Positions 1-39,716 of a stretch of 39,716 nt of DNA are shown here, one piece after another. This stretch comes from Clostridium sp. (lineage in GTDB: Bacteria; Bacillota; Clostridia; Lachnospirales; Lachnospiraceae): positions 1-39,716 of the forward strand of contig JAMPGS010000014.1 of the NCBI GenBank assembly GCA_023663815.1, given 5' to 3'. The notes under the pieces were generated by a model, which searched no databases, was not told where the DNA came from, and saw only the letters and a program-made list of their open reading frames with translations. The translations under genes were made by a program, and so were the position numbers. The stretch's first letter is position 1; each line of letters starts with the position of its first letter.

Positions 1-43
1 GTATTCATCTTTTCAAGAAAGAAATTTCAGGAGGCAAATGAAT

Positions 44-1054
44 ATGGCCAATTCAACTCTTGCGTCCTCACCCTTCGCCGATACTATTTTTGACAGATTG
101 GACAGCCGATTTCAAAAAAATTTAATTTCGCCATACAGCATATTTGCCAGTATTGGCGGCCGCCGGTTGGAACTTCGTTTTCCTTCAAAAAATCATGCCG
201 CCATCATTGAACAGTGTGTTGGCAAATGGCTTATTCCAAAAATATCCGCACCAGATGCGCTCTTTTGCTTTTGGGCCGATGATTGTTCAAGTTATATCTA
301 TGCGGATTACCTGTCCGAGAGATGTCGCTTTCAAAATAAAAACGGATGGATTCTATATGCGCCGGGAGCCTGCCTAATAGGGGCGAATGTATCTGCTAAT
401 ATCTTTTATAATTGCCAACACTTGGCGCAAAAGCAGACGCCTATTCCTTATTGGGCCCTCAGTACTCTTGCAAATTACTGGGCTGGGACCGTTGGGCTGC
501 TTCCGCTGCACGGAGGAGCGGTGGGTATACGTAATAATGGAGTGCTGCTGGCGGCAAAAGGCGGGGGAGGAAAATCAACGCTTGCCGCTTCCTGCCTGTC
601 TGCGGGAATAGATTATATTGCGGACGACTATTTACTTGCCGATATGCACGGACCCCTGCGTGTCATGCCGTTATTTTCAACGTTAAAGCTGCATCAAGAT
701 ATGAAAGCGCAATTAAAACTTGAGCTGCCAATTATCTGGTCGGATGCGTCGCGAAGAGGAAAACAGGTGCTGGATGCATCCTCTCTCCCACTCCGCCATG
801 AAATGCTTATCCATGCCGTTGTTTTTCTTCATCTTGAAGAACGGGACGATGCAGTCATTAACGCCGTGCCCCCCGGCTCTATTGCAATACGATTGATTCA
901 GACTATGCTTCAGACAGCCGGCCTATATGACCCTGCAATCGCAAAAATAATTGTCAAAAGATTGTCCAAAATACCTGCTTATGATATGATACTTAGTAGA
1001 AAATTGGATCAAAATGTGGAAACGCTCCGCAGATTAATAGAAAGGATGAAATAA
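44..1054 (+). CDS. HPr kinase-related ATPase (PqqD-associated)
   Basis: The protein (336 aa) has a glycine-rich Walker A loop, AAKGGGGKSTLAAS, near residue 173, preceded by PLHGGAVG and followed by an acidic DYIADDYLLAD segment. This is the arrangement of the C-terminal half of HPr serine kinase and of HprK-related kinases found beside PqqD-like proteins. Members of this wider group phosphorylate a peptide or carrier protein; in paeninodin-type lasso peptide clusters a relative phosphorylates the precursor peptide. The substrate here is unknown, and no precursor peptide is visible in the window. AGGAGG at 29-34 is only 3 nt from an ATG at 38 but 9 nt from the ATG at 44, so I prefer 44. The stop codon directly abuts the next start codon, so the two genes are probably translated together. 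The operon may begin upstream of the window. Confidence 0.75.
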   Translation: MANSTLASSPFADTIFDRLDSRFQKNLISPYSIFASIGGRRLELRFPSKNHAAIIEQCVGKWLIPKISAPDALFCFWADDCSSYIYADYLSERCRFQNKNGWILYAPGACLIGANVSANIFYNCQHLAQKQTPIPYWALSTLANYWAGTVGLLPLHGGAVGIRNNGVLLAAKGGGGKSTLAASCLSAGIDYIADDYLLADMHGPLRVMPLFSTLKLHQDMKAQLKLELPIIWSDASRRGKQVLDASSLPLRHEMLIHAVVFLHLEERDDAVINAVPPGSIAIRLIQTMLQTAGLYDPAIAKIIVKRLSKIPAYDMILSRKLDQNVETLRRLIERMK

Positions 1055-1474
1055 ATGTATAAGCTTAATGAAGAAAAAATGTTTTTTGATATTGCTGACG
1101 GTCAGGCAATTGTCATCAATTTCCTTTCCGGTATGTATTATGGAACTACTTCCCTTGGTTCCGTTCTTTTAGAGCGTCTAATAAACGGCAACGCGCCTGA
1201 AGTAATTGCCGCTGCGGTAAAAACCCTTCCCGGCTGCCCGGAAGATTTTGATGCGCATCTGAATGATTTTCTTGCAGAATTATGTGCAAAAGAGATTCTT
1301 ATACCTTCAGCAACTCAGCCCGGCGGCGGGGAACCGATTGATAAAATGGCTTTGGAGGACGGTTTTGCTCTCACCCTCAATGAATTTTCAGAGGTACAGG
1401 ACTTAATTCTCGCCGATCCGGTTCATGACGTTGACGTATCGCAAGGCTGGCCCATTTTTAAAGAAAATGTATAA
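1055..1474 (+). CDS. PqqD-like protein with extended C-terminal tail
   Basis: Residues 1-85 look like a PqqD fold (RiPP recognition element): a short beta-rich start containing GQAIVINFLSGMYYGTTSLG, then helices ending in FLAELCAKEIL. Such domains bind leader peptides and present them to modifying enzymes. At 139 aa it is longer than a bare PqqD domain (about 90 aa). The extra tail carries LNEFSEVQDLILADP, then VHDVD, and ends near GWP; from memory this resembles a tail seen in other PqqD proteins paired with HPr-kinase-related ATPases. AAAGGATG lies just before the ATG inside the end of the kinase gene. The pair may act on a peptide made elsewhere, or the tail may itself be the target; both are inference. 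The gene ends 6 nt from the convergent glycosyltransferase, with no convincing terminator between them. Confidence 0.75.
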   Translation: MYKLNEEKMFFDIADGQAIVINFLSGMYYGTTSLGSVLLERLINGNAPEVIAAAVKTLPGCPEDFDAHLNDFLAELCAKEILIPSATQPGGGEPIDKMALEDGFALTLNEFSEVQDLILADPVHDVDVSQGWPIFKENV

Positions 1475-1480
1475 ATTTTT

Positions 1481-2416
1481 TTAAAAAAGTGATAAAACAA
1501 CTTTTATTAAGTCAAACAGCTTTTTATGAAATTTGCTCCTTCCACACAAAAATAAATATGTTTTCATTTTTAATGCCTCCGCTTTTTTTCCATTTTTTGC
1601 GGCAAGGTTATATCTGCGCTGTAATTTCCAGCAAAGAATACGCCTTTTTTCATAGAACGAACGAATCCCGCAAATTGCGGCAATCTCGTCTACAAGCTTC
1701 TCGAAGCAGGCGTATCTTTCTTTTTCTTCGGCCTGCGTCAATTCTTTTCTGGAATGACTATTTGGATGCACTCTGACGCCATATAATTGCTTTTGAATGG
1801 TAGGACAATTATATCGGTACATGTATGGCAGCAACATCTGAAAATTTTGGCCTACGGAATATTCTGGAATCTTTTTTTCTGGATAAATAGAAAAAAAATC
1901 TTTTGTTTTTAACATATAGCAGCCGCAGCATACAAATGTTCTTCCCTCTAAAATGTCAAAAAAAATAGTTTCTTTTTTCAAATCCCCCAGACTTTCCCCA
2001 ACCCCGCTCATATATCCGTTATCGTTAAAATAGTACATGATAGAACGGACACAGTGATATTCCGGACGCCTTGCTAAAAAATCTACTCTAATCGCCACAG
2101 AATCTGGTTCCAGTACATCATCGCTATCCGGCCATATTAAATATTCTCCGGTCACATATTTCAGCCCCTGATTAATAGCCGCTGAAGCGTTTTTATGGGA
2201 AGCCTGTACAATTCGATATTTATATCCCCGTTCCGCAAATTTCTTTCTGTAGCTTTCCGCCACCTTCAAAGTGCAGTCTGCAGAGCCGTCGTCAATAAGA
2301 ATCATTTCAATAAACGGATATGTTTGATTAAGAACAGACTCAAGCATTTTTCCTAAATATTGTTCTCCGTTAAAAACCGGAGTTACGCAGGATACGAGGC
2401 CTTTTTGATAATACAT
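1481..2416 (-). CDS. Family 2 glycosyltransferase
   Basis: The protein (311 aa) begins with a GT-A fold typical of family GT2: VSCVTPVFNGEQYL, then MILIDDGSADCT, then the metal-binding acidic motif IWPDSDDVLEPDS near residue 90. It should transfer a sugar from a nucleotide-sugar donor at the cytoplasmic face of the membrane; donor and acceptor cannot be read from sequence. The C-terminal 60 residues are basic and end in a hydrophobic stretch, which fits peripheral membrane attachment. An ATG at 2431 has no ribosome binding site, whereas the ATG at 2416 has GGAAGAG 6 nt upstream, so I chose 2416. The gene is the only - strand gene within the left-hand + strand locus and is read from its own, unidentified promoter in the 2417-2598 gap. 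Confidence 0.85.
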   Translation of the reverse strand: MYYQKGLVSCVTPVFNGEQYLGKMLESVLNQTYPFIEMILIDDGSADCTLKVAESYRKKFAERGYKYRIVQASHKNASAAINQGLKYVTGEYLIWPDSDDVLEPDSVAIRVDFLARRPEYHCVRSIMYYFNDNGYMSGVGESLGDLKKETIFFDILEGRTFVCCGCYMLKTKDFFSIYPEKKIPEYSVGQNFQMLLPYMYRYNCPTIQKQLYGVRVHPNSHSRKELTQAEEKERYACFEKLVDEIAAICGIRSFYEKRRILCWKLQRRYNLAAKNGKKAEALKMKTYLFLCGRSKFHKKLFDLIKVVLSLF

Positions 2417-2544
2417 TTTATACTCTTCCATTCTTAGGGTTTACCAGAAATTAAGTATCTATCCCAAAGCAATACTAAAGCAATCATAATGCAATAGGCT
2501 TTGTACACAGTTTACATGACGCTGATTTAGAAAGCAATAACTAC

Positions 2545-2573
2545 TTGTAATTTACCGCAAACAATGATATCCT
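2545..2573 (+). promoter_or_regulatory. Possible promoter for the glycosyltransferase at 2599
   Basis: TTGTAA (2545-2550) and TATCCT (2568-2573) are separated by 17 nt. They would place the transcription start about 20 nt before the start codon. The -10 matches the consensus at only four of six positions. The remainder of the 182-nt divergent gap (2417-2598) is AT-rich and shows no other clear element. Confidence 0.3.
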
Positions 2574-2598
2574 TTTATTTTAAGTAATATTTTAGAGG

Positions 2599-3639
2599 AT
2601 GTGTGGATATATTTTGGGCCAAATTGATATTAAAGCGCTTATAACTGTAATTGTACCGATTTATAATGGCGAATTATTTTTATCTGCATGTATCAAATCA
2701 GTATTGGAACAAAGCTACCCCCATTGGGAACTACTGTTAATTGACGACGGTTCTTCTGACCGTTCCGCGGAAATCTGCGAGCGGTATGCTTTGCTTGACC
2801 CACGCATTTTTCTTTTACGCCTGCCCCATGGCGGAGTATCTATTGCACGCAACGCAGGACTTACCTATGGACGTGGGGATTATTTTTTCTTTCTTGACTG
2901 CGACGACCTCATTCATCCGCAGACGCTGGAAACGGAATTACGGTTAATGCAGGCTCACAACAGCGCCTTTGCCGGCCTGACGCTTACCAGAATAAAAGCC
3001 GATTTTAAGCTTTCTGGACAGCCGATGCCGCTTATGCCTGAATATCGGTGTTTATCTCCTGTCATGCTGCGCAATCTTTTTGGAAATTGCAGTGTTTATG
3101 ATTTAGGCGCAATTGGAGGGAAGCTGTTAGCCCGTTCTGCAGTTGAGGGCCTTTTCTTTCCTGAAACGATTGCTTCCGGTGAGGATACGCTCTTTTTGCT
3201 GGATGTTATCGCCCGCATTGAATCGCCAGCCGTCATTCTCACAGGAAGTAGCTATTTCCGGCGGAATCATCAAGGCAACACATATCATCTTCAAACCTTT
3301 GAATTAAAAATGCATTATATTGAAGCGAGTTCGCGTCTGCGCGCCCGCTACTTTGAATTGTACGGTACGCCGGGCTGCTGGGAACAATTATGTTTTCTTA
3401 ATGTTTTTAACTGGTATGTTGACTCGCAGACTAATCCTAAATCTGCATATTATACAAATGAATTACGCCAGAGGCTGCTGGAACTGCTCCATGACGACTA
3501 TGCCCGCTTCCTTCCTCTGAAACGGAAATGCACCGCAAAACTGTATCTTTTTAGTCCGCCTTTATACTGGTTTTTAAAAAAATTCTATTGGCGGCTTCAT
3601 AAATTACTAACCGGCAAGGGAGACCCCGCGCTGGAATAG
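2599..3639 (+). CDS. Family 2 glycosyltransferase
   Basis: The 346-aa protein has the GT2 hallmarks in order: ITVIVPIYNGELFLSACI, LLLIDDGSSDRS, GVSIARNAGL and the metal-binding FFLDCDDLIHP, all in the first 120 residues. A GEDTLFLLDVI motif follows near residue 195; such acidic motifs often supply the catalytic base in this family. The C-terminus is basic and aromatic and probably attaches to the membrane. The start is uncertain: AGAGG (2594-2598) touches the ATG, and no better in-frame start with a ribosome binding site was found. The gene is followed after 62 nt by the ABC exporter, so both probably act on the same glycan or glycosylated product. It is similar in type to, but not a close copy of, the GT2 gene on the opposite strand. 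Confidence 0.85.
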   Translation: MCGYILGQIDIKALITVIVPIYNGELFLSACIKSVLEQSYPHWELLLIDDGSSDRSAEICERYALLDPRIFLLRLPHGGVSIARNAGLTYGRGDYFFFLDCDDLIHPQTLETELRLMQAHNSAFAGLTLTRIKADFKLSGQPMPLMPEYRCLSPVMLRNLFGNCSVYDLGAIGGKLLARSAVEGLFFPETIASGEDTLFLLDVIARIESPAVILTGSSYFRRNHQGNTYHLQTFELKMHYIEASSRLRARYFELYGTPGCWEQLCFLNVFNWYVDSQTNPKSAYYTNELRQRLLELLHDDYARFLPLKRKCTAKLYLFSPPLYWFLKKFYWRLHKLLTGKGDPALE

Positions 3640-3701
3640 CCGCCAAATATAATTTTAGCCATAAAATAGAATGTCACTGTATCGAATAAGGGAAAAATAT
3701 T

Positions 3702-5402
3702 ATGCCTAATAAAATAAAATACCTGCTCTCCATTCTTGATAAAAAAAATCTACATACCTTTTTTATCTATTTGCTGCTCAGCATTATAAGCCCGGCATTG
3801 GATATCTTTAGCTTTTCCATGCTGCTGCATATCCTCAACCAAATGCTTACGAAAATACAGTCCAGCTCCTTTATGATTGGACTGTGCCTTTGTCTTGCCG
3901 TTATCTGTATTGGAAAGGGTCTGCTTGAACTATATAGAACGCGTATCGCTAACCGTTTCCTTTATGATAGTATGCAAACCCTCTCATTCCGCTTTTTTGA
4001 CCTTTTTCTGCACGAAGAATTGTTGGAACACTATAAAAAATCCCCCATGCATGCAGTTGAAATTATCCGTTCGGATGCCCTAAACAGTATCCGAATTGTC
4101 ACAGATTCTGTCAGCGTTATAATTCAGTGCTGCACATTGACGGCATATGCTGTGGTTCTTATCTGTCAAACTGGATGGATGGGTGTTATCAGCATGGCGC
4201 TATTGGTAATTTGGATGCTGCTGCGCTACCACACAATGCGTGAGCGGATTGATAAATTTGGAGAACTGCGCCGCAGCTGCCTTATACAGACAAACGCTAA
4301 TATTACAACTTCTTTCGGGGCCTACAAGGAACTCCGCACTAGCCGAGACACAATCCATCTGCAAGACCGATTTGAGACCACCAGCCGACGCCATGCAAAA
4401 ATCGAATCGGATTTTTCCTACATGCAGAATCTTGTGCTGGTGCTGATGCGCAACAGCGTCATGGCGGCAATTTACCTGTTGCTGGTAATTGTATTGCTGC
4501 TTCAGTTTGAATTAAGCGCCATTGTGCCGTACCTTGTAATTTACGCAACCCTTATGCTGAAACTGGAACCAATCTCCTATGGGATTATCAGCGCTATGAA
4601 CCGTATCCAATTTTCAAATAAATCTTATAAAGTCGTTCAGGAAACTCACGCGCGTTATCTTGCCTACCGGCAAAGGCTGGCCGCTGAAGCAAAAAAACGA
4701 AAAATCACCCCTTCTCTCCAAGAGGGAATTGAAGTGCGCAATCTAACGTTTGGATATCCGGGCAAAAAAATATTGTTTGAAAATGCCGAGATAAGCATAC
4801 CTGCCGGAAAAACTGTAGCCTTAATCGGCATGTCAGGTTCGGGCAAAACCACTTTCCTTGACTTGCTGCTTGGATTACTGCATCCTCAATCCGGTTCCGT
4901 GTGCTTTGACAATTACGACCTTGTGAGCGGTACTGACCCAGAGGGGGAATGTACTGCTTTCCTAGGTGAAATTGTCAGCTATATCCCCCAAACCGTTTAC
5001 TTAAACGGTGAAACTATCCGACATAACGTTGCATTTATGGAAAGCTATGATACCATCAATGAAGAACGAGTTATCGAAAGCTTAAAAGCAGCCCATATTT
5101 GGGATGATGTATGTGAGATGCCTCAGGGACTTGATACCTTGATTGGTGAAGAAGGCGTTGCCATTTCCGGCGGACAGCGACAGCGCATCGCATTGGCAAG
5201 AACATTGTACAAGGACTCCGCCCTGCTTATTCTCGACGAAGCAACCGCCGGCTTAGACTATCAAACCGAAAAAGCGGTCATGGACTCTATTTTCAGTATC
5301 AAAAATAAAACCGTTCTGCTTGCAACCCACCACATGGCGCTTGCCGACCGATGCGATATGGTATATAAAATTGAAAACAAAAAAATTGTACGTGTGCGGT
5401 AA
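3702..5402 (+). CDS. ABC exporter with fused membrane and ATPase domains
   Basis: The 566-aa half-transporter starts with about 330 residues containing hydrophobic segments consistent with the six-helix exporter fold. A nucleotide-binding domain follows: Walker A GMSGSGKTT near residue 376, Q-loop YIPQ, signature ISGGQRQR near 488, Walker B LLILDEATAGLD near 508 and H-loop ATHHM. Proteins of this MsbA/PglK-like shape work as dimers and move lipids, lipid-linked glycans or peptides out of the cytoplasm. There is no N-terminal C39 peptidase domain. Next to the PqqD/kinase pair it could export a modified peptide; next to two glycosyltransferases it could flip a glycolipid; the sequence does not decide. 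AAGGGA lies upstream of the ATG. The gene ends 12 nt from the convergent pyruvyltransferase, with no obvious hairpin between. Confidence 0.88.
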   Translation: MPNKIKYLLSILDKKNLHTFFIYLLLSIISPALDIFSFSMLLHILNQMLTKIQSSSFMIGLCLCLAVICIGKGLLELYRTRIANRFLYDSMQTLSFRFFDLFLHEELLEHYKKSPMHAVEIIRSDALNSIRIVTDSVSVIIQCCTLTAYAVVLICQTGWMGVISMALLVIWMLLRYHTMRERIDKFGELRRSCLIQTNANITTSFGAYKELRTSRDTIHLQDRFETTSRRHAKIESDFSYMQNLVLVLMRNSVMAAIYLLLVIVLLLQFELSAIVPYLVIYATLMLKLEPISYGIISAMNRIQFSNKSYKVVQETHARYLAYRQRLAAEAKKRKITPSLQEGIEVRNLTFGYPGKKILFENAEISIPAGKTVALIGMSGSGKTTFLDLLLGLLHPQSGSVCFDNYDLVSGTDPEGECTAFLGEIVSYIPQTVYLNGETIRHNVAFMESYDTINEERVIESLKAAHIWDDVCEMPQGLDTLIGEEGVAISGGQRQRIALARTLYKDSALLILDEATAGLDYQTEKAVMDSIFSIKNKTVLLATHHMALADRCDMVYKIENKKIVRVR

Positions 5403-5414
5403 TAAAAAGGAATT

Positions 5415-6557
5415 TTAGGGATATAATATCTCTTTTTTAATAAATGCCTGCGAACATTCCCTTTCTTTTCTTAAAAATTCCCCCACCTGCTCCCAATTGA
5501 TTGGTTCGTCAATCTCGACAGTTTTTCCATCGATATTTCCTAAACGGTTTTTCAAACGGCATAAATCCAATAAATTTAATATTCTAGCGCCTTTGGGGCC
5601 GTGCGAAAATACCGCAAACTGTTTTTGAAACATGATAGACATGGCCGTGCCATGAAATGAATTAGTTACTACATACTCTGCATAGTAAAATAAATTTAAA
5701 AATTCTAATGGACTGCATCCAACAATATATTTGCTTTTAGGCGTCCAACGGGCAATGTTTTTATCCGCATTATTTGAAGTCAGCAATAAAACGCTTAAAC
5801 TGCTTTTCTTCTCAAGGCATTTTAAATACTCTGCCATTGCTGTGTTATATTCTGCATAATATACAACAATATACTTTTCTTTCCTTCTTTTTTGCTTCGT
5901 GGCCAATGCTTCCCACTCTTCCTTTTCAAGAAGAAATACAGGATCCAAGGCAACGGTTAATGGTTTATCATACATTTGCCTGATATATGGTACTGCCTGC
6001 CGCTCACGCAGGGAAATCAAATTAAAATTAGCAAGCAGCTTCGACAAACTGTCTCTGTATCTATCAGGCAAACATTCCGAACCAAGACTAGCCGCATAAG
6101 CAATATAACGTTTCTCTTCCCCGCTCCATGGGCGGAACGTACAAAAATATCCTTCCTGAAACCCATCGGTTATCTCTGGATTCCATACTTGATCGCTTCC
6201 AACAACGTAAATGTCAATTTTTGCTTTTCTCCCAAATTCATAAATATCTCTGCTGGAATTTAACATTTTCCTGCTTTTTATAAGGTATTTTTTTCTAAAA
6301 CAATTCATCTTATATTTCGTCGCAAATTTATCACAAAATTGTTTTAACGCTTTTATTTGACGCTTTATATGGTAGCCTCTGCACCAAAATCGGTAAATCC
6401 AATTATCCCGCATCAGCTTATAGCGGGAACGCAAAGGCTCAGGGAAATATGGGATTAAAATTGTCTTTTGATATTTATTTAGATAAGTCTTTAACGCATA
6501 ACTTTGAAGCAGCGCGCCATAGTCGTCCGCCCAATAAAAAGTTAAAATACCAATCAT
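5415..6557 (-). CDS. Polysaccharide pyruvyl transferase family protein
   Basis: The 380-aa protein starts with MIGILTFYWADDYGALLQSY and contains VVGSDQVWNPEITDG, LISLRERQAVPYI and, near the C-terminus, VVTNSFHGTAMSIMF. These are the signature regions of the PF04230 (CsaB/WcaK-like) family, which transfers pyruvyl ketals from phosphoenolpyruvate to sugars; some members have other substrates. The start at 6557 is set by an ATGA overlap with the stop of the preceding Fe-S gene and by AAGGGA 5 nt upstream; a longer reading frame from 6659 lies entirely within that gene. It is the last gene of the polysaccharide operon. Pairing with an Fe-S protein of the F420 hydrogenase beta type is common for this family in surface-polysaccharide loci. 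Confidence 0.88.
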   Translation of the reverse strand: MIGILTFYWADDYGALLQSYALKTYLNKYQKTILIPYFPEPLRSRYKLMRDNWIYRFWCRGYHIKRQIKALKQFCDKFATKYKMNCFRKKYLIKSRKMLNSSRDIYEFGRKAKIDIYVVGSDQVWNPEITDGFQEGYFCTFRPWSGEEKRYIAYAASLGSECLPDRYRDSLSKLLANFNLISLRERQAVPYIRQMYDKPLTVALDPVFLLEKEEWEALATKQKRRKEKYIVVYYAEYNTAMAEYLKCLEKKSSLSVLLLTSNNADKNIARWTPKSKYIVGCSPLEFLNLFYYAEYVVTNSFHGTAMSIMFQKQFAVFSHGPKGARILNLLDLCRLKNRLGNIDGKTVEIDEPINWEQVGEFLRKERECSQAFIKKEILYP

Positions 6558-7645
6558 AGCCATCCCTTTTTCAACATTTTTTCTATGATGCTCAGCGGCA
6601 AAAAACAATTTAACGCCATAAACAACCGTCTTTTTTGCGGTATAGGCGTTGGAATACAAAGTCTAGGCTGCAAAGCTTCCTCCTCCGTACACTGAAAATA
6701 TCGAAATTTCTCTTTCACCGCCTCCCAAAGCTTCACAGCTTTTCGATTATGAAGAATCATAAGGGACGTCCCCATTTTGTCATCCATCTTTGGGTTTACA
6801 TTCTCAATCCCCCAAAAATCCCCAATCGTAATATCGCTGTCTCTTTCTGTGGTGGTAAAAGGGCATTGGTAACAGGAAGGCCGAATATTATAATTCCGAA
6901 AATAAAGCCTGCAAAACACATTGTCGTTTATGGAACCGCTATACTCTTTTCCTCCGATAGTCATGGATACCGTATGTCCATTATCCTTTCCGCGTTTATC
7001 CCGAAAGTAAAATTCAGACAATTTCCCATGAAATCTTCTTTCCAGCTCCGCCACATATTTTCCCCATATTCCCGGCGAGGGAACTCCATAACAAATCAAA
7101 TCAACCAGCAAAAGATTTTTATTTTCTTTTCCCACATACTGTTTTACTGCCTGACATTGACAAGGGGTTCCAGAAAACAATACCAGCTTGCCGTCTTTCA
7201 ATAATTGTTTCACTTTTTCATAGCATCCGGCCAAATTGCTTTGCACATATTTTGTCTTTTGCAGCATTGCAAGTTCATTTATATCTTGAACGGCTTTATG
7301 CTGCACTGAACCGTCCTCTCCCATAGCCGCCCCAAATACGATTCCGCCTTTAACCAAAATCCATTCCGCCAAAATAGGAAATACGCCCCCAGAAGTGCTT
7401 GCATAACGGATTTTATTATCGATAGCCTGTGCGGCAAGATATATTTTTTCTTTTTTCCCTGCCCCTGCTTTTTTATGCGGGCAGACCGCCTCACATTTTC
7501 CACAGTGGCTGCATTTTCTTTTATTTATTGAAGGATAAAGAAACCCTTCTTTATCCGCTCTCATACTTACCGCGTGAAATGGACAGGAAGCAACGCATAG
7601 GCCGCAGCCGTAACACCCTGCTTTTTCGCTAAAAATTTTTTTCAT
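6554..7645 (-). CDS. Fe-S protein with F420 hydrogenase/dehydrogenase beta-subunit domain
   Basis: The N-terminus holds two 4Fe-4S ferredoxin motifs, CYGCGLCVASCPF and CSHCGKCEAVCPH, within the first 60 residues. A coenzyme F420 hydrogenase/dehydrogenase beta-subunit-like domain follows, with STSGGVF, LVLFSGTPCQCQAVK, DLICYGVPSPGIW and CYQCPFTTTERDSDITIGDFWG. Extra conserved cysteines in the last motifs suggest a further cluster or flavin site. Relatives in polysaccharide loci are presumed to supply electrons to a modification step, but the reaction is not established. I prefer the ATG at 7645, which places the ferredoxin motif 10 residues in; an ATG at 7672 lacks a ribosome binding site. The stop overlaps the pyruvyltransferase start (ATGA), so the two products are probably made in matched amounts. 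Confidence 0.85.
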   Translation of the reverse strand: MKKIFSEKAGCYGCGLCVASCPFHAVSMRADKEGFLYPSINKRKCSHCGKCEAVCPHKKAGAGKKEKIYLAAQAIDNKIRYASTSGGVFPILAEWILVKGGIVFGAAMGEDGSVQHKAVQDINELAMLQKTKYVQSNLAGCYEKVKQLLKDGKLVLFSGTPCQCQAVKQYVGKENKNLLLVDLICYGVPSPGIWGKYVAELERRFHGKLSEFYFRDKRGKDNGHTVSMTIGGKEYSGSINDNVFCRLYFRNYNIRPSCYQCPFTTTERDSDITIGDFWGIENVNPKMDDKMGTSLMILHNRKAVKLWEAVKEKFRYFQCTEEEALQPRLCIPTPIPQKRRLFMALNCFLPLSIIEKMLKKGWL

Positions 7646-7731
7646 TCCTTTTCTCAATTTGAAAGTTGGCATGTTTTGTAAACTATGTTTTTCAAGCTAT
7701 ATTTTTCAAATTATACTTTTCATTCAAACTA

Positions 7732-9168
7732 TCAGCGCTTAATTTTCCCTGTTGATGTTTTAGGAAAAGGGGTTTCCCGAAATACAATGCTCCGTATTGC
7801 CTGATAAGAGGGAACTTCCTTATTATACTGCGCAATAAAATCTCGAACGCGCGCTTCCGTGTCCATATCCCCTCCTTCTCCGCACCAAAGATGGGCGGAA
7901 AGCCGATCGTCATTTCCAAGAACAATCACCTCTTTAATGTCCTTACAGGCAGACAATTTTGTTTCGACAGCCTCAGGACTTACGTTTTCACCGTTGGAAA
8001 GCACAATTATATTTTTTATCCGTCCCGTAATAAATAAAAAACCGTCTTCATCAAGATAACCAATATCTCCCGTATGATACCATCCGTCTATCAAAACTTC
8101 AGAAGTAGCTTTCGGGTCGTCTAAATATCCTAACATAATATTACAGCCCCGAACCAAAATCTCTCCATCAGCCGAAAATTGAATTTCATTCCACGGGCCA
8201 ACCTTGCCAACTGAACCGGCCCGGCAATGCTCAGGCGTCGAATAAACAATTGCACCGCTAGTCTCGGTTGCGCCATAAAGAGAGCAAAAAAATACTCCCT
8301 GCTTATTAAAATATTTGTAACAAGATATTTCCTGTGGGGCTCCACAACTACATATAGAATTAAAACTGCTCAAATCAAGCTGCCCTGACTGATTCCGCTT
8401 TAGTATTAGTGCTACGAAACTTGGTACTGTGATTATATCATGAGGACGAAACCATTGGATATCAAAAAAAACTTGCCTGAAACTAGAAAGACAAATTTGC
8501 ACTCCCTCCGCCATATGAGCAATCAGCGGAATTAACGCTACATGATACATTGGAAGCATAAAAATGCTTCGTTGGAATTCATGCTTACCATGTAGCATAG
8601 CACGATGAGGCAGTACAACCAGTTTTGCCTGACTGCTGCTCCCAGAGGTTGCCTGAATCATTGCCGGCGTTTCCGGCATTATCAATCCATTCTCTTTGTA
8701 TAATGAGCCTTCACTATTTAGGATATTTTGGACACTATTTTTCCCCATGCACGGGAAAATGGGAGCATTTAGGCCAAGCTCCGGGAGGATATCTTCATCT
8801 TCATTATCATAAATCACCATCGCTGGCGATATCCGGCGGTGCAATTGCTGTAAATCTTCAAGTGGTAAATCAAAGCAAAGCGGTACTGCAACCGCCCCCA
8901 TTGCCATAGCGGCAAACAAAGAGACAATCTGTTCATAGGTATTCCGTCCATCGATGACAATCCTGCGCCCGCACAATTCCATACCGTCAAAATATCCTGC
9001 CAATCGCCGCACATCTTTCCAAAAGACATTATAAGAAACTTTCCGCTCCTGCCCGTCTCGCCAATAGGAAAAGAGCTGTCTGTCACAGAATTTCCCTGTC
9101 ATTTTTTCCAGCATTTGATAAACCGTTAAATTCTGGTATTCCTCATGCAGCCATGTTTCTATTTTCAT
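7732..9168 (-). CDS. Stand-alone acyl- or aminoacyl-activating (AMP-binding) ligase
   Basis: The 478-aa protein is a complete adenylate-forming enzyme. It shows the ATP-binding loop QATSGSSSQAKLVVLPH, then SLYGATETSGA, then YHTGDIGYLDEDGFLFITGR, the hinge region GRIKNIIVLSNGENVSPEAVE, and the C-terminal catalytic lysine motif PKTSTGKIKR, which ends the protein. Such enzymes activate an acid with ATP and load it onto CoA or a carrier protein. The start codon overlaps the stop of an acyl carrier protein gene (ATGA), which argues for loading that carrier. The arrangement resembles DltA/DltC logically, but the partner acyltransferase here is of the acyltransferase-3 type. The acid used cannot be told from the sequence. 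A gap of 86 nt separates it from the Fe-S gene. Confidence 0.87.
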   Translation of the reverse strand: MKIETWLHEEYQNLTVYQMLEKMTGKFCDRQLFSYWRDGQERKVSYNVFWKDVRRLAGYFDGMELCGRRIVIDGRNTYEQIVSLFAAMAMGAVAVPLCFDLPLEDLQQLHRRISPAMVIYDNEDEDILPELGLNAPIFPCMGKNSVQNILNSEGSLYKENGLIMPETPAMIQATSGSSSQAKLVVLPHRAMLHGKHEFQRSIFMLPMYHVALIPLIAHMAEGVQICLSSFRQVFFDIQWFRPHDIITVPSFVALILKRNQSGQLDLSSFNSICSCGAPQEISCYKYFNKQGVFFCSLYGATETSGAIVYSTPEHCRAGSVGKVGPWNEIQFSADGEILVRGCNIMLGYLDDPKATSEVLIDGWYHTGDIGYLDEDGFLFITGRIKNIIVLSNGENVSPEAVETKLSACKDIKEVIVLGNDDRLSAHLWCGEGGDMDTEARVRDFIAQYNKEVPSYQAIRSIVFRETPFPKTSTGKIKR

Positions 9169-9404
9169 TTAATGCCTTTCTTTTCACAAACTAGTTTTAC
9201 CAAATCCTCGGCTGTTTCCACAAATCGTAACATTCGAGTAGGAATTTTTACTTGAAATTCCTGCTCAACATTTACAATCAGTTCCATCAGCTCTAAAGAA
9301 GATAGTCCTCCTTCTTCCATCAAATCCTGATCCGGCATATAGTTTCTATCAGTGATTTTATGCAGCCTCTCAAGAACATATCTCAAAATTGTTTCTTTAT
9401 TCAT
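9165..9404 (-). CDS. Acyl carrier protein
   Basis: This 79-aa acidic helical protein has the carrier-protein motif EEGGLSSLELMELIVNVE. Ser36 is the expected phosphopantetheine attachment site; the usual DSL is SSL here. The motif is followed by EFQVKIP and a terminal helix, as in ACP and DltC families. It probably carries an acyl or aminoacyl group activated by the ligase encoded next, for use by the acyltransferase encoded just before it. GAGGAGG lies 6-7 nt before the ATG, inside the last codons of the acyltransferase gene, and its stop overlaps the ligase start. The three genes therefore form one tightly coupled module. A 4'-phosphopantetheinyl transferase must be encoded elsewhere. Confidence 0.88.
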   Translation of the reverse strand: MNKETILRYVLERLHKITDRNYMPDQDLMEEGGLSSLELMELIVNVEQEFQVKIPTRMLRFVETAEDLVKLVCEKKGIK

Positions 9405-9405
9405 G

Positions 9406-10476
9406 TTATACCCTCCTCAATTTTTTTAATTGCCCGTCTGCCCATAAAATAAAATGGCATCCAGCTACAGAAAAAACAATTCTTCCCACAAGTATTATTA
9501 AAAAAGCAATCCCCCATGGCGCATGAAACGCTGAACTGGCAAACGCATAAACCCTGCGCCACGGAAAAATCAGCATTTCTATATTATGAAGGCAAAAGAA
9601 AAACAATGAATATCTGCCAATGTAGGCCAGACCGTCAGTAAAACGGGCAACAGCTAATCCTGAATTTATATAAAAATGCAGGAGTACAACCCCCATTGCC
9701 GCCGCCGATAAATAATCCAGCATCCAAAACTGCCAGATATTCGACCAAAATTTTGCCGTTGAAATAAAATGCAGAGCCCCGGATAACACTGCCGCCATGA
9801 CCGCAAAGGGCCAATTTATTTTTTGATAAAATCTCTTTTGAATTCTTAATAGCCTCCCTATTTCCCGAAAACCTACCGCGGTACAGCCAGGGACTAGCGC
9901 CCATGGAAACTGAAAATGCCATGCATCTGGAAGCGCGACAGCAGCAATTGTCCCTCCCCAAATCAATAATGCCCGCGCAACAGCATTTGGAATACGCAAT
10001 AGCAACTGATGAAGCAGCCCGCTCCAAAACAGCGCAAGCAAAAACCATGCAGCCCCTATACTTTCTGCTGGGAATTGGCCAAACAGCAGCCCTCCCGATA
10101 TACCGTTTCCATATAAAAATCCGAAAATAATAGAACGAATAATTTCAAAGTCAAATGTTCCCACACAAATGTCCCAGACAATCCGTATCATGAGAATGAC
10201 AATCATTGTTAAAAAGTAGGGGATGAGCAGCGCGCGGCTGCTTTTTTTTAAATATCCTTTGAGGTTTTTTTCCGGATGCGAGGTATATCCAGCCATAATA
10301 AAAAATAATCCCATAATCACTACGTCATACCCTCCTATTAACGGAGAAGCCGTGAACAGATTATGAACCTGTAAAGTACTATAAAAAAATCCTTTTTGAT
10401 GTCCTAATATAACTAATAGCATCAAAATTCCTTTTGCCACGTCAAACATTCCGGGGAAATCCCGTTTGAGCTTCAT
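9406..10476 (-). CDS. Membrane acyltransferase, acyltransferase-3 family
   Basis: The 356-aa protein begins MKLKRDFPGMFDVAKGILMLLVILGHQ, where the His after the first membrane segment is the conserved histidine of acyltransferase-3 (PF01757) proteins. About ten hydrophobic segments follow, including GLFFIMAGYTS after the second segment and a FFCLHNIEML region near the end. Family members move acetyl or other acyl groups onto extracytoplasmic glycans. Usually the donor is acyl-CoA; here the adjacent carrier protein and ligase suggest an acyl-ACP donor. The start at 10476 is chosen because GGGGAGG lies upstream with good spacing, while the longer frame from 10524 has none. The intergenic stretch to the mannanase gene is 56 nt. 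Confidence 0.87.
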   Translation of the reverse strand: MKLKRDFPGMFDVAKGILMLLVILGHQKGFFYSTLQVHNLFTASPLIGGYDVVIMGLFFIMAGYTSHPEKNLKGYLKKSSRALLIPYFLTMIVILMIRIVWDICVGTFDFEIIRSIIFGFLYGNGISGGLLFGQFPAESIGAAWFLLALFWSGLLHQLLLRIPNAVARALLIWGGTIAAVALPDAWHFQFPWALVPGCTAVGFREIGRLLRIQKRFYQKINWPFAVMAAVLSGALHFISTAKFWSNIWQFWMLDYLSAAAMGVVLLHFYINSGLAVARFTDGLAYIGRYSLFFFCLHNIEMLIFPWRRVYAFASSAFHAPWGIAFLIILVGRIVFSVAGCHFILWADGQLKKLRRV

Positions 10477-10532
10477 ATTTTCCTCCCCTTTGCAAAGCAT
10501 AATTGCCCCAACCGCAGCATACAAAACGGCAA

Positions 10533-12482
10533 CTATCCAAAATTCTGTACTATCTTTGCCTGATTACTCGCAAACACACTGCGCTTATCATTGTAAAACC
10601 GCAGAAAATCATCGAGAAGCTCGTGCCCATATAAACTCCCATTACTGTTCACTGCCCGAACAAAAGGCGCGTGAAACATTTCGCTGCCATTCGACCATAT
10701 CAACACATAACAGGCGTCAGAATCTGAAACTATATCCAATAATTTTTCAAACCACTGCAAATCAGGACAATCCTTGCGCGGTAAACCGGTCACAAAATCC
10801 CCCAGCGCAGGCGTCGCCATATTTATACCCGTCTCTGTAACGGCCAATAGCTTGTCATGCTGTGCAGCAAATTTCCCAAGCTTTGAAAGTTTGTCAGAAA
10901 AATCTGAAAACCACTCGTCGCTGTCCACCAAATCAATCTGGCAGTAATTGTCATACCCAATTATATCAACATAAGCATCCCCCGGATATCGCGCCAGAAT
11001 TTCTGCCAATTCCGGATTTGCAGCCGGGCTGTATACATATAAAAGATTGTGCACCTGCTTCTGATCCCGCAAATATTCAACGGTATAACGAAATACCTTT
11101 TGGTAAGTTTCCGCATCACACGTTGACGTCCCCCACCAAAACCACGTTCCAGTTCCTTCATGAAAGGGACGGAACAAAATTGTGCCGTTTACCTGCGAGG
11201 CATAATCTGCAATCATATCTAAATATGCTAAGAACTGAGCGTTGTATGAACCGCCTTGCAAAATGTCCATAGGGCTGCCGCTTTTGTCCCTTGCAGTTGA
11301 CGTTGAAAAATCATAGCGGGCATAAGACGGTTCCTTATTTTTCTGATAGCCGGCACGCAGCTTAACCTGCGAAAAATTCGGCATATGGCAGGACAATGTT
11401 ATCATCGAGCCTTGGGACAAACAATAATTAGACAGATTTGCAAGTGCTTTCACATTCGCCGCAGGTTCCCCCAACGCATCAATATTGATAGCTTCCATTC
11501 CCTGCTGCGCAAATTGTTTATTCCAGCTTGTGCTGTTGAATTCTTCTCCCACCAGCGACAGCCCGTCAAATCCAATCACCCCAGCCGGGGAACCTGTGAT
11601 ATCCTCTATATCAGAATTCGTCAATCCATTGAGCGGCGTTTTCACTGTTCCGGCCTTGCTGCATGGACTGTTTTGGTGTCCAAAAACAACATGGTTAGTT
11701 TTTCCAAGCGCCGCCAGATATTTCGCTGTATCCACTGTTGCCGCCGACGCTTTCGTATCCGTCAGCGTCACTCTCGGAAACGTCTGAAGGCTGCCGTCTT
11801 CAAACGCCAGTACCTCGCCCCGTATGGAAACCACCGTCAAATCCTGCCGCGGAACAGTAGTCTCCACCGACACGCCGTCGCTCATATCCGCCGTATACTC
11901 AAGCTTTGGATTTTCCAGCCGCACTATGCCTTTATAATCACATTGTGTCCCCGCTATAAAAACTTTTACGCCGGTGACCGATTGATTTATCGCCTGCCCA
12001 TAAGGAATTCCCTTCGTCCATACGCCGTTTATATCCGTATCTGCTATACCGGAAATTGGCACGACTACCTTGCTTTTATACCATACCGCCCCATTTTCTG
12101 TAATAGACTGCGTAAAGTTGATTGCCCGAATCTGTGCAGACGTTTCACATTTCGTCCAGCGCTGCTTATCTCCTATTAAAAGTATAACCTCAACATTCAT
12201 GCGCCCTTGAAATTGCGGTTTTACAGACGATTGTATCAATAAATCTGCTGTAAACATAATCCCTTCCCGCGGGACGTCGCTAGTCGTCACATCCAAATTA
12301 AAATTATCGCCCATCCAATCCCACTTACTTCCCGGATTAAACGCCGCCGACAATGACGCTGCATAAACGGACTGCGGCGCCCGCGCATAACCGCTCAATA
12401 TCCCGGTCAACAGCACTAATAAAATTCCATATTTAAGTTTCCTACTTAGATTTTTTGTAAACATTTCTTCAAAAATCCCCAC
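10533..12482 (-). CDS. Secreted GH26 family endo-beta-mannanase-like hydrolase
   Basis: The 649-aa protein has an N-terminal signal peptide (hydrophobic KYGILLVLLTGILSGYA, probable cleavage after SVYA). A roughly 150-residue beta-rich region, probably carbohydrate-binding, comes next, then a C-terminal GH26 catalytic domain. The acid/base glutamate lies in RPFHEGTGTWFWWG near residue 437 and the nucleophile in LLAVTETG near 546; GYDNYCQIDLVDSDEW is also typical. GH26 enzymes cut beta-1,4-mannans, but some act on other beta-glycans. Inside a biosynthesis operon it may trim or release the polymer. GTG at 12482 has AAAGGGGG 7 nt upstream and is preferred; ATG at 12464 is possible. It overlaps the flippase gene end by 37 nt. 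Confidence 0.87.
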   Translation of the reverse strand: MGIFEEMFTKNLSRKLKYGILLVLLTGILSGYARAPQSVYAASLSAAFNPGSKWDWMGDNFNLDVTTSDVPREGIMFTADLLIQSSVKPQFQGRMNVEVILLIGDKQRWTKCETSAQIRAINFTQSITENGAVWYKSKVVVPISGIADTDINGVWTKGIPYGQAINQSVTGVKVFIAGTQCDYKGIVRLENPKLEYTADMSDGVSVETTVPRQDLTVVSIRGEVLAFEDGSLQTFPRVTLTDTKASAATVDTAKYLAALGKTNHVVFGHQNSPCSKAGTVKTPLNGLTNSDIEDITGSPAGVIGFDGLSLVGEEFNSTSWNKQFAQQGMEAINIDALGEPAANVKALANLSNYCLSQGSMITLSCHMPNFSQVKLRAGYQKNKEPSYARYDFSTSTARDKSGSPMDILQGGSYNAQFLAYLDMIADYASQVNGTILFRPFHEGTGTWFWWGTSTCDAETYQKVFRYTVEYLRDQKQVHNLLYVYSPAANPELAEILARYPGDAYVDIIGYDNYCQIDLVDSDEWFSDFSDKLSKLGKFAAQHDKLLAVTETGINMATPALGDFVTGLPRKDCPDLQWFEKLLDIVSDSDACYVLIWSNGSEMFHAPFVRAVNSNGSLYGHELLDDFLRFYNDKRSVFASNQAKIVQNFG

Positions 12483-13990
12483 TGTTCCACCCCCTTTGCC
12501 CATAAATACCGCCATTCCTTCGTGCGGTAAAATGCCAATAACACAGTCAATCCGTAAAGAAATGTACAGAGAATCCCCCAAAATATCCAATCTATAAAAC
12601 GCTGTATTGGGAATCTAATATGCAGTGCCCACAAAATTACGCTGTCAATAACAAGCACAGCCGTATGCGCGGCCCGCCATATATAATATTTCGCAAACTT
12701 ACCTTTCCAGCCTTCCATTACGCCATATCGAAAAAACACAAGCGGCTCAACCCAAAAATTAGTGAGCAGCGTGCTTACGATAGTGCCCGTTACCACACCG
12801 GCAATACCAAAACGCCCCACAAGCGCAATTGAAACCACAAGATTCAGCAATGCTTCCGCAATTGGCTTATAACGGTCATACCAGTAAAGTCCCATTCCAT
12901 CCCGGAATCGCAGGGTCATCTGACGCATCCCATGCAAATAAAAGTCTACAACAATTAGCAGCATCGTCAGAGACGGCAAAACATAATGTTCGCCAAAGAA
13001 AAGCCGGATAAAGGGATTAAACAGCACAATCATGCATAGCGCTAACCAGCCGTATAATAAGGACAATAGAAAATCCAGCACGCTGTGTATTTCACATATC
13101 CGTTTTTTCTCCTTTGACGCCGCCAAATTGCCGATTGCCGGGGAAAAGGAATTATAAACATACGCTGTCATCACGCGGATACTGTTGAGCACCATCTGAT
13201 AATTGGAGTAAATACCTACCGTTGCCAATCCCTGAAAAGTAGAGATAATAATATTATCAGTATGGGAAACCAAAACGCCTCCCAATCGATGAATTGACAG
13301 AGCTCCCACCTGCCGGAAAATATCTTTACAGCTTTCCCGTGAAGGATAACCTTTGCGGTTATTTTTCAGATATGGATAACGCCGGTCAACTATCCTTGAA
13401 AGAATCAGATTTGCCGTCAACTGGGAGCACATTTGAATGGCAAGATAGACATAAAAATTTTCAAGGCATACAATTACGATCATTTGCAGCAATATCTGTA
13501 CGCTTCGTACTGCCTGCGTGACGGCTGTCGTCCTCCATGCCTCTTGATTTGCAGTAAGTATGGCCTGCTTATAAGACAGAAAATAACCCGCCACCGTATC
13601 GAACAAATACATGCCGTATATCAACCGCAATTGCAAACCGTCTCCGCCCTGCACAAAATATGGCAGCGCTGGCATCAATATCAATCCCAGTGCAAGCACT
13701 ACAATGCCCACTATCCCATACAATACCCGATAGAGGTTCATCAAACGGCATATTTCTGTTCTATCGCCGTTAGCGGCCGGTTTGTACAACCCGTAAAGCA
13801 TTGCTATTCCAATACCAAGCTCCGCAAGAGATAGAACCGTCAGGATATTTGAAAATAGCCCGTTTACGCCAAGATATTCCTGCGTAAAATGCTGTACAAA
13901 TAACCTTCTTGATGTAAACAGCAAAACCACATTGATAAGCTGTCCAACACAGGAAACGGTAAACGTAAGCAGGGAGGAACGGGTTCTCAT
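12446..13990 (-). CDS. Oligosaccharide flippase (Wzx-like)
   Basis: This 514-aa membrane protein has about 12-14 hydrophobic segments and begins MRTRSSLLTFTVSCVGQLIN. It contains EYLGVNGLFSNILTVLSLAELGIG, a typical early motif of Wzx/MOP-superfamily polysaccharide transporters (the ELGIG turn), plus a central VSHTDNIIISTFQGLATVG segment found in many Firmicute flippases. It should move undecaprenyl-linked repeat units across the membrane, to be joined by the Wzy-like polymerase encoded upstream. GAGGT lies 6 nt before the ATG. The 3' end overlaps the mannanase start. The substrate specificity is not predictable. Confidence 0.88.
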   Translation of the reverse strand: MRTRSSLLTFTVSCVGQLINVVLLFTSRRLFVQHFTQEYLGVNGLFSNILTVLSLAELGIGIAMLYGLYKPAANGDRTEICRLMNLYRVLYGIVGIVVLALGLILMPALPYFVQGGDGLQLRLIYGMYLFDTVAGYFLSYKQAILTANQEAWRTTAVTQAVRSVQILLQMIVIVCLENFYVYLAIQMCSQLTANLILSRIVDRRYPYLKNNRKGYPSRESCKDIFRQVGALSIHRLGGVLVSHTDNIIISTFQGLATVGIYSNYQMVLNSIRVMTAYVYNSFSPAIGNLAASKEKKRICEIHSVLDFLLSLLYGWLALCMIVLFNPFIRLFFGEHYVLPSLTMLLIVVDFYLHGMRQMTLRFRDGMGLYWYDRYKPIAEALLNLVVSIALVGRFGIAGVVTGTIVSTLLTNFWVEPLVFFRYGVMEGWKGKFAKYYIWRAAHTAVLVIDSVILWALHIRFPIQRFIDWIFWGILCTFLYGLTVLLAFYRTKEWRYLWAKGVEQWGFLKKCLQKI

Positions 13991-14022
13991 ATAAATACCT
14001 CAACCATAAAATATCGCCTCAT

Positions 14023-15099
14023 TTATCTTCCACTGCTTTCCAGCATCTGCTGCGCTGCGCAGACGCCCAATAAAATTTGTCCCCTCTCATTGGGATGTAA
14101 GGCTCCGTCAATCAGATATTTTTCCGGCTCCTTTTCAAGTATTCCACAATTTTCAAAATCGATAAGACTAACCTCTGCCTCCTGTGCAATGCTCCGCAGC
14201 AGTTCATTGAATTCTTTCAGCAACGCCAAGGGAAATGCTGGGCTCTGGAAATAAGTGCATATATGAATTTGAGCTTCAGGGTAGGCTTTCTTAATCCGGG
14301 AGAGCATCTTTAAATATTCCTGTCTGATACTCTCAATTGGGATTTGTCTCAAATAATCGTTCCCGCCTAAAAGTATTAAAATCTCATCAGGGTTTTCCCC
14401 ATCTCTGGAAGATAAATCTATGCATCGCTCAGAATTTCCTGACAGCAACCGGCCTGCGTTTTCCTCCTCCGGGACAATCACGCCGGAACTGCTGACAGCA
14501 TTAATTTTGCACAATTCCATACCTGTTTTTTCCGCTAACACCGCCCACCACATCGATGCTGCGCCGAAATTCATACTGCTATAATAAGCATAATCCTCCC
14601 ATGGAATGTATCCTGAAAATGCGCTGACACTGTCGCCAAGCACTGACAAACGACGTCCAGTATAAGGAGTTTCCATTTTCGGATGCATCCCTGTTCCGGT
14701 CAGATGAAATGCTTCCGTGCTCCGCACGGCAAAAATAAATCCCATTGCGGTTTCCGGCACCAAAACGCTATGCTTGCCGCTGCTAAAAGTTTGCTTCCAA
14801 ACAATTTGATACTCCCGATTAATTGCAAACACTTCGCGCTCTATCTCTTCAGTAAATTCAAAACGTATTTCCTCTGGAGGATTGTTCTGGTCATCCAGCA
14901 TCATACAAAAGGAATCCCATTCGGGATCTTTTTCCTCCCAGTACTGGCCTCCATCCGTAACATATCGGCTGCCGGATCGGAATTGACAGAGCAGTTCTCG
15001 TTCTGCACTAGATTCCTTTGATTCCGGCAGGGAGCAGCCTGTCATACATATCAATACCGATGCGATTGCCATAAGTCCAACAAAAATCTTTCTATTCAC
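14023..15099 (-). CDS. SGNH/GDSL hydrolase lipoprotein
   Basis: A GTG at 15099 with GAGGG 6 nt upstream gives a 358-aa protein whose first 24 residues form a lipoprotein signal peptide with lipobox MTGC. A longer frame, reaching 15393, would bury this signal and is rejected. A beta-rich region of about 120 residues is followed by an SGNH domain: block I SVLGDSVSAFSG with the nucleophile serine, block III ILLGGNDYL, and the catalytic pair in DGALHPNERG. Such enzymes remove or transfer acyl groups on sugars outside the cell. It may de-esterify, or acylate, the polysaccharide made by this operon, perhaps balancing the acyltransferase-3 protein. The start overlaps the preceding phosphotransferase gene by 8 nt. 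Confidence 0.85.
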   Translation of the reverse strand: MNRKIFVGLMAIASVLICMTGCSLPESKESSAERELLCQFRSGSRYVTDGGQYWEEKDPEWDSFCMMLDDQNNPPEEIRFEFTEEIEREVFAINREYQIVWKQTFSSGKHSVLVPETAMGFIFAVRSTEAFHLTGTGMHPKMETPYTGRRLSVLGDSVSAFSGYIPWEDYAYYSSMNFGAASMWWAVLAEKTGMELCKINAVSSSGVIVPEEENAGRLLSGNSERCIDLSSRDGENPDEILILLGGNDYLRQIPIESIRQEYLKMLSRIKKAYPEAQIHICTYFQSPAFPLALLKEFNELLRSIAQEAEVSLIDFENCGILEKEPEKYLIDGALHPNERGQILLGVCAAQQMLESSGR

Positions 15100-16303
15100 C
15101 TTGCGCCCTCTTTTTTTCCTGTCCCAACGCCGCGATTGCTTCATAATTACGTTTACAATTTTCTTTGTCGTGATAAATGAAGTATTTTTCCAATCGCGCT
15201 GCATAGCGTTCCTCCATGCAGGGGAAATAAAGTATCTCCTCAAGCTGCTTAAGAAGTTCTGGCACTTCAGAGACGACCGGACCAAAACCATCTGTTTCAT
15301 ACTTAAAATATCCCTGCGAATATTGCCCGCTTCGATATTCCTCATTGTCACATTGATAATAAATGATTGGTTTTCGCTGATATGCAAAATCAAAAAACAC
15401 GGAAGAATAATCAGTAATCAGCACATCCGTTTCTATCAATAGCCGTTGAACGTCTCTCTCCTTAGGATTTAAAAACTGTACCTGCGGAATATTGCTATAG
15501 AAGCTGTCAAGATATGGCAGCACTTCCGAATGTGGCGCAAACAACATCTTACATCCCTGCCTTTCTAATAATATTCCCAGTTCCTCATTATTAAGCAGTT
15601 CTATAATCCCCCTGTAGTAAGTACTTTTTTTTAATTTCTGTAAAGAAACATCTTTGAGCGGCGCGCGCCATGTAGGCATAAACAATACGATACCGCTTTT
15701 TACATGCGCCTTATTAACAGGCAGATTGTCATAACGGCATAACCCCAAATAGCGCACTACGCCGGGCGGATGTCCAAATCCTGCCGCAACTGCTTCCGCC
15801 TCAGGCTTCGCCCCGCAGACAAACAAATCAAGACGTGCATTATCCGCATGACACCATGACATATCATCTTTAATAATACCATGCTGCAAAAAGACCAATT
15901 TCCCACTCATTTTCCAAATATGATCAAGTTGGGTAAAAAACCACATATCCGGTGTAAATCCCATAATATGGGAACTAATTTTATACTCAGCAAGCACAAG
16001 GGCCAAATAGTGAGAAAAACTGCGGTACCGTATCAGCTTATCCTCTGAGGAAAAAAAACGCCGGTCGGGTGAATGAGCCGATAAAAGATAGTATGCATTA
16101 ATTTCCGGATGTTCCCGGCGCAGATAACGATAAAAATGTATCCCATTATCTTGGGCGTCGGTACCGCGTTCTGAAATTAACCATAAATGCTGATATTTTG
16201 GTCGATTTCTAAACAGAGGCGACACTATTGCTGCGGCAAAATAGTTTAAAAAATACCACAAAAACCGCAGCTTATCCCAGAGATGTATCAGCTTTTTGCG
16301 CAT
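15092..16303 (-). CDS. CDP-glycerol/ribitol glycerophosphotransferase family protein (TagB/TagF-like)
   Basis: The 403-aa protein matches the PF04464 family: LWLISERGTDAQDNG near residue 45, FLQHGIIKDD near 135, VLFMPTWRAPLKDV, and VLITDYSSVFFDFAYQRKP near 310. Family members move glycerol- or ribitol-phosphate from a CDP-linked donor to a glycan, as in teichoic acid synthesis. Here it probably adds a polyol phosphate to the polysaccharide. No gene for making CDP-glycerol or CDP-ribitol is present in the window. An AAAGGA site lies upstream of the ATG, inside the end of the glycosyltransferase gene (32-nt overlap). The N-terminal 30 residues are hydrophobic and basic, which fits membrane attachment. 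Confidence 0.9.
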   Translation of the reverse strand: MRKKLIHLWDKLRFLWYFLNYFAAAIVSPLFRNRPKYQHLWLISERGTDAQDNGIHFYRYLRREHPEINAYYLLSAHSPDRRFFSSEDKLIRYRSFSHYLALVLAEYKISSHIMGFTPDMWFFTQLDHIWKMSGKLVFLQHGIIKDDMSWCHADNARLDLFVCGAKPEAEAVAAGFGHPPGVVRYLGLCRYDNLPVNKAHVKSGIVLFMPTWRAPLKDVSLQKLKKSTYYRGIIELLNNEELGILLERQGCKMLFAPHSEVLPYLDSFYSNIPQVQFLNPKERDVQRLLIETDVLITDYSSVFFDFAYQRKPIIYYQCDNEEYRSGQYSQGYFKYETDGFGPVVSEVPELLKQLEEILYFPCMEERYAARLEKYFIYHDKENCKRNYEAIAALGQEKKRAQGE

Positions 16304-17441
16304 GATTTTTCCTTTCGCATTGATACGTTATCGTTTCATGAATAACTCGAAGATATCCTTCTATCGCCTGTTTGTCAGTAAAATCCAGCGCCCGCTGCCG
16401 AAGAGCTTCGCGGTCTGGGTTCCATGTAAGCGCACAGAGAATTCCCATTGCCAGCGCATCAGGATTTCCGGGTTTTACTAGAATACCAAATTTCCCCTCC
16501 TGCAATATTTCACGGGGGCCGCTGGGACAATCTGTGCTGACTATCTTAGCCCCCACTGCCAATGCCTCCACCAACACGCTGGGAAGTCCTTCATACCGGG
16601 AAGATAAGGCAACAACGTCCGCCTTGCTAAAATAAGCGGCAGGATTTTGCACAAATCCTACAAAATCAACTGCTTCTTCTATCCCGCTATGTTTTACCTT
16701 CTCTACAAGCTGCTCCCGCAGCTCGCCGTCACCAAGCAAAATCAGCCTATAATCCCCCTGCGCTCTCAATAGCCGCAACGCATCCAGCATCAGCGTATGG
16801 TTCTTTGCCTCGCAAAACCGCCCCGCCAACACGATTACCTTAAATTTCCTGCCCTCTTCCAACCATGGATGCTGCGGTTCCATCTCTGTAAATTTCCAAA
16901 ATTGTTCACTGATTATGGGATTATATACCGTAACAACCTGCTCAGGCGAGGCATTACACAGCGCAATATAATCCCTGCGCACAGCTTCCGAAACGGCAAT
17001 AACCTTATCATAACGCCGATTTAACAAAGGAAACAACCATTCTCTGACACGCTGAAAGCTATGCACCTCCTGTGAAAGCGTGCTATGTACAACTGAAACA
17101 AGCGGGATACGCCGCCGAAGCATATAGGTGGTTAAGGCTGCAACCTGACTCATCTCCGCCGTAACCGACAAAAGCACATCAAACTGTCCCGGACGCAGTA
17201 TTTTCCGCAGCCAGCAGATATTTCCAAAATTTTTACGAATCTTGCCTTTTTCGGGCAGGCCCATATTGAGAATATGCACTTTAGAGCTCACCATTTGCTT
17301 TACCGGCCCCTTGTCATGCCGAATTAAAATACTGACCTCATGTCCCTGCCGGGCAAGCTCGTTTGCTAGGATAACCGTCATTTTTTCTGCACCCCCGCCG
17401 TCAAAGCGATGGAAGAAAAAGCAAATACGCAGTTTATCCAT
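16272..17441 (-). CDS. Family 4 glycosyltransferase
   Basis: The 389-aa GT-B protein begins MDKLRICFFFHRFDGGGAEK, with the glycine-rich loop and GAEK typical of GT4 enzymes. The C-terminal donor-binding half has VIVLAGRFCEAKNHTLMLDA, VDFVGFVQNP and SSRYEGLPSVLVEALAVG, including the conserved E-x7-E motif. It should transfer a sugar with retention of configuration onto the lipid-linked repeat unit. GGAGG lies 6 nt before the ATG at 17441, so that start is preferred to one at 17471. The start overlaps the polymerase gene by 8 nt, and the end overlaps the phosphotransferase gene. Donor and acceptor are unknown. Confidence 0.9.
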   Translation of the reverse strand: MDKLRICFFFHRFDGGGAEKMTVILANELARQGHEVSILIRHDKGPVKQMVSSKVHILNMGLPEKGKIRKNFGNICWLRKILRPGQFDVLLSVTAEMSQVAALTTYMLRRRIPLVSVVHSTLSQEVHSFQRVREWLFPLLNRRYDKVIAVSEAVRRDYIALCNASPEQVVTVYNPIISEQFWKFTEMEPQHPWLEEGRKFKVIVLAGRFCEAKNHTLMLDALRLLRAQGDYRLILLGDGELREQLVEKVKHSGIEEAVDFVGFVQNPAAYFSKADVVALSSRYEGLPSVLVEALAVGAKIVSTDCPSGPREILQEGKFGILVKPGNPDALAMGILCALTWNPDREALRQRALDFTDKQAIEGYLRVIHETITYQCERKNHAQKADTSLG

Positions 17442-18741
17442 ATTCCGCCTCCGCATTATAGTAATCTTCAAAATGATACGCCATCACAAGCAACGATAGC
17501 ATCATATTCAGTTTGTTGTAATAAAGTGCATTTTCTGTCAGAAACGTCGTACAATTTGCCACAATAAAACACATTGCCAGCACACCGTGTAATCTATCCG
17601 TCTCAGTTTTCAGATCGTGAAAAAAGTAATTTTCTTTATAGTTTAAAAACAGCAACATCCAAATTAGGAACCCAAAGAATCCTAATTCAATATACTGACG
17701 TAAATAATCATTATGTATATCACGGATAAGATAGCCTCTATACTCTTGAACCAAATTACCTTCCTGCATCATACGCGACACATAGCCTGCGCCTTTTCCA
17801 AGATAACCTATTCCCACCTCATAATATGGACGAAGCTGTCCCCAAAAATGTGCGCGGGTATTTGTATTAATGCCAATTGATTCCAGCCAGTCCATCACGC
17901 CATAATAACAGCCAATAACATAGGCAAAACCAAACAATACAAGCATTATACATAGAATATGCGCGGCATTTTTTGTTTCCCGCGCATGAAGAAACAGCAA
18001 CAATATTCCTACTACAAAACCGGCTATAATTGACAGTAAAACACTGCGCTTAAGTCCTAGCAAAAAACATGCTCCCGCAAATAGAAACAGCCACCACTCC
18101 TGCTTAAGCATGGAAGGACATACGCCTCCTTGTTTTCGAAGCCTGTAATCAAATATTTCTTCCAAAATCTGATAGAGCAGGAAAAAGCCAAGCATATAAG
18201 CATAATTTAGCGATTCAAAACTTTTCATAATTGGCCCGGTCTTACCAGTAAAGGAAACAATCAGCTCAATATATTCCCGAAAAAATGGCCCTGCACCGTT
18301 GTCAAGTATGGCTTCCACGATATATATACCATTGGCAAGCAGTAATGCAATCATCATCAGCCGTACTCCCTCTCTGCCAAATAAATATATTGTGGCGGCC
18401 GCAGCTAACACGCCAATCAATGAATAAACAATAAAAGAACTTCCGCGTGTAATGATATTAAACCGAGAAAGAGAAAGCCCCCATACCAGCATAGAGTATA
18501 ATTCAATCCAAAAATAATGTGCGCTAAGCCGCCAACTGTAACGCAGCGTAATCGCCATTCGATGTGTATCTGGATACACAAGAAATATTGTAAATGCAAA
18601 CACAATAATTGCAATTGCAAACAGTAACTGATACAGTATACCAATACCGCCTATTGTCATATCCTCGTTTGTAAAGTAAAACATCGCGCATGCCAGCGCC
18701 AAATAAATCATCCTCAGCAAAAAGCCTTTCAGATTTTTCAT
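17434..18741 (-). CDS. O-antigen ligase/polymerase-like membrane protein (Wzy-like)
   Basis: The 435-aa protein has about 11-12 hydrophobic segments and one large extracytoplasmic loop in its second half with DIHNDYLRQYIELGFFGFLIW, the hallmark of the Wzy/WaaL polymerase-ligase fold. It most likely joins flipped repeat units into a long chain. It lies between the Wzz-like proteins and a glycosyltransferase, the expected position for a polymerase. The ATG overlaps the stop of the Wzz-GGDEF gene (ATGA), and GAGGG lies 7 nt upstream. The closest alternative role, ligation of finished chain to an acceptor, cannot be excluded. Confidence 0.85.
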   Translation of the reverse strand: MKNLKGFLLRMIYLALACAMFYFTNEDMTIGGIGILYQLLFAIAIIVFAFTIFLVYPDTHRMAITLRYSWRLSAHYFWIELYSMLVWGLSLSRFNIITRGSSFIVYSLIGVLAAAATIYLFGREGVRLMMIALLLANGIYIVEAILDNGAGPFFREYIELIVSFTGKTGPIMKSFESLNYAYMLGFFLLYQILEEIFDYRLRKQGGVCPSMLKQEWWLFLFAGACFLLGLKRSVLLSIIAGFVVGILLLFLHARETKNAAHILCIMLVLFGFAYVIGCYYGVMDWLESIGINTNTRAHFWGQLRPYYEVGIGYLGKGAGYVSRMMQEGNLVQEYRGYLIRDIHNDYLRQYIELGFFGFLIWMLLFLNYKENYFFHDLKTETDRLHGVLAMCFIVANCTTFLTENALYYNKLNMMLSLLVMAYHFEDYYNAEAEYG

Positions 18742-20891
18742 CGGCCTGCCCTCGCCGTTTCTAAACGGCTAATTAAATCGTCAAGCGCTCTGTTTCTCTC
18801 CGGTACTTCATAAATTTCATAATCTTTATCTCTTTCCGTCTTTTCTGCTTCTAACACAATGCTTTTCTCTATCTGGGGATTTGAACACTTTTCAATTGCT
18901 CTCATCAGCAAAGCCTTAATCTGATAAATTGAATCATTTTCACTTTCCGCAATGCCGTAATGATATTCAATTTTACATTCCGTCTCTTTATTGTAATTGC
19001 TGACAATGCTTGCCGCATACTGCATACAGGCTTCCGCCTGTCCATAAGAGGTATTTTTCACAAAAACAATAAACTGCCCTAATCCGTTTACGGAAATAAA
19101 ACTGTCGCCTACGCTGGCAAATGCCGCCTGCAGAACCTCAACCAGCTTACGCAGCATTTCATCGCAGGCTTCCACGCCATATTTCTCGTTTTTCTGCCGT
19201 ACTTCGTCCGCTACAATAGCAATACAACTGATATGTTCAGGCAAAATGCGGTTAGAGTAGCCCTCCATATAAGAATCACATGCGCTGCGGTTGGGAATCT
19301 GAAACTTGTGATCTACATAAACATGGTAATGGAAAATTTCGCCAATCCGGCTGAGCACAATGACTGCAACTGCAAGCAGTACTGCAAACATAATACTCAC
19401 AATGCCGCTATATACCATTAAATTATTTCCCGGCTGGAGAACAACATTGCTGCCAAGGCTGATATTGGCCGCCCCCGCATATTCGTTATATTCTGACATT
19501 GTTTTGTTTAACAAACGGTAGAGCTCATTTAAACGTGAAACCACACTGTCAAGCAGTTCTTCCGCCTCTGCGCTGGAACCAGACGCTGGAAGAATGACCG
19601 GCTGCATAGACTGTTCCGTCTCTTCATTAGAAATGTCAGCTTCTTCATCGGAATCCGACAAATCATCAGAAACCGACGAATCCTCATCAGAATCCGTCAC
19701 ATTTTCATCAGATACTGCCGGCTTGTCATCAAAAACTGCTATATCCTCTCCGGATGCAGCTATTTTCCCCGAAAATATATCAATAATATATTGGCAATAG
19801 TCTATATTAATCTTATCATATTCCACCGACGTATTGTTTTTAACATAATCCTCAAGCAACACGTCATACTTTACAGTTTCGTCCGGCCGTTCCCATTTCA
19901 CGCCTGTGGAGCCGTCTTCGCTTTGCTGCAAATAGCGGTAATAATCATCATCCACATCATTCAAAATATATTCGTAAGTAATATCGGTATTTCCTGATTC
20001 CCGCATCATCTGGACATAAGCGTTGATAATATCCGTAATTGCCTGAGACTGCGATGTATTTGCATTATTTGAAATCTGATAATCCTCAATGCGTTTTTCA
20101 TATTTCGATATTAGAACATCTTTATCACGGCTGACACGGTTATTTAAGATATACGCATAAATATTGGGAATATCAATTTTATAAATGGTATCAAACTCAC
20201 GGTATATATCCATATAAGTATGCCCGGTTAAAGTTGAACGATAATAATAAAAGGGACTATTTTGCATAGACGACAGTTGATTATAAAGAGAATCAAGCGT
20301 ATCTTTCACATTCTCATCAACAATCTCTATCATTTCAAGATAATCATAATTACCATCATAAAGACCGGAAAGGTTGTTGACAATTGCTCCGCCGCCTATG
20401 TGATTCTCAGCGTAATCGGCAAGAAAAGCATCAAGCATATTGTCAAGCACCTGCCGCGCAAAGTTAGCAGGCTGATCTGAATCCTCCTTGCTGGCGGTAA
20501 AGGAAACCATATACTTGGTTGCCTTTATTGTTGATTCCTCCCCTGCATCGTTCTGTGCTTCCTGCATGGCTTTTTCTTCTTCGGAGAGAATAGGCGTTAC
20601 CACCACCTGTGAACGGATTTGATCCAAATTATAAGAATCATAGTCAAGCCCCATCCGTTCAAAGACATCCTGCATAACCGATACGGAATAAATTTCTGAA
20701 GTATCAATTTCCTCGCCGTCCGGGGAATACCCTTCCGAAGCCCTTGCGTTCGTGTATTCAATAATCGCGGAAACCGTATAGTCCTGCTTACTCGTGAAGT
20801 ACTCATAAGATGCCAGTCCTGCAAGCAGCGCGCCAATGATAATGAGTATCTGAAATTTTCGGATATATGCCAATGGACTAAACTTCTGCAT
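18738..20891 (-). CDS. Wzz-like chain-length protein fused to a degenerate GGDEF domain
   Basis: The 717-aa protein begins MQKFSPLAYIRKFQILIIIG with a membrane helix, as in Wzz/CapA adaptors. A large extracellular region follows, containing an acidic Ser/Asp-rich stretch around residues 377-430, then a second helix near 491-517. The cytoplasmic C-terminus (about 525-680) aligns with GGDEF domains: DHKFQIPNRSACDSYM matches the DxLTGLPNR start, EKYGVEACDEMLRKLVEVL matches the YGHxxGDxxL helix, and GLGQF replaces GGDEF. The first metal-binding Asp is also lost, so cyclase activity is not expected. It may bind a nucleotide or c-di-GMP, or act as a protein scaffold. AAGGGAGG lies 7 nt before the ATG at 20891. 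Confidence 0.85.
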   Translation of the reverse strand: MQKFSPLAYIRKFQILIIIGALLAGLASYEYFTSKQDYTVSAIIEYTNARASEGYSPDGEEIDTSEIYSVSVMQDVFERMGLDYDSYNLDQIRSQVVVTPILSEEEKAMQEAQNDAGEESTIKATKYMVSFTASKEDSDQPANFARQVLDNMLDAFLADYAENHIGGGAIVNNLSGLYDGNYDYLEMIEIVDENVKDTLDSLYNQLSSMQNSPFYYYRSTLTGHTYMDIYREFDTIYKIDIPNIYAYILNNRVSRDKDVLISKYEKRIEDYQISNNANTSQSQAITDIINAYVQMMRESGNTDITYEYILNDVDDDYYRYLQQSEDGSTGVKWERPDETVKYDVLLEDYVKNNTSVEYDKINIDYCQYIIDIFSGKIAASGEDIAVFDDKPAVSDENVTDSDEDSSVSDDLSDSDEEADISNEETEQSMQPVILPASGSSAEAEELLDSVVSRLNELYRLLNKTMSEYNEYAGAANISLGSNVVLQPGNNLMVYSGIVSIMFAVLLAVAVIVLSRIGEIFHYHVYVDHKFQIPNRSACDSYMEGYSNRILPEHISCIAIVADEVRQKNEKYGVEACDEMLRKLVEVLQAAFASVGDSFISVNGLGQFIVFVKNTSYGQAEACMQYAASIVSNYNKETECKIEYHYGIAESENDSIYQIKALLMRAIEKCSNPQIEKSIVLEAEKTERDKDYEIYEVPERNRALDDLISRLETARAGR

Positions 20892-20892
20892 C

Positions 20893-22290
20893 TCACAGCC
20901 TCCCTTTTTGTTTGTATATATAAGCGCCCCTACTGCGTAGAGCTTTCTTTTGTTTAGGATATGCAATAAACAATGCTATGGTTGCGATAAAAAATCCTGC
21001 TGTCAAAATCCCCCCCTGCTTTATACGATATGAAGATTTAAAAGAACGTCCCGATGGAGTAATTACAAGGTTATTCCTGACATTTGTCTCGTCATATTCC
21101 TTAAGTATCTGCTGGGCGCTGTTTGCAACATCATATAATTCCTGCTTTGCCGTTTCCAACAGTTGATTTACTGCTGTAAAACTCTCATCACTGCCCTGTC
21201 GGAGCTGCCCAATTTCATAATTGTTGGTTTCAATCTTTTTTTGCAGATCTGTCGCGCTTTGCATAAAAGATTCTGCCTCGACTGCAAAATTATCCACCCC
21301 AACCTTCGTGCGCCCCATATAAAACTCACCGTTTTCATCACGGGTTGGAACGAGGACAATGCTTGCCATATCACGTTCATAAAAGTTAATTGCATTCAAC
21401 CGCACCTCATATGCCGCAAGATTTTTTCTATAACTGGTATTTTTGACAGTATTATCATAATTCAATCGTGAAATATATTGCTGCCTGTTTTCCGAGACGC
21501 CGTTTGCAAGAACATATGCCCGCAGCCGTTCAAGGGTTACATTTTTAAATTTTCCGGCGCGCGTCCCCACATCCCCAAAATTCTCCCCGGAAGAGGAACG
21601 AAAGGTTGGATTGTCAAGCTGGCAGCCCTGCATATATTCCTGAATCTTGGAAGCCATTTCGTTCATCAAACTTGGCTTATCAAGATAATCCACCGCATCT
21701 ATAAGGGCGAGATCCACCTCAAGCACGTCCGTATTGCGTCCGTAGGCTGCGTTAAACCGCTCATTGTAAACCTCCGCAATGGTATCTACTGTTTCCCTTG
21801 GGTTCAGCCATATACTTTTGGGAATGGCGGTATAACGCAATACGTACTCCGTGGAAACATAATACTGCTCAGCGGAGACTTCGCTTCCAGCCGCAAGCGG
21901 AACTACCGAAAGGGTGCTTCGCAGCTGCCGCACAGATAACTCTGATCCCAAACGCTGAAGCGTCTCCTCAAGTACCTCGTCGGAAATAATATCATAAGTA
22001 TTAAAACGCGTGCTGTTGGGATTTAGTCCCTGAGAAGCCTCCTTATAATTAAAGCCAATGATGGTGCTTGCCTCAGTCAAGTTGCGCAGTAAGTTTGTCC
22101 CCATAAAAAGGCCGAAATACACCGCTGTCAAGAGGATAATCACCGGCGCTCTGCGCCATAGACCGCTCGCCCCGGCGCTGATGCGCGACTGCAGGCTTTG
22201 CCTTCTATTAAACAGCGATAACACCGCCAACGCTGCAATTAACACCGGAAGAAGGTATACCGCATATCGAATATATTTTACAATTTTCAT
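20893..22290 (-). CDS. Wzz-like membrane protein, partner of the GGDEF fusion
   Basis: The 465-aa protein has two N-terminal hydrophobic segments (about 8-27 and 48-66), a long extracellular region and a C-terminal helix, GGILTAGFFIATIALFIAYP, followed by a basic tail. Its early region (SQGLNPNSTRF, then IISDEVLEETLQRLG and LRSTLSVVPL) has the same order of motifs as the next gene (ASEGYSPDGEE, VMQDVFERMG, IRSQVVVTPIL), so the two are probably diverged relatives that assemble together. The family sets polysaccharide chain length with the polymerase. Unlike classical Wzz it has an extra N-terminal helix. AGGAGGG lies 6 nt before the ATG. One nucleotide separates its stop from the next start. 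Confidence 0.75.
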   Translation of the reverse strand: MKIVKYIRYAVYLLPVLIAALAVLSLFNRRQSLQSRISAGASGLWRRAPVIILLTAVYFGLFMGTNLLRNLTEASTIIGFNYKEASQGLNPNSTRFNTYDIISDEVLEETLQRLGSELSVRQLRSTLSVVPLAAGSEVSAEQYYVSTEYVLRYTAIPKSIWLNPRETVDTIAEVYNERFNAAYGRNTDVLEVDLALIDAVDYLDKPSLMNEMASKIQEYMQGCQLDNPTFRSSSGENFGDVGTRAGKFKNVTLERLRAYVLANGVSENRQQYISRLNYDNTVKNTSYRKNLAAYEVRLNAINFYERDMASIVLVPTRDENGEFYMGRTKVGVDNFAVEAESFMQSATDLQKKIETNNYEIGQLRQGSDESFTAVNQLLETAKQELYDVANSAQQILKEYDETNVRNNLVITPSGRSFKSSYRIKQGGILTAGFFIATIALFIAYPKQKKALRSRGAYIYKQKGRL

Positions 22291-22292
22291 AC

Positions 22293-23198
22293 TTAGCCCT
22301 CCTGCTTGCCGTCAAACGGTACAACGTCGATTAAAACTAATTCCGGACGGTTATTCACCCGTGGAATCCCTGTATGCCCCCCAAGCCCTCTGCTCACAAC
22401 AAGCGTCGCTTTCTCAAGCTCATACTTACCGCCGCTGTAACGCGGGAAAAAACCATCGTCCACATGATATAGCCCTCCAAGAAAAGGCAGCCGTATCTGT
22501 CCGCCATGATAATGCCCTGCCGCCGCCAACTCGGCATCCACATCAAAAAGCTTTTCATAAAAAATGGAAGGAAAATGAGAAACCACAATCCGAAAGCCAT
22601 TGCTTTCCTCAAATTTCTTGACCTCTTCCATATCCAGTCTGTCCGCCTCCTCAGCTTCACAAGGAAACACCCCAAGCGTAACAGGATTGCCGCGGATAAC
22701 GATATCCTCGCACCCAACATATAACATAGGAACGCCAATTTTCATAAGCTCCACATCAAGCGCAACGTTTTTGTCGCCGCTGGCATACATTAATACGCCC
22801 TCGTGATTGCCCAGCGTATAGTATATCGGCGCAATACGCTTGAGATTTTCACATAGCTCCAAAACAACATGTATATCAGTATCATCCTGATTAACCATAT
22901 CACCGGCAAAAAGAATCATATCCGGCCCGCTTTGGCGGATTGCTTCTACAAGCTCATAATTACCTGCTCCAAATTCACGGTTATGCAAATCGCTGAGCAG
23001 TGCAATGCGGAAATTTGATTGAACCCTCTCCGACTGCACCTGATATACCGAACTCTCAAACCGCTCATTCCCCAGCTTATTTGCTGTGCACAACGCCAAT
23101 ATAAGAACCAACAGAAAGAGAACTTTCTGCACCCGTGCTAAGCGCAGCTTTTTCCGAATATAAAGCGATTGTTCCAATCGAAGATCAGCCACATGCAT
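22293..23198 (-). CDS. Membrane-anchored metallophosphoesterase
   Basis: The 301-aa protein has one N-terminal membrane segment (VLFLLVLILALCTAN, about 25-40), then a calcineurin-like phosphoesterase domain. The metal-binding motifs are ALLSDLHNREFG, MILFAGDMVNQDD, YYTLGNHEG, VVSHFPSIFY and AAGHYHGGQI. It probably faces outward and hydrolyses a phosphoester or diphosphate, perhaps a polyprenyl or glycan-linked phosphate. In the place where many Gram-positive capsule operons have a phosphatase/kinase pair of the CpsB/CpsD type, this operon has this gene next to the Wzz-like genes; a related role is speculative. The start overlaps the preceding gene by 14 nt. Confidence 0.85.
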   Translation of the reverse strand: MHVADLRLEQSLYIRKKLRLARVQKVLFLLVLILALCTANKLGNERFESSVYQVQSERVQSNFRIALLSDLHNREFGAGNYELVEAIRQSGPDMILFAGDMVNQDDTDIHVVLELCENLKRIAPIYYTLGNHEGVLMYASGDKNVALDVELMKIGVPMLYVGCEDIVIRGNPVTLGVFPCEAEEADRLDMEEVKKFEESNGFRIVVSHFPSIFYEKLFDVDAELAAAGHYHGGQIRLPFLGGLYHVDDGFFPRYSGGKYELEKATLVVSRGLGGHTGIPRVNNRPELVLIDVVPFDGKQEG

Positions 23199-24264
23199 CT
23201 CTTCTCACCCTTTCGTAAATTTCTTCCAGTTCCGCAATATTCTTTTCCAGCGAAAAATTTTCTATCACCTGCCTGCGCCCTTCTTGCCCAATCCGGCCAC
23301 GCAATTCTTCATCTTCCGCAAGCTGCTGCAATAACTCTGCCAGACGTTTTACATCGCCCGGCTCTATCAAAAATCCATTTTCCCCCTCGCAAATAATTTC
23401 TGGAATCGCAGCAATCCTTGTGCTGATATTGGGAATCCCGCGCCCCATAGTTTCCAAAATACTCATAGGCAGGCCCTCGCGGTAGGAGGGCAGCACATGA
23501 ACCATAGCTTCCGCAAGACAAGCTTCCTTTTCAGCGCCATCTAACCAGCCTACATGGGCAAGCCGCCCTGAAATACCAAGCTCACTGGCTTTTTTTCTGA
23601 CCCCTTCTATATCGCCGTCGCCGCACATCCATAACCGAATACTTTCCGGTAATTTTTTATCAATGATTGCCGCCGCTTCCAATAAGTCAAAAGAACCTTT
23701 CCGTTCCACCTGTTTCCCTAACATCACAATCCTTTGCGCCGCCATGCAGTATTGGCTCTTTTGCGGTACTTTAACCGCGTTATACAGAACCATAACTTTT
23801 GCCGCAGGAGCTTTCTCTAGCAGCTTCTCCCGCAAAAAACCTGAAAAAACAAGATTACAGTCGGCAGCTTCAAAAATTCGTTTCACATACGCCTTTTGTT
23901 TTACATCCATTTCAGAATAAAAATCTTCAAATTCAGCGCCGTGATGGTGGAGTATTACAGGTATATTCAGCCTGCGGCATAGCCGGACCAATAAGGCCTT
24001 GCGGTAAAAACTTCCCCTCTCGGCGACATGCAAATGCACAAGATCATACCGCCCCAATAGCAGCCGCCAAAAAGCTTTAACCCAAGCTTTTGCAAAACAG
24101 AAAACCTTACGTGCAGTACCGCCTTCGGTATGAGTTGCAAGATAGGTAAGCTTACTATTTTTCCAACCGTCATATTGCAGGTAATTCTGTGCTACCGTTA
24201 CCATTCCTCCCTTAACGCATCCGATATCAGAACCACACATAAGAACTCTTATATGCCTGCTCAA
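23185..24264 (-). CDS. Family 4 glycosyltransferase
   Basis: The 359-aa GT-B enzyme has an N-terminal half with RVLMCGSDIGCVKGGMVTVAQNY and LVHLHVAERGSFYRK. The C-terminal half has IVMLGKQVERKGSFDLLEAA and LPSYREGLPMSILETMGRGIP, the donor-phosphate-binding region of GT4. It should add one sugar of the repeat unit. The start is a TTG at 24264 preceded by a perfect AAAGGAGG 8 nt upstream; the only nearby ATG (24240) would remove the first nine residues, including the first beta-strand. The gene follows the short DivIVA-like gene after 26 nt and overlaps the phosphoesterase gene. Confidence 0.9.
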   Translation of the reverse strand: MSRHIRVLMCGSDIGCVKGGMVTVAQNYLQYDGWKNSKLTYLATHTEGGTARKVFCFAKAWVKAFWRLLLGRYDLVHLHVAERGSFYRKALLVRLCRRLNIPVILHHHGAEFEDFYSEMDVKQKAYVKRIFEAADCNLVFSGFLREKLLEKAPAAKVMVLYNAVKVPQKSQYCMAAQRIVMLGKQVERKGSFDLLEAAAIIDKKLPESIRLWMCGDGDIEGVRKKASELGISGRLAHVGWLDGAEKEACLAEAMVHVLPSYREGLPMSILETMGRGIPNISTRIAAIPEIICEGENGFLIEPGDVKRLAELLQQLAEDEELRGRIGQEGRRQVIENFSLEKNIAELEEIYERVRRDACG

Positions 24265-24290
24265 CCGCCGCGCCTCCTTTCGATCTGATA

Positions 24291-24590
24291 TTACGCCTTG
24301 CTTTGATACCGCTCCCGCCTTTCACGGAGTCTTCGCTGAAGGGAAGATTCAACCTCCGGTTCAGGTTCAGGTCCTTTCTGCAATTGCTCGTTTTCCTTTC
24401 GCAGACGTTTAATCTCACTAATTGCTTCCTCTATTAACTTCTGATTTTTTCGATTTTCCTCTAGGAGTTTCTCCCCTTCACGGCTGCGCTCTTCTAATTC
24501 CTCTTCTAGCCGCTGAACATATCGAATCACATCCGCCCTGCGATAACCGCCAATCAATGTCCTCCGAAATAATTTCTGTGATTTCTTCAT
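24291..24590 (-). CDS. Short DivIVA-like coiled-coil protein
   Basis: The 99-aa protein starts MKKSQKLFRRTLIGGYRRADVIRYVQRLEEELE, the N-terminal DivIVA motif (aromatic residue, glycine turn, then a helix with V-x3-V spacing). A charged coiled coil runs to about residue 75, then an EPEPEPE run and a basic tail. DivIVA-type proteins sense membrane curvature and recruit partners to poles or septa. It is related to the longer DivIVA-like protein at 27292-28149. GGAGG lies 4 nt before the ATG at 24590, which overlaps the stop of the GT26 gene (ATGA). It is probably a membrane-associated scaffold for this operon's machinery; the partner is unknown. Confidence 0.75.
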   Translation of the reverse strand: MKKSQKLFRRTLIGGYRRADVIRYVQRLEEELEERSREGEKLLEENRKNQKLIEEAISEIKRLRKENEQLQKGPEPEPEVESSLQRRLRERRERYQSKA

Positions 24591-25357
24591 GACGCCTCCT
24601 TCCAATACTTCAGGACCAGCCGCAGAATTTTCATATCATCGATAAAGTAGCGCCGAAACAATCTTTTGGGTTCCTGAAGAAATCTATAAAACCATTCTAA
24701 TCCGCTTCGGCTCATCCATGCAGGACAGCGTTTGACCTCGCCCGACAAAAAATCAACCGTTGCGCCTGCACAAACCGATACGGGGGCATTATATCGGCTG
24801 CGGTTTTCATATATAAATTTTTCCTGTTTCGGACAACCGAAGCAAACAACCAGAATATCAGGCGACGCCTCATTGATGGCCCTGCATAATCTCTCAACCT
24901 GCCTAGAATCTTTCTCAAATCCCATGGGCGGGGAATAACCATCAACATGAAGCGCCGGATAGCTCTTCTTAAGCTGCGCGCAGGCATTTCGCAACGACGT
25001 TTCGCTGCCTCCGGCAATAAAAACGCTGTATCCTTCTTCCTCCGCCCGCCTGCACAGGCTGGGGACAAAATCAGAACCGGTAATCCGCTCCGGCAGCGGG
25101 CAATGAAATAACTTTGAAAACCAAATCAGCGGCATCCCATCGGCAAGCACGTATTCCGCCGTATCAATTATGTTTCGCAAAAGCGTGTCCTTTTCTGATT
25201 TTAAAACCACATCAACATTCAGAAAAACCAGACTTGCAGGCGCTTTGTCCCGAATATGTTTCATTACCGCATCCAACAGCATATCCCTGGTGACCGCTGA
25301 AAAGTCAATCCCAAGTAATCGGATACACCCATCCCGGCGCGGTTTTATAGCGTTCAA
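24587..25357 (-). CDS. WecG/TagA/CpsF family glycosyltransferase (GT26)
   Basis: The protein is 256 aa from the TTG at 25357, and shows the GT26 signatures: LLGIDFSAVTRDMLL, EYVLADGMPLIWFS, VFIAGGSETS, VCFGCPKQEKFIYEN, CAGATVDFLSGEVKR and LEWFYRFLQEPKRLFRRYF. Family members transfer an N-acetylmannosamine-type sugar onto undecaprenyl-linked GlcNAc, an early step of teichoic acid or enterobacterial common antigen assembly. Here it probably adds the second sugar to a primed lipid; the priming enzyme is not in the window. GGGGAGG lies 7 nt upstream, and the TTG overlaps the gmhA stop as TTGA, so the rare start is well supported over an ATG at 25405. Confidence 0.92.
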   Translation of the reverse strand: MNAIKPRRDGCIRLLGIDFSAVTRDMLLDAVMKHIRDKAPASLVFLNVDVVLKSEKDTLLRNIIDTAEYVLADGMPLIWFSKLFHCPLPERITGSDFVPSLCRRAEEEGYSVFIAGGSETSLRNACAQLKKSYPALHVDGYSPPMGFEKDSRQVERLCRAINEASPDILVVCFGCPKQEKFIYENRSRYNAPVSVCAGATVDFLSGEVKRCPAWMSRSGLEWFYRFLQEPKRLFRRYFIDDMKILRLVLKYWKEAS

Positions 25358-26004
25358 TAGGCATCCTCCCCAAAAAAGGCTTCTTCCAGCATACGGCACC
25401 AGCAATGATAAACCGGCAGCTGAAGCTCCTGCACATGGGAAGTTTTTGCTTCAGGCATCCGCACAAGAATATCAGAAAATGCCGCCAGCTCGCCTCCGTT
25501 TTCACCAGTAAAGCCAATCACGGCCATTCCCGCCGCCTGAGCGGCAATTGCGGCATAGATAATGTTCTCTGAATTGCCCGAAGTTGATATTGCAAGCAAA
25601 ATATCTCCTTTACAGCCATAGCCATTGACCTGCTGGGCGTAGCATAGCACCGGGTCAACATCGTTTGCAAAGGCGGTATTTAAAACGGTATGGGCGCTAA
25701 GCGCCATCGCGCGCAATGCGCATTGGAGCCGTCCTCCCAATCGCGCCCCGCGCACTGGATCTACTTTAAGAAAGGCCTGTTTCTGTTCTATAGACAATGC
25801 GCGCGGTTTTTCAAACCCTTTCATCAACTCAGCCACAATATGCTGGGAATCGCTTGCGCTGCCTCCATTACCGGCTACTAAAAGCTTTCCACCCCGGCGA
25901 AAACATTCTTCCATCGCTTTATAAGCTTCCGTCAATTTATCCATAATAGGAACCAACGCCGGATATCGTGCGGTCAGTTCTTCAAGATGCTGTTCCGGCT
26001 TCAT
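25354..26004 (-). CDS. gmhA: D-sedoheptulose 7-phosphate isomerase
   Basis: The 216-aa SIS-domain protein has KLLVAGNGGSASDSQHIVAEL, the GmhA signature, then ALSAHTVLNTAFANDV, DILLAISTSGNSENIIYA and a C-terminal VQELQLPVYHCWCRML with the metal-binding HVQE...H pattern. It converts sedoheptulose 7-phosphate to D-glycero-D-manno-heptose 7-phosphate, the first committed step to activated heptose. It forms a tetramer in known cases. Its start lies 22 nt inside the preceding hddC-gmhB fusion gene and is preceded by a GGGATAGGAG purine-rich site. With its neighbours it completes the GDP-heptose route. It carries an insert around residues 70-90 that is longer than in E. coli GmhA. Confidence 0.92.
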   Translation of the reverse strand: MKPEQHLEELTARYPALVPIMDKLTEAYKAMEECFRRGGKLLVAGNGGSASDSQHIVAELMKGFEKPRALSIEQKQAFLKVDPVRGARLGGRLQCALRAMALSAHTVLNTAFANDVDPVLCYAQQVNGYGCKGDILLAISTSGNSENIIYAAIAAQAAGMAVIGFTGENGGELAAFSDILVRMPEAKTSHVQELQLPVYHCWCRMLEEAFFGEDAY

Positions 26005-27295
26005 CTCCTATCCCTTCCTTCCCCTGTAAAAATTGTGCAAATTCAAGTAAATCATAAAAAGAACGCTCTCCCACACAGCCGTAAAGCCCTGCAGTGTGGC
26101 AGCCTGCCGCTTCCCCCGCCTTCATATCCCGCTCATTATCCCCAACCATCCATGACGACGCGAGATTTATATGAAACCGCTCCGCCGCTTTTAGCAGCAT
26201 CCCCGGTTTTGGCTTACGGCAAGTACACTCTATTTTATATTCCGGACGCTCTCCAAAAAATCCCTTGTCTGGGTGGTGCGGGCAAAAATAAACTCCGTCC
26301 ACATAAGCTCCCATCTGCCCAAGTAAGGTTTCCATCTTACAATGGACCGTTTCCAGTTCTTCTAAGGTCATTTCTCCCCGCGCAATGGTGGGCTGATTTG
26401 TCACAACAATCACAAGCCATCCTATTTTGTTAAGCAACGCAATCGCCTTAGCGACGCCCGGAAGCAGCTGAAACTGCTCAATGCTATGTAAAAACCCCAC
26501 TTCTTCATTGACAGTCCCATCGCGGTCAAGAAATACAGCCCTTTGGAGCTGTGAAAGGCTTCGCAGCCTATTGCGCTGTAAATCTTCCTCCGCTTCACGG
26601 CAGCGCTCCGGCGTCCCCACATCCTTCACATACTCCGGTGAATTATAAGCATAGAGTAATCCATCTGGAATCATTGGACGTAGCACTTCCCGGTCAAGAT
26701 CGAGAAATTTGGCATTTGCTAACAGGCCTTGCGCTCTTAACCATGAAAACAGCTTCGGTGAGAACAGATGAATCCCTGCATTGACTCGGTTGCAGTACCA
26801 TTGTCTTTTATCTTCCCGGTGCAGCCACCCAACCACCCGGTCTTCCTTATTGGTCTGAATAAGCGCGCTGTCATAGGGGTGACTGTTCGGGTGTGTTAGA
26901 ATCGTTGCTATTCCGCCATTTTCAAGGGTGCGCACATGCGCTTCCCAAAAACGCCAAAGGTCAACCTCAAATAATAGGTCGCCATTGAGGAGCAGGAAAT
27001 CCTCTTGCAGCCGTTCTTGCAAATAATACAATGCGCCCGCAGTGCCAAGCGGCTTTTCCTCAACAATATAGGATAGCTGTATATCCTGCCACATTCCGTT
27101 TCCAAAGTGATTTTCAATTATTTCATGCATATGCCCGGTGACAAGTATTACTTTTTTCACGCCCTGTCCGCGCAGGCAGCAAAGCTGCCTTTCAAGCACC
27201 GGCACGCCGCCAAGGGGTATCATCGGCTTAGGGATATCGGCATGTAATGAAGCAATCCGCGTTCCTTTGCCTCCGGCAAGAATTACCGCAATCAC
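25982..27295 (-). CDS. Fused heptose 1-phosphate guanylyltransferase and heptose bisphosphate phosphatase
   Basis: Residues 1-235 form a sugar nucleotidyltransferase (HddC-like): MIAVILAGGKGTRIASLHADI with IPKPMIPLGG, LLNGDLLFEVD and VNAGIHLFSP. Residues 250-420 form a HAD phosphatase (GmhB-like): FLDRDGTVNEEVGFL, VVTNQPTIARG, zinc-site residues in YFCPHHPDKG and CTCRKPKPGM, and MVGDNERDMKAGEAAG. The phosphatase removes the 7-phosphate from heptose 1,7-bisphosphate, and the transferase makes the nucleotide-activated sugar, probably GDP-linked because of the HddA partner. The start is GTG, overlapping the DivIVA stop (GTGA) and preceded by AGGGGTGAT. The fusion couples the last two steps in one polypeptide. 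Confidence 0.9.
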   Translation of the reverse strand: MIAVILAGGKGTRIASLHADIPKPMIPLGGVPVLERQLCCLRGQGVKKVILVTGHMHEIIENHFGNGMWQDIQLSYIVEEKPLGTAGALYYLQERLQEDFLLLNGDLLFEVDLWRFWEAHVRTLENGGIATILTHPNSHPYDSALIQTNKEDRVVGWLHREDKRQWYCNRVNAGIHLFSPKLFSWLRAQGLLANAKFLDLDREVLRPMIPDGLLYAYNSPEYVKDVGTPERCREAEEDLQRNRLRSLSQLQRAVFLDRDGTVNEEVGFLHSIEQFQLLPGVAKAIALLNKIGWLVIVVTNQPTIARGEMTLEELETVHCKMETLLGQMGAYVDGVYFCPHHPDKGFFGERPEYKIECTCRKPKPGMLLKAAERFHINLASSWMVGDNERDMKAGEAAGCHTAGLYGCVGERSFYDLLEFAQFLQGKEGIGDEAGTAS

Positions 27296-28149
27296 AACGA
27301 TATATCACCCCTATTGTAAGAATTGCCCTCCACCACAACGTCCCCTTTTACCATTTTTTGGAGTACTTCCAATTCTTGCGGAATTCCAACAACTGACTGA
27401 CTTAAACCTCTGCGTGCCTTATCAACCCCCTGATAAACCTTGCTTAACATATCCAAATATTCCTGCAAATGCTGTATGACAAAATTCAACTGACCGATAT
27501 TTTGAGATGCAAACCGCTGCACCATAGCTTCCGCCGTCTGCTTTTTCAGCTCCGCTTGGTGATCCGCCTGACGGAGTATATAGTTTGCTCTGGAATCAGC
27601 CTCAGCCAAAATATGCTCCGCCTCCACCTTGGCGTCAAGCATTACATCTGAAACGACAGCCTTTTGCTTTTCATAAGAGGCGATACTTTCTTCGAGTTCC
27701 TTGCACAATGCATCATAATGTTCCTTTGCCTCGCTGCTTTCCGCATCGGCAAGCGCTTTTTCAAGAGAGCCCTTTTCCTGCCGAAGCTGTTCTAACTCTT
27801 CTTTAAAAGCTGCATATTCTTCCTTTTCTTTCCGAAGCTGCTCCAGTTCAGCTTTTAATTTATCATATTCTTCATTCCGGGAATCCAATTCATCAAGCAG
27901 CGCTTCCGTTTCAGTCCTTTCCTGCTCCGCTTCCTTGAGCAGTTCTTCCATCTTATCTACCCTGCGCTTTTCCTGCTTTAACTGTGTTCCTTTATCCAAA
28001 AGTTCATTTTCCAAGTCGGTTTTATCCTTGCGAAGCTGCTCCATTTTCTCAGTCAAAGAATCCAAATATTCTAGCACGTCGTTCTTTCGGAACCCCCCAA
28101 AAGCTGACGTCCGAAAGGTTACCAGCCCGTATTCGTCATTTTGATTCAT
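27292..28149 (-). CDS. DivIVA-domain coiled-coil protein
   Basis: The 285-aa protein has the N-terminal DivIVA motif VTFRTSAFGGFRKNDVLEYLDSL and then about 150 residues of uninterrupted coiled coil rich in E, K, L and Q. A segment VMLDAKVEAEHILAEADSRA, typical of the C-terminal part of DivIVA/GpsB-like proteins, follows. AGGAGG lies 7 nt before the ATG at 28149; the reading frame from 28188 lacks such a site. It sits between hddA and hddC-gmhB, an unusual position for a cell-pole or septum protein. It is related to the shorter protein at 24291-24590. It may localise polysaccharide synthesis or help place septa; not a metabolic enzyme by sequence. Confidence 0.85.
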   Translation of the reverse strand: MNQNDEYGLVTFRTSAFGGFRKNDVLEYLDSLTEKMEQLRKDKTDLENELLDKGTQLKQEKRRVDKMEELLKEAEQERTETEALLDELDSRNEEYDKLKAELEQLRKEKEEYAAFKEELEQLRQEKGSLEKALADAESSEAKEHYDALCKELEESIASYEKQKAVVSDVMLDAKVEAEHILAEADSRANYILRQADHQAELKKQTAEAMVQRFASQNIGQLNFVIQHLQEYLDMLSKVYQGVDKARRGLSQSVVGIPQELEVLQKMVKGDVVVEGNSYNRGDISL

Positions 28150-28199
28150 TATCTGTCCTCCTGCCATATCTTTTATAGCGGTCCACATACATCTGCTGA

Positions 28200-29195
28200 T
28201 TATTTTTTATCGTATTCCGGCGCATGATATATTACTTCCGCGCCTAACTCCCCAAACTGGAACGGCACATGCAAAAGCCCGTCCAGCGCCCGCCGTACCG
28301 CCTCCTGCCGCTCCGGTTCGGCGTAAAGCAATAGAAAGCCGCCTCCGCCTGCGCCTAACAGCTTACCGCCAAGCGCGCCTGCCTGTTTTGCCTTTTCATA
28401 AAGAATATCCACCTCATCGGTAGATATCTCATAGTTCATTTTCCGTTTAAGCTGCCATCCATAATCTAACAGCCGTCCGAACTCTTTCAAATTTACTTCA
28501 TGATTTGTCAGGATACCTTCCGCCTCGTCAACTAACCGTTTCATTTCCAGCAATATTTTTGTCCGGCTACCGATTTGATTGCGGGTTCTTTCCTGTATTT
28601 CAAAGGAAAACCGTGAAACTCCCGTAAAAAACAACATTAGCCGCTCTTTCAATAATGCTTTCCTCTCCGACGAGATAACGATTGGATGAACTGTGTATCC
28701 GTTGCTGCTAAATAAAATCTTATTTATGCCGCCAAAGGCAACCGCGATTTGATCCTGCAAACCGCCCGCTTCCCCGCAAATTTCTCTTTCAAGCCGAATC
28801 GCCTCATCGGCAAGCTGCCGTTTTCCGACATACTCGCCCCGGCAAAGGTGAAACGCATTGAGCATCCCAACTGCAAAGGCGCTGCTTGAACCAAGTCCAG
28901 ACCTTGCAGGCAAATCCGCCTCGTATGTGAGGCGTATCTCCTCCATATTCATCAATTTCATTGCTTCCCGAATTAATGGATGACGAATATCATCCGCAGA
29001 TACCACCCTTTCAATTTCCGAATAACAAACTTCCGAACGATATTGAAAAAAACCGGGCAAACGCCGGACAGTAACATAACAATAACGGTCGATAGTCGTT
29101 GACAGAACCGCACCGCCATATTCTCGAAAAAATTCTGCAAAATCCGTGCCTCCGCCAACAAATGATATACGGAAGGGCGTCCTTACAATAACCAT
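28200..29195 (-). CDS. hddA: D-glycero-alpha-D-manno-heptose 7-phosphate kinase
   Basis: The 331-aa GHMP kinase begins VIVRTPFRISFVGGGTDFAEF and has the ATP-binding loop LPARSGLGSSSAFAVGM near residue 108 and the C-terminal motif KLLGAGGGGFLLLY. Combined with gmhA, gmhB and a guanylyltransferase next door, this identifies it as HddA. It phosphorylates heptose 7-phosphate at C1 to give the alpha-1,7-bisphosphate for the GDP-heptose route. It is the first gene of the polysaccharide operon, about 170 nt downstream of the predicted promoter. AAGAGG lies 8 nt before the ATG. A galactokinase or fucokinase role is less likely given the neighbours. Confidence 0.92.
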   Translation of the reverse strand: MVIVRTPFRISFVGGGTDFAEFFREYGGAVLSTTIDRYCYVTVRRLPGFFQYRSEVCYSEIERVVSADDIRHPLIREAMKLMNMEEIRLTYEADLPARSGLGSSSAFAVGMLNAFHLCRGEYVGKRQLADEAIRLEREICGEAGGLQDQIAVAFGGINKILFSSNGYTVHPIVISSERKALLKERLMLFFTGVSRFSFEIQERTRNQIGSRTKILLEMKRLVDEAEGILTNHEVNLKEFGRLLDYGWQLKRKMNYEISTDEVDILYEKAKQAGALGGKLLGAGGGGFLLLYAEPERQEAVRRALDGLLHVPFQFGELGAEVIYHAPEYDKK

Positions 29196-29216
29196 ATCTT
29201 TTGCCTCTTTCTAATT

Positions 29217-29241
29217 CTATTATTTGTATTGCTAATAATAG
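29217..29241 (-). repeat. AT-rich inverted repeat before the hddA start
   Basis: Eight-base arms, ctattatt and aataatag, are separated by 9 nt and lie between the promoter and the ribosome binding site. In the mRNA they could form a weak hairpin about 10 nt upstream of AAGAGG. Its stability is low, so any role is uncertain. Confidence 0.4.
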
Positions 29242-29368
29242 CTTTTAAGTATAATATTTCTACAGTTTTGTATGGAATTTGAGATTTATTTCATTATGAA
29301 TCGATAAATATATTTTAACAATTATATAAAAAATCAAAATTTTTCATCATAGACACTTTATTTCTATA

Positions 29369-29398
29369 ATATTACATCATTCACCTGCATAATGTCAA
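29369..29398 (-). promoter_or_regulatory. Main promoter of the polysaccharide operon
   Basis: On the - strand TTGACA (29398-29393) and TAATAT (29374-29369) are separated by 18 nt. They predict a start site near 29362 and a leader of about 165 nt before hddA. The perfect -35 and near-consensus -10 fit the vegetative sigma factor. This is the only strong promoter seen for the 21 downstream genes. The gap upstream (29399-29584) holds one inverted repeat at 29541-29565 and no supported gene. Confidence 0.6.
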
Positions 29399-29540
29399 TT
29401 TATTTGAACGCTAATTTTCAAGATGCATATTTTGGAAAAAATAATTACTATGTTAAAGACAGAGCCAGCCAACAGGACTGCGATATACAGTTGTAGATGT
29501 GTCTGCAATATCGTCTATGTTAATAGTATGCCGCATTTGT

Positions 29541-29565
29541 CTATATCGAATTTATTCGAGTATAG
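29541..29565. repeat. Inverted repeat in the gap between hddA and the lone acyltransferase
   Basis: ctatatcgaat and attcgagtatag form arms of 11-12 nt with one bulged base and a 2-nt spacer. It lies 20 nt past the stop of the - strand acyltransferase gene. There is no T-tract, so it is not a standard terminator; it could be a protein-binding site. Confidence 0.35.
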
Positions 29566-29584
29566 GCAAGTAAGGCAGACTATA

Positions 29585-30583
29585 CTATACATTCCTTTTG
29601 CGAATATTTTTAGAAGGATAAAAAAAGAAATCTAATATTGAGATATTCTTAGTTATCTTTGCTATCAAGGCTGGTCCGACGATTCCAAATATCATTGCAA
29701 CAACAATATGAATCCAGTAATTGCTAATTCCAGCTTTATTTAATCCTATACGAACCGCTGCTGAAAAAAATGGATGCAAAAGATAAATTGGAAAAGAATA
29801 TTTCTTTATAAAAAGAAGTACTTTTTTAATTATATCGTTTTTAACTAACATAGAAATCAGTGCAATGCTCGCCGCTATCCCTATCATGTTTTCAATATCA
29901 CCTATAATCAATATTCCAGTAATATTATTATAAATAAAAATAGAAATTAATAAAATATGCCCTATAATAAGTAAAATTTTTTTCCGTATTGACCATCCAA
30001 GAATCATTGTCTCAGAAAAATAAGTTCCCAATCCAAAGCATAATGCATATCCAAATCCCTCTCCCAAAAGAGGAATTTGGATATCCAATATATGCGCCAT
30101 ACAATTCAATAAACAAATTATTATAGTAATTTGCATATTATTTAAAAATAACGACATAATATTCCACAAAAAGAACAATATAAACAATGTATATAAAAAC
30201 CAATATTGTGCAACCGGCTGTTTCCAAAGCAAAAAAATATCTGCTAAATTATTTTTATTATTTACCCCTGACGTCATACTATTCATTACAATGTATATAC
30301 TTGAAAATGTAAAATATGGAACTCCAAGATTCAATAACTTATATAATATAAAACTTAACCTACTATTCCCTTTGGATTCCCACTCGCCAGATATATGATA
30401 TACGTAACCGCTAAGAAATATAAAAAGAGCAATGGCATATGTAGCAATAAATATTTCCAACGGCTCACTAAAAAATGCACTATTTCTTACCCCTGCTTTA
30501 TGTACTCCTACATCGACATGAAAAAATACAACTAAAAAACAAGCATATCCTTTCAAATAATCTGCTAACTCGCTCCGTTTCAC
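29585..30583 (-). CDS. Membrane acyltransferase, acyltransferase-3 family
   Basis: The 332-aa protein starts MKRSELADYLKGYACFLVVFFHVDVG, with the conserved histidine after the first membrane segment, and has IATYAIALFIFLSGYVYHIS and about ten hydrophobic segments including KYSFPIYLLHPFFSA. It is expected to acetylate or acylate an extracytoplasmic glycan. The GTG start has AAAGGTGAT 6 nt upstream, and an extended -10 promoter precedes it. The gene is much richer in A and T than its neighbours and uses AT-ending codons heavily, which suggests recent acquisition. It is a separate transcription unit from both the polysaccharide operon and zapA. It is only distantly similar in type to the acyltransferase at 9406-10476. 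Confidence 0.85.
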   Translation of the reverse strand: MKRSELADYLKGYACFLVVFFHVDVGVHKAGVRNSAFFSEPLEIFIATYAIALFIFLSGYVYHISGEWESKGNSRLSFILYKLLNLGVPYFTFSSIYIVMNSMTSGVNNKNNLADIFLLWKQPVAQYWFLYTLFILFFLWNIMSLFLNNMQITIIICLLNCMAHILDIQIPLLGEGFGYALCFGLGTYFSETMILGWSIRKKILLIIGHILLISIFIYNNITGILIIGDIENMIGIAASIALISMLVKNDIIKKVLLFIKKYSFPIYLLHPFFSAAVRIGLNKAGISNYWIHIVVAMIFGIVGPALIAKITKNISILDFFFYPSKNIRKRNV

Positions 30584-30637
30584 TTTATTATCACCTTTCG
30601 CTTAAATTCCATTAATCCTATATAATCATTTTTTCTG

Positions 30638-30646
30638 ATTATAACA
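30638..30646 (-). promoter_or_regulatory. Extended -10 promoter for the lone acyltransferase
   Basis: TGTTATAAT reads on the - strand, a perfect TATAAT with the TG extension, about 55 nt before the GTG start. No convincing -35 is seen. The surrounding 30584-30780 sequence is very AT-rich and otherwise featureless. Confidence 0.5.
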
Positions 30647-30778
30647 TAACTTTTTAAATTAATGAAATAATTATTCTTTAATAACTCTTTATATATTCTA
30701 TTTCTATAACAATAAAGAAATAATTGTTTATATATAATTGATAATTTTTAATAGCAGTCCTTCTGCAGAGAGCTGCGC

Positions 30779-30818
30779 ATAAAAATACCGCATCTGCAGC
30801 TTCCCCTCGCAAATGCGG
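30779..30818 (-). terminator. Intrinsic terminator after zapA
   Basis: On the - strand CCGCATTTGCG and TGCAGATGCGG form an 11-bp stem (two G-U pairs) with a 9-nt loop, followed by TATTTTTAT. It begins 21 nt after the zapA stop and should end transcripts from the ruv-zapA region. Confidence 0.75.
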
Positions 30819-30838
30819 CAATCTCCATATTTAATCTA

Positions 30839-31237
30839 TTAACTCTTCAGCTCCGCCTCCAGCCTCACAATCCTTTTCGCGCTCTCGTTCAATTCCCCCT
30901 GAAGGGACCGCACGCTTTTCTCGGTATTTTCCAGCTTAATTTGAGTGGCAATCAGCTCATGCTTTAAGTTGTAGAGCTCCTTCTCTCGGCTTTGAATGTC
31001 CTCCTCCAAAAGACTGATTTGCTTTTTGGCCTTGAAATAATCGTCGGCGATATTTATCTGCAGCAGAACGTTCTGCATATCCACGGGCTGTCTCTTGTAT
31101 GCGTCCATTTTCCCATATTCCGCCAGCTTGCCGTTAATATAGGACGCTACTTTCTGCAAATATTCTTCGCCTTCGTATCCTCTCATGGTGATGACTTTCC
31201 CGCCGATAATCACTTCCGTATCTGTTTTTGCTGACAT
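30839..31237 (-). CDS. zapA: Cell division protein ZapA
   Basis: The 132-aa protein has the ZapA N-terminal domain: TEVIIGGKVITMRGYEGEEY followed by LQKVASYINGKL and VLLQINIADDYFKAKKQI. A coiled coil of about 65 residues forms the C-terminus. ZapA cross-links FtsZ filaments at the division ring. Its C-terminal coiled coil is longer than in short Gram-negative ZapA. The ATG at 31237 has AAAGGAG 6 nt upstream; a longer frame from 31291 would start in the promoter. It has its own promoter overlapping the end of ruvB and a good terminator downstream, so it is transcribed separately as well as possibly by read-through. Confidence 0.9.
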   Translation of the reverse strand: MSAKTDTEVIIGGKVITMRGYEGEEYLQKVASYINGKLAEYGKMDAYKRQPVDMQNVLLQINIADDYFKAKKQISLLEEDIQSREKELYNLKHELIATQIKLENTEKSVRSLQGELNESAKRIVRLEAELKS

Positions 31238-31296
31238 ATCCCGCTCCTTTTGTACACAAAATATATGGCCAATTCTCATTTGTTCACACAATATTT

Positions 31297-31325
31297 ATTA
31301 TAATCAGGTTATTGCGGAATTTCAA
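31297..31325 (-). promoter_or_regulatory. zapA promoter inside the end of ruvB
   Basis: TTGAAA (31325-31320) and a perfect TATAAT (31302-31297) are 17 nt apart on the - strand. The -35 lies in the last ruvB codons. The predicted start site near 31290 gives a leader of about 50 nt. Confidence 0.65.
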
Positions 31326-32307
31326 GCCCTAAATGGCGATATGCAAAATCTGTCACTATTCTGCCGCGGGGCGTCCGGTTGATAAAGCCGTTCTTTAAAA
31401 GGTAGGGCTCGTACACGTCCTCTATGGTGCCGGAATCCTCGCCGATTGCCGCCGCCAAGGTGTCAAGGCCCACCGGGCCGCCGCTAAATTTCTGTATCAT
31501 GGTAAGGAGGATATTTCTGTCAATGTGGTCGAGGCCCATTCTGTCCACGTCCATAAGGTTTAAGGCCGTAACCGCAACCTCCTCCGTGATAACGCCGTCG
31601 TGCTTTACCTGCGCATAATCCCGGACCCGCTTTAGGATTCTGTTGGCAAGCCTTGGAGTTCCCCGGCTCCGTTTCGCCATTTCCATAGCGCCCGCAGGCT
31701 CCACCTCGGCGTTTAACACTTTAGAAGAGTGCATAATAATCGTTTGCAACTCCTCCACAGAATAAAACTCAAGCCTGTGAATGATTCCAAACCTATCACG
31801 CAGGGGCGCCGTCAAAAGCCCCGCCCTTGTGGTTGCCCCCACCAGCGTAAAATGCGGCAGGTCAAGCCGGATAGACCTTGCGGTAGGCCCCTTGCCAATC
31901 ATAATATCGATTGCAAAATCCTCCATGGCGGGATACAGCACTTCCTCCACTTGACGGTTCAGCCTGTGAATCTCGTCCACAAACAGCACGTCTCCTTCCT
32001 GTAAATTGTTAAGGATAGCCGCCATCTCCCCCGGTTTTTCAATGGCCGGGCCGCTGGTGATTTTCATATTCACACCCATCTCGTTTGCAATAATCCCCGC
32101 CAGCGTCGTCTTTCCAAGGCCGGGCGGTCCGTAAAAAAGAACGTGGTCTAAGGAATCCTCCCGCTGCTTTGCCGCTTCTATATAAATTTGCAGGCTTTCC
32201 TTAATTTTGGATTGACCAATATAGTCAGTTAGCTTTTGAGGCCGCAGAGAACCTTCAATCCGTACATCTTCTTCCTGCAAATTTGTTTCAATCATTCTTT
32301 TTGCCAT
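31309..32307 (-). CDS. ruvB: Holliday junction branch migration helicase RuvB
   Basis: The 332-aa protein is a full-length RuvB. It has [18 protein letters not shown] near the start, Walker [12 protein letters not shown] near residue 62, Walker [13 protein letters not shown], sensor [17 protein letters not shown], the winged-helix [20 protein letters not shown] and the C-terminal QRTP-like INRTPRGRI. It forms hexameric rings that drive branch migration together with RuvA. AGAGGA lies upstream of the ATG. A 147-nt gap separates it from ruvA, more than usual for this pair, but no strong promoter is visible in the gap, so transcription from the LexA-controlled promoter is likely. Confidence 0.97.
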
Positions 32308-32362
32308 GTTATTCCTCTATTTATACCAAAGTTTGTCGTCCGAATTTCCTACGGCAAGTCCT

Positions 32363-32449
32363 TTAACTGCCACTCATATCATCATCTGAAAGCACATCAA
32401 CTCTGAATACATCAGCAATTAAATATGCTGCGCTGTCAGACGAACTCAT
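32363..32449 (-). other. Possible 28-codon ORF in the ruvA-ruvB gap
   Basis: An ATG 5 nt after the ruvA stop opens a 28-codon acidic frame beginning MSSSDSAAYL and ending at 32363. No ribosome binding site precedes it, but translation could restart after ruvA. It may be a chance frame. The rest of the 32308-32454 gap holds nothing recognised. Confidence 0.15.
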
Positions 32450-32454
32450 TCACA

Positions 32455-33057
32455 TTAAAACATATTCTTCAGCGCAAGCTTTAATATAGCCTCCGTATCC
32501 ATCCCCTCGTCCGCCTGAACCTTCTTTACAGCCTGCAGCGCGTCCGTGGCGGAATAGCCAAGCGCAACAAGCGCCTCCACCGCCTCGTTCGCCGCTTTAC
32601 TGTCCGCGCTTCCCGCGCCGTTTACCTGCATTTCCCTATGAACCAGCGTATCTTCAAGTGAAATCTTATCCTTCAAATCTAGGATAACCCGCTCCGCCGT
32701 TTTTTTGCCGATGCCGGGAGCCTTTGCAATGGCCGCCGCATCCCCCGAAAGCACCGCAAACCGCAGCTCGTCCGCACTCATCACCGAGAGAACCGCCAGC
32801 CCGCCCTTGGGGCCGATGCCGTTTACGGTAATCAATTTCCTAAAAATTTCCAGTTCATCCCTCGTCAAAAATCCGTACAAAATAAAAGCGTCCTCTCTAA
32901 CGCAAGTGTGGGTATACAGCGTCACTTCTCTCCCAATACCGGGAAGTCTCGCAAAAGTTCCGGCGGAGATTTTCACGTTAAGCCCAATCCCGCCCATGTC
33001 AACCACCGCGTTTTCTTCCGTTAAATCTTCAATTTTTCCTTTTACAAATGCAATCAT
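32455..33057 (-). CDS. ruvA: Holliday junction DNA-binding protein RuvA
   Basis: The 200-aa protein has the OB-fold start MIAFVKGKIEDLTEENAVVD, with REDAFILYGFLTRDELEIF, and two helix-hairpin-helix motifs, LITVNGIGPKGGLAVLS and IAKAPGIGKKTAERVILDL. A C-terminal domain follows that contacts RuvB (EALVALGYSATDALQAV). Length is normal. Its ATG overlaps the stop of the Gx-type gene (ATGA) with AAAGGA upstream. RuvA tetramers hold the four-way junction for the RuvB motor. The operon promoter carries a LexA box, consistent with induction by DNA damage. Confidence 0.97.
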   Translation of the reverse strand: MIAFVKGKIEDLTEENAVVDMGGIGLNVKISAGTFARLPGIGREVTLYTHTCVREDAFILYGFLTRDELEIFRKLITVNGIGPKGGLAVLSVMSADELRFAVLSGDAAAIAKAPGIGKKTAERVILDLKDKISLEDTLVHREMQVNGAGSADSKAANEAVEALVALGYSATDALQAVKKVQADEGMDTEAILKLALKNMF

Positions 33058-33608
33058 TTAAAATTTCCTTTCACCAGCAGCTTTTGGAGACCGGGCAGAA
33101 GCAGCGACGCCGCCATTCCCAGCACCAGACCGGTAATCAGTCCGGCGACAATCAGCACCGGCAGATAATAAAGCACTCCATAAGTATCCACCACTTTCAT
33201 TGCAATCAAAAGCTGTCCCATATTGTGCATAACGCCCCCGCAGGCGCTTACTGCTGGAATATGGAACCAACCGCTTTTTTTCAACAAAATCATAAAAACT
33301 GCGCTTAAAACCGCCCCCGCTAAAGAGTAAAGAATCATAAACAGATTCCCGAACAAAAGCCCGCTGAGGAACGCTTTTACCACCGTCAAAAGCAGCGCCT
33401 CACGCCAGCCCAATAAATATAAGCAAAGCACCACCGCCAGATTGGCAAGGCCCAGCTTTACCCCCGGTATTCCTATTTGAAGGGGCACTAAGGTTTCCAC
33501 ATAGGACAAAATAAGCGCAAAGGCAAGCAGCAGGCCCATGTAAGCCGTGCTGTTAAATCGCAGGATAATTGCCGCGCCGTCGTTCTTTTCTTCAGTAGGT
33601 AACTGCAT
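33054..33608 (-). CDS. Gx transporter family membrane protein
   Basis: The 184-aa protein has five to six hydrophobic segments with LLLAFALILSYVETLVPLQI, GVKLGLANLAVVLCLY, FLSGLLFGNLFMILYSLAGA and GVMHNMGQLLIA. These are characteristic of the PF07456 family (Gx transporter, once called heptaprenyl diphosphate synthase component I), which resembles the substrate-binding subunits of ECF transporters. The substrate is not established. In many Clostridia it is beside a NusG-domain-II protein, as here. The ATG at 33608 has GGGGAG upstream and overlaps the NusG-domain gene by 17 nt; a frame from 33647 lies inside that gene. Confidence 0.88.
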   Translation of the reverse strand: MQLPTEEKNDGAAIILRFNSTAYMGLLLAFALILSYVETLVPLQIGIPGVKLGLANLAVVLCLYLLGWREALLLTVVKAFLSGLLFGNLFMILYSLAGAVLSAVFMILLKKSGWFHIPAVSACGGVMHNMGQLLIAMKVVDTYGVLYYLPVLIVAGLITGLVLGMAASLLLPGLQKLLVKGNFK

Positions 33609-33966
33609 CAAGCTCCCCTTCCTTCTCCGATTCAATCTGCAGTACAAGCTTGTGGGGAAGGCAGATAATGCTTTCTCCGTTATTCGAGATACTTCTCTGC
33701 TTTACGCAAAGCTGGTCCGGGCAGTCCGCGTCGGAGACGGACACCTTCCCGCCGTCAATCAGCAGAAGATTATAGTGCTCCTCCCCCCATGGAATCGCCG
33801 TCACCAAGTCCCCTGTCAATGGATAAACGGCCGTTTCCTGTCCTTCCTGATAAACCTTCACCACCGCGGGACGGCCCTTGTTTATCAGTGTGGGGAGCAG
33901 CCACGCTAAAAAAGCAGTTAGAAGAATTCCCGATAAAAGTATAATATCTTTTCTTATTTTATTCAT
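33592..33966 (-). CDS. Membrane-anchored NusG domain II protein
   Basis: The 124-aa protein has an N-terminal membrane segment (IILLSGILLTAFLAWLLP, about 8-25) and an extracellular NusG-domain-II fold with VSVSDADCPDQLCVKQ and ESIICLPHKLVLQIE. The three cysteines in CPDQLC and CLPH are typical of the PF07009 family; one pair may form a disulfide or bind a ligand. The function is unknown. The gene has no ribosome binding site before its ATG, and the predicted -10 element ends only 6 nt upstream, so the transcript may be leaderless. It heads the operon that includes ruvA and ruvB. Confidence 0.9.
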   Translation of the reverse strand: MNKIRKDIILLSGILLTAFLAWLLPTLINKGRPAVVKVYQEGQETAVYPLTGDLVTAIPWGEEHYNLLLIDGGKVSVSDADCPDQLCVKQRSISNNGESIICLPHKLVLQIESEKEGELDAVTY

Positions 33967-33972
33967 AAAATG

Positions 33973-34001
33973 ATTTTAACACAAGCGAACATATGTTTCA
34001 A
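33973..34001 (-). promoter_or_regulatory. Promoter of the NusG-II/Gx/ruvAB operon
   Basis: TTGAAA (34001-33996) and TAAAAT (33978-33973) are 17 nt apart on the - strand, and a TG precedes the -10 by one base. The predicted start site falls at or within 1-2 nt of the ATG at 33966. Confidence 0.65.
33986..33999. promoter_or_regulatory. LexA (SOS) operator
   Basis: cgaacatatgtttc matches the Bacillus/Clostridia LexA consensus CGAACRNRYGTTYC at all 14 positions. It covers part of the -35 and most of the spacer of the promoter for the operon holding ruvA and ruvB, the position expected for repression. ruvAB belongs to the SOS regulon in both E. coli and Bacillus subtilis. No second full box was seen in the window. 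Confidence 0.85.
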
Positions 34002-34106
34002 GAGAAATTGCATGTCGTTCGCGTATATTCTGTAAGATTACAATGCATATGCTATAACTAAAGAATAATACAGAATAATGCCTGCAATCACAAAAAGAAA
34101 ATATCG

Positions 34107-34135
34107 TTGAAAAATGTCCCGCTTCGCTATAAAAT
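34107..34135 (+). promoter_or_regulatory. Promoter of the histidine phosphatase gene
   Basis: TTGAAA (34107-34112) and TAAAAT (34130-34135) are separated by 17 nt, giving a leader of about 35 nt. The element has the same hexamers as the divergent ruv operon promoter but no LexA box. Confidence 0.55.
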
Positions 34136-34177
34136 AGATATTGCTGTAAAATGTTGTAATTTGAAAGGAATCCTTTT

Positions 34178-34963
34178 ATGAAAATTATATTTATCCGTCA
34201 TGGCGAACCTGACTACACAAAAGACTCTTTGACAGAGAACGGCTGGCGGGAGGCTGACTGCCTTGCCGAGCGCGTCAGCAAATGGAACGTGACCGATTTT
34301 TATTGCTCCCCTGCGGGACGCGCGAAAGATACTGCCGCCCCTTCTCTAAAGAAAATGAACCGGACGGCGGTCACCTTGGATTGGATGCAGGAATTTACCT
34401 ACCTGATTGACGACCCCGTCACCGGACGGCACGGCGTTCCGTGGGATTTTGTCCCCTCCTACTGGAGCGGCGACCCGCTTATGCTGGATAAGACCCGCTG
34501 GGTGGAGGCCGATGTTATGAAACAAAACCCTGATATCAAACCGCAGTTTGAAAAGGTGTGCAAAAATTTTGACGACTTCTTGGCCTCCTATGGATACATA
34601 AGGAAAGACAATTATTACCTCACGCCGGAAATGGACGAACGTTTTCTTGCCCAGACGGTTGCTCCGGGGAATGTCCGCTCCGTGGAACGCCTTCCCGACG
34701 ACAGCGGCGAGCCTGTTATCGTAATCTTCTGCCATTTGGGAATTACCTGCGTGGTTCTCTCCCATTTGCTGAATATCCCTTTTCCGCTACTGGCCCACGG
34801 CTTCTTCCTTGCACCCACTTCCGTCACAATCCTTTCCAGTGAGAGGCGCTGGGGAAAGGAAGCATATTTCAGAGTTCAGGCTATGGGCGACACGGCTCAC
34901 TTACTAATGGGCGGCGAACCCCTCTCTCCGGCAGGTTCCTTTGCAACGCCTTTTCCGGGATGA
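34178..34963 (+). CDS. Histidine phosphatase family protein
   Basis: The 261-aa protein starts MKIIFIRHGEPDYTKDSLTENG, with the catalytic RHG motif at residues 7-9 and a second-histidine motif VIVIFCHLGITCVVLSHLL near residue 190. YCSPAGRAKDTAAP supplies a further phosphate-binding arginine. These are the features of the phosphoglycerate mutase-like (branch 1) phosphatases. The middle region, with a WDFVPSYW segment, is longer than in small phosphatases such as CobC. The substrate is unknown. AAAGGA lies upstream of the ATG. It stands alone on the + strand with its own promoter and ends before a shared terminator. Confidence 0.88.
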   Translation: MKIIFIRHGEPDYTKDSLTENGWREADCLAERVSKWNVTDFYCSPAGRAKDTAAPSLKKMNRTAVTLDWMQEFTYLIDDPVTGRHGVPWDFVPSYWSGDPLMLDKTRWVEADVMKQNPDIKPQFEKVCKNFDDFLASYGYIRKDNYYLTPEMDERFLAQTVAPGNVRSVERLPDDSGEPVIVIFCHLGITCVVLSHLLNIPFPLLAHGFFLAPTSVTILSSERRWGKEAYFRVQAMGDTAHLLMGGEPLSPAGSFATPFPG

Positions 34964-35083
34964 TTTGAGGATTTTTACAGAGCCAACAACTTCACGACAA
35001 AATTTATACGTTTGTCGCCCTTCACTGTGAGCTGTCTCTTCTTCTACGAAAGAGAAACAATTTTCTACAACAATCACTAAAAA

Positions 35084-35123
35084 CAGCGGCCTCCAAATTG
35101 TATTTTGGTGGCCGCTGCTTTTT
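35084..35123. terminator. Bidirectional intrinsic terminator
   Basis: cagcggcc-t-ccaaa pairs with tttgg-t-ggccgctg (13 bp with one mismatch, short loop, 35084-35117). CTTTTT follows on the + strand, and TTTTTAG on the - strand. It serves the convergent phosphatase gene and the PrsA-like gene. The rest of the 34964-35172 gap shows nothing else. Confidence 0.85.
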
Positions 35124-35172
35124 GCATATTATTTATAACCGCTATTAAAGCTCCTTCTCTATCAGAAGTACC

Positions 35173-36519
35173 CTAATCTTCCGCCGCGGAAACATCGTCG
35201 GCTTCTTCACCCGCGACATCGCCAGTTTCCTCTCCTGCGGAAACATCATCGGTCGCCTCTCCCTCAGAAGCATCGTCAGCTTCTTCATCTGTCTCCGCAC
35301 TTGTCCTGTCAAGGGTTAAATATTTCAATTCACCCTTTACGTCAACCACCTGACAATTCTCTACAAGCCCCGCCATATACTCGGAAGCTCTGGAAGAAGC
35401 AATGGTATCCGCAATATTCTCGTTGTCGGCCTCATCAAAGTACCGCTTTACAAACTCAACCACATAATACTGGTGATTGCTCTCGTCCTCCAAGACGGTA
35501 ATGTCGCCTTCCTTGCGGCCGTCCTCGTAAAGCCAGTCGGCCATTATCGAGGAAGTTCCCGCATAATATCTTCCTTCCGTGAGGCTGTATTCGCTCTCAG
35601 CGTCCTCATAATTTGACTTGGCGTCCTCGTCCGCGTTTTCCAAGCAGAGAGCCTCAAAATCTTCCCCCTCCTGACGGGCCTTCATCATCGCGTCGGCTTC
35701 CTTTTTCAGCTCGTCCATAGCAGAGCTTACGGCGTCCTCGTCCGCATCCTCCGCCAGCTCCGCCGTGAAGATAAAGCTTCTGTAATCTACCTTATCATAA
35801 TCCTGCTTATGCTCCTCATAGTAGGCGGCAACCTCCTCGTCGCTCGCGGCGTTTTCCTCAATCAAATGATTATAGTAAGCGCTTGCCAAAATATTTTCCC
35901 TGACAAAAGGCTCGATATTTTTGGGGGTGGCGAAATCGCCGAAGCTCTGCTTATAATACTCCTTAATGCTCACGCCCGCATTGTCCGCGTAGGTCTGCAG
36001 TTGAGAAGTAAAATCCGCATATTCTTCCGCATCGTCGTGGGCAAAGCCCTTTTCACCGGCCTCCTTTACCATCACCCGCGTCTGCTTAATCTGCTCCACG
36101 GTCATTTCGTCGAACATGTCCTTCCACGTCATATCCTCCGAATATTGCTGCTCGTCGAAATCTGTAGAGGTATCCAGTCCCATATAAGGAAGGATGGACG
36201 AATAGGTCGTCAAATAATTGTTGACCGCGGAATGATAATAATAATCGTACTCTAGCTGCGATAGGTCATGCGCCCCAACGGTCACATAGGTTCCATTTAA
36301 CGCTGTGTTCCTGCGGATAAGAGTTGCCGCCACGGAGATAACCGCCGCCAAAACCACAAGGGCGCAGACCGCCAAGGCGGTTATTTTCGTTATCTTATCC
36401 TGACGGGCCTCCTTGAGTTTCTGCTGCTTTCTGGCTTCCATCTTGCGGTCGTACTTTGTTTGTATCTTCTGCTGCGTATTTGCTTCCGGCGCGTTTTTAC
36501 CGGCTGTATGCTGTGCCAT
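35173..36519 (-). CDS. Membrane-anchored SurA/PrsA-like foldase (parvulin-type)
   Basis: The 448-aa protein has a basic cytoplasmic N-terminus of about 45 residues rich in K, Q and R, and one membrane helix (ITALAVCALVVLAAVISVAA). The extracellular part starts with helical SurA-N-like sequence, then VAAYYEEHKQDYDKVDYRSFIF, the entry to a parvulin-type prolyl isomerase domain, ending at HQYYVVEFVKRYF. The last 40 residues form a low-complexity acidic tail of repeated ADDVSAGEE-like units. Such proteins help secreted proteins fold outside the membrane. Unlike PrsA it is not a lipoprotein; the anchor is a signal-anchor helix. GAGGAGG lies about 10 nt before the ATG. The gene follows leuD after 100 nt. 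Confidence 0.78.
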   Translation of the reverse strand: MAQHTAGKNAPEANTQQKIQTKYDRKMEARKQQKLKEARQDKITKITALAVCALVVLAAVISVAATLIRRNTALNGTYVTVGAHDLSQLEYDYYYHSAVNNYLTTYSSILPYMGLDTSTDFDEQQYSEDMTWKDMFDEMTVEQIKQTRVMVKEAGEKGFAHDDAEEYADFTSQLQTYADNAGVSIKEYYKQSFGDFATPKNIEPFVRENILASAYYNHLIEENAASDEEVAAYYEEHKQDYDKVDYRSFIFTAELAEDADEDAVSSAMDELKKEADAMMKARQEGEDFEALCLENADEDAKSNYEDAESEYSLTEGRYYAGTSSIMADWLYEDGRKEGDITVLEDESNHQYYVVEFVKRYFDEADNENIADTIASSRASEYMAGLVENCQVVDVKGELKYLTLDRTSAETDEEADDASEGEATDDVSAGEETGDVAGEEADDVSAAED

Positions 36520-36619
36520 TTATAAATTTCCTCCTCAACACGAATTTAAGACATCACATTATCTTAACAAGATTATCCTAGCAGGAAAATGTGTTTATCC
36601 TGTGAATCAACAATCTATA

Positions 36620-37108
36620 TTACCTTTGATTAATATAATTCACAAGCCCCTCCGCGTCAATGATTTTCTGCATAAATTCGGGAAACGCCTGCCCCTTAAA
36701 CTGGGTTCCCCTCGTAAGGTTTTTGATGATACCGGAATCAAAGTCAATCTCAACCTCATCCCCCGCCATAATCCCTTTGGAAGCCTCCGGGCACTCGATG
36801 ATGGGAAGCCCGATATTGATTGCGTTCCTGTAAAAAATTCTGGCAAAGGTCTCCGCAATCACGCAGCTTACGCCGGCCGCTTTCAGGGCGATAGGGGCGT
36901 GCTCTCTGGAGGACCCGCAGCCGAAATTCTTATCAGCCACCACGATATCCCCTTTTTTCACCTTTTTGATAAAGTCCTTGTCAATATCCTCCATACAGTG
37001 AGCCGCCAGCTCCGCCGGGTCTGACGAATTTAAGTATCTTGCGGGGATAATCACGTCCGTATCTACATTATCGCCATATTTAAAAACAATTCCTTTTGCT
37101 GCTTTCAT
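36620..37108 (-). CDS. leuD: 3-isopropylmalate dehydratase small subunit
   Basis: The 162-aa protein has [19 protein letters not shown] near the start and [20 protein letters not shown], the swivelling-domain signature, then [16 protein letters not shown]. The length fits the short (archaeal/clostridial) type of LeuD. With LeuC it isomerises 2-isopropylmalate to 3-isopropylmalate in leucine synthesis. The ATG at 37108 has GGAG 6 nt upstream; a start at 37120 is less supported. It is separated from leuC by about 275 nt filled with tandem repeats, whereas the two genes are usually close together. Confidence 0.95.
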
Positions 37109-37180
37109 ATCAATCTCCATTCTTTCACGTCAATTTATAACAGGCGGCAAACTATTTTTCAGCCGCGCCGCTTTTGCCGT

Positions 37181-37432
37181 TCACGGGCAGGCAATTTTTT
37201 CTGCAATGCCGCTTGCCGTCATTTTGCTGCTCATGGCAAGCAAATTTTCCTTACAATGACGCTTGACTTCGTTTTTGCTGCCCATGCAAGCAAATTTTTC
37301 CTACAGTGGCATCCATCTCCATCTTTACTGCTCACAGTCAGGCAAATTCTTCCTGCAATGCCGCCCACCGCCATTTTCACTGCTCACGGGCAGGCAATTT
37401 TCCCTGCAATGGCGCTTACCGCCGCCACCGCC
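37181..37432 (-). repeat. Five degenerate tandem repeats (49-52 bp) covering the leuC 3' end and the leuC-leuD gap
   Basis: Equivalent gcaa positions lie at 37191, 37240, 37290, 37342 and 37394, giving spacings of 49, 50, 52 and 52 nt. The copy at 37384-37432 contains the last codons of leuC; the other four follow its stop. On the - strand the outer copies still read like the LeuC end: the copy at 37181 gives IAEKIACP and a stop, versus IAGKIACP and a stop in leuC. The remaining gap on the leuD side (37109-37180) is unremarkable. Confidence 0.85.
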
Positions 37433-38637
37433 GGGCTGGCTAAGTAAACCTCTGAATTTACATGCCCCATGCGCCCTACAAAGTTGCGGTTTGTGGTGGA
37501 AACGCACCTTTCGCCCTCGGCCAAAATTCCCATATACCCTCCAAGGCAGGGACCGCAGGTGGGCGTGCTCACAACCGCTCCGGCCTCGATAAAAATTTTG
37601 AGAAGCCCTTCTTCCATTGCCTGCATGTAAACGGCCTGGGTGGCCGGAATAACGATACAGCGCATCCCCTTTGCCACATGCTTCCCCTTTAAGACCTCCG
37701 CGGCAATGCGCATGTCGCCGATTCTGCCGTTGGTGCAGGAGCCGATAACCACTTGGTCGATTTTAATTTCCTCGGTTATCTCGTCGATGGTCTTTGTGTT
37801 TTCGGGAAGGTGGGGAAACGCAACGGTAGGACGGAGCGCGCTTAAATCAATGGTATACTCCTCGTCGTAAACCGCGTCCTCGTCCGCCTCGTAGACGGTA
37901 TAATTCCGCTTGGAATGTTCCTTCATATAGGCAGCCGCCAAATCGTCCACGGGGAAAATCCCGTTCTTTCCGCCCGCCTCAATCGCCATGTTTGCAATGG
38001 TAAACCTATCGTCCATCGTCAGGTTTGCAATCCCGTCGCCTGTAAATTCCATGGATTTATACAGCGCGCCGTCCACGCCAATCATACCGATGATATGTAA
38101 AATCACGTCTTTTCCGCTCACCCACTTCGAGGGCTTTCCGGTCAAATTAAATTTAATTGCCGAGGGAACCTTAAACCATGCCTTACCGGTCGCCATTCCG
38201 GCCGCCATATCCGTGCTTCCAACGCCCGTTGAAAAGGCTCCCAGCGCACCATAGGTGCAGGTGTGGGAATCGGCGCCGATAACCACGTCCCCCGCCACCG
38301 TAAGGCCTTTTTCGGGAAGCAGGGCGTGCTCGATTCCCATCTCCCCCACCTCGAAATAATTGGTGATTTCATTGCGGTATGCAAACTCCCGCACACATTT
38401 GCAGTGCTCCGCCGATTTGATATCCTTGTTGGGCACAAAGTGATCCGGCACAAGGGCAATTTTATCCTTGTCAAACACGCCGTCCACCTTCATTTTTTCC
38501 ATTTCCTTAATGGCAACCGGGCTTGTGATGTCGTTTCCCAAGACTAAATCCAAGTCGGCCTCGATTAACTGTCCGGCTTCCACCTTATCAAGCCCCGCAT
38601 GGGCCGCCAAAATTTTCTGGGTCATTGTCATTCCCAT
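37384..38637 (-). CDS. leuC: 3-isopropylmalate dehydratase large subunit
   Basis: The 417-aa protein has [20 protein letters not shown] at its start, [20 protein letters not shown], the iron-sulfur ligand cysteines in [14 protein letters not shown] and [19 protein letters not shown], and the terminal [19 protein letters not shown]. This is the HacA-like LeuC type. It carries the 4Fe-4S cluster for citrate-like dehydration/hydration in leucine synthesis. The C-terminus stops at AGKIACP, within a tandem repeat unit, perhaps a few residues earlier than relatives. The ATG at 38637 has AGGA nearby. It is preceded by a separate tandem array and the ilvC terminator, so its promoter is unclear. Confidence 0.96.
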
Positions 38638-38690
38638 AACTTCCTGCTCCTCCGTTATTATCAATTACCGCCGTATCCTATATTTCGGCA

Positions 38691-38898
38691 TATTGAGCCC
38701 AATATTACCGCATCTCGCGTTTCCACTTATTGTGTCAAACGCAATCATGCCCTGCGTTCCGGCTATTGAACCAAACGCAGTCGTGCTTTGGGCTTCGGCT
38801 ATTAAATCATGCGCCGTCATGTTTTGCCTCCCGGCATATTGAACCAACGCCGTCATGTTCTGCACCCCGGCATATTGACCCCACACCGTCATGCTCAC
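38691..38898 (-). repeat. Six degenerate tandem repeats (36-37 bp) between ilvC and leuC
   Basis: Units starting tatt lie at 38691, 38728, 38764, 38800, 38837 and 38873 on the + strand. The core is tatt-gaacca-acgccgtcatg-ttctgc-ccggca. On the - strand they are read without stops as 12-residue units such as MTALVQYAGRQN, and some units carry GGGAGG 6 nt before an ATG. The frame ends at 38665, 28 nt before leuC. Whether a peptide is made is unknown; a repeat of 36 nt stays open by arithmetic alone. Confidence 0.85.
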
Positions 38899-38899
38899 G

Positions 38900-38932
38900 A
38901 AAAAGCGGCAAATATTGTTCTGCCGCTTTTTT
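38900..38932 (-). terminator. Intrinsic terminator after ilvC
   Basis: AAAAAGCGGCA and TGCCGCTTTTT form an 11-bp stem with a 10-nt loop, starting 5-6 nt after the ilvC stop on the - strand. The T-run is part of the stem. It should limit read-through from ilvC to leuC. Confidence 0.75.
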
Positions 38933-38936
38933 CCGC

Positions 38937-39716
<780 letters not shown>

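Follow-up and report, generated by a model that had tools for sequence, protein, structure and literature searches.

How polymer length might be set in a Wzx/Wzy locus that encodes a chain-length-type protein with a degenerate GGDEF domain as its cytoplasmic tail, and no tyrosine kinase, is the question raised by the 39,716-nucleotide stretch of DNA analysed here (the window). In known Gram-positive Wzx/Wzy systems, chain length is linked to a tyrosine kinase; a co-polymerase bearing c-di-GMP-family domains would offer another point of control, placed directly on the length-setting protein. The features on which the analysis draws are the following.

12446..13990, minus strand: Wzx-type flippase (Pfam Polysacc_synt)
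17434..18741, minus strand: Wzy-type polymerase (Pfam Wzy_C, 33.8 bits vs 31.7)
18741..20891, minus strand: WzzLong (P0001), a 717-aa chain-length-type (co-polymerase) protein with a degenerate GGDEF tail; stop codon at 18738-18740
20790..20891, minus strand: WzzLong residues 1-34, short cytoplasmic start and first membrane helix (about 15-33), with a weak Pfam Wzz match at 14-50
19557..19766, minus strand: WzzLong residues 376-445, acidic, fast-changing extracytoplasmic linker (dN 0.73 vs L001)
19350..19421, minus strand: WzzLong residues 491-514, second membrane helix
18876..19349, minus strand: WzzLong residues 515-672, degenerate GGDEF domain; R515 and Y522 at the junction are invariant in the 33 GGDEF-tailed proteins
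19203..19214, minus strand: VADE, residues 560-563, at the DxD position
19071..19085, minus strand: GLGQF, residues 603-607, at the GGDEF signature position; Asn602 just before it is Asn in 33/33 tails
18741..18875, minus strand: WzzLong residues 673-717, variable stretch with the conserved motif LDDLISRLETARAGR at its end, similar in L001-L003
20893..22290, minus strand: WzzShort (P0002), tail-less paralogue of the WzzLong N-terminal half, adjoining WzzLong in 29/30 loci
22293..23198, minus strand: calcineurin-like metallophosphoesterase (P0003) with a hydrophobic N-terminal stretch; a relative is present in 25/30 loci

The WzzLong gene starts at the ATG at 20891, which GGGAGG precedes by a few bases, and hydropathy and gene context give a protein with two membrane helices, an extracytoplasmic domain between them, and Wzy and Wzx genes alongside; the C-terminal stretch (673-717) is probably helical, judged by its pattern. 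The protein had been called Wzz-like in an earlier reading of the sequence alone, a description that stood as a remote match but not at the level of the Pfam cut-off: Pfam Wzz (PF02706) gave 11.9 bits on WzzLong, below the gathering score of 25.5, the best among the scores listed for tail-bearing proteins was 19.8 (L039), and E <= 0.001 was reached in 2 of the 33 GGDEF-tailed proteins (best 9.4e-5). Among the eight tail-less relatives, L131 passed this cut-off (28.2) and L134 reached 24.6. Comparison with classic CpsC by hhalign, first helix included, gave 86.7% (E 4e-6); without that helix, the match was 15.5% for tail-bearing WzzLong and 71% for WzzShort, against profile-profile controls of at most 1.5% (unrelated profiles vs the family) and 3.2% (CpsC vs LCP). 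A CpsC profile also matched the WzzShort of L041 (2.4e-5), and the N-terminal half of WzzLong had no match in the PDB at E <= 10. The scaffold thus appears to be remotely related to Wzz/CpsC; it occurs as a pair, and WzzLong is probably a polymer-length control protein, the long half of a two-protein co-polymerase with WzzShort.

The absence of a tyrosine kinase partner, proposed from the window itself, held over a wider search: no protein in the host's own assembly (93% complete) scored over the TIGR01007 cut-off, with three sub-threshold matches, and none of the 30 loci contained a kinase-profile match at E <= 0.01. The tail could then be thought a direct substitute for the kinase; this was weakened by the tail-less loci examined (six of the eight relatives), in which no kinase was found either, and which suggest that the tail was added to a pair without a kinase and did not simply take the place of one.

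All 53 family proteins, with or without a tail, were searched against Pfam. In WzzLong, residues 525-665 matched PF00990 (GGDEF) with 34.1 bits (E 2.9e-8; gathering score 23.8), and NCBIfam TIGR00254 gave 18.1, under its own cut-off of 37.4. All 33 GGDEF-type tails matched PF00990 at E <= 0.001, and 11 of the 13 with scores listed passed its cut-off, L040 (21.9) and L052 (21.7) falling short. A profile of 11 full-length homologues retrieved 25 PDB sequences at E <= 0.01, the best being 6eib (E 6.5e-10); 24 aligned to the tail, and most of these carry the name diguanylate cyclase or GGDEF protein, with 4wxo and 4wxw entered just as 'Uncharacterized protein' and 3qyy as 'Response regulator'. The 25th was an RNA polymerase subunit. 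The proposed GGDEF assignment was thus confirmed by sequence profiles, and the degenerate signatures GLGQF and VADE were present as claimed.

The family of 53 comprised 33 GGDEF-tailed, 12 EAL-tailed, and eight tail-less WzzLong relatives, and tailed WzzLong was found in 31 of 391 sampled genomes of the host's class. Outside the class the fusion did not turn up: in a sample of the host's phylum, the N-terminal half was matched (E <= 1e-20) in 5/398 genomes, with a frame long enough for the tail only in the host's own genome. The locus probably belongs to a Lachnospiraceae bacterium; one of the relatives, L002, comes from this family. In a tree of N-terminal halves each tail type formed one group, and the 33 GGDEF tails, gathered in a survey that showed the fusion to be conserved across other genomes, formed a single group over many genera with invariant residues. 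A recent capture of the tail from stand-alone GGNKF proteins was unsupported, since the 33 tails and 18 stand-alones fell into separate groups in a quick tree. One scan for viral relatives confirmed none. A literature search, with most subscription papers and all bioRxiv preprints outside its scope, returned no GGDEF/EAL-co-polymerase fusion among the matches listed, and the available parts of two papers (PMC6851124, PMC5772234) describe none.

Alignment of the 33 tails separated lost from kept residues. As VADE occupies 560-563, the first metal Asp is Val560 in WzzLong; the degeneracy proposed for this position therefore applies to WzzLong itself but not to the whole group, in which 12/33 tails retain the Asp. 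At the fourth letter of the GGDEF motif, 21 tails have Q, 11 have S, one has N, and none has Glu; both acidic letters are absent in 30/33. The tail of L093 is of an NGNGSF type. Intact close homologues, which would make the degeneracy a local variant, were thus not found, and a sequencing variant was rejected, as both the fusion and its degeneracy are conserved across the 33 proteins. Lys at the PleD Lys442 position is likewise absent (0/33). Upstream of the motif, the Arg of the RxxD I-site was found in 0/33 tails; a classical I-site c-di-GMP receptor of the PelD type was therefore rejected. In contrast to these losses, Asn568 and Asp577, equivalents of what we take to be the guanine-contact Asn and Asp of PleD (N335 and D344), are retained in 32/33 and 33/33 tails, so that WzzLong has the residue pair of inactive GGDEF domains that bind GTP (CC3396/PdeB type). 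Asn602, R515, and Y522 are invariant in 15/15 representatives. With GLGQF and Val560 in place of the GG(D/E)EF motif and metal Asp of an active diguanylate cyclase, the domain should no longer make c-di-GMP, as judged from these residues.

Twelve of the 53 family proteins carry an EAL domain (Pfam, 12/12), the domain family of c-di-GMP-degrading enzymes, at the same place as the GGDEF tail. Both catalytic acids are lost in 10 of these (second Asp of DDFG in 11/12, Glu of AEG in 10/12), the EAL tail of L123 being degenerate and that of L129 near-canonical, and nine conserved pocket positions (Q, E, R, N, E, D, K, E, Q) are retained in 12/12. The occurrence of EAL and GGDEF domains at one place suggests signal control of sugar-coat assembly. 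The proposal of nucleotide or c-di-GMP sensing on a chain-length protein accordingly survived in part: EAL tails on the common scaffold speak for a connection with nucleotide or c-di-GMP signalling, whereas classical c-di-GMP binding by the GGDEF tail is unsupported. At least 11 of 46 genomes had a non-tail GGDEF match no further than 15 kb from WzzLong, vs 2.5 expected, in a post hoc comparison that takes gene positions as uniform and leaves relatedness out of account. When this comparison was restricted to GGDEF-tailed genomes the excess was weak (5 vs 1.75, P 0.026), and one of five tail-less genomes had such a neighbor as well. The matches include canonical cyclases inside L124, L127, L130, and L186. 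The host's own assembly contained no EAL protein and three other GGDEF proteins, all on other contigs.

On balance, the tail is favored, by a modest lean, as a non-enzymatic input of guanine nucleotide, c-di-GMP, or a pathway partner to polymer assembly, in which binding, transmission, and the effect on chain length are all putative steps. WzzLong and WzzShort would form the co-polymerase of a locus for a capsule or exopolysaccharide of the Wzx/Wzy type. The GGDEF tail would bind either a guanine nucleotide (c-di-GMP, or GTP or GDP in what was once the active-site pocket) or a partner from the c-di-GMP pathway, and its state would change; the R515...Y522 junction and then the second membrane helix would relay this change to the extracytoplasmic part, altering polymer length or output. 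Because tail-less relatives exist, the pair can also exist without this input. Tentatively, and with somewhat less than balanced confidence, such control may extend to kinase-free Wzx/Wzy systems across the host's class: domains of the c-di-GMP family, attached to the co-polymerase itself, would govern polymer length, with a dead GGDEF used in one lineage and an EAL in another (most of the EAL tails being dead receptors, that of L129 perhaps still an enzyme). If this is true, capsule chain length would respond directly to guanine-nucleotide or c-di-GMP levels. As both domains occur on one scaffold, the question could be tested with a few purified tails, and the bacterial group concerned is broad.

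The loss of the motif Glu, I-site Arg, and Lys442-position Lys could have taken nucleotide binding with it, and the GGDEF domain may be a plain structural module that dimerises or docks a cytoplasmic partner (a glycosyltransferase, a DivIVA-like protein, or another GGDEF protein) with no nucleotide bound. Packing could account for the invariant Asn602, R515, and Y522, and the GGDEF domain of PdeB docks on HubP, although it also binds GTP, in the available text of PMC9061725. This explanation is less likely, however, given that the tails retain the equivalents of PleD Asn335 and Asp344 and that the EAL tails retain all nine tabulated pocket positions, which structure alone would not predict. 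An unusual active diguanylate cyclase, or another nucleotide cyclase with an altered active site, is very improbable: variant-motif cyclases can be active, as reported for VCA0965 with AGDEF (PMC3974145, in part), and the 12 tails with the first metal Asp are compatible with activity, but this reading was rejected on the motif, with its acidic letters lost in most tails and no Glu at its fourth position, and the missing Lys and Val560 also argue against it. Least credible of all, a decaying passenger without function would fit the eight related proteins without a tail but is already contradicted by the selection pattern, as dN against L001 is 0.083 for the GGDEF domain and 0.078 for the extracytoplasmic part vs 0.73 for the linker, the linker changes 8.7 times and the C-terminal stretch 4.6 times faster than the domain, L002 and L003 agree in dN, and the tails form one group across genera with invariant residues.

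The favored reading, a non-enzymatic signal input on a co-polymerase, has partial counterparts in known systems. One is PelD of the Pel system (P. aeruginosa, B. cereus), also a polysaccharide-locus membrane protein with a degenerate, non-enzymatic GGDEF domain, described in the accessible parts of two papers as acting on assembly after translation (PMC7112168, PMC8461298); PelD, however, uses an RxxD I-site to bind c-di-GMP, contains a GAF domain, and belongs to a synthase system, whereas the WzzLong tails have no I-site Arg and sit on what is probably a Wzx/Wzy co-polymerase. CpsC/Wzz proteins working with the BY-kinase CpsD share the two membrane helices around an extracytoplasmic domain, the Wzy-type neighbor, and the remote profile match; WzzLong differs in that no kinase was found in 30 loci, and in a much larger extracytoplasmic part, a second co-polymerase partner, and the GGDEF or EAL tail. 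Alg44, the alginate co-polymerase, in which a c-di-GMP-binding PilZ domain controls polymer synthesis (PMC8461298, in part), resembles WzzLong in having a signal domain on a co-polymerase, but is a PilZ rather than a GGDEF or EAL receptor, in a synthase system. Like the dead GGDEF-EAL proteins LapD and FimX, to which the EAL-tailed relatives are also comparable, the WzzLong tail is predicted to be catalytically dead; LapD, in which a metal position is likewise altered, to Gly, and Asp327 is changed as well according to the accessible part of PMC3032553, has both domains and acts through a HAMP domain on a periplasmic protease, whereas WzzLong has a single domain directly on the co-polymerase. 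Finally, the inactive GGDEF domains of CC3396, which reads GEDEF, and PdeB, which keeps GTP-binding residues, bind GTP and control the remainder of their proteins, as described in parts of PMC4823724 and PMC9061725; both act on an EAL domain in the same chain, unlike WzzLong, in which the tail would act on a length-setting scaffold.

The window's chain-length-type protein WzzLong (P0001) is a 717-aa frame whose start ATG is at 20891, with GGGAGG a short distance upstream, and hydropathy peaks place its membrane helices near residues 15-33 and 495-514. The window features discussed here are:

18738-20891, minus strand: WzzLong gene
18741-18785: conserved C-terminal motif of WzzLong
20893-22290: upstream gene, WzzShort, a tail-less paralogue of WzzLong
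22293-23198: metallophosphoesterase gene
24291-24605: smaller DivIVA-like coiled-coil protein, below cut-off
27292-28188: DivIVA-like coiled-coil protein
10533-12590: GH26-type glycosyl hydrolase gene

The degenerate GGDEF tail that a sequence-only reading had placed after the second helix was recovered by profile searches: residues 525-665 matched Pfam GGDEF at 34.1 bits (cut-off 23.8), with VADE at 560-563 and GLGQF at 603-607, and 24 of the 25 PDB sequences matched at E <= 0.01 by a profile of 11 full-length relatives fell on the tail region, their names being mostly diguanylate cyclase or GGDEF protein; the remaining one, an RNA polymerase subunit, aligned outside it. NCBIfam TIGR00254 scored 18.1, below its cut-off of 37.4. 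After a variable stretch, the window protein and those of the related loci L001-L003 have in common the motif LDDLISRLETARAGR, possibly a docking motif.

The survey of neighbouring genomes proposed in the same reading showed that the fusion recurs. Three close relatives have the same architecture (71-76% identity, best segment). Within the family sample, 98 of 397 genomes matched at E <= 0.001, the majority over the GGDEF part only, and the full architecture occurred in eight, counted from two candidates scored per genome (the own genome, G217, G371, G283, G057, G163, G390, and G272); G283 has two copies, and the copy in G272 is broken, the gene being split into two open pieces (L044:9030-10511). 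The order sample yielded two further fusions (G529 and G565) and an EAL-tailed protein (G577). At class level, the N-terminal half was matched in 50 of 391 genomes at E <= 1e-10, 31 of them tail-bearing as assigned by frame length and tail class (20 GGDEF, own genome included, and 11 EAL). The phylum sample gave five matches to this half in 398 genomes at E <= 1e-20, and only in the own genome could the frame accommodate a tail. A local or sequencing variant is ruled out, the architecture being common to close relatives and to genomes across the family, order, and class samples.

Between the window and L001, dN was 0.083 for the GGDEF domain and 0.078 for the extracytoplasmic part, and 0.73 for the acidic linker and 0.38 for the last 45 residues; the pattern against L002 and L003 was similar, with 0.131 and 0.108 for the domain, 0.134 and 0.114 outside, and 1.37 and 0.54 for the linker, with dS near or beyond saturation and often not computable, so that ratios are rough.

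Of the 53 distinct WzzLong-type proteins gathered, 33 had a GGDEF-type tail, 12 an EAL-type tail, and eight no tail, as sorted by two profiles seeded with seven and eight of the same 53 proteins. Pfam concurred at E <= 0.001 for all 33 GGDEF and all 12 EAL tails, and found neither domain in the eight tail-less proteins at E <= 0.01; EAL scores (cut-off 31.3) were 122.4 bits in L054, whose protein is identical to that in L083, 200.3 in L129, 203.2 in L128, and 111.5 in L123. When 52 N-terminal halves were placed on a quick tree, unrooted and with long branches that meet each other, the GGDEF group (support 82) and the EAL group (support 100) each formed one side of a branch, and thus each tail may have been acquired once on the scaffold; the tail-less group requires two changes.

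The 33 GGDEF tails, equivalent to 15 at 70% identity and with 12 from one close clade, have G (28), D (3), A (1), or K (1) as third motif letter and Q (21), S (11), or N (1) as fourth. Asn directly precedes the motif in every tail, and the equivalents of the guanine-contacting PleD residues Asn335 and Asp344 are Asn in 32 and Asp in all 33. At the first metal position 12 tails retain Asp and the other 21 do not (one of them has Glu), and none of the 33 has Lys at the PleD Lys442 position or the I-site Arg; D327 and K442 are named in PMC3032553. All 12 EAL tails retain nine pocket positions: Q, the E of EAL, R, N, E, the first D, K, the E of GVE, and the Q of QGY. The second DDFG Asp is missing from 11 of them and the AEG Glu from 10; these positions contact c-di-GMP or metal. 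The catalytic set is almost whole in L129 of G740 (L129:11173-13476, plus strand; EALLRW, IDDFG, AEGIE, and QGY; 200 bits), which may be a still-active phosphodiesterase on a co-polymerase.

The likeness of the scaffold to Wzz chain-length proteins is remote. Tail-bearing N-terminal halves matched classic CpsC by hhalign at 86.7% (tail-less WzzLong, 93.6%; WzzShort, 91.8%) and kinases at 0.1%. Without the first helix, the CpsC match fell to 15.5% (tail-less WzzLong, 12.5%; WzzShort, 71%), with unrelated controls at <= 1.5% and CpsC against LCP at 3.2%. Pfam Wzz was below cut-off on P0001, passed in the tail-less L131 (28.2 vs 25.5), and fell just short in L134 (24.6). These scores together make WzzLong a probable distant co-polymerase. 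The CpsC profile matched only WzzShort of L041 (2.4e-5) and WzzLong of L042 (0.0022) in the 30 loci with flanks. In 29 of these loci WzzShort, which in L082 is in two open pieces, lies next to WzzLong; a window-like metallophosphoesterase is present in 25, as part of the WzzShort-WzzLong module, and a window-like Wzy in 18. The metallophosphoesterase has, by eye, a basic N-terminus followed by a hydrophobic stretch, which suggests an outward-facing domain. The absence of a kinase partner was upheld: no TIGR01007 match exceeded its cut-off in the own assembly, and BY-kinase (a three-sequence profile), PHP phosphatase, and LCP had no match at E <= 0.01 in the 30 loci, some of which are cut by contig ends. 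Three of eight GGDEF-tailed genomes have kinases over cut-off, all on contigs other than that of WzzLong. The polysaccharide locus also contains the DivIVA-like proteins, with BLAST matches in L001, L038, L041, and L043, and the GH26-type gene, found also in L001-L003.

The own assembly encodes three further GGDEF proteins, two with canonical motifs, two PilZ matches, and no EAL protein. GGDEF matches occurred in all 46 genomes examined, although in GGDEF-tailed genomes the tail may be counted. A non-tail match lay within 15 kb of WzzLong, a distance picked after viewing the data, in at least 11 of 46 genomes against 2.5 expected under uniform placement (EAL, at least 5/12 vs 0.41; GGDEF, at least 5/29 vs 1.75; tail-less, at least 1/5), a statistic that ignores relatedness. 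Canonical diguanylate cyclase genes lie in WzzLong clusters at L124:17681-18892, L127:6195-7088, L130:14933-16315, and L186:11454-12608. Stand-alone proteins of ~240-300 aa, with a hydrophobic N-terminal stretch and a GGNKF-type degenerate GGDEF domain, occur at 18 loci (including L012, L014, L015, L028, L030, L031, and L033) beside genes that by eye resemble sigma factors, and form a separate group in a quick tree.

The P0001 tail is a conserved GGDEF domain, predicted to be catalytically dead. Because EAL domains occupy the same place, the comparison argues for recruitment to this scaffold of domains of the c-di-GMP family as such, and most of the EAL clade is read most simply as dead receptors comparable to LapD. 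For the GGDEF clade, the missing I-site argues against binding of the PelD type, and the retained Asn and Asp suggest the former active site as the binding pocket, as in CC3396 and PdeB, which bind GTP (PMC4823724 and PMC9061725). A pure docking role for the GGDEF tail is possible, and we infer this functional picture, from dead receptor to docking, from sequence. Among the matches listed by a literature search aimed at the fusion, none described a Wzz-type protein with a GGDEF or EAL domain. Control of polysaccharide machines by c-di-GMP is already known from Alg44 (a PilZ co-polymerase), PelD, and NfrB (PMC8461298, PMC7112168, and PMC8669469), and the variant here would be a GGDEF or EAL domain carried on the Wzz-type protein.
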